From Bradyrhizobium sp. NDS-1 (lineage in GTDB: Bacteria; Pseudomonadota; Alphaproteobacteria; Rhizobiales; Xanthobacteraceae): 64,000 nucleotides of DNA. The stretch is taken from NCBI RefSeq assembly GCF_032918005.1, contig NZ_CP136628.1, positions 186,001 to 250,000 of the forward strand. Reading direction: 5' to 3'. Within the stretch, counting starts at the first letter, position 1. Each line of letters begins with the position of its first letter. The notes under the pieces were generated by a model, which saw only the letters and a program-made list of their open reading frames with translations, made no database searches and was not told the DNA's origin. Below are positions 1 to 64,000 of the stretch, piece after piece. The translations under genes were made by a program, and so were the position numbers.

Positions 1-1472
1 AGGTCGCGCCGGGCCTGCCGGCGTTCGCCATCGTCGGCCTGCCGGACAAGGCGGTGTCGGAGGCGCGCGAGCGGGTGCGTTCGGCGCTGATCGCCTCTGG
101 CCTCGCGCTGCCGGCGCGGCGGATCATCGTCAATCTGGCGCCGGCCGACCTGCCCAAGGAGGGCAGCCATTACGATTTGCCGATCGCGCTCGGCCTGATG
201 GCGGCGATCGGCGCGATCCCGCCGGATGCGCTGAGCGGCTTCACGGTGCTCGGCGAGCTCGGCCTCGACGGCTCGATCGCGCCCGTGGCCGGCGTCCTTC
301 CCGCCGCCATCGGCGCCAATATGCGCGAGGAAGGGCTGATCTGCCCGGCGTCCTGCGGCTCCGAGGCGGCGTGGGCCAGCCCGGACATCCAGATCATCGC
401 CGCAAGCTCGCTGATCCAGATCGCCAACCATTTCAAGGGCACCCAGGTGCTGTCGCGCCCTTCGCCGAAGGTGCACGAGGCCGCCGCCTCGACGCTCGAC
501 CTCCGCGACATCAAGGGTCAGGAAAGCGCCAAGCGGGCGCTGGAGATCGCAGCCGCCGGCGGGCATCATTTGCTCATGATCGGCGCACCGGGCGCCGGCA
601 AATCGATGCTGGCGGCACGCCTGCCCTCGATCCTGCCGCCGCTCTCGCCCGGCGAGCTGCTCGAGGTCTCGATGATCGCGTCCGTCGCCGGCGAGATCGA
701 AGGCGGCGCGCTGACGGCACGGCGGCCGTTCCGCTCGCCGCATCATTCCGCGAGCATGGCCGCTCTCACCGGCGGCGGCATGCGCGCCAAGCCCGGCGAG
801 ATATCACTCGCGCATCAGGGCGTGCTGTTCCTCGACGAATTGCCCGAGTTCGATCCGCGCGTGCTGGATTCGCTGCGGCAACCGCTGGAGAACGGCGAGG
901 TCGCCGTATCGCGCGCCAATCACCGCGTCACCTACCCTGCCCGCTTCATGCTGGTGGCGGCGATGAATCCGTGCCGCTGCGGCAACGCGTTCGAGCCCGG
1001 CTATGCCTGCAAGCGCGGTCGCATCGACCGCTGCACGGGCGATTACCAGGCACGCATCTCGGGGCCGCTGATGGACCGTATCGATCTGCGCATCGAAGTG
1101 CCGGCCGTGACCGCGGCCGATTTGATCCTGCCGCCGCCGGCGGAGGGATCGGCCGAGGTCGCCGCGCGCGTCGCGGCGGCGCGCGACATCCAGCTCGCGC
1201 GCTATGCCGATGCCGGTCTGCCCAATGTCCGCACCAATGCCGAGGCGCCGGCCTCCGTGTTGGAAGAAATCGCCAAGCCGGATGCGCAAGGCGCCAAATT
1301 GCTGCGCGACGCCGCCGAGACGATGCGGCTGTCGGCGCGCGGCTATCACCGCGTGCTGCGGGTGGCCCGCACGCTGGCCGATCTCGATTCCGCCGACAGG
1401 ATCGGCCGGCTGCATCTGGCCGAAGCGCTGTCCTATCGCGCACTCGCGGAGGATGTGCGGCAGCTGGCTTGA
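1..1472 (+). CDS. comM: YifB/ComM family Mg-chelatase-like AAA ATPase (5'-truncated by the window)
   Basis: The reading frame is open from base 3, so the gene begins upstream of the window; the GTG at 54 is internal. The visible part has the family N-terminal domain (residues VGLPDKAVSEARERV), a Walker A GAPGAGKSM near residue 195 of the fragment, Walker B-like LFLDELPEF, and a C-terminal Mg-chelatase-type region with the Cys-rich stretch NPCRCG. The family is AAA+ helicase-like; ComM drives branch migration during natural transformation in other bacteria. Whether it does so here is inference. The stop is followed by a short gap before a secreted orphan gene. Confidence 0.9.
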   Translation, partial: VAPGLPAFAIVGLPDKAVSEARERVRSALIASGLALPARRIIVNLAPADLPKEGSHYDLPIALGLMAAIGAIPPDALSGFTVLGELGLDGSIAPVAGVLPAAIGANMREEGLICPASCGSEAAWASPDIQIIAASSLIQIANHFKGTQVLSRPSPKVHEAAASTLDLRDIKGQESAKRALEIAAAGGHHLLMIGAPGAGKSMLAARLPSILPPLSPGELLEVSMIASVAGEIEGGALTARRPFRSPHHSASMAALTGGGMRAKPGEISLAHQGVLFLDELPEFDPRVLDSLRQPLENGEVAVSRANHRVTYPARFMLVAAMNPCRCGNAFEPGYACKRGRIDRCTGDYQARISGPLMDRIDLRIEVPAVTAADLILPPPAEGSAEVAARVAAARDIQLARYADAGLPNVRTNAEAPASVLEEIAKPDAQGAKLLRDAAETMRLSARGYHRVLRVARTLADLDSADRIGRLHLAEALSYRALAEDVRQLA

Positions 1473-1570
1473 TCACGCCACGCATCAACCTGGCGGTAAC
1501 GAGTTTCCTTTACGCTCTGCAAACCATAAGGCCCGATGAGTTCCCGAGCGGCCTTTGCGAGTAGAGCGTC

Positions 1571-2038
1571 ATGTTGCGTTTCAAGATCCTGGCCTCGGTT
1601 GTTCCCCTCCTGGCGGCTGTCGCATTCGGTCGCGGCGAGATCGGATCGGTCTCACATCCCTGCATCGCGCTCGGCGACACCTCGGTCGAGCTGACCTCGC
1701 TGTTCTGGACGGCCGGTGTGCATGTCGCCTTCACCGAGGATCCGGAGCGCGCCACCGTGCGGGTTCAGATCACCGATGATGCTGACGCGGCGGACTTCAC
1801 CGTGGTGGACGGCGGCTCCGGCTCCGAGCCGGACTCCTGCCAGGCCAATCCCTCGAGGCGGCTTGTGTCGATCGCCGCCGAGCCCGTCGACGGCGGCCAG
1901 GTGATCTATCTCTCCACCGAGGGGCCGGCGGATTACCGCATCTATGTGCGCTCGAAATCGTTCTCGCAACGCGAGGCGGCGGCGCTGATCGTCGGCGCCC
2001 GCGGCAGCCACCGCCATCTCCAGGCCGCCTCGCTCTGA
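1571..2038 (+). CDS. hypothetical secreted protein, 155 aa
   Basis: I do not recognise a family. The first ~20 residues (MLRFKILASVVPLLAAVAFG) look like a Sec signal peptide with a positive start and hydrophobic core, so the mature ~135-residue protein is probably periplasmic. It has two cysteines (in SHPCIA and PDSCQA) that could form a disulfide, and an acidic, beta-rich-looking middle. It lies between comM and a hybrid histidine kinase on the same strand, with about 100 bp on either side. No function can be given. Confidence 0.65.
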   Translation: MLRFKILASVVPLLAAVAFGRGEIGSVSHPCIALGDTSVELTSLFWTAGVHVAFTEDPERATVRVQITDDADAADFTVVDGGSGSEPDSCQANPSRRLVSIAAEPVDGGQVIYLSTEGPADYRIYVRSKSFSQREAAALIVGARGSHRHLQAASL

Positions 2039-2152
2039 GCCGTTAACACGTCGTCAACCCTGTTTGGAGGCGGCACCGGAGCTTCAAACTGTTCGCAAGG
2101 TCGGCGGGCCATCGTCGCACGCGGCAGTGGTGGGTCTCGGACAAGAGTCGGG

Positions 2153-4384
2153 GTGACGATGGGTCGGACGTTCCGGATCAAGGTGCGCATGCGCCGCTTC
2201 AGGCGACGGCACCCCCGAATTGCCTTTGCGATCCGTTCCTTCATGATCTTCTCGGCGACCTTCGGCGGCGCCTATGGTTTCGTGACCGGCAGCCGGTCCG
2301 ACAATTCCGGCTACGATCCCCACGCCTTCGCGATCGGCGCGAGCTTCCTGTTCGCGCTCGCCTGCCTCGGCCTTGCGACGCTGAGCATGCGCCTGCGCTT
2401 CGTCAATAAGCGGCTGCGGACGCTCGCGGCCCACAACGAGGCGCTCATCGACCGCAATTGGGAGCTGAAGGAGGCCGAAGAACGCGCCCGCAGCCTGTTC
2501 GAGCAGCAGGGCGACCTCATCGTGCTGCGCGACACGAGCGGCCGCATCACCTTTGCCAACGAGGCCTATTGCACACTCGCCGGTCAGGCGCGCAGCGCGC
2601 TGGTGGGTACGCGTTTCGACTTCGATATTCTGGAGCAGGGCGACAGCGCGCGCGAGAGCAACGGCACGCGCGTCCACGACCAGAAGATCGCGACCCCGCT
2701 CGGCGCGCGCTGGATTGCGTGGCGCGAGGGCTACGTCCGTCACGATGCCGGGCAACCCGCCGAATTGCAGAGCGTGGGACGCGACGTCACCGACCGCACC
2801 GAGACCGAACGTGCGCTGTCCGACGCGCGCGACCAGGCCGACGCCGCCAACCGCGCCAAATCGCGCTTTCTGGCGATGGCCTCGCACGAGATCCGCACGC
2901 CGCTGAACGGCATCATCGGCATGGGCGGCCTGTTGCTCGACACCACGCTGACGCCGGAGCAGACGACCTACGCGCGAGCGGTGAAGACGTCGGGCGAAGC
3001 CCTGATGGCGCTGATCGAGGAGCTGCTCGACTATTCCAAGATCGAGGCGGGCAAGCTCGATCTCCAGCTGCGTCCCTTCGCCCTGTCCACGCTGATCGAG
3101 GAAATCACCGAGCTGCTGGCGCCGCGTGCACAGGCCAAGGACCTCGAGATCGCATCCTATATCGACGAGCGCCTGCCGCTCGAGGTGGTCGGCGACGCGG
3201 CGCGGTTGCGCCAGGTGCTGCTCAATCTCGCCGGCAACGCCATCAAGTTCACAAGCAATGGCGGCGTCGCGCTGATCGTCGAACCCGGCATCTGGCCGAA
3301 CGAGATCAGCTTCCTGGTCCGGGACACCGGCATCGGCATCGCGCCGGAAGCGCAGCAACGCATTTTCCGAGAGTTCGAACAGGCCGACGAGCGCGTCTCC
3401 CGTACCTATGGCGGCACCGGACTTGGACTTTCCATCAGCGAGCGCATCGTCAAGCGCATGGGCGGCCGGATCACGCTCGCGAGCGAGCCGGGCAAAGGCT
3501 CGACCTTCGAGGTCGCAATGCCGCTTCCGCCGTCGCAAGCCGGCGCGGGACAGACCGCCTTTCCGAGCCCTGACCTCGGCGGCAAGTCGATGCTTCTGGT
3601 CGCGGACGGAATCGAGGCCTCGCTGATCGCGCGGCGTCTGGAGCGTTGGGGCGGCCAGACCTGCATGGTCTCGGATGCGGCAGTTGCCGAAGCGCTGCTG
3701 CCCGAACGCTCATGGCACGCAGTGCTGATCGATCGCGCGATCGGCCCTGCCACCGCCGACCATCTGGGCGAAATGGCCCGCGCGCATGCAGCCCAGCGCC
3801 TCGTGCTGCTGACGTCGGGCTCGCGCCATGAAAAGCTGTCGCCAGCCTTCACAGGCTTTCTGGTCAAGCCGCTGCGGGCAGCCTCGCTCGCCGCGCGCCT
3901 CGCGCTGACGCCGGAAGTCGCCTCACCCGATCTCGCGCCGGAGCCACCGGTTGAAGCCGCCGGCGCGACGCAGGCAAGGAGCCTGTCGATCCTCGTCGCC
4001 GAGGACAACGAGATCAACGCGTTGTTGATGCGCTCGCTGCTGACGAAGCTCGGCCATCGTGTCGTCATCGCCGTCCACGGCGAGGCCGCGCTGGAATCCT
4101 GGCTCGCCGCTTCATCGGCCGGCACGCCCTACGATCTCGTGCTGATGGATATCCAGATGCCGCAGCTCGACGGCATCGAGGCGACCAAGCATATCCGCGC
4201 GCATGAGGCCGCCATTGGCGGCCATCACACGCCGGTCCTCGCGCTCACCGCCAATACGCTGGAGGAGGATCGCTATGCCTGTTTCGAGGCGGGCATGAAC
4301 GGATTTCTGATCAAGCCGCTCGACCGGGAAAAATTGGAAGAGGCGCTGGCGGGTCTGGCAGCCCCCCGGCACCTCGCGGTCTGA
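2153..4384 (+). CDS. membrane-bound hybrid sensor histidine kinase with two receiver domains
   Basis: Two membrane segments lie near residues 25-45 and 60-80, then a PAS-like domain (about 110-230), a HisKA dimerisation domain with phospho-acceptor His in [11 protein letters not shown] (near residue 243), and an HATPase domain with N box [10 protein letters not shown]1 DTGIGIA and G2 GGTGLGLS. Two receiver domains follow. The second is canonical (AEDNEIN; phospho-Asp in LVLMDIQMP; Lys in FLIKPLD). The first keeps an Asp (VLIDRAIG) and Lys (FLVKPLR) but lacks the acidic pair, so it is probably degenerate. There is no Hpt domain and no cognate regulator beside it. The start is GTG 2153 or ATG 2159, two codons later. 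Confidence 0.93.
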
Positions 4385-4385
4385 T

Positions 4386-4409
4386 CCAGAGTTTCAGAGG
4401 GAACTCTGG
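4386..4409 (+). terminator. hairpin just after the hybrid kinase stop
   Basis: Perfect 8-bp arms CCAGAGTT and AACTCTGG around an 8-nt loop, starting two bases after the stop codon. There is no T run, so it may stabilise the mRNA or work with Rho rather than be a full intrinsic terminator. Confidence 0.4.
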
Positions 4410-4491
4410 CCCGGCGGCCAAACGACAATTGAAATACGCGGCGTTGCGCGTCACCATACGTAGGGGTCTTTTGCAATGAAGGACTTTGCGC

Positions 4492-5121
4492 ATGAATGTG
4501 CTTTGCCGCCTCGCACTTGTTGTTTTCCTCGTTGGGTTATCCCGACACGCCGCAGCGGATACACCGGAACTCATCGCATCGCTCAAGCAGGGCGGCTACG
4601 TGCTGGTGTTTCGGCACACCGCCACCGACGACAGCCAGAAGGATGTCTACCCCTTCAAGTTCGAAGACATGAGCGCCCAGCGCCAGCTCAGCGAAAAGGG
4701 CAGGGACATGGCGCGCCAGATCGGGACGGCGCTCAAGGACCTCGCGATTCCCATTGGCGATATCTACACCAGCCGGCTGAACCGGGCGGTCGAGGCTGGC
4801 AAGCTGATCTCGGGACGCGAGGTCAAGCCGGTCGATGCGTTAACGGACAGCAGCAACGCGAGCGCGTCGGGAATGGCAAACCCGACGGGTGCAAATGCTA
4901 AGGCGGGTCAGGCGGTGCGTCAGCTCGTCGATGCGGCCCCGAAGGCCGGCACCAACACTTTCCTTGTCACCCACAAGACCAACATCGCCGACGCCTTCGG
5001 CAAGGAGGCCGGCGACGTCCAGGAAGGCGAAGCTTTCGTCTACAAGGCCGGCAGCTCCGGCCCCGCGACCTTCGCCGGGCGCATCAAGCTCGCCGACTGG
5101 GGCGCGAAAGCGGGCAAGTAG
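4492..5121 (+). CDS. secreted histidine phosphatase family protein
   Basis: Signal peptide (MNVLCRLALVVFLVGLSRHAAA, written here by its ends: residues 1-22) followed by a histidine-phosphatase fold. The catalytic motif is VFRHTATDD, with Thr where the commoner RHG motif has Gly; the second histidine is in VTHKTNIAD. At 209 residues it is a single-domain member, probably a periplasmic phosphatase of unknown substrate. I chose ATG 4492 because it places a normal signal peptide at the N terminus; a TTG two codons upstream (4486) is less likely. It is monocistronic, followed by an intergenic repeat. Confidence 0.8.
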   Translation: MNVLCRLALVVFLVGLSRHAAADTPELIASLKQGGYVLVFRHTATDDSQKDVYPFKFEDMSAQRQLSEKGRDMARQIGTALKDLAIPIGDIYTSRLNRAVEAGKLISGREVKPVDALTDSSNASASGMANPTGANAKAGQAVRQLVDAAPKAGTNTFLVTHKTNIADAFGKEAGDVQEGEAFVYKAGSSGPATFAGRIKLADWGAKAGK

Positions 5122-5198
5122 GGGCCGGTCGTCAGCGCCGAGCTGGCAGCGCCGTCCCGCCCCGGGTCATGGATTGAGCTGCATGCTTTGCGCTACGC

Positions 5199-5300
5199 GG
5201 ATCATTCGGATCCGGATCATGCGCTAAAGCGCGATGAGATTTGGAAGAATCGTCATCGCGCTTTAGGTTGTCGTCCACGCATGATCTTTCCGGATCATGC
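5199..5300. repeat. composite Rhizobiales-type intergenic palindromic repeat
   Basis: Perfect 14-bp arms CTAAAGCGCGATGA (5224-5237) and TCATCGCGCTTTAG (5253-5266) are followed by GCATGATC/GATCATGC arms (5279-5300). The motif CCGGATCATGC occurs on both flanks. I recognise this layout from many Bradyrhizobium and related intergenic regions. The ATG at 5297 belongs to the repeat, which argues for the later GTG start of the next gene. Confidence 0.8.
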
Positions 5301-5326
5301 TCTGGCGAGCAGAAGGCTGCGAACAC

Positions 5327-6385
5327 GTGAGTACCTCGGAAGACCGTTCTTTCCTCATCCTGCTTGCTGCGATCTCGGTTGCGTTCGCCTGGGTGCTTTG
5401 GCCGTTCTCCGGCGCATTGCTGTGGGCCGTACTGCTGGCGATCATCTTCGCGCCGCTCTATCGGCGCACTCTGGAAGCGCTCCCGGGCAAGCACAATCTT
5501 GCAGCACTGTTCACTGTCGTCGTCGTCGTCGTGATGGTCCTGATCCCGGTCGCCATCGTCATCGCTTCCCTCATCGATCAGGGCGGAGAGCTGTATCAGC
5601 GCATTCAGAACGGAGAAATCAATTTCGCGCATCCCCTGCAGCAGCTGCGATCCGCGCTGCCCGACTGGACGGCTTCCCTGGCGGATCGCCTAGCGTCCAT
5701 CGATCTTTCCTACATCAAGGAACGCCTGTCGAATCTGGTCGTCCCCGCCGGTCAACAGCTGGCCGGACATGCGCTCAACATCGGGCAGGTAACGCTGGAG
5801 TTCGTCGCGAGCCTGTTCGTGATGTTGTACCTGCTGTTTTTCATGTTGCGCGACGGTGACGAGCTCAACGCACGCATCCGCGACGCGCTGCCGCTGCGCC
5901 CGAGGCATACTGCCGAGATTCTCCATGCATTCACCCTCGCTGTTCGCGGGACGATCAAAGGGATCGTGCTCGTTGCCCTGATTCAGGGAGCGCTGGGCGG
6001 GCTGATCTTCTGGCTGCTCGGCCTGACTGCGCCGCTGCTGGCGGGCGCGCTCATGGCCCTGCTCTCGCTCTTGCCCGTGCTCGGCTCCGCCATGGTTTGG
6101 GTTCCGGTCGCGCTCTACCTGCTTGTGGCAGGTTCGGTCACGAAGGGACTCGTCCTGCTCGCATTCGGCACCTTCGTGATCGGTCTTGCGGACAATTTCC
6201 TACGCCCGATCCTGGTCGGCCAGTCGATACAAATGCCGAGCTACGTCGTGCTGCTTGCCACCCTGGGCGGGTTGGCCACGTTCGGCGCGAACGGCTTCGT
6301 CATCGGCCCGCTCGTCGCCGCCATGTTTCTGACGGCGTGGCAGATCTACGTTGGCTCGAAGATGCAACAGGAGGTCCGGAAATGA
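5327..6385 (+). CDS. AI-2E family transporter / permease
   Basis: Polytopic inner-membrane protein of about 352 residues, matching the PF01594 family in length and layout: two N-terminal membrane segments (LILLAAISVAFAWVLWPF; GALLWAVLLAIIF), a soluble ~150-residue stretch, then five or more C-terminal helices containing LLPVLGSAMVWVPVALYL and LADNFLRPILVG. The family exports small molecules (AI-2 for TqsA) or Na+; the substrate here is unknown. I prefer GTG 5327 to ATG 5297 because the latter lies in an intergenic repeat. The stop is nearly back-to-back with the convergent zinc-ribbon gene. Confidence 0.88.
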   Translation: MSTSEDRSFLILLAAISVAFAWVLWPFSGALLWAVLLAIIFAPLYRRTLEALPGKHNLAALFTVVVVVVMVLIPVAIVIASLIDQGGELYQRIQNGEINFAHPLQQLRSALPDWTASLADRLASIDLSYIKERLSNLVVPAGQQLAGHALNIGQVTLEFVASLFVMLYLLFFMLRDGDELNARIRDALPLRPRHTAEILHAFTLAVRGTIKGIVLVALIQGALGGLIFWLLGLTAPLLAGALMALLSLLPVLGSAMVWVPVALYLLVAGSVTKGLVLLAFGTFVIGLADNFLRPILVGQSIQMPSYVVLLATLGGLATFGANGFVIGPLVAAMFLTAWQIYVGSKMQQEVRK

Positions 6386-6389
6386 CCTC

Positions 6390-6629
6390 CTATGCGGCAT
6401 AGGCAATGAACCGCGGGGCCGAGAGCTTATCGGGCGGCGTCTGACTGCCCCTGAAGATGGTGTCGGCCTTGGCCGCGCGCTTGCAATGCGGGCAGACGAA
6501 GAGATGCGCGATGATCGGGGTCGGCTCGTCCGCGAGCAGCTCGGAGCGGAACCACTTCATCTCGACATGGCAGTCCGGGCAGATCGGCGCTTCGAGCTGT
6601 TCCGCAGCGCTTCTGAGACGATCAACCAT
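6390..6629 (-). CDS. small zinc-ribbon-like protein, 79 aa
   Basis: Two CxxC pairs (CPDC near residue 17 and CPHC near residue 47) about 30 residues apart suggest one structural zinc site. The rest has no catalytic motif and no signal peptide, so it is probably a cytoplasmic zinc-ribbon protein of unknown role. ATG 6629 is preferred over an in-frame TTG at 6653 because GGGAA precedes it. It is convergent with the AI-2E permease and lies downstream of the his/coaA cluster on the same strand, separated by 100 bp. Confidence 0.6.
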   Translation of the reverse strand: MVDRLRSAAEQLEAPICPDCHVEMKWFRSELLADEPTPIIAHLFVCPHCKRAAKADTIFRGSQTPPDKLSAPRFIAYAA

Positions 6630-6729
6630 GATGCCGTTCCCGCCGTTTCCCAAGGAATAGCGGATTACCAGCTGCCGGTCTGCAACAAAAGATACCTAGC
6701 TCGAAGCAGCCAGCACGGTCACGACGCGA

Positions 6730-7686
6730 TCAGAGCCGTCTGAGCGCCACGCTCTCCACCGTGTGGTCGGCCCCCTTCTTCAGGATCAGCGTTGCGCGGG
6801 GGCGGGTCGGCAGAATGTTGTCCTCGAGATTGGCGAGGTTGGTGCGCTCCCAGATCGCGATCGCCGTGGCGGTGGCTTCCTCGTCCGACAGCAAAGCGTA
6901 GCGGTTGAAATAGGATTTCGGGTTGGTGAAAGCGGTGTCGCGCAGCGCCAGAAAGCGCTTGATGTACCATTGCCGCAGCGCCGCCTCGTCCGCGTCGATA
7001 TAGACCGAGAAATCGAAGAAGTCGGAGACGACGGGCACCGCCTTGCCGTCACGCGGCAGTTTGCCGGTTTGCAGAACGTTGACGCCCTCGACGACCAGGA
7101 TGTCGGGCTGGTCGACCTCCGCCCACTGGTTCGGCACGATGTCGTAGGTCAGATGCGAATAGACCGGCGCGCGCACATGACGGCGGCCGGACTTGATGTC
7201 GGAAAGGAAGCTGAGCAGCAGCGGCAGGTCGTAGCTCTCCGGAAAGCCCTTCTTCTGCATGATGCCCTGCCGCTCGAGCACGGCGTTGGGATAGAGGAAT
7301 CCGTCGGTCGTGATCAGTTCGACCTTCGGCCGGGGCGACCAGCGCGCCAGCAGCGCCTGAAGCACGCGGGCCGTGGTGGACTTCCCGACCGCGACCGAAC
7401 CGGCGACGCCGATGATGTAGGGTACCTTGCGGTCGCGGATGTCGAGGAATTGGCGCTCGGCGTAATACAGGCGCTGCATCGCGTCGACGTAGATCGAGAG
7501 CAGGCGCGACAACGGAAGGTAGATGTCCTCGACCTCCTGGAGATCGAGGCGGTCGTGCAGCGAGCGCAGCCGGTCGAACTCGCCCGGCTCCAGCGTCATC
7601 GGCGTATCGTCGCGCAGCCGCGACCACTCCTCGCGCGTATAGACGCGGTACGGATTATACTGCTGCTCGGGTGCGCGGATATCCAT
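6730..7686 (-). CDS. coaA: type I pantothenate kinase
   Basis: Phosphorylates pantothenate, the first committed step of CoA synthesis, in the cytoplasm. The 318-residue length fits bacterial PanK-I. The P-loop [13 protein letters not shown] is at residues 93-105, followed by TTDGFLYPN and the family stretch [11 protein letters not shown] 7686 begins MDIRAPEQQ and is preceded by GGAGAGG. It sits last in the hisB-to-hisE run, 20 bp after hisE, so co-transcription is likely. Having coaA behind hisE is, from memory, common in Bradyrhizobium and relatives. Confidence 0.96.
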
Positions 7687-7706
7687 GACGCGACCTCTCC
7701 ACTCGG

Positions 7707-8033
7707 CTAGTTGCCGCCCTTGCGCGACGCCTTCTCTTCCAGGCCCGACATCGTCGTTCGCTTCTCGAGCGCCGCCTCGACCTCTTCCAGCTTTACGCCG
7801 CGGGCCTTGAGCAACACAAGGAAATGGTAGAGCAGGTCGGCGCTCTCGGCGACCAGATGCGCGCGATCGTTTTCGACTGCTGCGATTACGGTTTCGACTG
7901 CTTCCTCGCCGAACTTCTTGGCGCAATGCTCGGCGCCCTTGTCCAGAAGCTTGCGGGTATAGGAGGTCTCGCCATCGGCGGCGGCGCGGGCGTCGATGGT
8001 CTCGGCCAGATCGTGGATCGTGAAGCGCGGCAT
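7707..8033 (-). CDS. hisE: phosphoribosyl-ATP pyrophosphatase
   Basis: Hydrolyses phosphoribosyl-ATP to phosphoribosyl-AMP, the second step of histidine synthesis. It is a 108-residue all-alpha MazG-like protein, with the metal-binding signature [10 protein letters not shown] (residues ~43-52) and [13 protein letters not shown] (~64-76). It is a stand-alone HisE with no HisI domain fused; hisI is not in this window. It lies about 80 bp downstream of hisF and 20 bp upstream of coaA. Confidence 0.95.
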
Positions 8034-8113
8034 GCAATCTACTCGGAAAACGCGATCCGGCCGTACGAGCCGGTCCCCACCGGCTCGTGTAGCACTTTTA
8101 TGAACGGGAGTCG

Positions 8114-8887
8114 TCAGGCATCGAGGCGCATGGGTAGTCCGCGCCGGGCCATGTGCTCCTTGGCTTCACGGATGGTGAATTCCCCGAAGTGGAAGATCGA
8201 GGCGGCCAGCACCGCCGTCGCGTGCCCGTCGCGGATACCGTCGACGAGGTGGTCGAGATTGCCGACGCCGCCCGAGGCGATCACCGGAACGGGAACGCTG
8301 TCCGCGATCGCCCGGGTCAACGGGATGTCGAATCCTTGCCTCGTGCCGTCGCGATCCATCGAGGTCAGCAGGATCTCACCGGCGCCGAGCGCGACGACTT
8401 CCTGGGCATATTCGATGGCGTCGATGCCGGTCGAATTGCGGCCGCCATGGGTGAAGATTTCCCAGCGGTCGCCGCCCGGGCGCTTCACCCGCTTGGCATC
8501 GATCGCAACCACGACGCATTGTTGACCGAATTTCTCAGCCGCTTCCTTGACGAACTCGCGCCGCGACACCGCCGCGCTGTTGATCGAGACCTTGTCGGCC
8601 CCGGCGCGCAGCAGCGTCTTGATGTCGTTGACCTCACGCACGCCACCACCGACGGTGACGGGCATGAAGCAGGCCTCCGCCGTGCGGCGGACCACGTCCA
8701 GCATGATGCCGCGATTCTCGTGGGTCGCAGTGATGTCGAGAAAAGTGAGCTCGTCGGCGCCGGCCGCGTCATAGGCGATCGCGGCTTCGACGGGGTCGCC
8801 GGCGTCGCGCAGATCGACGAAGTTGACGCCCTTGACGACGCGACCGTCCTTGACGTCGAGGCAGGGGATCACGCGCACCTTGAACAT
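8114..8887 (-). CDS. hisF: imidazole glycerol phosphate synthase, cyclase subunit
   Basis: A (beta/alpha)8 barrel that, with HisH-derived ammonia, converts PRFAR to IGP and AICAR. The 257 residues show the catalytic Asp11 in [10 protein letters not shown], the phosphate-binding ASGGVGN and the repeated half-barrel motif VGGGVR. The second catalytic Asp is in VVAIDAKR. The gene follows hisA with only 3 bp between, and is part of the hisB-hisE operon. HisF pairs with HisH, which is encoded two genes upstream. Confidence 0.97.
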
Positions 8888-8890
8888 GTG

Positions 8891-9643
8891 TCAGCTCCCA
8901 GGCGCGCGTGCGCTGCGGATCAGAGTGAGGGCGGCGGCTGGATCGAGCCGGCCGTCGTAAAGCGCGCGGCCCGCGATCGCGCCGGCGAGTTTCTTGGCGC
9001 GCGGCGTCAGCATCGCCTTGACGTCCTCGATCGAGGCGAGACCGCCGGAGGCGATCACCGGAATCGAGATGCTGTCCGCCAGCGCAATGGTCGCATCCAG
9101 GTTCAAGCCCTTGAGCAGGCCGTCGCGCGCGATGTCGGTGAAGATGATCGCGGCAACGCCGGCGTCCTCGAAACGCTGCGCGATCTCGAGCACCGTCACC
9201 TGCGAGGTCTCCGCCCAGCCTTCGACCGCGACCTTGCCGTCGCGCGCATCGAGCCCGACCGCAACACGGCCGGGGAATTTCTTCGCCGCGGCCTTCACCA
9301 GCTCGGGATCGCGCACTGCGGCGGTGCCGATGATGACGCGGGTGATGCCCTTGTCGAGCCACGCCTCGACGGTTTTGAGATCGCGGATGCCGCCGCCGAG
9401 CTGCACCGGAAGCTTGATCGTCTTCAGCATGGCCTCGACAGCCCCGGCATTCACCGGCTTGCCGGCAAAGGCACCGTCGAGGTCGACGACGTGGAGATAC
9501 TCAAAACCCTGCTCGGCAAAGCTCTGCGCCTGCGCGGCGGGATTGAGATTGAACACGGTCGCGCGCGCCATGTCGCCCTGCTCGAGGCGCACGCATTGGC
9601 CGTTCTTGAGGTCGATCGCGGGAAAAAGGATCACGGTTTCCAT
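8891..9643 (-). CDS. hisA: ProFAR isomerase (phosphoribosylformimino-AICAR ribotide isomerase)
   Basis: Catalyses the Amadori isomerisation of ProFAR to PRFAR. It is a 250-residue TIM barrel with catalytic Asp11 in [21 protein letters not shown] in the first half and ASGGLAS in the second. ATG 9643 starts [11 protein letters not shown] and overlaps the last 13 bp of hisH, which suggests translational coupling. The in-frame extension upstream reads through hisH and is not real. Substrate and product link it directly to hisF downstream. Confidence 0.97.
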
Positions 9644-10281
9644 CGCAAGAAGTTCGAGATCAGAGCGAGGCCAAAGCGCTGGCTCTTCTCGGGGTGAAAC
9701 TGCGTGCCGATGGCGGTGTCCTTGCCGACGATCGCGGTGACAGGTCCGCCGTAATCGGCGCGCGCGAGCACGTCCGCCTCGCTGGCGGGGTTGAGGTGGT
9801 AGGAGTGCACGAAATAGGCGTGCTGGCCCTTGGGGCCGAGCGGCAGCTTGTTCAACACCGGATGCTCCCTGAGCACCTCGAGCGTATTCCAGCCCATATG
9901 CGGGATCTTCAGGCTCTCGTCGCGCGGCGTGATCTTCTCGACGTCGCCGCCGATCCAGTTCAGGCCTTCGGTGATGACATGCTCCTTGCCGCGGCTCGCC
10001 ATCAACTGCATGCCGACGCAGATGCCGAAGAACGGCCGCGCCTTGACGCGCACCGCTTCGGTGATCGCCTCGACCATGCCGTTGACGGCATCCAGCCCGC
10101 GACGGCAATCGGCGAACGCGCCGACGCCCGGAAGCACCAGACGATCGGCGCCATAGGCCTGGTCCGGATCGCTGGTGACAAAGACCTTCTGCGGATCTTC
10201 CAGGCTGCGCGCGGCGCGCTCGAAGGCTTTCGCGGCGGAATGCAGGTTGCCGGAACCGTAATCGATGATGGCGACGCTCAT
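9631..10281 (-). CDS. hisH: imidazole glycerol phosphate synthase, glutaminase subunit
   Basis: Class I glutamine amidotransferase that feeds ammonia to HisF. The 216-residue protein has nucleophile Cys in FGICVGMQL (Val replaces the usual Leu), oxyanion region GSGNLHS, and the catalytic His/Glu pair in QFHPEKS. ATG 10281 begins MSVAIIDYG and has GGGAGG upstream. It overlaps the stop of the DUF2628 gene by 4 bp (ATGA) and overlaps hisA at its end, so the three are tightly coupled. Confidence 0.97.
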
Positions 10282-10808
10282 CTTGACCCTCCCGGTTCTG
10301 GAAATAATCCAATGATGCCGCCGGCCGGAATGGGCGGCGGGCTCGAGAATTGCTGACCCGGTGTGTTGCGGGTCGGCGGTGGGCCGCCGCGATCGACGGC
10401 CCATTGATCGTTGACGATGCCGTGCTGCTTCTGGCTCCAGCGCTCGAAGAAGCGGCGCTCGGCTGTGTCCTCGTCGTCGGCCACCACGACGTCGAGCTGC
10501 CGCCATTTGCCGCGCGACAGCGTCCAGCGACGCAGGCTCGAGGCCTCCAAACCCATCAGCAGCGCGACGATGAGATCGGCGAAGAAGATCGAGCCGCGTC
10601 CGACACCGAGGCTGGACAGCCCCACATTGAACGCGGCCACGAAGATCAGATAGCCGATCAGCGCCAGCCACAGCCGGTTCCACAGCAACCAGAACGGGCC
10701 GAAGATCATCGCCCAGAAATGAAAGCCGTCGCGCACGAACACGAACTTGTCGGTCGCGCGCAGATCGGCTCCAGCGGGGGAGGGAGCATGAACTGTGTAG
10801 ACAGGCAT
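10278..10808 (-). CDS. DUF2628 domain membrane protein
   Basis: 176 residues. The DUF2628 core contains [19 protein letters not shown] (residues ~25-43), a second membrane segment ([15 protein letters not shown]) and a third ([19 protein letters not shown]). The last third is hydrophilic and Pro/Gly-rich. The function is unknown. It sits inside the histidine operon, 67 bp after hisB, and overlaps hisH by 4 bp, so it is translated with the his genes; nothing in it suggests a histidine enzyme. Confidence 0.9.
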
Positions 10809-10875
10809 GGTGCTGCCCCGTTCTTAGGGATTCAGTGATACCGCAAGCGGCGCGTGCCGCCGCTGGCCGGAGACG

Positions 10876-11469
10876 TCAGCCGCCGAGCGAGCCCTTGGTG
10901 GACGGGATCTCGCCCGCGGCCTTCGGATCGATCGCGACCGCGGTGCGCAGCGCCCGCGCCAGACCCTTGAAGCAGGACTCGGCGATATGGTGGCTGTTAT
11001 CGCCATATAGGGTCTCGACGTGGAGAGTCACGCCGGCGTTGATGGCGAAGGCCTGGAACCACTCGCGCACCAGCTCGGTGTCGAACTCACCGATCTTGTC
11101 GCGGGGGAAGTCGGCCTTGAACACCAGGAACGGACGGCCCGAGATGTCGATGACCACGCGCGACAGCGTCTCGTCCATGGGCATGTGCACGCCGGCATAG
11201 CGGGTGATGCCCGCCATGTTGCCGAGCGCCTGCCTGACAGCCTGGCCGAGCGCGATGCCGGTGTCTTCGGTGGTATGGTGATGATCAATGTGCAGGTCGC
11301 CCACCGCCTTGACCGTGAGGTCGATGCGGGAATGGCGGGCGAGGAGATCGAGCATATGGTCGAAAAAGCCGATGCCGGTCGCGATATTCGACACGCCGGT
11401 GCCATCGAGGTTCACGGTGACCTCGATGTCGGTTTCCTTGGTCTTGCGCTTGATCGTCGCGGTGCGCAT
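10876..11469 (-). CDS. hisB: imidazoleglycerol-phosphate dehydratase
   Basis: Mn-dependent dehydration of IGP to imidazole acetol phosphate. The 197-residue monofunctional form has both metal-binding signatures: [14 protein letters not shown] and [11 protein letters not shown] in the first half, and [18 protein letters not shown] in the second. It lacks the histidinol-phosphatase domain found in E. coli HisB. It is first in the minus-strand his cluster, and its promoter must lie in the 198-bp gap shared with divergent hslV. Confidence 0.97.
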
Positions 11470-11667
11470 TGAAGGCTTTCGCTGGGGTTTTGGGCCTGAA
11501 ACGCCAGTCTATTAACAGCCAAATGCCCCCTTCGCTACTGCGGGAACGGCTGGCGGGGCCTCTACTTCTGCCTATGGTGAGTGAAATTCGGCCCGGAACG
11601 GCCGGTTGTGCGCCAGTTGTCCCTTTGGCCCCGACCGCCTAAATCAGGCCGGACAACGAGGTACTTC

Positions 11668-12228
11668 ATGCAGGACTCCCAGAACAGCTCCCCGGGCTGG
11701 CACGGCACCACGATTTTGACGGTCCGCAAGGGCGGCAAGGTGGTGGTCGGCGGCGACGGCCAGGTCTCGATCGGCCAGACCGTGATCAAGTCCAACGCCA
11801 AGAAGGTCCGAAAGCTGGGCAGGGGCGACGTGATCGGCGGCTTTGCCGGCGCGACCGCCGACGCCTTCACCCTCTTCGAGCGCTTGGAAGCCAAGCTCGA
11901 GCAATATCCGGGGCAGCTGACCCGGGCCGCGGTGGAGCTGGCCAAGGACTGGCGCACCGATCGCTATTTGCGGCGGCTGGAGGCCATGATGATCGTGGCC
12001 GACAAGGACGTCTCCCTGGTGCTGACAGGCACCGGCGACGTGCTGGAGCCCGAGGCCGGCGTGATGGCGATCGGCTCCGGCGGCAATTACGCACTGGCGG
12101 CGGCCCGGGCCCTGCTCGACACCGACAAGGACGCCGAGACCATCGTCCGCCGCTCCATGGACATCGCCGCGGATATTTGCGTCTACACCAACCGGAATTT
12201 GACGATCGAGAGCCTGGCGACGGGGTAG
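11668..12228 (+). CDS. hslV: ATP-dependent protease HslVU, peptidase subunit
   Basis: N-terminal-threonine peptidase that forms the central double ring of the HslUV (ClpQY) protease. The 186-residue product has the signature [21 protein letters not shown]; by comparison with E. coli HslV (MTTIVSVR) the catalytic Thr follows a 13-residue N-terminal extension that must be removed. [12 protein letters not shown] and [11 protein letters not shown] motifs are present. ATG 11668 starts [10 protein letters not shown]; longer in-frame starts are not supported. It leads a plus-strand cluster ending with hslU. Confidence 0.96.
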
Positions 12229-12271
12229 GACCGACCTGTGACTGAATGGCGGCGCTCCGGGCTGGCTGTAG

Positions 12272-12293
12272 CCTCTCGCGCTTGCGGGAGAGG
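12272..12293. repeat. short inverted repeat (CCTCTC...GAGAGG type)
   Basis: CCTCTCGCGC and GCGGGAGAGG arms with a TT centre and one mismatched pair, between hslV and the acetyltransferase gene. I recognise similar CCTCTCCCGC...GCGGGAGAGG hairpins as dispersed intergenic elements in Bradyrhizobium. It could attenuate transcription from hslV into the downstream genes. Confidence 0.5.
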
Positions 12294-12320
12294 GAGCGCA
12301 GCACCGCCGTGGCCGATAGA

Positions 12321-12803
12321 ATGACCCCCACCTACACCTTCCGCCCGATGACCCCGGTCGACATGCCGCTGATCCGGCGCTGGCTGGCCGCGCCACATGT
12401 CGCCGAATGGTGGCATGATCCGGAGACGCTCGCGTTCGTCGGCGGCGACCTCGATCATCCTGACCTGGCGCAGTTCATTGTCAGCCTTGATGGCCGGTCT
12501 TTCGCCTATCTGCAGTGCTACCAGATCGGCGATTGGCACGTCAGCTTCGGCCCGCAGCCGGTGGGTACCCGCGGCCTCGATCAGTTCATCGGCGAAGCCG
12601 ACATGCTCGGATGCGGCCACGGCTCCGCTTTCATCCGTGCCTTCATCGACCAGCTCTTTGCCTGCGGCGTGCCTCGCATCGTGATCGACCCCAGCCCCGC
12701 CAATCCGCGTGCAATTCGTGCCTATGAGAAAGCCGGATTCGTGCCGCAGCACGAGATTGTCACGCCCGATGGCCCCGCACTCCTGATGATCCGAGACAGA
12801 TGA
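12321..12803 (+). CDS. GNAT acetyltransferase, aminoglycoside 6'-N-acetyltransferase-like
   Basis: 160-residue GNAT protein opening with [16 protein letters not shown] and AEWWHDPE, a pattern shared with AAC(6')/siderophore-type acetyltransferases. The acetyl-CoA loop is represented by [12 protein letters not shown] and the end by [13 protein letters not shown]. The true substrate is unknown, and resistance should not be assumed. ATG 12321 is chosen; GTG 12309 would add four residues. It overlaps the next gene by 4 bp (ATGA). Its place between hslV and hslU is, from memory, conserved in rhizobia. Confidence 0.85.
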
Positions 12804-13417
12804 CGCTTGCCGCGACCCCCACCGCCAAGACCGCATTTCCGCCGCTCGCCTGGGTCGGAATCGCGCTGCTGCTGCTGGCGCTTCAGGCCTCGATCCTGCT
12901 TGCGATGGGGCGGGTACCGATCTGCACCTGCGGCACTGTCAAGCTGTGGCACGGCGTGGTGAACAGCTCGGAAAATTCCCAGCACATCGCCGACTGGTAC
13001 ACCTTCTCGCACGTGCTGCACGGCTTCCTGTTCTACGGCCTGACCTGGCTGCTGTTCGCGCGACTGCCTTTCCTGTCTCTCTCCTGGCCAGCCCGCCTGA
13101 TCGTCGCGATGCTGATCGAAGGTGCCTGGGAGATCGTCGAGAACTCGCCCTTCATCATCGAGCGCTACCGCGCCGGCACGATCTCGCTGGATTATTTCGG
13201 CGACAGCATCGTCAATTCGGTCTCCGACAATCTGGCCATGGTGCTGGGGTTCCTCGCCGCGCGCATGCTGCCTGTGTCCGCGACCGTCCTGCTCGGGCTC
13301 GCCTTCGAGATCATGCTGGCGCTCCACATTCGCGACAATCTGACGCTCAATATCCTGATGCTGATCCATCCGATCGAGGCGGTGAAGCAATGGCAATCCG
13401 GCCCGCCGATCATCTAA
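12800..13417 (+). CDS. UPF0314 / DUF2585 membrane protein
   Basis: 205 residues with about four membrane helices ([52 protein letters not shown] C-terminal ones). Family hallmarks are the [20 protein letters not shown] region, HGFLFY, and [18 protein letters not shown]. The many conserved His, Glu and Asn residues near the membrane hint at a metal or ligand site, but no function is known. It is translationally coupled to the acetyltransferase and precedes hslU by 52 bp. Confidence 0.9.
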
Positions 13418-13469
13418 CAGCCGAAAAACCGGCTTGTCCTGGCCCGCAACTGACCCTAGCTAAGGTCCC

Positions 13470-14774
<1,305 letters not shown>

Positions 14775-14802
14775 TTTCGGGCGGTCACGCTATTGATGCG
14801 GC

Positions 14803-15927
14803 GTGACCGTACGCATCCTGCAAAATCCCTGGCGCTTCCTGCTCGCGATCAACGCGGCGGTCATCATCGGCGTCTTCGTCCACAAGATCCAGCTTCCGCC
14901 CTACGTCCCCTACATTCACCTCCTCGTCGACTATCATTTCGGCTTCATCAAGCGCGCGTTGATCGGCGCCATTGTCGCGCTGTTCACGGACAAGGTGCCG
15001 GTATGGTCCGTGTTCGCGATCGGCGGCGCAACGTGGCTGGTGACATCAGGCCTTTACGCAAGGCTGTTTCAGAAGACGTTCGGCTTCACCGCGAAAACGT
15101 TGCCGCTGTTCGTCTTCATGGCGGGCTCGCCATTCTTTCTGAAGAACTTCATGCACACGCTCGGCCATTTCGACATTTATGGCTGCGCGCTAGCGCTCGT
15201 CCTGCTGCTGATGCCGGCGGGATCGCTGCTGTTTGTGGCTTTGGCTGCGCTGTTCTCGATCGTTCTCGTGCTGATCCACCACATTCACCTGCTGATGTAT
15301 GTGCCGACGATCGTCACCATTGTCGTGATCAGGCACTATCTCGCTTACGGGCTCAATCGCGGTAACGTCGCCGTCGGCATCCTCGCCTTGCTCACGGTCG
15401 CCGCGCTGTTCTTTGCCGCGCAATTCCTGGGAACGATGCCGATCCCGGAAGCGGATTTCGTCGCGTATCTGAAAACGCGCATGGCCGATCCATCCCGCAC
15501 GGATCTGCTGCAATTCAGCTACATCTGGTACCAGCCGCTGGCGAAGGAGGTCTCGGACACCTGGGGGCGCCTGCCGCACAATATCCTCGGCGTGCCCGTC
15601 TTTGCGCTACTGATCTGGCTGCATACGCCGCTGTGGCGCTATTTTTCGAAGCTGATCGGCGCGCTCGCCAGCGAGACGCACCGCCGCCTCGTGATCGCGG
15701 CGCTGATCGGAATCAGCCTCGCCTATGTCGTGATGTTCGCGATGGTGTTCGACTATTCCCGCTGGATCTCGAACTGGGCGGTCTGCATGTTCCTGATCCT
15801 GCATGCGGTGAAGATGCTGCCGGCTGCGCGCGAGACGTCGTTGATTCCGGTGGAGGATCGGAGCACCAACATCCTCGGCCTGATCCTCACGCTGATCCCG
15901 CGCGTCGGCATCATCCGGCCGTTCTAA
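14803..15927 (+). CDS. polytopic membrane protein of unknown function, 374 aa
   Basis: I do not recognise a characterised family. There are about nine hydrophobic segments (for example FLLAINAAVIIGVFV, GCALALVLLLMPAG, LVLIHHIHLLMYVPTIV, LVIAALIGISLAYVVMFAMV). Periplasm-facing charged motifs such as DYHFGFIKRALIG, HTLGHFDIYG and YSRWISNW recall the loop residues of membrane glycosyltransferase-like proteins, but this is only a resemblance. The GTG start lies 28 bp after hslU. The 3' end overlaps the convergent Smr gene by 4 bp. Confidence 0.8.
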   Translation: MTVRILQNPWRFLLAINAAVIIGVFVHKIQLPPYVPYIHLLVDYHFGFIKRALIGAIVALFTDKVPVWSVFAIGGATWLVTSGLYARLFQKTFGFTAKTLPLFVFMAGSPFFLKNFMHTLGHFDIYGCALALVLLLMPAGSLLFVALAALFSIVLVLIHHIHLLMYVPTIVTIVVIRHYLAYGLNRGNVAVGILALLTVAALFFAAQFLGTMPIPEADFVAYLKTRMADPSRTDLLQFSYIWYQPLAKEVSDTWGRLPHNILGVPVFALLIWLHTPLWRYFSKLIGALASETHRRLVIAALIGISLAYVVMFAMVFDYSRWISNWAVCMFLILHAVKMLPAARETSLIPVEDRSTNILGLILTLIPRVGIIRPF

Positions 15928-16526
15928 ACCCTCGCCCGCCTGATCCTCACATACAACGCTCCCTCGCCGCCGTGGCCGATATGCGCGGTCTCGAAGCCGA
16001 CGACGAAGGTGCGGAATTCCGGCAGGCTCAGCCATTCCGGCACCAGGCGGCGCAGCACACCGCTTTCGCCGCCGCTGCGGCCCTTGCCGGTGATGACGAG
16101 GACGAAGGTCAGGCCGTCGTGATGGGCGCGGTGCAGGAATCCGGTCAGCGCGCGATGGGCGCGCGTCTGGGTCATGCCATGCAGATCGAGCCGCGCCTCG
16201 ATCTCGCTGCGGCCACGCGAGAGTTTTGTCCGCTCGCGCTTGCTGAGCGGCGCCAGAGGCGGAACGGACGGCTTTGCGACGCGCAGCGCCGGTGCGGCGG
16301 CAACGGGGCGCAGCGATGGTGCCGGCCTCACGGCCGGAGCGACGGGCGAGGGTTCGCTGCCGGGCGCCGGCGGCGCCTTGATCACACCCTTTGCCGCGCG
16401 ATGCTTCCTCAGCGGCTTGACCTGCTTTGCGACAGAGTCCCACAGCGCGTGCTCCTCCGCGCTCAGCGCGCGGCGACGCGGCGAGGGGCGAGGCTCCAGC
16501 ACGGGCGGACGGGACGATCGCTTCAT
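15924..16526 (-). CDS. Smr/MutS2 C-terminal domain protein
   Basis: 200 residues: a basic, low-complexity N-terminal half rich in Pro, Ala and Arg, then an Smr domain from about residue 110 with the hallmarks LDLHGMTQTRAHRAL and VLVITGKGRS. Stand-alone Smr proteins can act as nucleases on DNA or RNA; the cellular target here is unknown. The gene overlaps the stop of the upstream MltA gene by 4 bp, so the two are translationally coupled. It is convergent with the orphan membrane gene. Confidence 0.92.
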   Translation of the reverse strand: MKRSSRPPVLEPRPSPRRRALSAEEHALWDSVAKQVKPLRKHRAAKGVIKAPPAPGSEPSPVAPAVRPAPSLRPVAAAPALRVAKPSVPPLAPLSKRERTKLSRGRSEIEARLDLHGMTQTRAHRALTGFLHRAHHDGLTFVLVITGKGRSGGESGVLRRLVPEWLSLPEFRTFVVGFETAHIGHGGEGALYVRIRRARV

Positions 16527-18109
16527 TGCTGATCGGAACGACGATTCACGCGCTTGCGCTGTTCGCGGTCAGGCTTGATGTTGGGACGCGGCTCGGGCAA
16601 CGGCACCGGGTTCGCCACCGCGACGGCGGCATCCTTGGCTTGTGGCTCGGCAGGCGAGGCCGCGCCGGCCTTGTTCGTCTCCCCCGGCTTCACGGCGGCC
16701 GCCGCGTTCTTCGGATCCTTGCTGGAATCTCTGGCGGGATCGGTTTGGGGAAACAGCTTTGCGATCTTCTCCGACGGCCGCGGATCCGGCACCGGCAGCC
16801 GTGCAGCGCGCTTGGCGGGATCGAGGCTCTTCGGCACCAGCATCACGAATTGCATGGGATGGCGCAGCCGGCCGGAGACGCGGCCGGCCTCCTGGCCAGC
16901 GCCGAAAAAGAGATCGGCGCGCGCAGGGCCGATGATGGCCGAGCCGGTGTCCTGCGCGATCATCAACCGGCGGAACGGCGTCTTGGCCCGTTCGGACTCG
17001 ATCGGCAGCTCGCCTTCAATGAAGAAGGGCGTGCCGTAGACATGCAGGGACTTGTCGACCGCGATCGAGCGTCCCGCGGTCAGTGGAATGCCCTGCGCGC
17101 CCACCGCCTCGTCCTTGTCGGAGAGATTGACCTCGCGGAAGAAGATGTAGGCGCGATTGGCGCGGCGCAGCTCCTTGGCGCCGTCAGGGTTTTGCGTCAT
17201 CCATTCCCTGATCTTCTGCATCGACATCTCTTCCCTCGGGATGATGCCGCGCTCGATCAGGATGCGACCGACGGCCGTATAGGGGTAGCCGTTATAGGCG
17301 TCGTAATTGAGCCGAACCGAGCTGCCGTCGTCGAACTTGATTCGCGCCGAACCCTGGATCTGCGCGAACAGGAGATCCGTCGGATCCTTCAGCCAGGCGA
17401 TCTCCAGCCCGCGGCCGGCAATCTTGCCGTCCTCGATCTCGCCGCGATCGTAATAGGGCACCAGCTTGCGGCGGCCGATCTTGCGATAGACCGGGCCCTT
17501 GTTGGGCAGGCTGAGCGCGTCCTGCTTGTAGCCGCGCACGAACAGGTTGGACGGGCGGCGATAGACCGGAACGTTGTAGATCTCGGTCTGCGTGCGCGAT
17601 CCCTCCAGCACCGGCTCGTAATAGCCGGTGACGAAGCCGTCGGGCTCGCCGAGACGGGAGATGCGCAGCGGTGCAAAATTCTCTTCGAAAAAGGTCTTGG
17701 CCTTGGCGTCGTCGGTGAGCTCGCGAGATTTGGCGAGCCGGCACGGCTCATTCAGCGAGCCCGCCAAGGCCTTCGGCTCGGCCGCGCCGGTCTGCGCATT
17801 GATCGTCCGACAGCTGGCGCGGAACGTCTTGTAGGCGGCGAGATGATTGTCATCGCCCCAGCCCTTCATGTCGGCCCAGGCCAGCGGCAGATATTGCGCG
17901 CCTGATATTTCGAACGGCAGCGGGAGCTGCGGATAGGGCAAGGCCCGCGGCGGAGCGGCAGGCAAATGCGGAAGATGATGGTGGTGGCTGCGATAGTGGC
18001 GGCGCGCCGCCTCGGCGCCGAGCGAAAACGACGACAGCGCGACGACACCTGCGCAAAGCGCGGTCGCGCTGGTCTTCAGAATGACCTTAATTCGCGCTTC
18101 CGGTGCCAA
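16523..18109 (-). CDS. mltA: membrane-bound lytic murein transglycosylase A (MltA)
   Basis: Cleaves the MurNAc-GlcNAc bond of peptidoglycan to form 1,6-anhydromuramyl ends. Hydrophobic export signal at residues ~8-35, a His-rich linker (RHYRSHHHHLP), the MltA barrel (about 60-330) with VTGYYEPVLEGS, and a 3D domain with catalytic-type Asp in AQDTGSAIIGPARADLF. The last ~110 residues are a Pro/Ala/Lys-rich low-complexity tail. No lipobox is obvious. The start is taken as TTG 18109 with GGAAG upstream, overlapping the Tim44-like gene by 23 bp. I see no better ATG or GTG. Confidence 0.88.
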   Translation of the reverse strand: MAPEARIKVILKTSATALCAGVVALSSFSLGAEAARRHYRSHHHHLPHLPAAPPRALPYPQLPLPFEISGAQYLPLAWADMKGWGDDNHLAAYKTFRASCRTINAQTGAAEPKALAGSLNEPCRLAKSRELTDDAKAKTFFEENFAPLRISRLGEPDGFVTGYYEPVLEGSRTQTEIYNVPVYRRPSNLFVRGYKQDALSLPNKGPVYRKIGRRKLVPYYDRGEIEDGKIAGRGLEIAWLKDPTDLLFAQIQGSARIKFDDGSSVRLNYDAYNGYPYTAVGRILIERGIIPREEMSMQKIREWMTQNPDGAKELRRANRAYIFFREVNLSDKDEAVGAQGIPLTAGRSIAVDKSLHVYGTPFFIEGELPIESERAKTPFRRLMIAQDTGSAIIGPARADLFFGAGQEAGRVSGRLRHPMQFVMLVPKSLDPAKRAARLPVPDPRPSEKIAKLFPQTDPARDSSKDPKNAAAAVKPGETNKAGAASPAEPQAKDAAVAVANPVPLPEPRPNIKPDREQRKRVNRRSDQQ

Positions 18110-18794
18110 CCAGCTTCCAGTTCGGATCGCGAGAGGTGATGTCGCGGGCGAAAGTCCAGATGTCGGTGATGTCGGCGACCGTATCGGCGCTGCCGTCGAC
18201 GATGTTGCCTGTCTTGTCGCGCGTGGCGGAGATCATCTGCGAGACGAAGCGGATCGTGAGCTGGGCGGTGCGGTCGCGCAGCTCGGCGCCGACGAGCTCG
18301 GCCTTGTCGATCGAGACGAAACGCGTCTCGGTCTTCTGCTCGTTCTTCTCGCGCTCCTTGATCGCTGCGTCGAAGCTCTCATAGACGTCCGACGACAACA
18401 GGTCGCGCAGCGCGCGGCGGTCGCCATTGGCGAAGGCGAGCACGATCATCTCGTAGGCGCCCTTAGCACCGGAGATGAAATGGCGCGGGTCGAAGGTGGA
18501 ATCCTTCTCGACAATGGCGTCGAGACCCTGTGCAAGCGGGGTGCCCGGCTCGGTCAGGCCCTTCCAGCGATCGGCAGGCGGGGTCGGGTCGGCCGTGGGC
18601 GCCAGCGGGGCCTGGTCGATCACCTTGCCCGGCATGGTCACGACGTTGTTGTCCTGGGTACCCCCCAGCGCATTGCGGGCGGCGGTTCGATCGAACGGCG
18701 GCCGCTCGTTGCCGGTCCGCTGTCCAAGCACGCTGCGCAGCCGCAGAAAGATGAAGACCGCCAGCGCCAGGAAGATGATGGTATAGATGTCCAC
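18087..18794 (-). CDS. Tim44/TimA family putative adaptor protein
   Basis: 235 residues: one N-terminal membrane anchor right at the start (DIYTIIFLALAVFIFLRL), a Pro/Thr-rich linker to about residue 75, then a Tim44-like/NTF2 domain from FISGAKGAYEMIVLAFANGD to the C terminus. In mitochondria Tim44 tethers Hsp70 to the import pore; bacterial relatives are membrane-anchored proteins of unclear role. GTG 18794 puts the anchor at residue 2; the longer frame to 18875 adds a charged segment that the family does not have. It probably forms an operon with mltA and smr. Confidence 0.88.
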   Translation of the reverse strand: MDIYTIIFLALAVFIFLRLRSVLGQRTGNERPPFDRTAARNALGGTQDNNVVTMPGKVIDQAPLAPTADPTPPADRWKGLTEPGTPLAQGLDAIVEKDSTFDPRHFISGAKGAYEMIVLAFANGDRRALRDLLSSDVYESFDAAIKEREKNEQKTETRFVSIDKAELVGAELRDRTAQLTIRFVSQMISATRDKTGNIVDGSADTVADITDIWTFARDITSRDPNWKLVGTGSAN

Positions 18795-19203
18795 GTCGTA
18801 TTCGCTTTCTGGTCTTTGGGTCTTCGCTCTGGGGTCGTCGCCGGGAAAATCAATCCGGCCAGTAGACCGTTCCATACGGGAACGGCAAGTCTACATCGCC
18901 TTCTTGGATCCGCGTGTCAGGTCCGTGGGATGTAGGCACGAAATCTTGCCGGGCCAATGGCGCCTTTTGGCACAGCGCCGAGTGTAGCGCGTTTTATGCT
19001 TAAGGGGAAACCCGATCCTGCCCGGAAATCGCGCATCTTCAATCGTTTAAGGCGCGATTTTGCGGAAAAGTCGGGGTAAACGTCGCGGTTGCGGGCGCGG
19101 CCCGAATTCCTCCTCCGGGACCGTTCGTCCTTGTGGAACGAGGCGGCCCTATGTTAGCCAACCGCCGCGAAATTCAGCCCAAATCGGGTAAGGAGAGACT
19201 CTC
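18795..19203. promoter_or_regulatory. 409-bp divergent intergenic region (Tim44-like / secB)
   Basis: No coding potential that I trust. It must hold the promoters of both divergent genes. Visible structure: an inverted repeat CCGTTCC/GGAACGG at 18867-18885 with a 5-nt centre, and a strong Shine-Dalgarno (AAGGAGAG) before secB. No specific factor site recognised. Confidence 0.4.
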
Positions 19204-19692
19204 ATGACCAACGGTAACGGCACCCCTCCCGAGGCGGCCCAGGCTCCCCAGCTCAACGTGCTGGCGCAATATACCAAGGACCTTTCGTTCGAAAACCCGA
19301 ACGCGCCGAGCTCGCTCCAGCAGCAGAGCCAGCCGCCCCAGATCAACATCCAGATCAATGTCAGCGCCAACAATCTCAGCGAACACGAGTTCGAGGTGAC
19401 TTTGTCGGTCGAGGGCAAGGCCGAGACCGCGGGCAAGATCATGTTCTCGTTCGAGCTCGCCTATGCTGGCGTGTTCCGCATTGCCAACGTGCCGCAGGAG
19501 AATCTGCATCCGCTGGTCATGATCGAGTGCCCGCGCCTGCTGTTCCCGTTCGCCCGCGAAATCATCGCGACCGCGGTGCGCGACGGCGGGTTCCCGCCCC
19601 TGATGCTCGATCCGGTCGACTTCGTCGGCCTCTATCGCCAGAACATGGAGCGGCAAATGGCCGCTCAGGGTGGCCAGACCGGCCAGGCCTGA
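19204..19692 (+). CDS. secB: protein-export chaperone SecB
   Basis: Cytoplasmic tetrameric chaperone that keeps presecretory proteins unfolded and delivers them to SecA. The 162-residue length fits the family. Signatures: [14 protein letters not shown] near residue 21, [24 protein letters not shown], and [17 protein letters not shown] near the C terminus. It is monocistronic on the plus strand and convergent with dnaQ. The gene order secB/dnaQ/coaE/maf is typical of the alphaproteobacterial origin-proximal block. Confidence 0.97.
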
Positions 19693-19710
19693 ACCGGGCC
19701 TGAATCAAGG

Positions 19711-20427
19711 CTAGCCAGCCGGAGGGACAGCTGGAGCGGCGAGATACTCGTTCCAGATCGCCTTGTCGCCGAGCGTCGCAATGAAGGCTTGGTGGGCCTC
19801 GCGCTCGGCGTCCGAAGTTCGCGGCGCCAGCGGCACCAGGCGCTGCCGCCGCGGCGCATCGCCAGCCGCATTGACGCGAATCTCCTGAGCGTCCGACGCC
19901 AGGAGCAGCTGCGACTGCCGCGCCCCGACCAGATCGACATAGACCTCGGCCAGAAGCTCGGCGTCCAGCAGCGCGCCGTGCTTCGTACGGCGTGAATTGT
20001 CGATCGCGTAGCGCGAACAGAGATCGTCGAGCCGGTTGGACACGCCGGGATGCTTGCGACGTGCCAGCAGCAGCGTATCGACCAGCCGTTCGCGCGGAAT
20101 CGCCGCACGCTTGATGCGATCGAGCTCGGCATTGATGAAGCCGATGTCGAACGAGGCGTTGTGGATCACCAGCGGCGCATCGCCGATGAATTCCAGGAAC
20201 GCGTCGACGACCTCATGGAACAGCGGCTTCGTCGCCAGGAATTCGGCCGACAGTCCATGCACTGCGAACGCTTCCGCCGGCATGTCTCTCTCGGGGTTGA
20301 TATAGACGTGATACGTCTGCCCCGTCGGCATGCGGTTGAGCATCTCGACGCAGCCGATTTCGACCAGGCGATCGCCGCGAAGCGGATCGAGGCCGGTGGT
20401 TTCGGTGTCCAGAACGATTTCGCGCAT
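19711..20427 (-). CDS. dnaQ: DNA polymerase III epsilon subunit (3'-5' proofreading exonuclease)
   Basis: DEDDh exonuclease that proofreads for the replicative polymerase. Exo I motif VLDTETTGLD has Asp7 and Glu9, Exo II is HNASFDIGFINAEL, and Exo III is KHGALLDAELLAEVY with the catalytic His and Asp. At 238 residues it has the core domain plus a C-terminal tail for the alpha subunit. It follows coaE by 41 bp on the same strand and is probably in the ppsR-maf-coaE-dnaQ transcription unit. Confidence 0.96.
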   Translation of the reverse strand: MREIVLDTETTGLDPLRGDRLVEIGCVEMLNRMPTGQTYHVYINPERDMPAEAFAVHGLSAEFLATKPLFHEVVDAFLEFIGDAPLVIHNASFDIGFINAELDRIKRAAIPRERLVDTLLLARRKHPGVSNRLDDLCSRYAIDNSRRTKHGALLDAELLAEVYVDLVGARQSQLLLASDAQEIRVNAAGDAPRRQRLVPLAPRTSDAEREAHQAFIATLGDKAIWNEYLAAPAVPPAG

Positions 20428-20468
20428 GTCTTGATGTCAGAGTCGTGAGAGCCGCGTGGGACGACGAA

Positions 20469-21068
20469 TCAGGCTCGCCGCTGCGGCATCTTAACGACCT
20501 CGGCCAGGATGTGCGCGATTTGCGCGCGCACAGGCTCGAGTCCGTGCGACGTATCCACCACGAAATCGGCGCGCTTGCGCTTCTCGGCGTCCGGCGTCTG
20601 CTTGGCGATGATCGCGTCGAGCTTCGCTTCGTCCATGGTGCCGCGCGCCAGCACCCGCTCACGCTGGAGTTCCGGCGAGGTCGAGACCACGACCACGGCA
20701 TCGACCCGCTTCTCGCCGCCGGTCTCGAACAGCAACGGGATATCGAGAACCACGACCGGCGCCTTGGCCGCTTCCGCCTCGGCGAAGAACTTTTGCCGGG
20801 AGGCGCCGAGCATAGGATGAACGATCTGCTCGAGCTGCTTGATGGCGGCGGGATCGTGCACCACGCGCGCCGACAGTTTGGGCCGGTCGACCTTGCCGTT
20901 CACTGTGGTACCGGGAAAGGCGGCCTCGATCGCGGGGGCGGCTTCACCCTCATAGAGCTGATGCACGGCGGCGTCGGCATCGTAGACGGGCACACCGGCC
21001 TCCGCGAACAGTTTCGCGGTGGTGGATTTTCCCATCCCGATCGAGCCGGTCAGTCCCAGGATGCGCAT
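20469..21068 (-). CDS. coaE: dephospho-CoA kinase
   Basis: Last step of CoA synthesis: ATP-dependent 3'-phosphorylation of dephospho-CoA. The P-loop [13 protein letters not shown] is at residues 5-17; [12 protein letters not shown] and [20 protein letters not shown] are the family motifs for substrate and lid regions. It has 199 residues, normal for the family. With coaA at 7 kb the window carries the first and last enzymes of the pathway. It lies 23 bp downstream of maf; no aroE lies between them. Confidence 0.96.
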
Positions 21069-21091
21069 CAGCCTACAGCCATATCCGTCAT

Positions 21092-21700
21092 TTACACCGC
21101 AACTAGCCGCTCGCTGCGCAGGAACGCAAGCAGCCGCAGCAAAGGCAGGCCGAGAATGGTGAAATGATCGCCTTCGATGCGCTCGAACAGATGGATGCCC
21201 AGCCCTTCAAGCTGATAGGCGCCGACGCTGGTCATGACGGCGTCGCCGGCGGCATCCAGATAGGCTGCAAGCTCGTCCTCGGTCATCTCGCGCATGGTCA
21301 TGCGGGCGATCGAGACGTCTTCGAACACGATCTTGCCGTCATGCGCCACGGCCACCGCGGAATTCAGCTCGTGGCTGTTGCCGGCGAGATCGCGCAATTG
21401 CGCCAAGGCCTGCGGACGCCCCACGGGCTTGTTGAAGAGACGGTCGCCAAGAGCCAAGGTCTGATCGGCACCGATCACGTAGCTCCCGGGATGATCGGCG
21501 CAGACCGCCTTGGCCTTTTCGCGCGCCAGCAGCAGAGCGATCTCTCGCGGACTCGACAGCGCTGAAGCGGCTTGAACACCGCGTTCATCGATATCAGCGG
21601 TGATGGCCTTGAACTCCAGCCCGGCATTGGCGAGCAGCATTTTTCGCGCGCTGCTCTGCGAGGCCAGGATCAACGGAGATTTGCCGAGCCACAGACCCAT
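21092..21700 (-). CDS. maf: Maf family nucleotide pyrophosphatase
   Basis: Maf-type house-cleaning NTP pyrophosphatase, formerly called septum formation inhibitor. Typical N-terminal motif [19 protein letters not shown] (residues ~10-28), then DERGVQ, the metal-binding [16 protein letters not shown] and [21 protein letters not shown]. The residue pattern SSARKMLL resembles the YceF-like (m7GTP) subgroup rather than the dTTP/UTP YhdE subgroup, but this cannot be settled by eye. The start lies 8 bp after the ppsR stop. Confidence 0.93.
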
Positions 21701-21708
21701 CGCGAAGA

Positions 21709-22548
21709 CTATCCGGAAGGCCGGTTGCGCTGGCGATCACTGTAGAGCTTCATGATCGCCGCCGCTGTTTCCTCTATCGAGCGACGCGTGACGTCGAGCA
21801 GCGGCCAATCATGCTTGGCGCTGAGCTTGCGCGCAAAAGCCACCTCCTCGGTGACCGACTGCCTGTCGGTATAGGTGTCGTTGCCGGAGTCTGAGCCCAT
21901 GGAGAGCAGGCGGTTCTGGCGGATCTGGATCAGGCGTTCCGGTGTCGCATGCAGGCTGACCACCAGCGGCCGGGTCAGCGTCTCCAATTGCGAAGGCACC
22001 GGAATGCCGGGAACCAGCGGCACGTTGGCGGTGCGGATGCCGCGATTGGCGAGATAGATCGACGTCGGCGTCTTCGAGGTGCGGGACACGCCGACCAGGA
22101 CGACGTCGGCATCGTCGAGGCCTTCGACGTGCTGGCCGTCGTCGTGGATCATCGTGTAGTTCAGCGCGTCGATACGCTTGAAATATTCCGCGTTGAGAAC
22201 GTGCTGAGCGCCGACGCGGCCTGTGGTCGCAGCCCCGAGATAGGCTTCGAACAGCTGCATCACCGGGCCGATGATCGACAGGCTCGGAACGTTGATCCCC
22301 TTGCACTTGTCCTCGAGCCTGGAGACCAGATCCTTCTCGAGCAACGTGAACAGCACGATCCCCGGCGCTTCCTCGATCTCGTCGAGCACCCGATCGAGCT
22401 GCTTCTGGCTGCGCACCAGCGGATAGACATGCTCGACCGGCGTCACGTTGGCGTACTGGGCCGCGACCGCGCGCGCCACCGTGATCAGCGTCTCACCGGT
22501 GGAGTCGGAGACGAGGTGCAGATGGAAATAATTGTTCGAGGTTGGCAC
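21709..22548 (-). CDS. ppsR: bifunctional PEP synthase/PPDK regulatory kinase-phosphorylase (DUF299)
   Basis: ADP-dependent Ser/Thr kinase and Pi-dependent phosphorylase that switches phosphoenolpyruvate synthase or pyruvate,phosphate dikinase off and on. The 279-residue protein begins with [13 protein letters not shown] and has the family P-loop [16 protein letters not shown] near residue 150, then [10 protein letters not shown]. The start is GTG 22548. It is the first gene of the minus-strand run, facing away from the candidate origin region. Which target enzyme it regulates is not visible here. Confidence 0.93.
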
Positions 22549-22851
22549 AAAAACTCTTTGTATGAAGGCGGTGTGGTTTGTGGATTTCTGTGGAGCTTAA
22601 CCCCTCGGAAAGGGATGTGCGACACCAGGGTCGGGACAAGTGCCAATTTTCTTCACACCGCTGCCCGTCTGAACAAGTTCGCCGGCCTGTCGGCACGGAA
22701 ACGGGATTGCGCGGACAACCCCCTTGATAAGCTGCCGACAGAAAGGCGCAAGCCTTTGAAGCTAACGGACTTATCGAAGAGCGCCAGGAGCGGTCTGGGA
22801 TATGTTGATGGATGTGAACAAGCGCGCGTGAACCCGCGGACGGAATTGCAT

Positions 22852-22901
22852 GAGTCCAATCCACGGTCACATAGACTCAAACCTTAAGAATCTAAGATTC
22901 T
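22852..22901. promoter_or_regulatory. cluster of four GANTC (CcrM) methylation sites
   Basis: GAGTC 22852, GACTC 22874, GAATC 22888 and GATTC 22896, each a different variant of the CcrM target. The last two form a perfect inverted repeat AGAATCT-A-AGATTCT (22887-22901). Chance spacing of GANTC in DNA of this GC content would be about one per 300 bp. Confidence 0.8.
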
Positions 22902-22948
22902 AGATTTGAGGAAGGCGCTTCGGACGGATATGTGTGCACGGTGAGACC

Positions 22949-22963
22949 TTAACGAGTTCTTAC
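22949..22963 (+). promoter_or_regulatory. near-consensus CtrA binding site
   Basis: TTAA-CGAGTTC-TTAC, seven of eight conserved bases of TTAA-N7-TTAA, about 45 bp before the hemJ start. In Caulobacter CtrA sites in the origin repress replication and the adjacent hemE promoter, so this placement is suggestive. Confidence 0.5.
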
Positions 22964-23006
22964 TATCCCCAGTTCCTTTCGCTGGGCAGAAACCCGGGCC
23001 GCGAAA

Positions 23007-23441
23007 ATGTTCGAAGACGTCTATCTCTGGATCAAGGCGCTGCATGTGATCGCGGTCATCGCCTGGATGGCCGGCATGCTCTATCTGCCGCGACTGTTCG
23101 TCTATCATTCCGAGGCCGAGATCGGCTCGAAGCAGTCGGAAACGTTCAAGGTGATGGAGCGCCGGCTGCTCAAGGCGATCATCAACCCGGCTATGACGAT
23201 CACCTGGCTTGCCGGTCTCTATCTCGCCTGGTCCGGCCACTGGTTCTCGTTCGGCTGGCTGCACGTAAAACTTGCACTGGTCCTGGCGATGTCGGCGGTC
23301 CACGGCTTTTTTTCCCGCTGGCTGAAGGATTTTGCCGCCGACCGGCGTCCGCGATCTCAGAAATTCTATCGTATTATCAATGAGGTGCCGACCGTCCTGA
23401 TGATTTTGATCGTCATCATGGTGATCGTGAAGCCGTTCTAG
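23007..23441 (+). CDS. hemJ: protoporphyrinogen oxidase HemJ (UPF0093)
   Basis: Inner-membrane protoporphyrinogen IX oxidase used for haem synthesis by most alphaproteobacteria. The 144 residues form four membrane helices. Hallmarks: WIKALHVIAVIAWMAGMLYLPRLFVYH with the conserved His, then GWLHVKLALVLAMSAVHGFF with the second conserved His, and the C-terminal YRIINEVPTVLMILIVIMVIVKPF-like end (given by its ends). It is the first plus-strand gene after the candidate origin. Its promoter region carries the CtrA-like and GANTC sites. Confidence 0.93.
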   Translation: MFEDVYLWIKALHVIAVIAWMAGMLYLPRLFVYHSEAEIGSKQSETFKVMERRLLKAIINPAMTITWLAGLYLAWSGHWFSFGWLHVKLALVLAMSAVHGFFSRWLKDFAADRRPRSQKFYRIINEVPTVLMILIVIMVIVKPF

Positions 23442-23580
23442 GCAAGGCGCCTGACGATTAGCTCAGCGCTTCGGCTTGCGGAGCAGGAAGCGATTTTCTA
23501 TATTGGCGATATCCCACCCAACGCAGGCGGATGTGGTTGTGTCTGAGCTTTCCAGAGGCCGGACACCGCATCAGGTTTGA

Positions 23581-23689
23581 AGCCTCACCGGCACTTAACC
23601 TTGCCAGACCTGCGGACCTTACCTTCTCACGTCCGCATTTCAGAGCCTCCTCGCACCCCCTCCCAAGGTTACCCCACAGGACCACCCCA
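23581..23689 (+). promoter_or_regulatory. C-rich, G-poor leader before rho (candidate rut / autoregulation)
   Basis: In this ~110-bp stretch I count about 50 C and about 17 G, against a roughly balanced background. C>G bubbles of this kind load Rho. E. coli rho is autoregulated by Rho-dependent termination in its leader. The full hemJ-rho gap is 248 bp. Confidence 0.45.
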
Positions 23690-24955
23690 ATGCGGGAAAT
23701 TAAACTCGAAGACCTCAAGTCCAAAACCCCGGCCGAGCTCGTCTCGTTTGCGGAGGAGAATGGGGTCGAGAACGCCAGCACCATGCGCAAGCAGGAGCTG
23801 CTGTTTGCCATCCTCAAGCAGCTCGCTCTCGCCGAGACCGACATTGTCGGCCAGGGCGTCGTCGAAGTGCTCTCCGACGGCTTCGGCTTCCTCCGCTCGC
23901 CCGATGCGAATTATCTGCCCGGCCCGGACGATATCTACGTTTCGCCGTCGCAGATCCGCCGTTTCGGCCTGCGCACGGGCGACACCATCGAAGGCCATAT
24001 CCGCAGCCCGAAAGAAGGCGAGCGCTATTTCGCGCTGCTGAAGGTCAACACGCTCAACTTCGAGGATCCGGAAAAGGCCAAGCACAAGGTCAATTTCGAC
24101 AACCTCACGCCGCTGTTTCCGAATCAGCGTTTCCGCATGGAAATCGACGATCCGACGCGGAAAGACCTGTCTGCACGCGTGATCGACATCGTCGCTCCCA
24201 TCGGCAAGGGCCAGCGCGCATTGATCGTGGCGCCGCCGCGCACGGGTAAGACCGTGCTGATGCAGAACATCGCGCACTCGATCACGCACAATCATCCCGA
24301 GTGCTATCTGATCGTGCTTCTGATCGACGAGCGTCCGGAAGAAGTTACGGACATGCAGCGTTCGGTGAAGGGCGAGGTCGTGTCGTCGACCTTCGACGAG
24401 CCGGCGGTGCGTCACGTCCAGGTCGCCGAGATGGTGATCGAAAAAGCCAAGCGTCTGGTCGAACATGGCCGCGATGTCGTGATCCTGCTCGATTCGATCA
24501 CCCGTCTCGGCCGCGCCTACAACACGGTCGTGCCGTCATCCGGCAAGGTGCTGACCGGCGGTGTCGACGCCAACGCGCTGCAGCGCCCGAAGCGCTTCTT
24601 CGGTGCCGCCCGCAATATCGAGGAGGGCGGCTCGCTGACCATCATCGCGACCGCGCTGGTCGATACCGGCAGCCGCATGGACGAAGTCATCTTCGAAGAG
24701 TTCAAGGGCACCGGTAACTCGGAACTGATCCTGGACCGCAAGGTCTCGGACAAGCGCACCTTCCCGGCGATCGACATCTCGCGCTCGGGCACCCGCAAGG
24801 AAGAGCTCATCACCGATCCGCAGGTGCTCAAGAAGATGTACGTGCTCCGCCGCATCCTCAATCCGATGGGGACGATGGACGCGATCGACTTCCTGCTCGA
24901 CAAGCTGCGATCGACCAAGAGCAATTCCGAGTTCTTCGACTCCATGAATACCTGA
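23690..24955 (+). CDS. rho: transcription termination factor Rho
   Basis: Hexameric RNA-dependent ATPase/translocase that ends transcription. The 421-residue protein begins [17 protein letters not shown] (Rho N-terminal domain), has the RNA-binding cold-shock fold ([27 protein letters not shown]), Walker [11 protein letters not shown] near residue 181, Q-loop and Walker B ([16 protein letters not shown]), and R-loop [14 protein letters not shown] 23690 has AGGA upstream and fits all homologues; the frame stays open upstream to 23531 but those codons do not look like Rho. A strong intrinsic terminator follows. Confidence 0.97.
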
Positions 24956-24986
24956 GTGCACTGCAACACAGATCGCACAGGTTCAG

Positions 24987-25010
24987 AGGGCGCCTTCGGG
25001 CGCCCTTTTC
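24987..25010 (+). terminator. intrinsic terminator of rho
   Basis: Stem AGGGCGCC / GGCGCCCT around a TTCG tetraloop, followed by TTTTC, 32 bp after the rho stop codon. Confidence 0.85.
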
Positions 25011-25276
25011 ATTGTGCGGCTTTGTTGCAGCGAACGTGCAGCATGGAAGCCGCCTCAATGCCGGAGCGACCTCTTAATTAAGCTGTTGATTTATCATATA
25101 ATAATTCAAAGTCGCGCTGTCCCTTCCGGTCCGCGCTAGATAAAAGCGCAGCAAAATCTTGGAGTTATATTGCGGTGCAACATGGTTGTTTGCTGCAGCA
25201 AACAGCGCAGCAAGCTGTGCCCTCTTTTCATTCGGACGGACATTTGCCTTTTCGCCGGCAGCCGGACAAATAGGCC
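25011..25276. promoter_or_regulatory. rho-mnmE intergenic region with AT-rich stretch and 18-bp palindrome
   Basis: 266 bp without a convincing gene. 25074-25115 is unusually AT-rich for this genome (TTAATTAA, then TTTATCATATAATAATTC) and probably includes the mnmE promoter. A perfect 18-bp palindrome, TGTTTGCTG/CAGCAAACA, lies at 25187-25204, about 70 bp before the mnmE start; it could be an operator, but I know no factor for it. Confidence 0.5.
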
Positions 25277-26614
25277 ATGCATCCGCGAGACCAGACCATC
25301 TTTGCATTGTCGTCCGGCCGGGCGCCGAGCGCCATCGCCGTGGTCCGCGTGTCGGGATCGCAGGCCGGCCAGGTGCTGACGACCCTGGCTGGCAAGCTGC
25401 CGGCGCCGCGGCAGGTTGCTCGGCGGCTGCTCCGCGACCAAGCGGGCCGGCCGATCGACGAAGCGGTCGTGCTCTGGTTTCCGGGGCCGGCCAGTGCGAC
25501 CGGCGAGGACGTCGCCGAATTCCACGTCCATGGCGGACGCGCGGTGCTGGCGGCGCTCGTCTCCTCGATTTCTGTTATTCAGAATACGCGGGCGGCCGAG
25601 CCGGGTGAATTCACGCGACGGGCGTTCGAGAACGGCAAGCTCGATCTGACCGAGGCCGAGGGCCTCGACGATCTCATTCACGCCGACACCGACCGGCAGC
25701 GGCGCCAGGCGCTGCGGCAATTGCAGGGCCTGCTCGGGGATCGCGCACGCGACTGGCGCGATCGGATCATCGAGGCCTCCGCGCTGATCGAGGCCGGAAT
25801 CGATTTCTCCGATGAGGGTGACGTGCCGGCAGAGCTGATGGCGCCGGCGGTGAAAGCGATCAAGGCTCTTCACGACGAAATCGCAGAAGTGCTTGCGGCA
25901 CAGGGACATTCTGAACGCCTGCGTGACGGTATCGTGGTTGCCATCGCAGGCCATCCGAACGTCGGCAAGTCGACGCTGATGAATCAGCTCGCGCGTCGCG
26001 AGGTTGCGATCGTCTCGCCGCATGCCGGCACCACGCGTGACGTGATCGAGGTGCAGCTTGATCTCGACGGCTACCCCGTCACGGTCATCGATACCGCTGG
26101 CATCCGCGAGACCGACGATCCCGTCGAGCAGGAGGGCGTGCGCCGGGCGCGGGCCCGGGCTGGGAGCGCCGACCTCGTGTTGTGGCTGGTGGAGGGTGGA
26201 CAGGCCGCCGATCTGACGTCCAGCGCTGCGAGCGATCTGTCCGGTGGCACGGTCTGGGTCGTGCGCAACAAGATCGATCTTGGTGAGGTCGGGGCGGTGG
26301 AGCCGCAGGGGGAGTTCGGGATCTCGGCGAGCCGGGGCGACGGCATTCCAGATCTGGTCGATGCCCTGGTGAAATTTGCCGCGGAGTTCTTCGGAACCGG
26401 TGAGGGTGCGTTGGTAACCCGGACCCGCCAGCGGGATCTCCTGCGCCAAGCGTCTGACAGCTTGCGACGGAGCCTGGAGCTTGTAGAAGAGGGCGAGGAG
26501 CTTGCGGCCGAAGAGCTGCGTGCCGCCGCTTATGCCCTCGGTCGGTTACTGGGACGGGTGGACGTCGAGGACGTCCTGGGAGCCATTTTCCAGAAGTTCT
26601 GCATTGGGAAGTAG
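25277..26614 (+). CDS. mnmE: tRNA-modification GTPase MnmE
   Basis: With MnmG it adds the cmnm5/nm5 group at wobble U34 of tRNAs. The 445-residue protein has an N-terminal folate-binding domain ([21 protein letters not shown]), a helical domain split by the inserted G domain: G1 GHPNVGKST (~225), G2 TTRD, G3 DTAG, G4 NKID. The C-terminal motif FCIGK carries the catalytic Cys. ATG 25277 begins [15 protein letters not shown] perfect 12-bp-arm hairpin starts at its stop codon. Confidence 0.97.
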
Positions 26615-26643
26615 CTCTAGTTCTTCATTGTAGAACTAGAGCT
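26613..26643 (+). terminator. hairpin at the mnmE stop codon
   Basis: Perfect 12-bp arms AGCTCTAGTTCT and AGAACTAGAGCT around a 7-nt loop, followed by TTGTT. The stem begins within the TAG stop. Likely terminator or mRNA 3' boundary. Confidence 0.6.
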
Positions 26644-26658
26644 TGTTCCATTGCTTGC

Positions 26659-26672
26659 GTTTCACGTGAAAC
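26659..26672. other. parS: parS site 1
   Basis: Perfect palindrome GTTTCACGTGAAAC, the 14-bp core of the ParB-binding consensus TGTTTCACGTGAAACA. In the mnmE-mnmG gap. Confidence 0.92.
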
Positions 26673-26704
26673 CGCGGAGCGCTTGGTTGGCAACAAGTTC
26701 CGGG

Positions 26705-26720
26705 TATTTCACGTGAAACA
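26705..26720. other. parS: parS site 2
   Basis: TATTTCACGTGAAACA, one mismatch (A for G at position 2) to the 16-bp parS consensus. In the mnmE-mnmG gap. Confidence 0.88.
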
Positions 26721-26741
26721 GGATGGACCCGAGAGCCCTTC

Positions 26742-26755
26742 GTTTCACGTGAAAC
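26742..26755. other. parS: parS site 3
   Basis: Perfect 14-bp core GTTTCACGTGAAAC, third copy in the mnmE-mnmG gap; 37 bp from site 2 centre to centre. Confidence 0.92.
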
Positions 26756-26857
26756 GCCGCCGATCAGCGGTCCAAAACCGCAAACGAATCAACGCCTCTT
26801 GTACTGTGCAGGGGTTGTTTTTGCGAAAATCACATTCGGGCGCCGCAAGAGCAGCCT

Positions 26858-26873
26858 CGTTTCACGTGAAACA
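26858..26873. other. parS: parS site 4
   Basis: CGTTTCACGTGAAACA: perfect core with the 3' consensus A, about 57 bp before the mnmG start codon, so ParB binding could affect the mnmG promoter. Confidence 0.92.
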
Positions 26874-26929
26874 TCTGCCGCCTGAGTTTCTACTTCCGGC
26901 TTTCACGCCTCTGAGTTAGAAGTCCGGTT

Positions 26930-28810
26930 ATGCGACCAGAGCGAGACAGCTTCGACGTCATTGTGATTGGCGGCGGCCACGCCGGCTGTGAAGCCGCGGC
27001 TGCCTCTGCCCGGATGGGTGCAACGACCGCTCTGGTGACGCATCGTTTTTCGACGGTCGGCGCGATGTCCTGCAATCCCGCCATCGGCGGTCTCGGCAAG
27101 GGACATCTGGTTCGCGAAGTCGATGCGCTCGATGGTCTGATGGGACGCGTGGGCGATGCCGGCGGCATCCAGTTTCGCGTGCTCAATCGCCGCAAAGGTC
27201 CGGCGGTCCGTGGTCCCCGGGCGCAGGCCGACCGAAAACTCTATGCCGCTGCGATGCAGGCAGCGATCCTGGCGACTGAAGGTTTGTCCGTTATCGAAGG
27301 TGAGGCCGACGAGCTGATCGTGGCCGAGGGCCGGGTGACGGGTCTTCGCCTGGCGGACGGCCGGGAGCTTCGGGCAGGAGCTGTGGTCGTCACCACCGGC
27401 ACCTTCCTCCGCGGTCTCATTCATCTCGGCGAGAAGAATTGGCCCGCCGGCCGTGTCGGTGAGGCTCCCGCGACCGGTCTGTCCGCTTCCTTCGAGCGTG
27501 CCGGCTTCACCCTTGGGCGGCTCAAGACCGGCACTCCGCCGCGTCTGGACGGCACCACGATCGACTGGTCCACGGTCGAGATGCAGCCCGGAGACGAGCC
27601 GCCGGAGCCATTCTCGGTGATGACCGAGCGGATCACGACCCCGCAGATCCAGTGCGGTATCACCCGGACCACAGCCGCCACGCACGAGGTGATCCGGGCG
27701 AATGTTCATCGCTCTCCGATGTACTCCGGTCAGATCAAGAGCTCCGGCCCGCGCTATTGCCCGTCGATCGAGGACAAGATCGTCCGCTTTGGCGACCGCG
27801 ACGGCCATCAGATCTTCCTGGAGCCGGAAGGCCTCGACGACAGCACAGTCTATCCCAACGGGATCTCAACCTCGCTCCCCGAGGAGGTCCAGCTCGCGAT
27901 CCTCGCCAGCATTCCTGGCCTGGAGCGGGTGAAGATGGTCCGTCCGGGCTATGCCATCGAGTACGACCACATCGATCCCCGCGAGCTCGACCCAACCTTG
28001 CAGACCAAGCGCATGCGGGGTCTGTTCCTGGCCGGGCAGATCAACGGCACCACCGGATACGAAGAGGCCGCCGGGCAGGGCATCGTGGCCGGCCTGAACG
28101 CTGCGCTCTCCGCGAGCAGCGCCGCGCTGGCGGTTTTCGATCGGGCCGACGGCTATCTCGGCGTGATGATCGACGACCTCGTCACCCGCGGGATTAGCGA
28201 GCCCTATCGGATGTTCACATCGCGAGCCGAGTACCGGCTAACGCTGAGAGCCGACAATGCCGATCAGCGCCTCACCGAGAAGGGGATTGCGCTCGGCTGC
28301 GTCGGCAATGCCAGGACCCGGCATCATCGCACCAAGATGGATGCGTTGAACGCGGCCAGGGCGCTGTCGAAGTCACTGACGATTACCCCGAACGAGGCAA
28401 CCAAGCATGGCCTGTCGCTGAATCGGGACGGCCAGCGCCGGTCGGCCTTCGAGCTGATGGCCTATCCGGAGATCGGCTGGAGCCAGGTCCGTGCGATCTG
28501 GCCGGAGCTTTCCGCGATTGAGCCCGTCATCGCGACCCACCTCGAAATCGACGCCAAGTACGATGTCTACCTCGAGCGCCAGAGCGCCGACGTCGAGGCC
28601 TTTCGGCGCGACGAGGGAATGGTGCTGTCAGAAGTCGATTACAGCCTTGTCCCCGGTCTCTCCAACGAGGTCCGCGCCAAGCTGGAGAAGGCACGGCCGT
28701 TCACCGTCGGGCAGGCTGGCCGGATCGACGGCATGACGCCCGCCGCGCTCGGCATCCTCGCGGCCTATCTCCGCCGCGAGGCGCGGAAGACCTCCAAGGC
28801 AATCGCATAG
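26930..28810 (+). CDS. mnmG: tRNA uridine-5-carboxymethylaminomethyl modification enzyme MnmG (GidA)
   Basis: FAD-dependent partner of MnmE in wobble-uridine modification. The 626-residue length is standard. FAD-binding motif [19 protein letters not shown] is at residues 12-30, followed by [19 protein letters not shown] with the conserved Cys; [14 protein letters not shown] ([16 protein letters not shown]) and [21 protein letters not shown] are also present. C-terminal helical domain with [11 protein letters not shown]. It is 315 bp from mnmE because the parS cluster lies between, and is followed after 9 bp by rsmG. Confidence 0.97.
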
Positions 28811-28812
28811 GC

Positions 28813-28827
28813 GTTTCACGTGAAACA
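28813..28827. other. parS: parS site 5, overlapping the rsmG start codon
   Basis: Perfect core GTTTCACGTGAAAC (28813-28826) plus the consensus A, placed 3 bp after the mnmG stop. The GTG inside CACGTGAAAC is the apparent rsmG start. Confidence 0.9.
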
Positions 28828-29590
28828 GCGCGGACCGGGCGGGGACAGGCCGCTATCGCGACGACCAGGAACGGGTGAGGGCGCGGGTCGATCCGAACCG
28901 GCTCCAGCCAAACCGAGGATCGATAAGGCCAGCGCCAACGATCGGGCGCTCGATTCGATCATAGCCGCCGACAAGCGCGAGGCCTTGAGGCTCGCGCCCG
29001 TTTCACATGAAACGGAAGCCCGGCTCGATCGCTACATCGCACTGCTCCGGGAGTGGCAGGCCAAGACCAATCTGGTCGCGCCCTCGACCCTGCCGAACCT
29101 CTGGACCCGGCACATCGCCGATTCGCTCCAGCTCATCGATCTCGCGCCGTCGGCAAAACGATGGGCCGACCTCGGCAGCGGCGGCGGTTTTCCCGGTGTC
29201 GTGCTGGCCTGCGCTATGGCCGGGACGCCGGGTGCGAGCGTCCATCTCGTCGAGCGGATCGCCAAGAAGGCCGCGTTTTTGCGCGAAGCGGTTCGCGTCA
29301 CCACATCTCCGGGAGTCGTACATCTCGCTGAGATCGGGGATAATGTGGATAGAATCACAGGCCCCATCGATTGCGTCACCGCGCGCGCGCTGGCTCCGCT
29401 ACATCAACTCATCGGCTTTGCGGAGCCGCTGATGCGCCAGGGCGCAAAGGCGTTATTTCCTAAGGGTCAAGATGTAGAGGCTGAATTGACCGAAGCCGCT
29501 AAATATTGGAATATTCAGCCGCAGCTCCATCGAAGCCGTACCGGCGATGGTTGGATAGTCGAGCTGATGTCGGCTGAACGGCGCGGGTGA
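28820..29590 (+). CDS. rsmG: 16S rRNA (guanine(527)-N(7))-methyltransferase RsmG (GidB)
   Basis: SAM-dependent methyltransferase that makes m7G527 in 16S rRNA. Core motifs: LLREWQAKTNLVAPSTL, then the SAM-binding WADLGSGGGFPGVVLA and HLVERIAKKAAFLREA, and TARALAPLHQL. The 256-residue reading frame is longer than usual because of a ~50-residue Pro/Arg-rich start. The only good upstream start is GTG 28820, inside parS site 5; the next candidate is TTG near 28985. A parS-like variant lies in the coding sequence. A conserved operon partner of mnmG and parAB. Confidence 0.92.
   Translation: MKQRGPGGDRPLSRRPGTGEGAGRSEPAPAKPRIDKASANDRALDSIIAADKREALRLAPVSHETEARLDRYIALLREWQAKTNLVAPSTLPNLWTRHIADSLQLIDLAPSAKRWADLGSGGGFPGVVLACAMAGTPGASVHLVERIAKKAAFLREAVRVTTSPGVVHLAEIGDNVDRITGPIDCVTARALAPLHQLIGFAEPLMRQGAKALFPKGQDVEAELTEAAKYWNIQPQLHRSRTGDGWIVELMSAERRG
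29000..29013. other. parS-like variant inside rsmG
   Basis: GTTTCACATGAAAC, one central change (CACGTG to CACATG) from the parS core, within the codons for PVSHETE. It may be a weak ParB site or a decayed one. Confidence 0.5.
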
Positions 29591-29618
29591 GGCGTTCAGG
29601 GGCGAGTGGGGAAATTCG

Positions 29619-30485
29619 ATGACCGTGATTGACGAGCCGCAGCAAGAGCAGAGTCGGGAACCGACCAGCGAGGTCCCGCACGGCCATCCGCGTATCCTGG
29701 CGCTGGCGAATCAGAAGGGCGGGGTGGGTAAGACAACCACAGCGATCAACCTCGGCACGGCACTCGCGGCGATCGGCGAACGTGTTCTGATCGTCGATCT
29801 CGATCCGCAGGGCAACGCTTCGACCGGCCTCGGCATCGACCGCCGCAACCGGTCCTGCTCGACCTACGACGTGCTGATCGGAGAAGCTCCGCTGCGTGAA
29901 GCCGTGGTCTCGACCGCTGTGCCGCGGCTTCACATCGCGCCCTCGACCATGGATCTCTCCGGCCTCGAGCTCGAGCTCGGCACCACGCCCGGCCGCGCCT
30001 TCAAGCTGCGCGACGCCATCGGCGCGCTCAACAACAACGTGTCGCCGGATGCCGACTACACCTATGTGCTGATCGACTGTCCGCCCTCGCTGAACCTGCT
30101 CACGGTGAACGCGATGGCAGCGTCCGATGCGATCCTGGTGCCGCTGCAATGCGAGTTCTTCGCGCTCGAAGGTCTGTCGCAATTGCTCCAGACGGTGGAG
30201 CAGGTGCGCTCGACACTCAACCCGAACCTGTCGATCCACGGCATCGTGCTGACCATGTTCGACTCGCGCAACAATCTCTCGAACCAGGTCGTTGCCGACG
30301 TGCGGCAGTTCATGGGCGAGAAAGTCTACAAGACCATGATTCCGCGCAACGTGCGCATCTCGGAAGCGCCGTCTTACGGCAAGCCGGTGCTGGTCTACGA
30401 TCTCAAATGCGTCGGCAGCGAAGCTTACTTGCGGCTCGCCACCGAAGTGATCCAGCGCGAGCGTGAGTTGCGGACGACGCATTGA
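29619..30485 (+). CDS. parA: chromosome-partitioning ATPase ParA (Soj)
   Basis: Deviant Walker ATPase that moves ParB-parS complexes and so segregates the new origin. The 288-residue protein has the signature Walker A ALANQKGGVGKTTTAINLG (Lys33-Thr40), Walker A' VDLDPQGNASTGLGI, and Walker B YVLIDCPPSLNLLT. A short ~25-residue charged N-terminal extension precedes the fold. ATG 29619 follows rsmG by 28 bp. The parS cluster lies just upstream and parB just downstream, a complete chromosomal ParABS set. Confidence 0.97.
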   Translation: MTVIDEPQQEQSREPTSEVPHGHPRILALANQKGGVGKTTTAINLGTALAAIGERVLIVDLDPQGNASTGLGIDRRNRSCSTYDVLIGEAPLREAVVSTAVPRLHIAPSTMDLSGLELELGTTPGRAFKLRDAIGALNNNVSPDADYTYVLIDCPPSLNLLTVNAMAASDAILVPLQCEFFALEGLSQLLQTVEQVRSTLNPNLSIHGIVLTMFDSRNNLSNQVVADVRQFMGEKVYKTMIPRNVRISEAPSYGKPVLVYDLKCVGSEAYLRLATEVIQRERELRTTH

Positions 30486-30500
30486 CGGAGAGATCCGCAG

Positions 30501-30577
30501 GGCGGGTCAGCGCAGCGTAACCCGCCGAATCTCCCGCCTCGACAAAGCCATGGCGGATGACGCTTCGCTCATCCGCC
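30501..30577. repeat. two intergenic palindromic repeats between parA and parB
   Basis: GGCGGGT/ACCCGCC arms (30501-30526) and perfect 9-bp arms GGCGGATGA/TCATCCGCC (30552-30577). The sequences match types I know as dispersed 'GCGGGTTACGC...' and 'GGCGGATGACGC...' repeats of Bradyrhizobium. They split parA from parB by 155 bp. Confidence 0.65.
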
Positions 30578-30640
30578 CTACGACCCGCAATTCGAAATTC
30601 AGTTCTGGAGTGCTGCACCGTGAATCCAAGGGAGCTGGCG

Positions 30641-31528
30641 ATGGCCGATGAAGCGCGTTCGCGACTGGGCCGGGGTCTTGCAAGTCTGATCGGCGATGTC
30701 GGCGGCGAAGCCCAGCACGTCGACCGTCCGCGGGCGCAGCGCAAGGTGCCGATCGAGTTCATCAAGGCCAATCCGCGCAATCCGCGCCGCACTTTTTCGG
30801 ACGCCGAACTGAAGGAGCTAAGCGAGTCCATCAGGCAGCACGGCGTGATCCAGCCGATCGTGGTGCGTCCGGTGAAGGGCGCACAGGATCGCTTCGAGAT
30901 CATCGCTGGCGAGCGGCGCTGGCGCGCCTCGCAGATGGCCGGCCTGCACGAAGTGCCGATCGTCCCGGTCGACATCAGCGACAGTGACGCGCTGGAGTTC
31001 GCGATCGTCGAGAACGTGCAGCGCGAGGATCTCAACCCGATGGAAGAGGCGCAGGGCTATCACGCGCTCGCCAACGAATTCAAACGCAGCCAGGAGGACA
31101 TCGCAAAAGTCGTCGGCAAGAGCCGCAGCCACGTCGCCAACATGATGCGGCTGACGAAGCTGCCCGCCGAGGTGCAGGCCTTCATCGCGACCGGCGAGCT
31201 GACCGCCGGCCATGCCCGCGCGCTGATCGGCGTGCCGGATCCGCTCGCAGCCGCCAAGCGCATCGTCGAGGAAGGCCTCAACGTCCGCCAGGCCGAGGCG
31301 CTCGCGCATGAAGAGGGCGTGCCGGAGCGCAAGCCGCAAAAGGCGCGCAGCACGGGGGGCAAGGATAAGGACCCCGACACGATTGATCTCGAAAAGCGCG
31401 TCAGCGACGCGCTCGGCCTCAAGGTCACCGTCAATCACCGCGATCCCGGCGGCTCGGTCCAGATCACCTATCGCAACCTCGATCAGCTCGACGAGGTGAT
31501 GAAGCGGCTGGCCAAGGGCGCGCTGTAG
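30641..31528 (+). CDS. parB: chromosome-partitioning protein ParB (Spo0J)
   Basis: CTP-dependent DNA clamp that loads at parS. The 295-residue protein starts MADEARSRLGRGLASLIGDV (ParA-interacting N terminus with SRLGRGL). The CTPase/ParB-N domain contains IRQHGVIQPIVVRP and IIAGERRWRASQMAG; the helix-turn-helix is around YHALANEF to KSRSHVANMMRL. A C-terminal dimerisation domain ends VQITYRNLDQLDEVMKRL. ATG 30641 has GGGAG upstream; the frame upstream to 30557 runs through a repeat. It is convergent with holA. Confidence 0.97.
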   Translation: MADEARSRLGRGLASLIGDVGGEAQHVDRPRAQRKVPIEFIKANPRNPRRTFSDAELKELSESIRQHGVIQPIVVRPVKGAQDRFEIIAGERRWRASQMAGLHEVPIVPVDISDSDALEFAIVENVQREDLNPMEEAQGYHALANEFKRSQEDIAKVVGKSRSHVANMMRLTKLPAEVQAFIATGELTAGHARALIGVPDPLAAAKRIVEEGLNVRQAEALAHEEGVPERKPQKARSTGGKDKDPDTIDLEKRVSDALGLKVTVNHRDPGGSVQITYRNLDQLDEVMKRLAKGAL

Positions 31529-31544
31529 CGACGATCGTCGTTGT

Positions 31545-31570
31545 CGCCCCCTGCGAACGCGGGGATGACG
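31545..31570. repeat. inverted repeat between convergent parB and holA
   Basis: CCCC(C)TGCGAACGCGGGG flanked by GTCG/GATGACG, part of a dispersed element type. Its place between convergent stops suggests a bidirectional transcription boundary. Confidence 0.45.
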
Positions 31571-31601
31571 GCGGGTGTCCGGGACGCGAGAAAGCGCAGG
31601 C

Positions 31602-32630
31602 CTATCCCCGCCGCTTCGCATTCGCGGCGATCGCCATCAGCGTGCGTTGCGCGATGGCGGCGGCGAGGGTGGATTGCTTGCGGGTGTCGAGCGCCGCGGT
31701 CGCCAGCTGCTCGATGATGGCCGCGAGCCGCGCCACGCTGAAATTGCGCAGCGCGGTTTCGACCGCGGGCTTTCGTGAAAAGTGCAGGCGCGGATAGCCG
31801 CTGTCGAGCACCGTCGAGGCCGGCGTACCGTCGGCGATCGCGAGCGCCGATTTGTGCAGCCACGCGGCCTGGCGCTGCGCCGCCGAGATGATCACGCCGG
31901 GATAGGTGCCGGCGATCATGGCCTTGGCGAACTCGGTCTCGACGATGTCGGGCCGACCGGCGAAGGCGCCGTCGACGATCGGATCGAGCTTCAGCTCGGA
32001 GGCATCGGCGACCACCGACATCACATCGTCCAGCGTGATCTCGCCTTTGCCATGCGCATAGAGCGTGAGCTTGCGCAGCTCGTTGCGCGAGGCCTGGCGA
32101 TCGCCGCCGAGGAACGACATCAGCGCGGCGCGAGCGTCCTGCGCGATGCGCAAATTGGCGATACGCAGCTCGTCTTCCATCAGCTTGGCGAGATCGCGCT
32201 CGGTGTCGGGATAGCAGCCGATCGCCACAGCCGTCTTGGCCTTCTCGCAGGCTTTGCGCAGCGGCGATTCCGGGCGCAGCTCGCCGGCCTCGATCACGAT
32301 GCGGCAATCCCTGACGCTCATCTCTGCGAGAGTGTCGACGCCGCTGGCAAAGCTGCGCGAGCCGGCCCGGATGCGGATCGCGCGGCGGCCGCCGAACAGC
32401 GGCACGGTCATGGCTTCGTCGACGAGGCGGGACGGCTCGGCAGAAAGCTCGTCGCCATCCAGCTTGACCAGTGAAAAGGGATCGTTGGGATCGTCGACGG
32501 CGGAGGCGATCAGCGCATCCGCGCGCTCGCGCACGAGGCCGGCATCGGGGCCGTAGAGCAGGACGATCGGACGACCCGCATCGGGACGGGCAAGGAAGGC
32601 GTCGATCTCTTTTCCGCGTAGCGCGACCAT
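31602..32630 (-). CDS. holA: DNA polymerase III delta subunit (clamp-loader)
   Basis: Opens the beta sliding clamp within the clamp-loader complex. The 342 residues begin MVALRGKEIDAFLARPDAGRPIVLLYGPDAGLVRERA (family pattern 'YG.D..L..E'). The middle contains VRDCRIVIEAGELRPESPLRKACEK, typical of delta domain I-II, and the C-terminal collar domain follows. As in other delta subunits, there is no Walker A. Read from leuS, the order leuS-lptE-holA is conserved in many proteobacteria and the three genes are probably co-transcribed. Confidence 0.93.
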   Translation of the reverse strand: MVALRGKEIDAFLARPDAGRPIVLLYGPDAGLVRERADALIASAVDDPNDPFSLVKLDGDELSAEPSRLVDEAMTVPLFGGRRAIRIRAGSRSFASGVDTLAEMSVRDCRIVIEAGELRPESPLRKACEKAKTAVAIGCYPDTERDLAKLMEDELRIANLRIAQDARAALMSFLGGDRQASRNELRKLTLYAHGKGEITLDDVMSVVADASELKLDPIVDGAFAGRPDIVETEFAKAMIAGTYPGVIISAAQRQAAWLHKSALAIADGTPASTVLDSGYPRLHFSRKPAVETALRNFSVARLAAIIEQLATAALDTRKQSTLAAAIAQRTLMAIAANAKRRG

Positions 32631-32639
32631 GTTGCCCCG

Positions 32640-32757
32640 ACGGCGTCATTCCGGGGCGGCTCGAAGAGCCGAACCCGGAATCTCGACCCACAATCTCTGG
32701 ATTCTCAGGTGCGCAATTGCGCACCATAGTTCACGCTTCGCGCACCCTGGAATGACT
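32640..32757. repeat. dispersed intergenic repeat between lptE and holA
   Basis: Begins GTCATTCCGGGGC and ends with GGAATGAC, enclosing GAACCCGGAATC and a perfect 16-bp palindrome GTGCGCAATTGCGCAC (32709-32724). A similar GTCATTCCGGGGCGC element recurs at 41768 and 54257 in this window. Confidence 0.7.
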
Positions 32758-32766
32758 GGAGTGATC

Positions 32767-33318
32767 TTACGTGCCGGCGGTGAAGAACGAGGCGAGCCGG
32801 GTCGTGATGTTCTCGGCGATCTCGTTGGCGGCCCGATCCTCGGCATCGCGCATGGCGCGGGTGCGCGAGAAGCGCTGATAGGACCCCGGCATGTCGTAGG
32901 ACACGCGGGAGAAGGTCGAGCCGGTCATGACCGCCGCGCCGGTCGCGACATCGACCAGCCTATACTGGGCGTCGATGCCAAGATTTTCGCTGGTCGGCAG
33001 GCCCGTCGTGGAGCTGACGATCAGCGAGGAACGGCTGGTGGTGAAACGGATGTCCAGCTTGTGGGTCGGCGGCATGCCTGTCGCGCTGCCGTAAAGCTTG
33101 AAGGCCAGCGCGTTGCGGATTTCGACGCCGACCCGGGCCTCGCGGGAGGCATTGGGCTTGGTGATCGGGGGCAGCTCGATGCCCATCAACTTCTCGCGCA
33201 GGCCGGGGGTGCCGTCGCTTCGCTCGGCATACATCGGCCGGAAGCAGCCGGCCGTCAGCGCGGCCAAGGCGGCGACCGCCAGCAAGCGGGCTGCGATGCG
33301 GATCCTAGCCGACAACAT
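32767..33318 (-). CDS. lptE: LPS-assembly lipoprotein LptE
   Basis: Outer-membrane lipoprotein that plugs LptD and delivers LPS to the cell surface. The 183-residue precursor has a lipoprotein signal with lipobox LTAGC (Cys25), then CFRPMYAE, a typical LptE opening, and an alternating strand/helix pattern. The start overlaps the end of leuS by 14 bp, which suggests coupling. The order leuS-lptE-holA supports the assignment. Confidence 0.9.
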
Positions 33319-35941
33319 TTACGATCCTCTTGGGGACGATGATCACCTTGCGGACGGGCTTGCCATCCAGGGCCAGCTTTACCGCATCGAGGGCCAAAAC
33401 GGCAGCCTCGATTTCCGGATTCTGGGCCGCTGTTGCAACTGTGACCTCACCCCGCTTCTTGCCATTGACCTGGACCACCAGGGTCACGCTGTCTTCAACC
33501 AGCAAATCGCGTTCGATTTGGGGCCAATTGGCCTCCGAAACCAGCCCGCTCTGGCCCAGAACCTGCCAGCACTCCTCAGCGAGGTGCGGCATCATCGGGG
33601 AGAAAAGCTGGACCAGGATCTGGCCGGCTTCCCGGATCGCCCAGGCCAAGTCCGGAGCCAGGCTCGCGGCGGACTGGCCGGGGCGCTGCAGGATCTCCGA
33701 AAAGGTATTGGCGAACTCGCGGATATGGGCGAGGCAGACGTTGAAGTGCAGCCGTTCGATCCCGGTCGTGACCTTGTCCAGCGCACCATGGGCGGCCTTG
33801 CGCAGGGCGGTGGCGTCGGGGCCGAAGCTGGTGGGGCGGGCCGCCGGCGCGCCCTTGCCGAACTCGACGGAATCGTTCACCAGCCGCCACAGCCGCTGCA
33901 CGAAACGCGAGGCGCCCTGGACGCGCTCGTCGCTCCAGATCACGTCGCGGTCGGGCGGGGAGTCCGACAGCATGAACCAGCGGGCGACGTCGGCGCCGTA
34001 GGTCTCGATGATGTCGTCGGGGTCGACCGTGTTCTTCTTCGACTTCGACATCTTCTCGATCGGTCCGATCTGGATGTCTTCGCCGGTGGCGAGCAGCGTG
34101 GCACGGCGTCCATTGCCGCCGACCTCGACCTTGACCTCGGCCGGCTGCACATAGGTGCCGTCGGCCTTCTGGTAGGTCTCGTGCACCACCATGCCCTGCG
34201 TGAACATGCCGGCGAACGGCTCGTCCAGCGCAATGTGGCCGGTCGCCTTCATCGCGCGGGTGAAGAAGCGGCTGTAGAGCAGATGCAGGATCGCGTGTTC
34301 GACGCCGCCGATATACTGGTCGACCGGGAGCATCCGGTTGGCGACTGCGGGCGTCGTCGGCGCGTTCTCGTTCCAGGGATCGGTGAAGCGCGCGAAATAC
34401 CAGGACGAATCCACGAAGGTGTCCATGGTGTCGGTTTCGCGGTTAGCGCTGCCGCCGCATTTCGGGCAGGTGACGTGCTTCCACGTCGGATGATGGTCCA
34501 GTGCGTTGCCCGGCTTGTCGAAGCTCACATCCTCCGGCAGCACCACCGGTAGGTCGGCGTCCGGCACCGGGACCACGTCGCACTTCGGACAATGGATGAC
34601 CGGTATTGGGCAGCCCCAATAGCGTTGGCGCGAAATGCCCCAGTCGCGCAGGCGGAAGTTCACCTGCCGCTCGCCGACCGGCATGTTGCCGCGCAGCTCG
34701 TTTTCCAGGCGTTTTGCAACTTCGTCCTTGGCCTGGTCGATCGTCATGCCGTCCAGGAAGCGCGAATTGATCATGCGGCCGTCACCGTCATAGGCGGTGT
34801 CGGTGATGACGAAGGTTTTCGGGTCCTGGCCCTCGGGGCACACGACGGGCGTGTTGCCGAGATTGTATTTGTTGACGAAGTCGAGGTCGCGCTGGTCGTG
34901 CGCCGGACAGCCGAAGATCGCGCCGGTGCCGTATTCCATCAGCACGAAATTCGCGACATAGACCGGCAGCTTCCAGGAGGGATCGAACGGGTGCACGGCG
35001 CGGATGCCGGTGTCAAAGCCCTGCTTCTCCGCCGTGTCGATGATCGACTGCGCGGTGCCGATCTTCTTGATGTCCGCGATGAATTCCGCGAGTTTCGGGT
35101 TCTTTGCGCTAGCTGCCTGCGCCAGGGGATGATCCGCCGAGATCGCCATGAATTTCGCGCCGAACAGCGTGTCCGGGCGCGTCGTGAAGATCTTCAGCTC
35201 ACTCTCGCCGGCAGGCGTCGTCGCCTGATCGAGCGCGAAGCGGACCAGCAGGCCTTCCGAGCGGCCGATCCAATTGCGCTGCATCAGCCGCACCTTGTCG
35301 GGCCAGCGGTCCAGCCCATCGAGTGCCGACAGCAATTCCTGCGAATACTTCGTGATCTTGAAGACCCACTGGCTCATCTCGCGCTGCTCGACGATCGCAC
35401 CGGAGCGCCAGCCGCGGCCGTCAATCACCTGCTCGTTGGCGAGCACGGTCATGTCGACCGGATCCCAGTTGAGCTTGCGCTTCTCGCGCTCGGCGAGGCC
35501 GGCGGCGAGCATGTCCAGGAACATCTTCTGCTGATGCTTGTAGTAGCTGGGGTCGCAGGTCGCGAATTCGCGTGACCAGTCCAGCGACAGCCCGATCGAG
35601 CGGAGCTGCTTCTTCATCGCGGCGATGTTGTCGTAGGTCCAGGCCTTCGGCGCGACCTTGCGCTCGATCGCGGCATTCTCGGCCGGCAGGCCGAAGGCGT
35701 CCCAGCCCATCGGGTGCAGCACGTTGAACCCCTTGGCGCGCATGAAGCGGGCCAGCACGTCGCCGAGCGTATAATTCCGGACATGGCCGATATGGATGCG
35801 CCCGGACGGGTAGGGGAACATCTCGAGCACATAATATTTCGGCCGCGAATCGTCGTTCCTGGAGACGAAGATCGCCTGCTGGTCCCAGAGGCGTTGCCAG
35901 CGCGGTTCGGCGTCGCGGGCGTTATAGCGTTCGGAGGTCAT
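33305..35941 (-). CDS. leuS: leucyl-tRNA synthetase
   Basis: Charges tRNA-Leu. The 878-residue class Ia synthetase has HIGH motif HIGH (50-53, in [10 protein letters not shown]) and KMSKS in [15 protein letters not shown]. The CP1 editing domain includes [19 protein letters not shown] and [15 protein letters not shown], and a zinc-like segment [14 protein letters not shown] is seen. The anticodon-binding region and C-terminal [16 protein letters not shown] end are intact. I prefer ATG 35941 ([16 protein letters not shown]) to TTG 35977, which would add 12 residues. Confidence 0.97.
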
Positions 35942-36235
35942 GGAATCGTTGGGTTTTCGTGGGTTCGGCCGGCTCAAGACGGCGGACTAGGCCATAAAAG
36001 TCCGTAACGGGTCAATGGGTTGCCGAAAACCGTTAGAATCCCCTCGGTCACACCTCTGGACTCCCGGTCCATTACGGAGGAGGCTCTATTTCTAAGGGTG
36101 ATTGAGGCCGCGGGGCCAAGTTGTGGGAACCCTGAGGCCGGGACCTTGCGCCAAGCTCGCCACCGCTTCCGACCAACTCGATGATGACGGCGCGGCGGCC
36201 TCCTTGGCCTCTCAGCGGCTGCAATCGGTGCTGCA
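35942..36235. other. intergenic region upstream of leuS, no gene seen
   Basis: Nearly 300 bp before the GGDEF remnant. It should hold the leuS promoter. GAGGAGGCTCT at 36076-36086 looks like a ribosome-binding site but no plausible reading frame follows it. Both TGA codons at 36182-36187 block the frame of the GGDEF remnant. Confidence 0.3.
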
Positions 36236-36367
36236 CAGTTTCAGCCGGGAGAAGCCATGAACGACCTGGTCGAATGCTGCGACCGCGCGCTCTATCTCGT
36301 GAAAAGAAGTGGCCGCAATCGCGTAATTGCCGAGACGGAGCTCGATCGGGAGATTGCGGCGGTTTAG
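36236..36367 (+). pseudogene. C-terminal remnant of a GGDEF (diguanylate cyclase) gene
   Basis: The frame reads ...FQPGEAMNDLVECCDRALYLVKRSGRNRVIAETELDRE (given here as consecutive short pieces: FQPGEAMNDLV, ECCDRALYLVK, RSGRNRVIAE), which matches the end of GGDEF domains (pattern 'A(D)RALY.AK..GRNRV'). Nothing else of the domain is present: the frame is closed by two TGA codons at 36182-36187 and no GGDEF motif lies upstream. The ATG at 36257 would give only 36 residues. It is convergent with, and overlaps by 4 bp, an intact diguanylate cyclase gene. Confidence 0.7.
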
Positions 36368-38061
36368 CCCGCCATCGCGATCGTGGCGGCGCCGTGGTCG
36401 ATCACCATGATGCCGTGCTCGACGACGGTGTTGCGGCCGCGGTGTTTTGCGGCGTAGAGCGCGGCGTCGGCGGCTTCGATCAGGTCGCCCGGACGCAAGC
36501 TCTCGTTGGGTTTCGTGGCGGCAACGCCGATCGAGACCGTGACGATCATATGGGCTGACGTGATGTGCGGCAGGCACAGCTTCAGCACGGCCGCGCGCAC
36601 CTGCTCGCCGATTTCGACGGCGCGCGTCACGTCGGTGTTCGGCAGCAACAGGCAGAATTCCTCGCCGCCATAGCGCGCCGCGAAGCCCATGTTGTCGGCG
36701 GCAATGCCAGACAGGGATTCCCCGAGCCTGGTCAGGCAGGAATCGCCTTCGAGATGGCCATAGGTGTCGTTGAACAGCTTGAAATGGTCGACGTCGATCA
36801 TCAGAAGCGCAAGGTCGCTGCCATATTGCTGCGCGCGCATCCACTCGAAGTCGAGCCGGCTCTGGAAGCCGCGCCGGTTGGCAAGCCCCGAGAGCATGTC
36901 GATCGAGGCCATCACCGTTAGGCGGTCGTTGCTCGCGATCAACTCGCGCTCGCGCTGGCTAAGCTGCGCGGCCATCGCGTTGAACGCGCGGGCCAGCGGC
37001 ACGAACTCGGCCGGCAGGCGGTTGCGCGCCGCGCGGGCCGAAAGATCGCCCTCGCCGAGACGTTTGGCCATGTCGACGAGCATCTCGATCGGCTTGATGA
37101 CGAGTTTCTCGGCGGCGATCAGCGCGCCGAGCAGGACGAACACGACGACGAAAGCGAGCTGGAGATAGGCGGTGCGGATGTCGCGGCTGACCGCCGCGGA
37201 CACCTTGTCTTCGTCGATGCTGGCGATCAGGCGGGCATTGGTGCCCGCGATGCGGATGTAGCTGACCGCGCGGCGGGAGCCGTCGGCGGCGAGGAAAGAC
37301 AGCGTGCCTTCATCCTGGTCCGACCGTAGCGCGCGATCGGCGATCGCGGACATAAGCGGCAGATTGTCGAGGGGCCGGCCGACCGCGGCGTGCTGATCGG
37401 CGGGGGCGGCCAGCACGGTGCCTGCGCTGTCGACCAGCACGGCGGTGATGCCGGCGCGGCCGCCCAGATTGCTCATCACCTTCGACATCCAGTCGAGATT
37501 GACCGTGGCGAGCACGACGGCATCGGGCACGCCGCTGAATGCGGACACCGGGTAAACCGCCATCACGGTCGGTGTCAGCACAGGCCGCGACAGGATGAAA
37601 TCGCTCAGCACGAAGCGGCCGCTCTCCTGGGCCTGCTGAAAGTAGGGCCGGTCGCTCAGGTCGAGGCCGACATACATGTTGTTGGTGGCGCATTGAATGC
37701 GCCCGTCCTGGCCTGCGATCAACAGCGTGCGGATCCAGGGCAGGTTCGACGGCAGGCTCGCGCGCAGCACGTCGCAGCTCTTGCTGACGCCGCCGGCAGA
37801 GGCGCGGATGAAAGCTTCCGATTTCAGGATGGTCTCGACCGACGAGATCACCTGGCGCTGCGCATCGGCGCTATGCCTTGCGACGGTGGTGAATTCAACC
37901 GTGGCCTGCGCGATCTGCCGGGCGCGGGTGTCTTCGAGCGAACGGATGCGCTCGAGCATCAAGGGCGCCACCAGAATCACCGCGAGCAATGCGAGCCGCG
38001 CCCGGATTCCGAGAACCTGCTTGAGTTTCGCCCGTTTGCGGTTGAGACTGATGCTTGCCAT
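36364..38061 (-). CDS. membrane diguanylate cyclase (Cache-HAMP-GGDEF)
   Basis: Makes cyclic di-GMP. The 565-residue protein has an N-terminal membrane helix (LALLAVILVAPLMLERI), a periplasmic dCache-like sensor (about 45-285; GLDLSDRPYFQQAQESGRFVLSDF is the usual Cache stretch), a second helix (AFVVVFVLLGALIAAEKLV), a HAMP domain (about 315-365), and a GGDEF domain with active-site RYGGEEF near residue 464. The RxxD inhibitory site expected just before the motif is not present. The sensed ligand is unknown. Monocistronic. Confidence 0.93.
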   Translation of the reverse strand: MASISLNRKRAKLKQVLGIRARLALLAVILVAPLMLERIRSLEDTRARQIAQATVEFTTVARHSADAQRQVISSVETILKSEAFIRASAGGVSKSCDVLRASLPSNLPWIRTLLIAGQDGRIQCATNNMYVGLDLSDRPYFQQAQESGRFVLSDFILSRPVLTPTVMAVYPVSAFSGVPDAVVLATVNLDWMSKVMSNLGGRAGITAVLVDSAGTVLAAPADQHAAVGRPLDNLPLMSAIADRALRSDQDEGTLSFLAADGSRRAVSYIRIAGTNARLIASIDEDKVSAAVSRDIRTAYLQLAFVVVFVLLGALIAAEKLVIKPIEMLVDMAKRLGEGDLSARAARNRLPAEFVPLARAFNAMAAQLSQRERELIASNDRLTVMASIDMLSGLANRRGFQSRLDFEWMRAQQYGSDLALLMIDVDHFKLFNDTYGHLEGDSCLTRLGESLSGIAADNMGFAARYGGEEFCLLLPNTDVTRAVEIGEQVRAAVLKLCLPHITSAHMIVTVSIGVAATKPNESLRPGDLIEAADAALYAAKHRGRNTVVEHGIMVIDHGAATIAMAG

Positions 38062-38170
38062 CTTCGCTACCCACCCCGTGGGCCAAGGTAAAGCGAAGGG
38101 TTCAAAAACTCTTGCTTGAACTCGGTAAAATTGGACTTACCTCCGGTTACGAGCACAACCAAACGACGTC

Positions 38171-38860
38171 ATGACAGAAGCCAATGCCGCGCCGGTAACC
38201 GGCCATTCACCAAACGCGCTTGCGGCGGTCGAAGCCGAAATCACCCGCGCCTGCAGGGATGCGCGACGCGATCGCGCCTCCGTGACGCTGATCGCGGTGT
38301 CCAAGACTTTCGCCGCGGATGCCATTGTCCCGATCATCGACGCCGGACAGCGCGTGTTCGGCGAAAATCGGGTGCAGGAGGCCAAAAGCAAGTGGCCTGC
38401 GTTAACGTCTGTTTACTCCGACATCGCGCTGCATCTGATCGGACCACTGCAATCCAACAAGGCGAAAGAGGCGGTCGCGCTGTTCGACGCCATCCATTCG
38501 GTCGACCGTCCGAGCATTTGCCAAGCGTTAGCCAAGGAAATCGAATCCCAGAACAAGCACCCGCAGCTCTTCGTCCAGATCAACACCGGCGAGGAGCCGC
38601 AGAAGGCCGGCGTCCCGCCCGGCGAGGCCGACGCCTTCCTCGCCAGCTGCCGCGACACCTATGGGCTGACGATCTCCGGGTTGATGTGCATTCCGCCGGT
38701 CGACGAGCCGCCGGCGGCGCATTTCGCGCTGACCGCCAAGATCGCCGCGCGCAATGGATTGACGAATCTCTCGATGGGCATGAGCGCGGATTTCGCCAAC
38801 GCCATCATGTTGGGTGCCACCCACGTCCGCGTGGGCAGCGCGATCTTCGGGCATCGGTAG
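38171..38860 (+). CDS. YggS/PROSC family pyridoxal-phosphate homeostasis protein
   Basis: PLP-binding TIM-barrel protein that buffers free PLP and affects amino-acid balance. The 229-residue product has the PLP lysine in VSKTF (Lys45), then FGENRVQEAKSKW, HLIGPLQSNKAKEAV, VQINTGEEPQKAG, and the C-terminal MGMSADFANAIMLGATHVRVGSAIFG, all family signatures. The family has no known strong enzymatic activity. It is transcribed divergently from the diguanylate cyclase with ~110 bp between. Confidence 0.94.
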   Translation: MTEANAAPVTGHSPNALAAVEAEITRACRDARRDRASVTLIAVSKTFAADAIVPIIDAGQRVFGENRVQEAKSKWPALTSVYSDIALHLIGPLQSNKAKEAVALFDAIHSVDRPSICQALAKEIESQNKHPQLFVQINTGEEPQKAGVPPGEADAFLASCRDTYGLTISGLMCIPPVDEPPAAHFALTAKIAARNGLTNLSMGMSADFANAIMLGATHVRVGSAIFGHR

Positions 38861-38902
38861 GAGCCGTTAGCCGGACACGTGCCTCGACAAGGCTGTTGAG
38901 TT

Positions 38903-38985
38903 CGTCATTGCGAGCGTAGCGAAGCAATCCAGAATCTTTCCGCGGATTTTGGATTGCTTCGTCGCAAGGGCTCCTCGCAATGACG
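38903..38985. repeat. long REP-type palindrome
   Basis: Outer perfect 12-bp arms CGTCATTGCGAG / CTCGCAATGACG and inner perfect 11-bp arms GAAGCAATCCA / TGGATTGCTTC form one extended hairpin. I recognise it as a very common Bradyrhizobium intergenic repeat. It lies between convergent genes and probably acts as a bidirectional terminator. Confidence 0.88.
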
Positions 38986-39000
38986 GCGAAGTTTGAGCCC

Positions 39001-39786
39001 CTACACGAAGCCCACCGACACCTTCCCCAGCACGCCAAAGTCCGCGGCAAGATGATCGCCGGCCTGAATCGGCAGCGGCGGATGGCACGTGCCGGTGGTC
39101 ACGACCTCCCCTGCCCGCAAGGTGATTCCGAGTCCCCGCAGCTCGTTGGCAAGCCAGGCGAGCGCGGCGCGGGGATCGTCGAGCACGTTCTTGCCGTGGC
39201 CGATATGGCGCTGGCCGCGCAGGGTGATCACCGGCCGCTCCTCGGCGAGATCCATCGCGCGCCAGTCGGCAGCCGTCGCCGCGCCCAGCACGAACAGATG
39301 CGCGCAGGCATTGTCGGCGATGAGCTGGGCCTCGCCCGCGCTGACGAAATCGGCAAAGCGCGAATCGGGAATCTCGATCGCGGGATGGAAGGTGTCGACG
39401 GCGGCGAGCACCTCGTCGACGCTGTAGGGCGCCGCGCGCGGCGGCAGATCGTGTCCCATGCGGAAGGCGAACTCCGGTTCGCCGACGCGCATCTCGTTGC
39501 CCTTCATCGACGCGATGCCGCCATCGGCGATCAATGTGTCGCTCATGATGCAACCGGCCAGCGGTCCCGTGACGTTGATGTGCTTCTGTCCTGATACGCT
39601 CGTGGCCGCGATCTTCCAGCCGAGCCGTTTTCCAAACGACTGGGTGTCGAGCGCAGCCTGGATGGCGTAGCCCTCGGCGCGGCTCTGCGGTCGCAATCGC
39701 GCTTCCAGCGCGTCAAGCTTGGAGCCGTCGCGCCAATGTTGAACGAGGACGCGCGATGCGGCCGCGATCTGATCCCTGTCGAGCAT
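39001..39786 (-). CDS. 2-keto-4-pentenoate hydratase / fumarylacetoacetase-fold hydratase
   Basis: 261-residue protein of the MhpD-like hydratase/decarboxylase group: AEGYAIQAAL, GWKIAATS, SDTLIADGG, the metal-binding VGEPEFAFRMG (Glu residues), HPAIEIPDSRF and the C-terminal VVTTGTCHPPLPIQAGDHLAADFGVLG. Members hydrate 2-hydroxypentadienoate-type intermediates of aromatic meta-cleavage pathways, but no other pathway gene is nearby, so the real substrate is open. It lies 6 bp downstream of the L,D-transpeptidase gene on the same strand. Confidence 0.88.
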   Translation of the reverse strand: MLDRDQIAAASRVLVQHWRDGSKLDALEARLRPQSRAEGYAIQAALDTQSFGKRLGWKIAATSVSGQKHINVTGPLAGCIMSDTLIADGGIASMKGNEMRVGEPEFAFRMGHDLPPRAAPYSVDEVLAAVDTFHPAIEIPDSRFADFVSAGEAQLIADNACAHLFVLGAATAADWRAMDLAEERPVITLRGQRHIGHGKNVLDDPRAALAWLANELRGLGITLRAGEVVTTGTCHPPLPIQAGDHLAADFGVLGKVSVGFV

Positions 39787-39792
39787 GCATCC

Positions 39793-40329
39793 TCACCCGA
39801 TGATGATTCTTGTCCTTGGTCCCAGCCGCCGCAGCAATTGCAGCATCGCAGATTTCGTCATGGAGACGCAGCCCGCGGTCGGACCGAAATTGTCGCGGGC
39901 CAGGTGCAAAAATACCGCGCTGCCACGGCTGGCGATCCGTGGCCTCGTATTGTGGTCGATTTCGACGATGAAGTCATAGAGATGGTCGGCCCGCTTGAGC
40001 CGGTCACCGCCCTGCCCCTCGCCGAGCCGGATCGCCTGGTTGTAATGGCGGTCGCTGGGATCCTCGCACCAGGCGTCGGCTGCGGTGATGATCCGGGTCG
40101 GCAAGAAACTCTGCGGCCGGCTGTGGCGGTCGCCCCGCCACCACAACCGCCTGGGACGGAAGCTGCCCCTGGGGGTGCCGCCGTCGCCCTCGCGCTTGTT
40201 GGCCAGAATGCCGCCCCGCCCCAGCGCGACCGGTATGATCAGCGATCCCGCCGTCAGCCAACCTCGGCGCGGATTTCCGGCTGCAGGCTTAACGCGGATC
40301 GCGGAGAGCGGCCCGGCGCTTCGATTCAT
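39793..40329 (-). CDS. YkuD-type L,D-transpeptidase family protein
   Basis: About 178 residues with the catalytic region FLHLARDNFGPTAGCVSM: His of the motif and catalytic Cys in TAGC. This is the COG3786-like variant in which the Arg of the classical SHGCVR motif is replaced. Such enzymes form 3-3 peptidoglycan crosslinks or attach proteins to peptidoglycan. No clear signal peptide is seen. The start is uncertain: ATG 40329 is used, with ATG 40362 and 40386 also in frame and none with a good Shine-Dalgarno. Confidence 0.82.
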   Translation of the reverse strand: MNRSAGPLSAIRVKPAAGNPRRGWLTAGSLIIPVALGRGGILANKREGDGGTPRGSFRPRRLWWRGDRHSRPQSFLPTRIITAADAWCEDPSDRHYNQAIRLGEGQGGDRLKRADHLYDFIVEIDHNTRPRIASRGSAVFLHLARDNFGPTAGCVSMTKSAMLQLLRRLGPRTRIIIG

Positions 40330-40566
40330 GGTGTAACCGACTGAAGATGCTTTGCTTTTCATGTGTAATTGCGGTGTCGAATTCATTACAGGACATTCAT
40401 CAAAGCCGCCGGCTATTTTGGGTTAGAGTGGTTCTGGCTTGTGAATCGGTGACAGCCCACTACTTCAACACGAACAACAATAACAACAGCGACCCCCCTA
40501 AACTTCCCTCACGGCTGGGTGCAGCATGGATGCGCGCCGAGTCGGACCCCAAAAGGATGACCCCCT

Positions 40567-41253
40567 ATGGCCAATGCCCGCAAGATCCTGATCGTGGATG
40601 ACGATACCGATCTGCGAGACACGTTGGTGGAGCAACTATCGCTACACGAAGAATTCGAAGCCTCGGCCGTGGATACCGGCGCGAAGGGCGCGAGCGCCGC
40701 CAAGGCCAATGCCCCCGATCTCGTCCTGATGGATGTGGGTCTGCCCGACACCGACGGCCGCGAAGTGGTCCGCTCCCTGCGCAAGGGCGGCTTCAAGGCC
40801 CCGATCATCATGCTGACCGGGCACGACACCGATTCCGATACGATTTTGGGGCTGGAATCCGGCGCCAACGACTATGTGGCAAAGCCTTTCCGCTTCGCCG
40901 TCCTGCTGGCCCGCATTCGCGCCCAGCTCCGTCAGCACGAGGCCAGCGAGGACGCGGTGTTCTCGGTCGGCCCCTATTCCTTCAGGCCTGGCTCCAAGAT
41001 GCTCACCGCCGCCAACGCGCGCAAGGTGCGGCTCACGGAGAAGGAAACCGCCATCCTCCGCTTCCTCTACCGCGCCGGCCAGATGCCGGTCTCGCGCGAG
41101 ACCCTGCTCCAGGAGGTCTGGGGTTATAATTCCGGCGTGACCACCCATACGCTGGAAACCCACATCTACCGCCTGCGCCAGAAGATCGAGAAGGACGCCG
41201 CCAACCCGGAAATCCTGGTCACGGAAGCCGGTGGCTACAAGCTGGTGCCGTGA
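40567..41253 (+). CDS. OmpR/PhoB-family response regulator
   Basis: 228 residues. Receiver domain (1-~120) with acidic pair in LIVDDDTDLRDTL, phospho-Asp in LVLMDVGLPDTDG, Thr in IIMLTGHD and Lys in YVAKPFR. The DNA-binding winged helix follows (about 130-228) with VRLTEKETAILRFLYRA, SRETLLQEVWGYNSGVTTHTLETHIYRLRQKI and a GGYKLVP end. No histidine kinase is adjacent, so it is an orphan by location. A 58-bp gap separates it from the cyclic-nucleotide-domain gene, a possible co-transcribed partner. Confidence 0.94.
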   Translation: MANARKILIVDDDTDLRDTLVEQLSLHEEFEASAVDTGAKGASAAKANAPDLVLMDVGLPDTDGREVVRSLRKGGFKAPIIMLTGHDTDSDTILGLESGANDYVAKPFRFAVLLARIRAQLRQHEASEDAVFSVGPYSFRPGSKMLTAANARKVRLTEKETAILRFLYRAGQMPVSRETLLQEVWGYNSGVTTHTLETHIYRLRQKIEKDAANPEILVTEAGGYKLVP

Positions 41254-41311
41254 TACGCTTGAAGGGCGTGCGAATCGTTTTAGATCGCATGCCCTTGAGC
41301 CTCGGATCTGA

Positions 41312-41755
41312 ATGTCAATCGACGACGACGTAGCGCTTCTCGAGCGAGTCCCGACACTGCGCCTGTTGGGAGACGCCTCGTTGCGCATGCTGGCGATCGG
41401 CTCCGAGCAGCGTGACTTCGTCCGCGGCGATACTCTGTTCAATCTCGGCGACGATGCGGATGCCGGCTTCGTGGTCCAACGCGGCGCCTTCCGGGTCGAC
41501 GACGGCGCCGGCGCCGAAATGATCGCCGGTCCCGGCGCATTGATCGGCGAGCTCGCGCTGGTGGTGCCGATGAAACGGCCGTCGAGCGCGATCGCGCTGG
41601 AGCACTCCTCCGTCATCCGCGTCGCCCGCAGCCTATTCCAGCGCGTGCTCGAGAGCGACCCGGCCGCCGCCGTGCGCCTGCGCGATGAATTCGCGGTGCG
41701 CTCCAGCCAGATCGCGAGCGATATTTTGATGGCGGGTGCGAAGCTGACGTCATAG
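41312..41755 (+). CDS. cyclic-nucleotide-binding-domain (Crp N-terminal type) protein, 147 aa
   Basis: A single cNMP-binding-like beta roll: LLGDASLRMLAIGSEQRDFVRGDTLFNLGDDADAGFVVQRGAFRV, then GPGALIGELALVVPMKRPSSAIAL (the phosphate-binding-cassette position), ending with a helix RLRDEFAVRSSQIASDIL. No helix-turn-helix DNA-binding domain follows, so it is not a complete Crp/Fnr regulator. The phosphate cassette reads IGELALVVPMKRPSSAIA, so a Ser takes the usual Arg-Ala position; ligand binding is uncertain. It sits just after an OmpR-type regulator. Confidence 0.85.
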   Translation: MSIDDDVALLERVPTLRLLGDASLRMLAIGSEQRDFVRGDTLFNLGDDADAGFVVQRGAFRVDDGAGAEMIAGPGALIGELALVVPMKRPSSAIALEHSSVIRVARSLFQRVLESDPAAAVRLRDEFAVRSSQIASDILMAGAKLTS

Positions 41756-41767
41756 GTCTTTCCGCCT

Positions 41768-41805
41768 GTCATTCCGGGGCGCGCAGAGCGCGAACCCGGA
41801 ATGAC
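41768..41805. repeat. GTCATTCCGGG...CCCGGAATGAC palindrome
   Basis: Perfect 11-bp arms around GCGCGCAGAGCGCG-like core, between the convergent cNMP-domain and exonuclease III genes. Same family as the elements at 32640 and 54257; probable bidirectional terminator. Confidence 0.8.
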
Positions 41806-41815
41806 GACAGGGACC

Positions 41816-42631
41816 TCACACCTCCAACGTCACCGTGACCGGCACATGGTCCGACGGCCGCTCCCAGCTCCGCGCATCGCGAAGAATCTTGAAATCACTG
41901 ACCGCGTCTTTCAGCGCGCGCGAGACCCAAATGTGGTCGAGCCTGCGGCCGCGATCGCCGACGGTCCAGTCGGCGGAACGGTAGCTCCACCACGTGTAGA
42001 CCTTCTCGGACATCGGAATGCGCTCGCGTGCGACGTCGACCCATTCGCCGGCCTGGAGCGCGGCCTGGAGCTTCTCGGTTTCGACAGGCGTATGCGAGAC
42101 CACCTTCAGAAGCTGCTTGTGCGACCACACGTCGTTTTCGTGCGGGGCGACATTGAGATCGCCGACCAGGATGTGCCTGTCATCGCCGCGCGGATGCAGC
42201 GGCTCGCACGCCTTCATCTCGTCGAGGAAGCGAAGCTTGTGGTCGAACTTCTCGTTCAGCGCGGGATCGGGAATGTCGCCGCCGGCGGGGACGTAGAAAT
42301 TATGCAGCACCAGCGGCTTTGCGATATTGGCCTTCTCGCCGAACGACACCGAGATGTGGCGCGAATCTACCTTGTCGCAGAAGGTGCGGATGTCCTTCGA
42401 TTCGAATGGAATCCTCGAGACGATGGCGACGCCGTGATAGCCTTTCTGCCCGTTCAGCGCGACGTGCTCGTAGCCAAGCCGCTTGAAGCGCTTCAGCGGA
42501 AACGCATCGTCGATGCACTTGGTTTCCTGCAGGCACAGCACGTCCGGCCGCGCGCTCTTGAGGAATTTCGCGACCAGATCGATGCGCAGCCGCACCGAAT
42601 TGATGTTCCAGGTTGTCAGGGAAAGACGCAT
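41816..42631 (-). CDS. xth: exodeoxyribonuclease III
   Basis: AP endonuclease and 3'-5' exonuclease for base-excision repair. The 271-residue protein carries all signature motifs: LTTWNINSVRLR, CLQETKCID with catalytic Glu, GYHGVAIVSR, HNFYVPAGGD, LVGDLNVAPHENDVW with Asp and Asn, YTWWSYR, GRRLDHIWVS and SDHVPV with the catalytic Asp-His. It ends a few bases past the palindromic repeat and is read toward it. Neighbours do not suggest an operon. Confidence 0.96.
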   Translation of the reverse strand: MRLSLTTWNINSVRLRIDLVAKFLKSARPDVLCLQETKCIDDAFPLKRFKRLGYEHVALNGQKGYHGVAIVSRIPFESKDIRTFCDKVDSRHISVSFGEKANIAKPLVLHNFYVPAGGDIPDPALNEKFDHKLRFLDEMKACEPLHPRGDDRHILVGDLNVAPHENDVWSHKQLLKVVSHTPVETEKLQAALQAGEWVDVARERIPMSEKVYTWWSYRSADWTVGDRGRRLDHIWVSRALKDAVSDFKILRDARSWERPSDHVPVTVTLEV

Positions 42632-42690
42632 GGGAAATGCGTCTTAGCATGGATTGGCGTGGGGAAAACGCTTGTCCACAACGAGCTCTC

Positions 42691-42780
42691 GTGGGTGGGC
42701 AAAGCGGAAGCGTGCCCACGTTCCTGCCACCGGGCGAGAGATGGTGGGCACCGCGCAAACGCGCCTTTGCCCACCTTACG
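42691..42780. repeat. GTGGGC/GCCCAC-type dispersed repeat
   Basis: Two nested hairpins: GTGGGC...GCCCAC (42695-42719) and GGTGGGCA...TGCCCACC (42743-42775), with the spacer TTCCTGCCACCGGGCGAGAG. I recognise 'GTGGGCAAAGCG...GCGTGCCCAC' as a common Bradyrhizobium intergenic element. It lies downstream of lolA. Confidence 0.7.
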
Positions 42781-42792
42781 GCAGCGGAGCCC

Positions 42793-43608
42793 TCAACCCG
42801 GCGACGGGCCGTAATTGGTGAAGTCGATCTTGAACATGCCGGGATCGAGCTTCTTGCTCGTATCGAGATTATAGACCGCGATCGTGGTGTCGTAGCCCTG
42901 CGGGTCGGTGACGGTCCACTGCTTCAACTGGCCGTCCTTGGCGCCGAACATCAACAGGAGACGGCTGGTGCCGACCAGCGCCTGCTTCTCCTCGATGGTG
43001 ACGCTGACGAAGACGTCGTCGGCGGAGACGTTGACGACGTTGGTGTCCTTCATCAGGTCGATGCGGTCGGACAGCAGGAAGCGCAGCGGCGTCTGCGACA
43101 GCGGGTAGACATCCTGCGTCGCAAGCTTGCGGTCGCGCACCACCAGCGAGGACCCGTCGGCGACGATGTCGATCGGGCTCGGCGCGTCATATTCGAAGCG
43201 GACCTTGCCCGGCTTCTGAATGTAGAAATCGCCTTGGGTCTTGCTGCCGTCGGGGCCGACCTGGACGAAATTTCCGACCAGCGTCTGCAGCGAGGACAGA
43301 TAGGCGCTGACCTTGGCCGCCTGAGCCTTCTGGTTCGCATCGAAGGTCTGGAAGATGCTGCTCGGCACGTTGCGGCGCGGATCCGGGATCACCGGATTCG
43401 GGGGCGCCTGCGTCGCGCCGGTGACAGCCGGCCCAGCGCCTCCGGATTGAGCACCATCACGGCCCTTCGGTGCGGGCTTCGGCACCGGCACGGTCTGCGC
43501 GAGCGACGTCGTGGTCACCATCGCGGCAGTGACGAGCAGCACGCCGGCCACCCGCGCGCTTCGCGCGGCGATGGTGGCAGCGAATCGAATGTCCGGATGT
43601 CTGATCAA
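42793..43608 (-). CDS. lolA: outer-membrane lipoprotein carrier protein LolA-like
   Basis: Periplasmic chaperone that ferries lipoproteins from LolCDE to the outer membrane. The 271-residue precursor has a signal region (about 1-38, ending SLAQ), a long Pro/Gly/Ala-rich linker (~40-80) not seen in E. coli LolA, then the LolA fold: AYLSSLQTLVGNFVQVGPDG, GKVRFEYDAPSPIDIVADG, and RFLLSDRI. ATG 43608 is used. No LolB is nearby, as expected for alphaproteobacteria. It is read in the same direction as ftsK, 93 bp downstream of it. Confidence 0.9.
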   Translation of the reverse strand: MIRHPDIRFAATIAARSARVAGVLLVTAAMVTTTSLAQTVPVPKPAPKGRDGAQSGGAGPAVTGATQAPPNPVIPDPRRNVPSSIFQTFDANQKAQAAKVSAYLSSLQTLVGNFVQVGPDGSKTQGDFYIQKPGKVRFEYDAPSPIDIVADGSSLVVRDRKLATQDVYPLSQTPLRFLLSDRIDLMKDTNVVNVSADDVFVSVTIEEKQALVGTSRLLLMFGAKDGQLKQWTVTDPQGYDTTIAVYNLDTSKKLDPGMFKIDFTNYGPSPG

Positions 43609-43701
43609 CGCGTCGTCCTGTATGGCTGGGCGTCTTTTAGCGTGGTTTCGGGCAAAAGCAGATAACGATTTCGCGTGAAATGATGTGTCGAGGCGGCTGC
43701 C

Positions 43702-46173
43702 TCACATATGGCTGTCTTCTTCCTCGACCAGAATCTCGCGCTTGCCGGCATGGTTGGCGGGTCCGACGATGCCTTCCAGTTCCATGCGCTCCATCAGTGA
43801 AGCGGCGCGGTTGTAGCCGATCTGCAGGCGGCGCTGGATGTAGCTGGTCGATGCCTTGCGGTCGCGTTTGACGATCGCAACGGCTTGCTGGAATAGATCG
43901 CCGCCGCCATCCCCGCCCATGCCGGTCGCATCGAACACCGCGCCGTCCTCGTCCTCGGTCGGCTCCTCGGCGGTAACCGCTTCGAGATATTCCGGTTGCC
44001 CCTGCGTCTTGAGGTGACGCACGACCTTCTCGACTTCCTCGTCGGACGCAAAAGGTCCGTGCACGCGGCTGATGCGGCCGCCGCCGGCCATGTAGAGCAT
44101 GTCGCCCTGGCCGAGCAGCTGCTCGGCACCCATCTCACCCAGAATGGTACGGCTGTCGATCTTGGACGTCACCTGGAAGGCGATGCGGGTCGGGAAGTTC
44201 GCCTTGATGGTGCCGGTGATGACGTCGACCGACGGACGCTGCGTCGCGAGGATCACGTGCAGGCCGGCGGCGCGTGCCATCTGCGCGAGGCGCTGCACTG
44301 CGCCTTCGATGTCCTTGCCGGCCACCATCATCAGGTCGGCCATTTCGTCGACGATGATGACGATGTAGGGCAGCGGGTCGAGCGAGAGCTTCTCTTCCTC
44401 GTAGATCGCCTTGCCGGTCTCCTTGTCGAAGCCGGTATGAACCGTGCGCGTCGGCTCTTCGCCCTTGGCCTTCAATTCGAGCAGGCGTGTGTTGTAGCCG
44501 TCGATGTTGCGCACACCGAGCTTGGCCATGTTCTTGTAGCGCTCTTCCATCTCGCGCACGGCCCATTTCAGCGCGACCACCGCCTTCTTCGGGTCGGTCA
44601 CGACGGGCGTGAGCAGATGGGGGATGCCGTCATAGACGGAGAGTTCGAGCATCTTCGGATCGACCATGATCAGCCGGCACTGGTCAGGACGCAGCCGGTA
44701 GACCAGGCTGAGGATCATGGTGTTGATCGCGACCGACTTGCCCGAGCCGGTGGTGCCGGCGATCAGCATGTGCGGCGTGCGCGCAAGGTCGATGATAACA
44801 GGGTCGCCGCCGATGGTCTTGCCGAGGCAGAGCGGCAGCTTCGCAACCGTGTCGGTCGCCTCCTTTGCGATCAGCAGTTCGCGCAAATAGACCTTTTCGC
44901 GATGCGCATTGGGCAGCTCGATGCCGATGGCATTGCGGCCGGGCACGACGGCGACGCGCGCCGACAGGGCGCTCATCGACCGGGCGATATCGTCGGAAAG
45001 GCCGATCACGCGCGACGATTTGATGCCGGGCGCCGGCTCCAGCTCGTACAGCGTGACGACGGGACCCGGATTGGCCTTCACGATCTCGCCGCGCACGCCG
45101 AAATCCTGCAGCACGCCTTCGAGCGAGCGGGAATTGGCTTCCAGCTCGGCCTTGCTGAGCGGTTGGCGATCGCCGGCCTTGGGTGCGGCCAGCACGGACA
45201 CGGACGGAAGCTCGAACTTGTCGGAGGATTTCTTGGCAGGAGCTTTCGGCGCGGCCTTCTTGCGCGGGGCGCGCGCGACGGGCTCCTCCTCTTCCTCCTC
45301 TTCGACCTCTTCGTGCTCGTCCTCGTCGTGTTCGTCTTCGGGCTGCGGCGAGATCGAGGGCGCGGCGCGGCCGCCGCCGAGATTCGGCTCCTGGCGGCTG
45401 AATGCGGCGGCCTTGGTCTTCGGTCCGCTCGAGACCAGCGATCGATAGGCGGCGCCAAGCAGCCAGCCCAACCGTGCCTTGGTGCTCATCAGCGCATGGA
45501 ATAGCCAGCCCAGCGACACCGAGCCGCGATCGTTCTCCTCGTCTTCGTCGAGCGGCTTGTCGTCATCCTCGATCTCCGCGAGGTCGTCGTCATGCTCACG
45601 GGCACCAAGACCGCAGGCGATCAGGAATGTCGCGGCCAGCGCGGCGAACAGGATCGTGCCGAGCACGATGCGATAGATCGTGCCGGCCGGTCCGAAAATT
45701 ACCGCGGGCGCGCGCACCAGGGCGTCGCCGACCACGCCGCCGAGGCCGGTCGGCAGCGGCCATGCGCCGCCGTGGGGCCAGCAGCTGACGAAGCCCGCCG
45801 CAATCACCGTACAGAGAATCCAGGAGCCCAGCCGCAGCGCCTCGCGATCGAACGGGCGATGCGTCATCATGCGCCAGCCCCAGACCGCGACGGTCAGGAC
45901 CAGCATGATGGCGCCGAGCCCGAGAATCTGCATCGCAAGATCGGCGCCGATCGCGCCGGCATAGCCGAGGATGTTGCGGATCGGCCGCGAGGTGGCGTGG
46001 CTGAGACTGGGATCCTGCACCGACCAGGTCATCAGCGCCGCCGAGGCGACGCCGGACAGTGCGATCAGGCCAAGGCCGGTGAGCTCGCGCATGCGCCGCG
46101 CCAGACCCTCACGGATCGAAGGCGGCAGATGGCCGACCAGTGGAATGACACGTTCGATTGCCGACATGCTCAT
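43702..46173 (-). CDS. ftsK: DNA translocase FtsK
   Basis: Septal DNA pump that clears and unlinks chromosome termini at division. The 823-residue protein has four N-terminal membrane helices (about 30-185), an acidic/Pro linker with long Glu runs (about 195-320), the alpha/beta motor with Walker A GTTGSGKS (~473) and Walker [15 protein letters not shown], and a C-terminal gamma winged helix ([19 protein letters not shown]) that reads KOPS. The linker is short compared with E. coli FtsK (1329 aa) but normal for alphaproteobacteria. Confidence 0.96.
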
Positions 46174-46182
46174 GGGCCCCGC

Positions 46183-47397
46183 CTAACCCAGAGTCTCGAC
46201 CAGGCGGTGCAGCGCCTGCGCCGTGGTCTCGCCATCCTGCACCAGCGCAAGGCGAATGTAGCCCGCGCCCGGATTGAATCCGTCAGGCTGCTGCCGCGCC
46301 AGAAAGCTGCCGGGCACCACACGCACGCCCGCTTCCTTGAAGAGCTTCAGACACACCGACACGTCGTCGCCGATCGCGGACGTGTTGAGCCAGACGCAGA
46401 AGCCGGCATCGGGCCGGCGATAGAAGTAGCGATTGCCGATGATCTGGTCGGCGAGATCGAACTTGATCCGGTAAAGCCTGCGATTCTCCTCGACATGCGC
46501 TTCGTCGCCATAGGCAAAGGTCGCGACGTGCTGGAGCGGCACCGGCACCTGGGGAGCGGCGATGTTGCGCAGCTCCAGGAACATCCCGATGAAAGTCTTG
46601 TCGCCGGCGGCGAAGCCGACACGCAGGCCCGGCAGGTTCGAGCGCTTCGACAGCGACTGGAACGCGGCCACACGGGTGAAATCCGAACCCGCGCATTCGA
46701 GCGCACTGCCCGGTGCTTCGCGGGTGTAAATCTCCGAATAGCACTCGTCGCTGAGGATCATGAAGCCGTAGCGATCGGCGAGGCTTTTCAGGCGCGTGAA
46801 ATAATCGCGCGAGGCGACCGAGCCCTGCGGATTGGCGGGCGAGGCCAGATAGAACGCCACGGTGCGCGCCAGCGTCGCTTCGTCGATGGCGTCGAGATCG
46901 GGCAGGAAACCGTTTTCGACCGTCGTCGGCAGATGGACCGGCTCGCAGCCCGCAGCCAAGGCGCCGGCGCCATAGACCGGATAGAACGGGTTCGGCATCA
47001 GGATCGCGGGCTTGCCGGGACGCGGGCCGACGTAACGCTTCGCCACGATCGCGGCGAGGAACAGCCCCTCGCGGCTGCCATTGAGGACGAGAATCTCGCT
47101 TTTGGGGTCGAGTGGCCGCGGCAGCTTGAATCGCGACGACAGCCAGGTGCTGGCCGCCTGACGGAACGGATCGGTGCCCTGGTTCATCGGATAGCGGCCG
47201 AAATCGGCGATGTGCCTGGCCAGCACCGGGCCGACGAAATCAGGCACGGGATGCTGCGGTTCACCGACGGCAAGCGAAATCAAGGGCTTGCCGGGCTGGT
47301 GCGGCGCCAGCAGCTCGTTCAGCCGGACGAAGGGCGAGCGTTCGGTATCGGGGCTTCCACCGGCCTGCGGCGCGCGGGATGAAGCGGTCATAGCCAT
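46183..47397 (-). CDS. class I/II PLP-dependent aminotransferase (DapC-like)
   Basis: 404-residue fold-type I aminotransferase: ISLAVGEPQHPVPDFV at the start, GSREGLFLAAIVAKRY (phosphate-binding region), NPFYPVYGAGALAAG, LASPANPQGSVAS (the SPxNP motif), DECYSEIY, and the PLP lysine in SLSKRSNLPGLRVGF. The pattern resembles succinyldiaminopimelate aminotransferases, so a role in lysine/DAP synthesis is plausible but unproven. ATG 47397 (MAMTASSR) or 47391 are the likely starts. It lies 9 bp upstream of ftsK and is probably co-transcribed. Confidence 0.9.
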   Translation of the reverse strand: MAMTASSRAPQAGGSPDTERSPFVRLNELLAPHQPGKPLISLAVGEPQHPVPDFVGPVLARHIADFGRYPMNQGTDPFRQAASTWLSSRFKLPRPLDPKSEILVLNGSREGLFLAAIVAKRYVGPRPGKPAILMPNPFYPVYGAGALAAGCEPVHLPTTVENGFLPDLDAIDEATLARTVAFYLASPANPQGSVASRDYFTRLKSLADRYGFMILSDECYSEIYTREAPGSALECAGSDFTRVAAFQSLSKRSNLPGLRVGFAAGDKTFIGMFLELRNIAAPQVPVPLQHVATFAYGDEAHVEENRRLYRIKFDLADQIIGNRYFYRRPDAGFCVWLNTSAIGDDVSVCLKLFKEAGVRVVPGSFLARQQPDGFNPGAGYIRLALVQDGETTAQALHRLVETLG

Positions 47398-47616
47398 TCT
47401 GGGCGCCAGCACTCTTGGAACTGCCGGTTGCACCAAGGCACCGGCGGGAAGCGGTTCACTTCACCATAGATAGGGCGAGGTTAAGACGCGATTAACCATC
47501 GGCCGCCGCCCCCGTCCAGAGCAGGAATATCGAGGCCGGATGACAACGGGACCGGTGGCGACTTGTCTTGCCGGGACCCGATCGCGCCTCTGCCGGGCAC
47601 GTGGATATTTCGGCAA

Positions 47617-47706
47617 CGTCGTGGCCGGGATTGGCCAGCCATCCACGGTCTGCCCGGCCGGGCCAAAAGGGCGTGGGTGTCCGGGCCAAGCCCGGCCATG
47701 ACGAGC
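47617..47706. repeat. CCCGGCCATGACGAGC-type intergenic repeat
   Basis: GTGGCCGGGATTGGCCAGCC, then GGTCTGCCCGGCC, and the end TCCGGGCCAAGCCCGGCCATGACGAGC (short pieces of one element). Read on the minus strand, it is the 'TCGTCATGGCCGGGCTTGGCCCGG' repeat type that I recognise from Bradyrhizobium. The remaining 47398-47616 gap holds nothing I can identify. Confidence 0.65.
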
Positions 47707-47723
47707 TTGTGAATCAAACAGCC

Positions 47724-48128
47724 TCAATGCCCCGGCAGCTTCGCGAATGCCGGCATGCTCTCCGGGATCGCATGAAACGTCTGCCTGTCGCAGGTGTAGA
47801 TCGCCATTTGCGGCTGGAACTGTCCCGGCTCGTCCAACGTACCAACCTTCACGACGACGACAGGCAAGCCCGGAACGTTGTTCGCCAGATGTGTGCCGCA
47901 TTCGGGACAGAACTCCCGCGTGATGGCGCGTTCGAGGTCCTTACGCGTGAACTGTTGGGATTGGCCGGTGATGTAGGTAAAGCCAGCCGCCGGCATTGCG
48001 ATGAAAATGTTGGGCGCGCCGCCGGTAATGTACTGGCACTCGCGGCAGTGACACTGGGCCTGCATGCTCGGATCGCCTTCGGCCACGTAGCGCACGGCGC
48101 CGCAATAGCATCCGCCTTCCAAACGCAT
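47724..48128 (-). CDS. GFA (glutathione-dependent formaldehyde-activating) family protein
   Basis: 134 residues with the GFA/CENP-V zinc-binding pattern: GGCYCGAVRY (first Cys pair), CHCRECQYITGG (second), and FCPECGTHLANN (third). The family includes glutathione-S-hydroxymethyl synthase, but many members are of unknown activity. ATG 48128 begins MRLEGGCYCG and has GGAGG upstream; the longer frame to 48257 has no family match. Monocistronic. Confidence 0.9.
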   Translation of the reverse strand: MRLEGGCYCGAVRYVAEGDPSMQAQCHCRECQYITGGAPNIFIAMPAAGFTYITGQSQQFTRKDLERAITREFCPECGTHLANNVPGLPVVVVKVGTLDEPGQFQPQMAIYTCDRQTFHAIPESMPAFAKLPGH

Positions 48129-48227
48129 GACGACCTCCACGATTATTGTTTCTTGTGGCCGATATTTCTGCGCCGGTGGCGTGCAATGGCAATCGTTTTC
48201 TTGCCCCGCATCGGGCCGAGAAAGAAA

Positions 48228-48253
48228 GGGGCTCCAGCTTGCGCTGGAGCCCC
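48228..48253 (-). terminator. intrinsic terminator of the glnK1-amtB1 unit
   Basis: Perfect 11-bp stem GGGGCTCCAGC / GCTGGAGCCCC with loop TTGC. On the minus strand it is followed by TTTCTTTCT, about 85 bp past the amtB1 stop. Confidence 0.8.
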
Positions 48254-48302
48254 TCAACGGTCAGGGCATTGCCGGGTATGTGCCCGGACCGTAGTTGTGG
48301 AC

Positions 48303-48322
48303 GCGGTCTCCGGGGAGACCGC
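48303..48322. repeat. hairpin just downstream of amtB1
   Basis: GCGGTCTCC/GGAGACCGC, perfect 9-bp arms with a 2-nt centre, 15 bp after the amtB1 stop and before the main terminator. Likely protects the mRNA 3' end. Confidence 0.5.
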
Positions 48323-48336
48323 GCCCGGGAGGAGAC

Positions 48337-49785
48337 TTACATGTTGTAGGCGCGTTCGGTGTGCTCGGTGATGTCGAGACCTTCACGCTCGCTCTCGACA
48401 TTGGTGCGCAGTCCGACGATCACGTCGACGACCTTGTAGAGGATCGCCGAACCGATGCCCGACCACACCAGCGTGGTGGCGACGGCCTTGATCTGGGCCA
48501 TCATCTGCACGGCGAAGTCGTAATCGGCGACCTTCGGCGGGATCGCGGTGTAGTCGACGATGCCGGCGCCGCCGAGAGCGGGGTTGACGAGAATGCCGGT
48601 GCCGATGGCGCCGACGATGCCGCCGACGCAGTGCACGCCGAACACGTCGAGCGAGTCATCGTAGCCGAGCGCGTTCTTCACGACGGTGCAGAAGAACAGG
48701 CAGACCACGCCGACCACGAGACCGAGGACGATCGCGCCCATCACGCCGGAGAAACCGGCGGCAGGCGTGACGGCCACGAGGCCCGCGACGGCGCCGGAGA
48801 TGACGCCGAGCACCGACGGATGGCCCTTGATGATCCACTCCGCGAACATCCACGACAGCGCGGCGGCTGCGGTGGCGACGAAGGAGTTGGTCATGGCGAG
48901 CGCAGCGCCGCCGCTGGCTTCCAGGTTGGAGCCGGCGTTGAAGCCGAACCAGCCGACCCAGAGCAGCGAGGCGCCGATCATCGACATGGTCAGCGAGTGC
49001 GGGGCCATCAGCTCCTTGCCGTAACCGACACGCTTGCCGATCAGGAGGGCGCCGATGAGGCCTGCGATACCCGCGTTGATGTGCACCACGGTGCCGCCCG
49101 CGAAGTCGATCGCGCCCATCTTGAAGATCCAGCCGGCGTCGGCGTTGAGCTCGTCGAGCTTGGCCTGCGCCGCGGTCTTTGCCGCCGCGTCAGTTGCGGC
49201 AGCGAGCGCCTTGGCGGCGTCCTGGAGCAGATCCGGACCCTGCCAGTACCAGACCATGTGCGCGATCGGGAAGTAGACCAGCGTGACCCAGAGCGGGACG
49301 AACAGCGCGATCGCCGCGAACTTCATGCGCTCGGCAAAAGCGCCGACGATGAGGGCGGGCGTGATCGCCGCGAAGGTCATCTGGAAGCAGACATAGATGA
49401 GCTCCGAGATGTTGGCGTCGACCGAGAAGGTCGCTGCCTTCGTATCGGTGGTCACGCCCATCATGAAGGCCTTGGAGAAGCCGCCGATGAAGTCGGAGCC
49501 GCCGGTGAAGGTGAGGCTGTAGCCGTACACGGCCCAGATCACGGTGACGACGCAGACGGTGTAGAACACCTGCATCAGGACGGAGAGCATGTTCTTGGAG
49601 CGGACGAGACCGCCATAGAACAGCGCAAGGCCGGGGATCGTCATCAACAGCACGAGCACTGTCGATGTCATCATCCAGGCGTTGTCTCCCTTGTTGACCG
49701 TTGGCTCGGCGTAGGCTGCGGTCGCAGCGAACAGGCCGACTGCAAGAGCCGCCAATCCCGCGCCATAGGGACGCTTAAACGTCAT
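48337..49785 (-). CDS. amtB: ammonium transporter AmtB (first copy)
   Basis: Trimeric inner-membrane NH4+/NH3 channel. Signal peptide ~1-26 (ending AAYA), then 11 helices: WMMTSTVLVLLMTIPGLALFYGGLVR (helix 1), QMTFAAITPALIVGAFAERM, VVHINAGIAGLIGALLIG with a pore His, GVHCVGGIVGAIGTGIL with the twin pore His. The loop between residues ~145 and 175 is an Ala/Lys-rich insertion (AAKALAAATDAAAKTAA). ATG 49785 is chosen because AGGAG lies 8 bp upstream. It is 38 bp downstream of glnK1. Confidence 0.95.
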   Translation of the reverse strand: MTFKRPYGAGLAALAVGLFAATAAYAEPTVNKGDNAWMMTSTVLVLLMTIPGLALFYGGLVRSKNMLSVLMQVFYTVCVVTVIWAVYGYSLTFTGGSDFIGGFSKAFMMGVTTDTKAATFSVDANISELIYVCFQMTFAAITPALIVGAFAERMKFAAIALFVPLWVTLVYFPIAHMVWYWQGPDLLQDAAKALAAATDAAAKTAAQAKLDELNADAGWIFKMGAIDFAGGTVVHINAGIAGLIGALLIGKRVGYGKELMAPHSLTMSMIGASLLWVGWFGFNAGSNLEASGGAALAMTNSFVATAAAALSWMFAEWIIKGHPSVLGVISGAVAGLVAVTPAAGFSGVMGAIVLGLVVGVVCLFFCTVVKNALGYDDSLDVFGVHCVGGIVGAIGTGILVNPALGGAGIVDYTAIPPKVADYDFAVQMMAQIKAVATTLVWSGIGSAILYKVVDVIVGLRTNVESEREGLDITEHTERAYNM

Positions 49786-49823
49786 ATTATTCACTCCTGA
49801 ATTGGATAAGGTTGAGCGCGAAA

Positions 49824-50162
49824 TCAGAGGGCCGCGGCATCGGCCTCGCCGGTGCGGATGCGCACCGCGTGGTCGAGGTTGATGACGAAGATCTTGCCGT
49901 CGCCGATCTGTCCGGTTTTCGCGGCAGACGTGATGGCGTCGATGGTCTTGTCGACCTGGTCGGAGGCGACAGCGACCTCGATCTTGATCTTGGGCAGGAA
50001 GCTCACGGCATATTCGGCGCCGCGATAGATTTCCGTATGACCCTTCTGGCGGCCATATCCCTTGACTTCCGTCACCGTGAGACCGTGAACGCCGATGGCG
50101 GTCAGGGCGTCCCGGACTTCTTCCAGCTTGAATGGCTTAATAATCGCCATAACAATTTTCAT
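49824..50162 (-). CDS. glnK: nitrogen regulatory PII protein GlnK (first copy)
   Basis: 112-residue trimeric signal protein that binds ATP/ADP and 2-oxoglutarate and blocks AmtB when nitrogen is sufficient. It starts [21 protein letters not shown]-loop [17 protein letters not shown] carries the uridylylation Tyr51; C-terminal signature GKIFVINLDHAVRIRTGE. It lies 38 bp upstream of amtB1, the standard regulatory pair. A sigma-54-like promoter is seen ~105 bp upstream. Confidence 0.97.
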   Translation of the reverse strand: MKIVMAIIKPFKLEEVRDALTAIGVHGLTVTEVKGYGRQKGHTEIYRGAEYAVSFLPKIKIEVAVASDQVDKTIDAITSAAKTGQIGDGKIFVINLDHAVRIRTGEADAAAL

Positions 50163-50473
50163 GGGTCCTATCCCCGCTTGGGCCCGGTCCGGACATGGCC
50201 GGGCGTTCTCGACTGGTTCGCCACGAGGGAGAAAGTTCACTACGCGGGCACAGCCGGGACCCATAGAATCAAATGCCGTGCCAGATCAGGCGTGTTGCCT
50301 AACGGACTATGAAAACGGGGGTTTTCGCGTTTGACGGGTATTGCGGTGCGGTGCGCTATTCCGTCGCGCCCAAAACGTGGTCAGGCCTGCTTAAAACGCG
50401 AGCACGACAGGCTGCCGACACAATGTTGCTCATGCGTCGGGCAGATCAGAGGTAATTACGTAGCGCCGACGCT
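50163..50473 (-). promoter_or_regulatory. 311-bp region between the two glnK-amtB modules
   Basis: No gene. It separates the end of amtB2 from the start of glnK1 and contains the sigma-54-like element at 50268-50284. AGCG-TCGG-CGCT near 50464 could be a weak hairpin for amtB2. No clear NtrC site was recognised by eye. Confidence 0.5.
50268..50284 (-). promoter_or_regulatory. sigma-54-type promoter of glnK1-amtB1
   Basis: Read on the minus strand: CTGGCACG-N4-TTGAT. The -24 box matches CTGGCACG exactly; the -12 box TTGAT differs from TTGCT/A by one base, in the conserved GC. Spacing is correct. The transcript would start ~95 nt before glnK1. NtrC/sigma-54 control is the rule for this gene pair. 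Confidence 0.55.
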
Positions 50474-51775
50474 CTATTGCAAGGCTTCGCCGTGCTGCGA
50501 AATATCCAGCCCCTCGAGCTCGTGCTCACGGGATACGCGCAAGGGCACGAACAGGCCGACCAGCTTGAGCAGGATGAAGCTCACGCCTGCCGACCAGACG
50601 AAGGTGACGGCGACGCCATAGAACTGGATCAGGAGCTGCTGCGGATGGCCCTCGAACAGGCCGGCGGTGCCCCCGATTGCGCTGGTCGCGAACACGCCGG
50701 CGAGCAGGGTCCCGGTCAGGCCGCCGATGCCGTGGACGCCGAACACGTCGAGCGAATCATCATAGTTGAAGCGGTGCTTCAGCCAGGTGCAGGCCCAATA
50801 GCACACGGCACCGGCAATGATGCCGATGACGATGCCGTGCCAGGGCGCCACGAATCCGGAGGCCGGCGTGATGGTGCCGAGGCCCGCGACCGCGCCGGAG
50901 ATCATGCCGAGCACGGAGGGCTTGCGCCGGGTCGACCATTCGATCGCGGCCCAGGTCAGCGCGCCGGCGCAGGCGGCGAGATGGGTCGCGATGATCGCCA
51001 TCACCGCGCGCGAATTGGCCGCGCCGGCCGAGCCGCCGTTGAAGCCGAACCAGCCGACCCACAACAGGCCGGTGCCCATCACCGCGAGCGACAGATCGAA
51101 AGGCGATAGATTTTCGCTGCCGTAGCCCTGGCGGCGGCCCATCACCTTCGCCGCAATGAGGCCGCTGGCCCCGGCCGACAGATGCACCACGAGACCGCCG
51201 GCGAAGTCGAGCACGCCCATGCTGTTCAGGAAGCCGCCGCCCCAGACCCAATGCGCCAGCGGAATGTAGACGAAGATGAACCAGGCGACGGAGAACAGGA
51301 GATAGGCGGAGAACCGCATCCGGTCGGCGACCGAGCCTGCGACCAGCGCCACCGTGATGATGGCAAACGTCATCTGGTACAGCATGAAAAGCGCTTCGGG
51401 GATGGTCTTCGCCGCCGGATTGACGCTGTCCATGGTCATGCCGGCGAGAAACCAGCGGTCGAGCGTGCCGATCCACGGACCGTCGCCGACGAAGCAGAGC
51501 GAATAGCCGAACGCGACCCAGAGAACGGAGATCATCGCCACCGCGGAGAGGCTCTGCGCCATGGTGGCGAGCACGTTCTTCTTGCGCACCATGCCGGAGT
51601 AGAACAGCGCGAGGCCCGGGATCGTCATCATCAGCACCAGCGCGGTGGCGACGATCATCCAGGCGGTGTCGGCGGAGTTGATCTCGGAGCCTGCGGCCTG
51701 CGCCGACGATGTCGTGATCGACGCAAACCCGATCGGCGCAGCCATGGCAGCTGCGCGGCGCAAATATCCCGCCAT
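50474..51775 (-). CDS. amtB: ammonium transporter AmtB (second copy)
   Basis: 433-residue Amt protein with signal peptide (ending SAQAA, ~27) and the same fold as the first copy: WMIVATALVLMMTIPGLALFYSGMVR, YQMTFAIITVALVAGSVADRM, GGLVVHLSAGASGLIAAKVMG and GVHGIGGLTGTLLAGVF carrying the pore histidines. It lacks the Ala/Lys-rich loop of copy 1. The C-terminal tail LRVSREHELEGLDISQHGEALQ contains the GlnK-contact region. ATG 51775 is preceded by GGGGGAAACGAG. It follows glnK2 by 71 bp. Confidence 0.95.
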   Translation of the reverse strand: MAGYLRRAAAMAAPIGFASITTSSAQAAGSEINSADTAWMIVATALVLMMTIPGLALFYSGMVRKKNVLATMAQSLSAVAMISVLWVAFGYSLCFVGDGPWIGTLDRWFLAGMTMDSVNPAAKTIPEALFMLYQMTFAIITVALVAGSVADRMRFSAYLLFSVAWFIFVYIPLAHWVWGGGFLNSMGVLDFAGGLVVHLSAGASGLIAAKVMGRRQGYGSENLSPFDLSLAVMGTGLLWVGWFGFNGGSAGAANSRAVMAIIATHLAACAGALTWAAIEWSTRRKPSVLGMISGAVAGLGTITPASGFVAPWHGIVIGIIAGAVCYWACTWLKHRFNYDDSLDVFGVHGIGGLTGTLLAGVFATSAIGGTAGLFEGHPQQLLIQFYGVAVTFVWSAGVSFILLKLVGLFVPLRVSREHELEGLDISQHGEALQ

Positions 51776-51846
51776 CTCGTTTCCCCCAGCACGATAATTA
51801 CGTCGCACGCTGTGGCGTCGTTGCCCGGTGCGATCGAAGAAATTTT

Positions 51847-52236
<390 letters not shown>

Positions 52237-52423
52237 TCAATCTGGCATCTTTCCGGGCAAATGGCATAAAAAAGTTGCAGGTTGAAGCGGAAAAACGTTT
52301 GTCCATGTGAACGGGCGCCTCTGTACAGGGCAGCCGTTCATCCTTCACAATGCATTTTTGGCATGGATGCGGTGAACCCAAGCATTCGCGCCCGTACATA
52401 AGTATGTTCGAGGGGGACGGTAC

Positions 52424-53332
52424 ATGGCGAGCTGGTTCTACGCATCCGAGGGCAAGCAGCAGGGGCCCTTTCCGGAGGGGCAATTCCGCGACCTCGTCGC
52501 CCAAGGCGTCGTGCGCCCGGATACCCTGGTGTGGACCGAGGGCATGGCCGGCTGGCAGAAGGCCGCCGAAATCCCCGGCCTGGTCGGAGGTGGCGGCGCG
52601 CCGCCGATGATGCAGGCGGGCGGCCCGCCCATGATGGGCGGAAGCAGCTACGGCGGTGCCGGCGGCTACGCTGGGGCTGGCAGCGGAGGATCGCTGGCGG
52701 TCGATTTCGGCATTCTCGAGTTCACCTGGCGCAGCATCGTCCTGCTGATCGGAATGATCTTCATCATCCCGGCGCCGTGGGCGTTCGTCTGGTACACGAA
52801 ATGGATCGTGTCCTGCGTGAAGGTCCCGGGCCGGCCGAACCTCACCTTCGCCGGCAGCGCGATGACGCTGGTGCCCTGGTATTTCGGCTTCATCGTTCTG
52901 GCCATCGCGATCGCCTTCGTCGGCAGCGAGATCCTGAGCAATCTGTTGTTCATCGTGCAGATCGTTCTCTACTGGCTCCTGATCAAATGGTTGGTCGCGA
53001 ATCTTGCTTCCAACGGACAGCTGCTGGGCTTGAGCTTCACGGGCTCGATCTGGGCCTATATCGGCTGGAGCCTGCTGTTCGCGATCTCGATCATCACTAT
53101 CATCGGATGGGCCTGGGTCGCCGCGGCACAGATGCGCTGGTTCTGCCGCAGCATCGAAGGCACGCGGCGCGAGATCGTCTTCAAGGGCAGCGGCCTCGGC
53201 ATCCTCTGGCGCGGCATCGTCGCTGCGCTGCTGTGCAGCCTGATCATCCCGATTCCGTGGGTGTATCGCTGGATCATGAACTGGTTCGCGTCGCAGACGG
53301 AGCTGGCTCCGCGCGGGTCGCAGGGCGCATGA
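52424..53332 (+). CDS. GYF_2 (DUF4339) plus membrane domain protein, DUF898-like
   Basis: 302 residues. The first ~55 form a GYF_2 domain (WFYASEGKQQGPFPEGQFRDLVAQG, VWTEGMAGWQKA), a short module thought to bind Pro-rich peptides. A Gly/Met/Pro-rich linker (~55-90) leads to a membrane domain of about five or six helices (FTWRSIVLLIGMIFIIPAPWAFVWYTKWIV; LLFAISIITIIGWAWVAAAQM), which resembles DUF898/YjgN proteins. Function unknown. It is divergent from glnK2 and convergent with tesB. Confidence 0.85.
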   Translation: MASWFYASEGKQQGPFPEGQFRDLVAQGVVRPDTLVWTEGMAGWQKAAEIPGLVGGGGAPPMMQAGGPPMMGGSSYGGAGGYAGAGSGGSLAVDFGILEFTWRSIVLLIGMIFIIPAPWAFVWYTKWIVSCVKVPGRPNLTFAGSAMTLVPWYFGFIVLAIAIAFVGSEILSNLLFIVQIVLYWLLIKWLVANLASNGQLLGLSFTGSIWAYIGWSLLFAISIITIIGWAWVAAAQMRWFCRSIEGTRREIVFKGSGLGILWRGIVAALLCSLIIPIPWVYRWIMNWFASQTELAPRGSQGA

Positions 53333-53341
53333 TCCGGAAAG

Positions 53342-53369
53342 CCTCGAACGCGATACATCGCGTTCGAGG
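53342..53369. terminator. perfect hairpin between convergent genes
   Basis: 13-bp arms CCTCGAACGCGAT / ATCGCGTTCGAGG with a 2-nt centre, 10 bp after the DUF898 gene stop and just before the tesB stop. No T tract; a likely bidirectional boundary element. Confidence 0.6.
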
Positions 53370-53372
53370 TGA

Positions 53373-54236
53373 TTATCCCTTCCGCTCGCGCACGGAGCCT
53401 TCCTGCGCGACGGAGGCGACCAGGGTGCCGTCCGGCTTGAAGATGGAGCCGCGGGTGAGGCCGCGGCCGCCGCGCGCGCTCGGCGAGTCCTGCGCGTAGA
53501 GCAGCCATTCGTCGGCGCGGAACGGACGGTGAAACCACATCGCGTGGTCGAGGCTCGCAGGCATCATGCGCTTGTCGAACAGCGTGCGGCCATAGCGCGC
53601 CATGATCGCATCCAGCAGCGAAAAGTCGGAGGCGTAGGCGAGCGCGCACATGTGCAGCGCCGGATCGTCGGGCAGCGTCGCGGCGGTCTTGATCCAGACG
53701 TGAATGCGGCCATCGTCGATCTTCTGGCCGAAGTAACGGCCGAGCTCGACCGGGCGCAGCTCGATCGGGCGATCGGATTCATAGTAGCGGCGGATGAAGT
53801 CCGGCATCTCCCGGAACATCGGCTGCTTCGCCACCTCTTCCGCCGTGAGTTTTTCCGGCGGCGGCACGTCAGGCATCCTGTCCTGATGGTCGAACGCACT
53901 CTCTTCCTCGGCATGGAACGACACCATGATCGAGAAGATCGCATTGCCGTGCTGGATCGCCGTGACGCGGCGTGTCGAGTAGCTCTTGCCGTCGCGCAGG
54001 CGCTCGACCTGGTAGATGATCGGGATCTGCGGATCACCCGGCAGCACGAAATAACAATGCAGGGAATGCGGCAGCCGCCCCTCGACCGTGCGGCAGGCCG
54101 CAACCATCGCCTGTCCGATCACCTGGCCGCCGAACACCCGCTGCCAGCTCGTCTTCGGGCTGTTGCCGCGGAACAGGTTCACCTCGAGCTGCTCGAGGTC
54201 GAGGATCGAAATGAGGTCGATCAGGCTTTTGGACAT
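53373..54236 (-). CDS. tesB: acyl-CoA thioesterase II
   Basis: Hydrolyses medium- and long-chain acyl-CoA to free fatty acid and CoA. The 287-residue double-hotdog protein shows family motifs FRGNSPKTSWQRVFGGQVIGQAM, HSLHCYFVLPGDPQIPIIYQVERLRDGKSYSTRRV (in shorter pieces), then the catalytic Asp region ASDFSLLDAIM, LDHAMWFHRPFRADEWLLY and LVASVAQEGSVR with the catalytic Gln. ATG 54236 begins MSKSLIDLIS; the frame upstream runs into a dispersed repeat. Monocistronic. Confidence 0.95.
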   Translation of the reverse strand: MSKSLIDLISILDLEQLEVNLFRGNSPKTSWQRVFGGQVIGQAMVAACRTVEGRLPHSLHCYFVLPGDPQIPIIYQVERLRDGKSYSTRRVTAIQHGNAIFSIMVSFHAEEESAFDHQDRMPDVPPPEKLTAEEVAKQPMFREMPDFIRRYYESDRPIELRPVELGRYFGQKIDDGRIHVWIKTAATLPDDPALHMCALAYASDFSLLDAIMARYGRTLFDKRMMPASLDHAMWFHRPFRADEWLLYAQDSPSARGGRGLTRGSIFKPDGTLVASVAQEGSVRERKG

Positions 54237-54256
54237 GACGGTGCTTTCAATTGTCT

Positions 54257-54298
54257 CGTCATTGCAGGGCATCGCGCTTTGCGCGCCCCGGAATGACG
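54257..54298. repeat. CGTCATTGC...GGAATGACG dispersed repeat
   Basis: CGTCATT / AATGACG ends enclosing GGGCATCGCGCTTTGCGCGCCCCGG; third member of the GTCATTCC family in this window. It lies between divergent tesB and the ubiH-like gene. Confidence 0.65.
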
Positions 54299-54388
54299 GG
54301 AACGAGGCCGTTCCGCCCTCGTTTCACCGCACTGTTTCGCCCACCTCAAGTCTGCTAGCAAGACCAGGATTTGGCCGGGAAGCTTGGT

Positions 54389-55609
54389 ATGACGGTACAG
54401 GGTAGCATTGTCATTGGTGGCGGCGCGTTCGCAGGGCTTGCGCTGGCGCTGGCGCTGCGACAGGGGCTCGGGCCCGAGATTCCCGTCATCGTCGCCGATC
54501 CCGCGCTCGGCACCCGGCCGAGCCGCGACCCCCGCGCCACCGCGATCGTCGCCGCCTGCCGCCGCCTGTTCGAGGTCATCGGCGCCTGGGACGACGTCAG
54601 GAGCGAGGCGCAACCGATCCTCGACATGGTCGTCACCGATTCCAAGCTGGAGGACGCCACCCGTCCGGTGTTCCTCAATTTTGCCGGCGATGTCGCGCCG
54701 GGCGAACCCTTTGCGCATATGGTCGAGAATCGACGCCTGATCGATGCGCTGGTGGCGCGCGCCGAAGCCGAGGGCATCGACCTCCGCGCCACCGCGGTGA
54801 CCTCGTACGACGCGCGTTCCGAGGGCATCGATGTGACGCTCGGTGACGGCAGCATGATCGCCGCCAGTCTCTTGGTTGCCGCCGACGGCGCGCGGTCGAG
54901 ACTGCGCGAGCGCGCGGGCATCGTGACCCATGGCTGGGAGTTTGACCAAGCCGGCATCGTCGTCACCGTCGGCCATGAGCGCGGCCACGAGGGCCGCGCC
55001 GAAGAGCATTTTCTCCCCGCAGGCCCCTTCGCGATCCTGCCGCTCTCGGGAAAACGCTCCTCGCTGGTGTGGACCGAGGGCCGCGCCGAGGCCGCGCGCA
55101 TCGTTGCGCTCAGCGACGAGGAATTTCACGCCGAGCTCGAGCAGCGTTTCGGCCTGCATCTCGGTGAGGTCAAGGCGCTCGACAAGCCGCGCGCGTTTCC
55201 GTTGTCCTATTTCGTCGCGCGCTCCTTCATCGCCCCGCGCCTCGCGCTGGTCGGCGATGCCGCCCATGTCATCCACCCCATTGCGGGCCAGGGTCTCAAT
55301 ATGGGCTTGAAGGATGTCGCCGCGCTGGCCGAAGTCGTCGTCGATGCCGCGCGGCTCGGCATGGATATCGGCGGAGCCGACGTGCTCGAACGCTACCAGC
55401 GCTGGCGCCGCTTCGACACCATGGCGATGGGCGTTGCCACCAATTCGCTGAACTTCCTGTTCTCCAACCAGTCGACGCTGCTGCGCACCGTCCGCGACAT
55501 TGGCCTAGGCCTGGTCGACCGCGCCCCGCCGCTGAAGAACCTCTTCATCCGCCAGGCCGCCGGGCTCACAGGCGAGGTGCCGCGGCTATTGAAGGGCGAG
55601 GCGCTGTAG
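54389..55609 (+). CDS. FAD-dependent UbiH/UbiF/Coq6-family hydroxylase
   Basis: Ring hydroxylase of ubiquinone synthesis. The 406-residue flavoprotein has the N-terminal dinucleotide motif SIVIGGGAFAGLALALAL, RDPRATAIVAACRRLFE, the DG motif LLVAADGARSRLRERAG and the family stretch LVGDAAHVIHPIAGQGLNMGLKDVAAL. Which ring carbon it oxidises (UbiH, UbiF, UbiI or a multi-step UbiL/M) cannot be told by eye. ATG 54389 (MTVQGSIVIGGG) is preferred to TTG 54371. Monocistronic, convergent with trm112. Confidence 0.92.
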   Translation: MTVQGSIVIGGGAFAGLALALALRQGLGPEIPVIVADPALGTRPSRDPRATAIVAACRRLFEVIGAWDDVRSEAQPILDMVVTDSKLEDATRPVFLNFAGDVAPGEPFAHMVENRRLIDALVARAEAEGIDLRATAVTSYDARSEGIDVTLGDGSMIAASLLVAADGARSRLRERAGIVTHGWEFDQAGIVVTVGHERGHEGRAEEHFLPAGPFAILPLSGKRSSLVWTEGRAEAARIVALSDEEFHAELEQRFGLHLGEVKALDKPRAFPLSYFVARSFIAPRLALVGDAAHVIHPIAGQGLNMGLKDVAALAEVVVDAARLGMDIGGADVLERYQRWRRFDTMAMGVATNSLNFLFSNQSTLLRTVRDIGLGLVDRAPPLKNLFIRQAAGLTGEVPRLLKGEAL

Positions 55610-55690
55610 GCGGCAATTCTCCTGTCGTCCCGGGGCGCGATGACGACACCGAGATTGTTGCTCCGTCATCGCGCAAACAGGATCTCCGCC

Positions 55691-55888
55691 TCAATCGATC
55701 TTGCGCGCCTCTTCCGGCAGCATGATCGGGATGCCGTCACGGATCGGATAGGCGAGCTTGGCGCTGCGCGAGATCAGTTCCTGCTTTGCAGCATCGAACT
55801 CCAGCGGGCCTTTGGTCAGCGGGCAGACGAGAATCTCCAGCAATTTCGGATCGACGCTGGCGTCGGGACGGTCGGTGGGCGCGTTCAT
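55691..55888 (-). CDS. Trm112 family protein
   Basis: 65 residues: [47 protein letters not shown] (in short: [25 protein letters not shown]) is the Trm112/YcaR fold. Only one of the usual four zinc cysteines remains, as in many bacterial members. In eukaryotes Trm112 activates methyltransferases; bacterial members are of unclear role. ATG 55888 begins [11 protein letters not shown] with GGAGA upstream; the longer frame is a shadow of the TetR gene. Confidence 0.88.
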
Positions 55889-55998
55889 TGGGGTCTCCGG
55901 CAATCGGTTGCCTCTAACACAGAAATTCGCGCCCGCCCATCGTGGTCGCCAAAGCGACTTCCAGCGGAATGGGCGCGGGTGCACGTCAAGCCCGGCAC

Positions 55999-56529
55999 CT
56001 ACGCGGAGACCATCGCCAGGACCTCGTCGATCAGGGCCTGCAGCCGAGCTGCCGGCAGCGGCGCGCCTGAGAGGGCGAAGCCGAGAAACGTCCAGTACAG
56101 GATCTGTGCGCGGGCTTGCGCGGTTGCCGGGGCGATCGCGCGTTTTTCCAGCAGCCCTTCGATATAATCGAGCCTGCGGCGATCGATTGCGCGCACCGCC
56201 CCTTGCGCCGCCGCATCGAAGGCTGCCCAATTGCGCACGGCGCGTTCGAGATCGAGCCGCGCGCCGAACGACCTGCGCAGCAGCGCCTTGAGCGGCTCGT
56301 CGCTTGCGGCCTCGACATCGGCGATGATCTGCTCCGCCGCGATCTCGCGCCAGCGCCTCAGCACGGCCGCGTGGAACGCGCCGAGATCGGCGAAATGCCA
56401 ATAGAAGCTGCCGCGCGACACGCCCATGGCCTTTGCCAGCGGATCGGCCTTGAGCGCCGTGAACCCGCTTTTGGCAAGTGCCTTCAGACCTTCCTTGATC
56501 CAGTCGTCGGCGGAGAGCTGTTCGGTCAT
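55999..56529 (-). CDS. TetR-family transcriptional regulator
   Basis: 176 residues. N-terminal helix-turn-helix with [37 protein letters not shown] (in pieces: [31 protein letters not shown]), the typical TetR DNA-binding pattern; the ligand domain follows ([20 protein letters not shown]). It is transcribed divergently from a small membrane protein gene, with two matching ATACA-N4-TGTAT palindromes between them, so it very probably represses itself and the divergent operon. The inducer is unknown. ATG 56529 is used; the longer frame is not supported. Confidence 0.92.
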
Positions 56530-56549
56530 GTCGCGTTCCCAAGCTGACC

Positions 56550-56563
56550 ATACACTAGTGTAT
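56550..56563. promoter_or_regulatory. TetR operator 1
   Basis: Perfect palindrome ATACACTAGTGTAT (ATACA-N4-TGTAT), 21 bp before the TetR start and overlapping the -35 box of the divergent promoter. Confidence 0.8.
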
Positions 56564-56591
56564 TGACAGGCGGCAGGCCAGCGCCTATCTC
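56563..56591 (+). promoter_or_regulatory. sigma-70-type promoter of the membrane protein / cytochrome b561 operon
   Basis: TTGACA (56563-56568), exactly 17 bp spacer, then TATCTC (56586-56591). The -35 box abuts operator 1 and operator 2 begins 2 bp after the -10 box, so both operators would block RNA polymerase. Confidence 0.65.
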
Positions 56592-56592
56592 T

Positions 56593-56610
56593 CCATACAG
56601 AACTGTATGG
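56593..56610. promoter_or_regulatory. TetR operator 2
   Basis: Perfect inverted repeat CCATACAG-AA-CTGTATGG, containing ATACA-N4-TGTAT like operator 1. Centre-to-centre distance between operators is 45 bp. Confidence 0.8.
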
Positions 56611-56632
56611 ATGAAGGAGGCGAGGTCTGCTG

Positions 56633-56983
56633 ATGCGTGATCTGCTGCTGCAATGCGCCGGCGTCGCAGGAATCGTGGTCGCCCTGATCCATGGCGTGCT
56701 GGGCGAAGCCAAGGTGTTCGCCAAAGCGACCATCACCCCGGAACGCCTGCGCATGCTGATCCGACTGGTGTGGCAGGCTGGCACGGTGGCCTGGATCGGC
56801 GGCGGCGTGCTGCTGCTTGCGGCACCGACGTTGGGATCGGAGAGCGCGCGGCACTGGATTGTGGCGACCATCGTCGCTGTTTACGGCTTTGCCGCCCTCG
56901 CCAACGCCTGGTGGTCGCGCGGTCGCGGCTTTGGCTGGAAGGCTCTCACCGCCGTGGTCGCGCTCGCGGTCGCGGGATACTGA
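56633..56983 (+). CDS. small four-helix membrane protein, 116 aa
   Basis: About four membrane helices (GVAGIVVALIHGVLGEAKVFA; VAWIGGGVLLLAAPTL; WIVATIVAVYGFAALANAWW; ALTAVVALAVAGY). The pattern HGVLGE and the absence of catalytic motifs give no function. It is divergent from the TetR gene and carries the operator pair in its promoter, so it is the likely main target. The cytochrome b561 gene follows after 8 bp. Confidence 0.8.
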   Translation: MRDLLLQCAGVAGIVVALIHGVLGEAKVFAKATITPERLRMLIRLVWQAGTVAWIGGGVLLLAAPTLGSESARHWIVATIVAVYGFAALANAWWSRGRGFGWKALTAVVALAVAGY

Positions 56984-56991
56984 ACCTGCCG

Positions 56992-57492
56992 ATGCAATCT
57001 AAAGGAAGTGCGCGAGTCCTCGGGCCACCGACGATGGCGTGGCTCACGCCGACCGTCTATGATCGGCTTCACCGCATCGTCGGCTATGCGGTGCTCGGAC
57101 TTCTGGCCTTCCGCCTGGCCTGGGGCCTTTGGGGAAGCCGCTATTCGCGCTTCCGCATGATCAGGGTCAGGCTCCGGGCTGCGCCAAGCTATCTCTGGAA
57201 TCTGCGCCGCGGCATCACCGGCCGCTATATCGGACTCAATCCCGCTGGCACGGTGATGCTGGTCGTGCTGCTGGTCTCGCTCGCGGTCTCGGCGATCACG
57301 GGCGCGATGTCCGTGACCGTCACGTTCTTTGGCGTCTGGTGGGTCGAGGACACCCACCATTATTCGTCGGATGCGGTCATCGTTCTGGTCCTGCTGCACG
57401 TGCTTGGCGTGCTGCTGATGGGGATTCTCCAGCGCGAGAATCTGATCCGCGCAATGCTCACCGGCCGCAAGCACATTCGCAATCGCCCCTAG
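56992..57492 (+). CDS. cytochrome b561 / b-type cytochrome domain protein
   Basis: 166 residues, four membrane helices. The opening TPTVYDRLHRIVGYAVLGLLAFRLAWGLWGSRYSRF (pieces: VYDRLHRIVGY, FRLAWGLWGSRYSRF), LNPAGTVMLVVLLVSLAVSAITG and HHYSSDAVIVLVLLHVLGVLLMGILQRENLIRAMLTGRK (pieces) match the cytochrome b561 / Ni-Fe hydrogenase b-subunit family, with candidate haem histidines in each half. It is probably an electron carrier between quinone and an unknown partner. ATG 56992 or 57034 start. It is second in the TetR-controlled operon. Confidence 0.87.
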   Translation: MQSKGSARVLGPPTMAWLTPTVYDRLHRIVGYAVLGLLAFRLAWGLWGSRYSRFRMIRVRLRAAPSYLWNLRRGITGRYIGLNPAGTVMLVVLLVSLAVSAITGAMSVTVTFFGVWWVEDTHHYSSDAVIVLVLLHVLGVLLMGILQRENLIRAMLTGRKHIRNRP

Positions 57493-57557
57493 ATACGTTG
57501 CCGATCGTTGCACGCCCTTCGCCCAGTTTGGGTGGGATTGCGATAGGAGGCATAGGA

Positions 57558-57593
57558 ATGCCAGGCAAATTCGAATCGAATCCGAAGCATTAA
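57558..57593 (+). CDS. possible 11-aa leader peptide
   Basis: A perfect AGGAGG (57545-57550) lies 7 bp before an ATG that opens MPGKFESNPKH and stops at TAA. The same bases include two GAATC sites and the first half of a CtrA-like site. Codon content proves nothing at this length; the case rests on the ribosome-binding site. Confidence 0.25.
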   Translation: MPGKFESNPKH

Positions 57594-57604
57594 CGTGCCG
57601 GTAA
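57590..57604 (+). promoter_or_regulatory. near-consensus CtrA site upstream of the MHYT-GGDEF-EAL gene
   Basis: TTAA-CGTGCCG-GTAA, seven of eight conserved bases, ~90 bp before the start codon. Two GANTC sites (57573, 57578) lie just upstream. Confidence 0.4.
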
Positions 57605-57690
57605 GCATGCAACCGGACATTGCACGGGATTAACGCAAAGGACGCTTAGCCGGTCCACGATCCACCATATTGACGATGGAGCGGTACTGG

Positions 57691-60183
57691 ATGTTCCGCA
57701 TTTTCTCCTGTCTTACCGTAGAGCACGATTGGCGGCTGGTCCTGCTCGCTGGTCTGGTCTGCTTCGTCGCGAGCATCGTCGCGGTCAGTATTTTCCACCG
57801 TGCGATCGCGGCGCGCGCAAGAACGCGCCTGATCTGGATCGCGATCGCCGGCGCTGCGATCGGATACGGAATCTGGGCGACGCATTTCGTCGCCATGCTC
57901 GCCTACGAGCCCGGCGTCGCGACCGGCTACGGTCTCGTGCTGACGGCACTTTCGCTGGCAACTGCGATGCTTCTGACGTCGGGGGGCTTCGGCGTTGCGG
58001 CCGGTGATTCCGGCCGGTGGCGCGCGGGGACAGGCGGCATCATCGTCGGCGGCGGCATTGCCAGCATGCACTATCTCGGAATGTGGGCGCTCGAAGTGCC
58101 GGGCCGCATCGCATGGTCGCTCGACCTCGTGCTGGTCTCGATCATCCTGGGCATTTGCTTTGGCTATGCCGCCCTGGCTGTCGCGATCAAGTACCGGAGC
58201 TACCAAGGAACGCTCGCGGCGGCAATCCTGCTGACACTTGCCATCACATCGCATCATTTCACGGCGATGGGTGCGGTGCACATCACGCCGGATCCGGCGC
58301 GTGCGACGGATGCCCTGTCGCTGTCTCCGGGCGTGCTCGCTGTGGCCATCGCCGGAGTAGCACTGTCCGTGCTGGGCATGAGCCTGATCGGCGTGTTGGC
58401 CGATCGCCGCCTGGCAAGCAGAACCGCCAAATTCGAGGAGATCATCAGCCAGCTTTCCGACGCCCGGCAGCAGCTGGAAGGTTCGCAGCACGAATTGCAG
58501 GCGCAGACGCTCAGGCTGGATACGGCGATCAACCATATGGTCGAGGGCCTTTGCATGTTCGACGCCGACAAACGGCTCGTGATCTGCAACGAGCGTTACG
58601 CCAATCTGTACCGTCTGCCGCCGGAGCTGCTGCGCGCGGGAACGCCGCACGGCGACATCATCAGGCATCGCATCGTCAGCGGCACACTTAAGGGCGATAC
58701 CAGCGACATTGCCGCCGAACAGCTGATCTCGAAGCTCGATGCCTTGCCGGTCAATGCCGTTTCGAGCCGGATCGACGAGTTCTCCGATGGCCGGTTGATC
58801 TGCGTGACGAGACAGCCGATGGCCGGCGGCGGTTGGGTGGCGACACATCTCGATGTCACCGATCAGCGCCGGTCCGAAGCCAAGATCACCCATATGGCGC
58901 AGCATGATGCGTTGACGGAGCTGCCAAATCGCGTGCTGCTGAGGGCGCGTCTGGATCAGGCCTTTGCCAGCACGCGGAAGGCAGACCTTCATCTGGCGGT
59001 CCTCATGCTCGATCTCGACCGCTTCAAGGAGGTCAACGACACGCTTGGACATCCTGCGGGCGATTCGCTGTTGCGCGCGGTAGCGGCGCGCTTGCGCCTG
59101 TGCAGCAGGGAGACGACGTTGATTGCCCGACTCGGCGGCGACGAGTTCGCCGTCGTGGACTATGTGACGAATCCGGTCGTGGAGGCGGCCACCCTCGCCG
59201 AGACGATCAAAGCGGCGCTCTGCGAGCCCTTTGATCTTGGCGACCATCAAGTCACGGTGGGAGCCAGCATCGGCATAGCCGTTGCGCCCCGCGATGGCGT
59301 CGATTCCGATGTCATTCTCAAGAGCGCCGATCTCGCCCTCTACGCGGCGAAGGCCGCCGGACGCGGCGCATTCCGCTTCTTCGAGCCGGAGCTGGACCAG
59401 CTCATCCACGTCCGGCGCAACCTGGAAAAGGATATGCGGAAAGCGCTGGCGCGGGGCGAATTCGAGCTCCATTACCAGCCGTTCGTGAGCGTGGAGAGCG
59501 GACGGATCTGCGGCTATGAGGCGTTGTTGCGGTGGCATCACCCCGAGCGCGGTCTGGTCCTTCCTGGCGAGTTCATTCCGCTCGCGGAGGAAACCGGCCT
59601 GATCCTGCCTATCGGCGAGTGGGTCTTGAGGGCGGCCTGCACTGAAGCCGCCAACTGGCCTTCCGATCTCACGATCGCAATCAACCTGTCTCCCGCCCAG
59701 TTCAGGAGCAAGGAGCTCGTCTCCATCATCGTCGGCGCCCTCGCGGCCTCGGGGATTGGTCCGCAAAGGCTCGAGCTCGAGATCACCGAGACGGTCATCA
59801 TGCATGACAGCGAAGCGGTGTTCGCAGCCCTCGAACAGTTGCGTGAGCTCGGCGTGCGAATTGCCCTCGACGATTTCGGCACGGGCTATTCGTCACTGAG
59901 CTTCCTGCAGAAATTTCCATTCGACAAGGTCAAGATCGACCGCAGCTTCGTCAGCGAGCTCGCCAGCGAGAGGGAAGAGGCGCGTCGAATCGCCCGCGCC
60001 GTGGTTGCGTTCGCCGTCAGCCTCGGAAAGACGACGACCGCCGAAGGCGTCGAAACCGCGGACCAGTTGGCTATTCTGCGCGAAGAGGGCTGTGTCGAGG
60101 CGCAGGGCTACCACTTCAGCCGCCCCATGCCGGCCTCGCGGCTCGCGCAGCGCAAGGTCGAAGCGGCCATCTGCGCAGCCTGA
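57691..60183 (+). CDS. MHYT-PAS-GGDEF-EAL cyclic-di-GMP enzyme
   Basis: About 830 residues. The N-terminal membrane sensor has seven helices with three MHYT-type motifs (ATHFVAM, SMHYLGM, SHHFTAM), proposed to bind metal and sense gases. A PAS-like region (~280-400) follows, then GGDEF with intact RLGGDEF near residue 480 and EAL with YEALLRW near 608, plus the active-site ETV, DDFGTGYSSL, KIDRSFV and EGVET motifs. The inhibitory site before GGDEF reads RETT, not RxxD. Both domains look catalytically complete. ATG 57691 has GGAG upstream; ATG 57676 is also possible. Confidence 0.94.
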   Translation: MFRIFSCLTVEHDWRLVLLAGLVCFVASIVAVSIFHRAIAARARTRLIWIAIAGAAIGYGIWATHFVAMLAYEPGVATGYGLVLTALSLATAMLLTSGGFGVAAGDSGRWRAGTGGIIVGGGIASMHYLGMWALEVPGRIAWSLDLVLVSIILGICFGYAALAVAIKYRSYQGTLAAAILLTLAITSHHFTAMGAVHITPDPARATDALSLSPGVLAVAIAGVALSVLGMSLIGVLADRRLASRTAKFEEIISQLSDARQQLEGSQHELQAQTLRLDTAINHMVEGLCMFDADKRLVICNERYANLYRLPPELLRAGTPHGDIIRHRIVSGTLKGDTSDIAAEQLISKLDALPVNAVSSRIDEFSDGRLICVTRQPMAGGGWVATHLDVTDQRRSEAKITHMAQHDALTELPNRVLLRARLDQAFASTRKADLHLAVLMLDLDRFKEVNDTLGHPAGDSLLRAVAARLRLCSRETTLIARLGGDEFAVVDYVTNPVVEAATLAETIKAALCEPFDLGDHQVTVGASIGIAVAPRDGVDSDVILKSADLALYAAKAAGRGAFRFFEPELDQLIHVRRNLEKDMRKALARGEFELHYQPFVSVESGRICGYEALLRWHHPERGLVLPGEFIPLAEETGLILPIGEWVLRAACTEAANWPSDLTIAINLSPAQFRSKELVSIIVGALAASGIGPQRLELEITETVIMHDSEAVFAALEQLRELGVRIALDDFGTGYSSLSFLQKFPFDKVKIDRSFVSELASEREEARRIARAVVAFAVSLGKTTTAEGVETADQLAILREEGCVEAQGYHFSRPMPASRLAQRKVEAAICAA

Positions 60184-60195
60184 CTATATGGACCC

Positions 60196-60873
60196 TCACT
60201 GCAGCGGCGGATCGCCGCTGGTGCGCTTCTTGGCGAGGTCCATCTCGGTGACGGCGATCAGAATCTCGGCGCGCGTCTTCAGGTCGTGCGCCTCCAGCAT
60301 GGCCTGCTTCTCCGCAGGGCCATAGGGCGACATCATCGCCAGGGCATTGACGAGCGCTTCGTTGGGCGCGCTTTCGACGCCTTCCCAGTCGACCTTGAGA
60401 TTGTTGGCCTTCAAGAAATCTGCCAGCACGGCCAGCAGCGCCTCGCGGTCGACCTCGTCCTCGCCCATGCGGGCGGTGAAGTCGTCGACGAAGGCGAAGA
60501 AATCCACCTTGCACTGCCGGTAGGCGGTGAGCACTTCCAGCTCCTCAACCACCTTGAAGCGCGAGACGCCGGTGAGCTCGAGGATGTAGCGGCCGTCGCC
60601 GGATTCTGCGAGCTGGGTGATGCGCCCGACGCAGCCGACGCGGAACAGCGTCGGCTTGTCGGAATTTTTCGGTGAGTGCGCGACGTCAGGCTGGATCATG
60701 CCGATCAGGCGATGGCCGTCGCGGAAGGAATCATCGACCATCGAAAGATAGCGCGGCTCGAAGATGTTGAGCGGCATCTGGCCGCGGGGCAATAGCAATG
60801 CGCCCGGCAGCGGAAACACCGGAATGATCTCCGGCAGGTCGGCGGGCCCGCGATATTCGATGTTGATCGGCAT
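60196..60873 (-). CDS. LON peptidase substrate-binding-domain protein
   Basis: 225 residues consisting of the N-terminal Lon domain alone: EIIPVFPLPGALLLPRGQMPLNIFEPRYLSMVDD, GHRLIGMIQPD, VGCVGRITQLAESGDGRYILELTGVSRFKV (shown in parts). There is no AAA or protease domain. The function of stand-alone LON-N proteins is unknown, perhaps as protease adaptors. ATG 60873 follows a GGGGG-containing site; the frame upstream is not conserved. It follows the thioredoxin-like cnoX gene by 31 bp, a pairing seen in many alphaproteobacteria. Confidence 0.92.
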   Translation of the reverse strand: MPINIEYRGPADLPEIIPVFPLPGALLLPRGQMPLNIFEPRYLSMVDDSFRDGHRLIGMIQPDVAHSPKNSDKPTLFRVGCVGRITQLAESGDGRYILELTGVSRFKVVEELEVLTAYRQCKVDFFAFVDDFTARMGEDEVDREALLAVLADFLKANNLKVDWEGVESAPNEALVNALAMMSPYGPAEKQAMLEAHDLKTRAEILIAVTEMDLAKKRTSGDPPLQ

Positions 60874-60904
60874 CTGCCCGGTCCCCCTGGCGTTGCCAGT
60901 ACCC

Positions 60905-61828
60905 TTACGAAAACAGGATCGTCGACAAGCGCTTGCGTCCCTCGACGGTTGCATCATCCGTGCCGCCCCAGGCCTCGAAGAACTGCACCAGCTGCTTGCG
61001 GGCGCCGTCGTCGTTCCACTTGCGGTCGCGCTTGACGATCTCGAGCAGCTGCGCGGTGGCAGCAGCGCGGTCGCCTTGCGCGTTGAGCGCGGTCGCCAGA
61101 TCGAATCGTGCCTGATGATCGAGCGGGTTTGCGGCGACTTTCTGTTCCAGCTCCGCGACCGGACCCAGGGATTGGGCCTGCTCGGCGAGATCGATCGCGG
61201 TCTGCACGGCCTTCACCGCAGGATCGCTGCGCTTGGATTCCGGCACCATGGCCAGCGTCTGCTTGGCCTGCTCCATCGCCCCGGAGACGGCGTAGCACTT
61301 CGCAAGGCCCGCGAGCGCGGCGATATTGGTCGAATCGTGGTGAAGCACCTCCGCATAGATCTGCGCGGCGGCTGCGGGGTCGCCCTCGGCGAGCACGGCC
61401 TCGGCCTCCTGCAGGATTTCAGCGATATTCGGCTCGCCCGGCGCAGTCACGCCCTTGGTCAGCTTTTCGATGAAGGCGTTGAGCTGGCTCTCGGGCACTG
61501 CGCCCATGAAGCCGTCGGCTGGCTGGCCGTTGACGAAGGCGATCACGGCCGGGATTGACTGGATGCCCATCTGGCCCGGGATCGCGGGGTGCTGGTCGAT
61601 GTTCATCTTGACCAGCTTGACCTTGCCCTTGGCCGCCTTGACCGCCTTTTCCAGCAGGGGGGTGAGCTGCTTGCAGGGGCCGCACCACTCCGCCCAGAAG
61701 TCGATCAGCACCGGCTGGCGCTTCGACTCCTCGATCACGTCCTTCACGAAGGTCTGGGTGGTGGTGTCCTTGATCAGATCGGCGGCGGCCGGGTTTGCGG
61801 CTCCGTTACCCTGGTCGATGATCGTCAC
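60905..61828 (-). CDS. cnoX: co-chaperone CnoX / YbbN (thioredoxin-TPR)
   Basis: 307 residues. Thioredoxin domain (about 20-130) with the redox motif WCGPC (48-52) in FWAEWCGPCKQLTPLLEKAV and the cis-Pro in IQSIPAVIAFVNG. TPR repeats fill the rest (about 140-300; AEAVLAEGDPAAAAQIYAEVL, LAKCYAVSGAMEQAKQTL). The family transfers substrates to GroEL and DnaK and protects against oxidative aggregation. E. coli CnoX has SXXC in place of the motif, whereas here both Cys are kept, so it may be redox-active. It probably shares a transcript with the LON-domain gene. Confidence 0.93.
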   Translation of the reverse strand: MTIIDQGNGAANPAAADLIKDTTTQTFVKDVIEESKRQPVLIDFWAEWCGPCKQLTPLLEKAVKAAKGKVKLVKMNIDQHPAIPGQMGIQSIPAVIAFVNGQPADGFMGAVPESQLNAFIEKLTKGVTAPGEPNIAEILQEAEAVLAEGDPAAAAQIYAEVLHHDSTNIAALAGLAKCYAVSGAMEQAKQTLAMVPESKRSDPAVKAVQTAIDLAEQAQSLGPVAELEQKVAANPLDHQARFDLATALNAQGDRAAATAQLLEIVKRDRKWNDDGARKQLVQFFEAWGGTDDATVEGRKRLSTILFS

Positions 61829-62100
61829 GGGATCCCCTCGTCATGTCCTGGAATGGCGGCTCTTTAGCACGTCGCCGCTGCCTATGCTTGGTGTCGGCTC
61901 TAAATTGGGCCGAATGGGCCGAATTTCAATCCGCCCCGGCCGATTCGCCGGTTCCGGCGTGTTTTCGGGCGATTTCGTCGCATCCGGGGCCCATATGGGG
62001 CCACCGATTGCGAATTGATGCCGCCGGTAGCTGTTGCATTCCCCTCCCGCTTTTGGCATACGACACCCGTTGCCGGCGCGTCACGCGACCGACACAGGAT
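61829..62100. promoter_or_regulatory. cnoX / tRNA-Gly intergenic region
   Basis: 272 bp without a gene. It holds the cnoX promoter and the tRNA promoter. A pair of GGGCCGAAT direct repeats lies at 61902-61923; nothing else is recognised. Confidence 0.35.
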
Positions 62101-62175
<75 letters not shown>

Positions 62176-62250
62176 ATTTTTTCCAGAGCATCCAGCCGAT
62201 CCGGACGGAAGAGTGGTTCTCCACGCCGAGGTGGCTGTTTTGGGTCTCAC

Positions 62251-63237
62251 ATGACAATTCTGGTTACGGGCAGCGCGGGTCACCTTGGCGAGGCCATTTT
62301 GCGGAAGCTTTGGACGCGCGGGTCGCCCGCGCGCGGGATCGATCTGAAGCCATCGCCCTTCACCGATGCCGTCGGCTCGATCGTCGACGCGGGCTTCGTG
62401 CGGCGGCAGATGGACGGCGTCACCGCCGTGATCCACACCGCGACACTGCACAAACCCCATGTGGCGACCCACTCCAAGCGGGATTTCGTCGACACCAACG
62501 TCACTGGCACGCTCAATCTGCTCGAGGCGGCCGCGGCCGCCGGCGTGACGAGCTTCGTCTTCACCAGCACCACCAGCGCGTTCGGATCGCAGCTTCGGCC
62601 CGAGGCGGGGCAGGCCGCCGTGTGGGTCACCGAGGATTTGCCGCCTGTCCCGAAGAACATCTACGGCACCACCAAGCTGATGGCCGAAAACCTCTGCGAG
62701 CTGTTCTTCCGCGAACGCGGGCTGCCGGTCCTGGTCTTGCGGACCTCGCGCTTCTTTCCGGAGGACGACGACGATCCGGCGATGCGCTCGGCTTACGCAC
62801 TGGACAACGCGCAGGCCAACGAGCTGCTCTACCGCCGGCTGGATATCGCGGACGCCGTGAGCGCCCATCTGCTTGCCGTGGAGCGCGCGCCGAAGATCGG
62901 GTTTGGCCGCTACATCGCCTCCGCGAGCAGCCCGTTCGAGCCGCGCCATCTCGCCGCGCTGGCGCGTGATGCGGCTCGTGTCGTGCGCGAGCTCTATCCG
63001 GATTGCGCGGAGCTCTACGCGGCGCGCGGCTGGAACCTGCTCCCCGAGATCGACCGCGTCTATGTCAACGAGCGTGCGCGGCGCGAGCTGGGCTGGCGGC
63101 CCGAATTCGACTTCGCGCATGTCCTGAGATGCCTGCGCGATGGCTGCGATTTTCGCAGCACGCTGGCACACGAGATCGGCTCGAAGGGCTACCATGACAC
63201 GGCGTTTGAAGACGGACCCTACCCCGTCGCCTCGTGA
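62251..63237 (+). CDS. NAD-dependent epimerase/dehydratase family protein
   Basis: 328-residue extended short-chain dehydrogenase: nucleotide-binding VTGSAGHLG at residues 5-13, VIHTATLHKPHV, VTGTLNLLEAA, SFVFTSTTSAFGS, and the catalytic YGTTKLMAE (Tyr and Lys) near 138. The C-terminal half includes YALDNAQANELLYRRLDIADAVSAH. The substrate is probably a nucleotide sugar or similar, but cannot be named. ATG 62251 begins MTILVTGSAG; the longer frame runs through the tRNA. Monocistronic. Confidence 0.92.
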   Translation: MTILVTGSAGHLGEAILRKLWTRGSPARGIDLKPSPFTDAVGSIVDAGFVRRQMDGVTAVIHTATLHKPHVATHSKRDFVDTNVTGTLNLLEAAAAAGVTSFVFTSTTSAFGSQLRPEAGQAAVWVTEDLPPVPKNIYGTTKLMAENLCELFFRERGLPVLVLRTSRFFPEDDDDPAMRSAYALDNAQANELLYRRLDIADAVSAHLLAVERAPKIGFGRYIASASSPFEPRHLAALARDAARVVRELYPDCAELYAARGWNLLPEIDRVYVNERARRELGWRPEFDFAHVLRCLRDGCDFRSTLAHEIGSKGYHDTAFEDGPYPVAS

Positions 63238-63593
63238 GCGCCTCGTTCGTCATTTCGCTCGATGCATCAAATGCCTGTCCAATGTCACCGCGCACAACCC
63301 GGCCCGAGCCGTTCTGCTTTGCATGGGGTTGTTTTCGCATTTTTTGTTTGACGCCCCTTTGGGGCCTCGATTCCGCGTTGCAGCGAGAACGCCGCCGTCG
63401 CCGCGTTTGCCCTCATTGACATTCCGTCTCAATTTTTATTGAGCGCAACCGCGGCGCACGCGGCGCCCTTCTCAGCGCTCGCAGATGTGCTAGCCTTTTT
63501 GCGTCTGCTTCTCGGCAGACCCCAAACTTCGCCTCTCGATTAGCAAAATAAAATAAATCGCAGCCCTGACGGCTGCCTTAGGGGAGTGACGCG
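63238..63593. promoter_or_regulatory. 356-bp intergenic region before the sorbosone-dehydrogenase-like gene
   Basis: No gene seen. It contains a GCCCC-TTT-GGGGC hairpin (63353-63365), a CTCAAT-TTTT-ATTGAG hairpin (63428-63443), an AT-rich stretch (63540-63558) and a strong GGGGAG ribosome-binding site at 63581. The first hairpin may terminate the epimerase transcript. Confidence 0.35.
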
Positions 63594-64000
63594 ATGACAT
63601 CGATGTTCCATCGATCCGTGTTTGCGCTTGCAGCCGTGGCCCTTCTTGCGGGGACCAGCGCGGGCTATGCGCAAGACAAGAGCAAGCCGCTGAAGAAATA
63701 CGAATCCGGCACCAAGGAGTTCTGGACCCATCCACCGGATGACTGGTTCCTGGGCGACGAGACCGAGGCGCAGAAGGGCCTTGCGCCGCCCTCGGGTCCG
63801 CCGACCGGCGCCTCCGACGCCGAGCTGGCCAACATCGTCAAGAAGATCAAGCTGCCGGCGGGCTTCAAGATTGAGGTCTATGCCTCGGGCGTGCTGGCCG
63901 CGCGGCAGATGGCCTGGGGTGACAAGGGTACGCTGTTCGTCGGCTCGTTCGGCCTCGGCAACGTCTACGCCATCAAGGACAACAACGGAAAGAAGGAAGT
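63594..64000 (+). CDS. L-sorbosone dehydrogenase-like / PQQ-type sugar dehydrogenase (3'-truncated by the window)
   Basis: Open to the window edge, so only the first ~135 residues are seen. A signal peptide (residues 1-26, ending SAGYA before QDK) directs it to the periplasm. The mature start includes KKYESGTKEFWTHPPDDWFLGDETEAQKGLAPPSGPP (in pieces: EFWTHPPDDWFLGDETEAQKG) and the first blade of a beta-propeller (IKLPAGFKIEVYASGV, ARQMAWGDKGTLFVGSF), the pattern of sorbosone dehydrogenase-type proteins. GGGGAG lies 7 bp upstream of ATG 63594. The missing C terminus could add a cytochrome c domain. Confidence 0.78.
   Translation, partial: MTSMFHRSVFALAAVALLAGTSAGYAQDKSKPLKKYESGTKEFWTHPPDDWFLGDETEAQKGLAPPSGPPTGASDAELANIVKKIKLPAGFKIEVYASGVLAARQMAWGDKGTLFVGSFGLGNVYAIKDNNGKKE

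Follow-up and report, generated by a model that had tools for sequence, protein, structure and literature searches.

The 458-bp intergenic gap between ppsR and hemJ of Bradyrhizobium sp. NDS-1 is very probably the DnaA-dependent chromosome origin (oriC), as predicted from sequence. Its position and synteny support this view, as do sequence conservation, the density of motifs, a low duplex stability and agreement with strand skew. The window analysed is a stretch of 64,000 nucleotides, bases 186001-250000 of one 7,645,890-bp contig (C1); numbering within it starts at its first base, and the features are listed in Table 1. The location of the origin has already been predicted in congeners; what is new is the test in the NDS-1 genome and the anatomy of the region, and a base-level map of the origin with its conserved parts is now given. 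The right genome start matters for depth-based growth estimates and for replication studies. The contig begins with dnaA, whose frame is already open at base 1; this start is probably the depositor's convention and is no evidence on the origin.

A sequence-only reading of the window had named the gap as a candidate origin, at a flip in gene direction and near a parABS module. The skew interval, synteny and predictions in congeners (see below) support the candidate. The dnaQ-like gene, coaE, maf and ppsR (which we take to be the COG1806/DUF299 gene) lie on the minus strand, and all genes from hemJ to parB on the plus strand, hemJ being followed by rho, mnmE, mnmG, rsmG and then parA and parB. 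Going right from the gap, the parS sites lie at 3.7-5.8 kb and the genes parA and parB at 6.6-8.5 kb, so both observations hold. The query 22400-23100 matched its own genome one time, and HemJ matches with 97-99% identity were all named Bradyrhizobium. No Rfam match was obtained for 22400-23100 up to E = 1, and the open reading frames crossing the gap (21949-22887, plus strand; 22493-22870, minus strand) matched no Pfam family at E 0.001.

Table 1. Features of the putative origin and its surroundings (window coordinates; fractions refer to the alignment of 81 sequences)
Feature	Position	Strand	Conservation or remark
RNase_T (dnaQ-like)	19711-20427	-	left side of gap
coaE	20469-21068	-	left side of gap
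maf	21092-21700	-	left side of gap
ppsR (Kinase-PPPase), left boundary gene	21709-22548	-	Pfam PF03618
ppsR|hemJ intergenic gap, putative oriC	22549-23006 (G000:C1:208549-209006)	.	458 bp, 53% GC
DnaA-box-like L1, AAATCCACA, 2 mismatches to TTATCCACA	22579-22587	-	TGTGGA in 74/81
DnaA-box-like L2, TCCACA core 22589-22594	22588-22595	-	TGTGGA in 80/81
TTAACC, CtrA-half-site-like, adjoins L2	22597-22602	+	79/81
TTCTTCACA, weak DnaA-box-like, 2 mismatches	22649-22657	+	TTCACA in 81/81
TGATAAGCT, conserved block (minus strand TTATC)	22725-22733	+	TGATAA in 65/81
TTGTTCACA, weak DnaA-box-like, 2 mismatches	22813-22821	-	TGTGAACAA in 72/81
GANTC G1, abuts R1	22852-22856	.	80/81
Right DnaA-box-like R1, CAATCCACG, >2 mismatches to TTATCCACA	22857-22865	+	AATCCAC in 65/81; AATTCAC in at least 12 more
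Predicted unwinding stretch (DUE)	22865-22915	.	weakest 51-mer of gap
GANTC G2	22874-22878	.	80/81
GANTC G3	22888-22892	.	81/81 (GAATC 73, GATTC 8)
GANTC G4	22896-22900	.	68/81
CtrA-like TTAACGAGTTCTTAC, 1 mismatch	22949-22963	+	first TTAA in 69/81
CTATCCCCA, weak DnaA-box-like, 2 mismatches	22963-22971	+	TCCCCA in 70/81
hemJ (UPF0093), right boundary gene	23007-23441	+	Pfam PF03653
parS cluster, site of Ori-Finder-type origin	26658-26873	.	26658-26673, 26705-26720, 26741-26756, 26858-26873
Fifth parS-like palindrome, mnmG/rsmG junction	28812-28827	.	
parA	29619-30485	+	
parB	30557-31528	+	

Cumulative GC skew was calculated from 140 samples of 20 kb (2.8 Mb of the 7.65-Mb chromosome). The minimum (−1906) was reached after sample 165001, the next sample being 220001, and this interval contains the gap; a minimum far from the gap, the outcome that was to count against the sequence-only reading, was thus not seen in these 2.8 Mb. 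A second low after sample 440001 was nearly as deep (−1727), and the maximum followed sample 4180001. In a likelihood fit with the terminus fixed at a dif-like site (4279019) the best origin was 190001; the gap was 1.6 log units below the best, the symmetric point 456075 was 6.6, dnaA 13.7 and hemE 61.4 below. Since the 1-kb bins are correlated, a bootstrap is a fairer guide than these log units, and its 2.5-97.5% interval extended from −306 kb to +1.01 Mb, including dnaA at C1:1. With such a broad interval and poor resolution the strand-composition shift at the gap is coarse, and skew therefore backs the region, not the base.

KOPS alone gave C1:75001 as the best origin (297/343 concordant versus 294/343 for the gap). 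In this fit the gap was 5.5 log units under the best, equal to the 456-kb site, and dnaA was 7.3 under; the bootstrap ranged from −46 to +790 kb. A search for dif with a 19-base pattern yielded 0 matches, and a shorter pattern matched six times, at five loci, once with a single mismatch (C1:4279019). This putative dif falls between samples where KOPS change strand, and the two arms that join the gap to it differ in length (about 4.07 versus 3.58 Mb).

The presence of GANTC, TGTGG and CtrA-like motifs and the lack of a perfect DnaA box, both noted from the sequence before, were confirmed: the gap holds four GANTC and two TCCACA (TGTGGA on the plus strand), its CtrA-like sites are all imperfect, and nothing in it lies within 1 mismatch of TTATCCACA, the E. 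coli DnaA box. At up to 2 mismatches four DnaA-box-like sites were found, a cluster above background at this threshold. Among 12,040 windows of 458 bp drawn from the 140 samples, this number was reached in 19, the TCCACA count in 48, the AT content in 123 and the GANTC count in 204; none reached the values of the gap in TCCACA, GANTC and AT jointly. These ranks are descriptive, because the features were picked after inspection of the gap. The CtrA-like motif TTAA-N7-TTAA had no perfect match in the gap. One site has 1 mismatch, where the sample gives an expectation of 0.019 per 458 bp, and two more have 2 mismatches, in total three at up to 2 mismatches versus 0.19 expected. The best of these sites may act for the origin or for the promoter of hemJ. 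IHF sites with at most 1 mismatch were absent from the gap, and the motif TGTTTCACG occurred there once at 2 mismatches and not at 1 or fewer.

An easily melted stretch lies beside a DnaA-like box: 22865-22915 begins at the right edge of R1 and is the second weakest non-overlapping 51-mer of the window, and by nearest-neighbour energies, the only measure used, 0.02% of sampled 51-mers are equally weak or weaker. The stretch is conserved to about 22900 and less further right. The weakest-melting 51-mer of the window is 25063-25113 in the rho-mnmE spacer, probably promoter or terminator DNA. As an origin this spacer was rejected; it is less conserved and lacks both GANTC and DnaA-like sites at up to 2 mismatches.

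For conservation among close relatives we used the best 80 of 377 (79 named Bradyrhizobium and one Bradyrhizobiaceae MAG). The ppsR|gap|hemJ junction was intact in all 80, with gaps of 431-512 bp and 51-56% GC. When these were aligned with the window, 112 of 458 gap columns (24.5%) were invariant, compared with 2.6% of fourfold sites in ppsR, 7.5% in hemJ and 6.1% in rho, although the two statistics are not quite alike; in the rho-mnmE spacer 11.2% of columns were invariant (79 sequences, 78 of the 80 loci and the window). Mean column conservation was 0.856 for the gap, 0.781 for ppsR fourfold sites and 0.879 for rho fourfold sites. The mean of the gap is not above that of rho, and the signal therefore resides in blocks. 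In the core blocks 22570-22606, 22628-22660, 22798-22822 and 22848-22900, 43-55% of columns were invariant; the blocks 22722-22735 (21%), 22901-22948 (12%) and 22949-22975 (7%) were weaker.

The motifs extend beyond the genus. All 100 family genomes contained ppsR, and in 50 family loci (own included) the gap was followed by hemE in 19 and by hemJ in 29, with neither found in two (L231, L270). In L270, ppsR was followed by rho, with no hemE or hemJ detected between them. Leaving out the window's own locus and near relatives (L224, L225, L233, L234, L237), 43 gaps remained of 48 obtained from the 50 loci. TCCACA was present in 42 of them (8.8 expected) and AGAATCT/AGATTCT in 36 (2.4 expected), and GANTC totalled 183 (shuffle mean 86.9, maximum 108). 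At the level of the order, which we take to be Hyphomicrobiales/Rhizobiales, ppsR was present in 70 of 81 genomes, and we analysed 20 stretches of 601 bp from other families, partly coding in some. Of these, 18 contained TCCACA, against a mean of 4.5 and a maximum of 9 in shuffles, and 13 contained AGANTCT (shuffle mean 2.1, maximum 5). Total GANTC in the 20 stretches, at 74, did not exceed the shuffled values (mean 59.8, maximum 82). All these family and order counts overstate significance, because related sequences are not independent. Counts of at least two (36/47) or at least one GANTC (47/47) are biased and no evidence, since the anchor score included GANTC.

The sequence-only reading had stated that other alphaproteobacteria have their origin at this junction, next to hemE. 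The junction is supported, but hemE is absent from it, leaving ppsR as the Cori-type boundary gene; hemE lies at G000:C1:1883311-1884324, 1.67 Mb off. Since hemE is next to the gap in 16 of the 20 order-level stretches (in the other four no hemE or hemJ was detected over about 600 bp) and in 19 of the 50 family loci, ppsR|hemE-hemJ-rho is likely the ancestral order. On this view hemE moved away from the junction in the Bradyrhizobium group and, going by identity alone, a second time in the genus to which L257 and L265 belong. The origin-like DNA stayed with ppsR. Two loci of genus g38 (L238, L252) kept hemE at the junction, although relatives without hemE there have a PpsR of about the same closeness, and the more distant L257 and L265 (genus g12) lack hemE there; this pattern would correspond to repeated departures or returns of hemE.

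In the window positions 20001-36000 we found five palindromes with up to 2 mismatches to TGTTTCACGTGAAACA, which we take to be parS. At up to 1 mismatch the whole genome contains three: two lie in the mnmE-mnmG spacer and one at mnmG/rsmG, shortly ahead of parA and parB. Ori-Finder proposed TGTTTCACG as the DnaA boxes of Bradyrhizobiaceae beside gidA, and the palindrome was remarked there as well (PMC2275245); the origin of B. diazoefficiens was set by the same motif (PMC4840208), which was also reported for Oligotropha (PMC3091675). The main text of Ori-Finder 2022 does not contain TGTTTCACG. An origin in the mnmE-mnmG spacer, with TGTTTCACG as family-specific DnaA boxes, is thus in print for the family, and skew cannot separate the spacer from the gap, as they are about 3.6 kb apart. 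We nevertheless regard it as very unlikely: TGTTTCACG is half of the parS palindrome, the recognition motif of the NDS-1 DnaA is canonical, and the spacer holds four palindromes (up to 2 mismatches) and one GANTC but no TCCACA or DnaA-like site at up to 2 mismatches. This suggests that the published origin corresponds to the parS cluster, a ParB site having been mistaken for a DnaA box, which would explain how the Bradyrhizobium origin came to be put on parS by the predictor and, through its motif, in at least one paper. A literature search, far from exhaustive, found no paper noting this mix-up.

It is a shade less probable still that the gap is a divergent promoter of ppsR and hemJ/rho, regulated by CtrA, DnaA and GANTC, and that replication starts elsewhere, for example upstream of dnaA. 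The genes do diverge, with the CtrA-like site 44-58 bp before hemJ, and the 1.5 kb upstream of dnaA (G000:C1:7644391-7645890) hold five DnaA-like sites at up to 2 mismatches (one at 1) and nine GANTC, within reach of the broad skew interval. However, TCCACA is absent there, dnaA fits the skew much worse than the best position, the motifs of the gap stay whether hemE or hemJ comes next, and skew shifts reported for congeners lie near the ppsR|hemJ junction. That the origin moved along with hemE to C1:1.88 Mb is hardly conceivable. The origin predicted for Wolbachia does keep company with hemE rather than with the homologue of COG1806 (ppsR) (PMC1914354), but the 790 bp upstream of hemE in NDS-1 contain one GANTC and neither TCCACA nor a DnaA-like site at up to 2 mismatches, and this position fits the skew 61.4 log units worse than the best.

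For the ppsR|hemJ gap, DnaA binding, opening, firing and a role of CtrA are inferred. The C-terminal domain of DnaA matches solved DnaA chains including 1j1v (89 bits), presumably the E. coli DnaA domain on a DnaA box. Its GGRDHTTV motif is identical in the alignment to 8btg, and a box of the TTATCCACA type is therefore expected. DnaA would bind the weak left pair L1 and L2 together with R1, with more weak sites between, and a DnaA filament would extend rightward from R1 and open the AT-rich stretch 22865-22915. The start of this stretch at the right edge of R1 fits such loading and rightward opening. Helicase would then be loaded, two forks would head to the terminus near 4.28 Mb, and parS with ParA/ParB would separate the new origins, while the CtrA-like sites may hold back firing.

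Three of the GANTC sites (G2-G4) lie inside 22865-22915 and G1 touches R1. Outside the gap, which is not part of the 2.8-Mb sample, the sample has two places with four GANTC in 50 bp (G000:C1:2862565 and 3359197). NDS-1 has a gene for a RAMA-domain (CcrM-type) protein, and among 14 controls this family was detected in Caulobacter alone. The opening stretch might be written in CcrM sites, full versus half methylation altering melting or DnaA loading and firing waiting for CcrM, an order-wide counterpart of Dam/SeqA at a DnaA origin. In favour of this reading, AGAATCT/AGATTCT and AGANTCT recur in the family gaps and order-level stretches and the middle base of G3 varies; we consider the reading unlikely. 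In Caulobacter, DNA content was unchanged without CcrM, which is not required for the control of initiation (PMC3973325), and a methylation role at the gap is doubtful for this reason. Depletion of CcrM in Agrobacterium had an effect on ori2 but left the number of foci of ori1, which depends on DnaA, unaffected. GANTC methylation does vary between the origin and the terminus of the Caulobacter and Ensifer chromosomes. The conserved GANTC may serve transcription or simply suit melting. E. coli oriC offers a possible analogy only, in that methylation sites are clustered at the opening region, the mark being GANTC (CcrM) here and Dam/SeqA there.

Published predictions point to the same place, and no experimental mapping of the origin appeared among the papers listed in a literature search. 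In the USDA6 paper the skew is reported to shift at 650 kb in USDA6 and at 705 kb in USDA110; the putative origin was put between bll0636 and blr0637, with 82% identity of USDA6 and USDA110 over 391 bp. The DOA9 paper places a putative origin at the orthologous junction, and for S23321 an origin was also predicted by skew. In USDA110, USDA6 and DOA9 this junction is the same as the NDS-1 gap: the left gene end in DOA9 (1,312,684) coincides with the left edge of the gap found here in L052 (1,312,685-1,313,144), and the right gene as published starts at 1,313,070, which falls within the gap by our boundaries. The origin sections of the USDA6 and DOA9 papers use skew, synteny and the USDA6/USDA110 alignment, and do not mention DnaA boxes, an unwinding stretch or the GANTC cluster.

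Cori of Caulobacter crescentus (hemE|CC0001) has a COG1806/DUF299 gene as left neighbour, as here, and parS about 8 kb away (PMC1914354, PMC6399470), parS being likewise near the gap in NDS-1. GANTC motifs are present in the Caulobacter origin (PMC3973325) as in the gap. In contrast, Cori has hemE as boundary gene where NDS-1 has hemJ, and it carries five bound CtrA sites and IHF, compared with a single CtrA-like site at 1 mismatch in the gap. In the right ends of the stretches L288, L293 and L295, AAC/ACA triplet runs, e.g., AACAACAAC, were seen by eye between a TAATCCA/TAATTCA-like site and a GANTC, and are possibly DnaA-trio-like.
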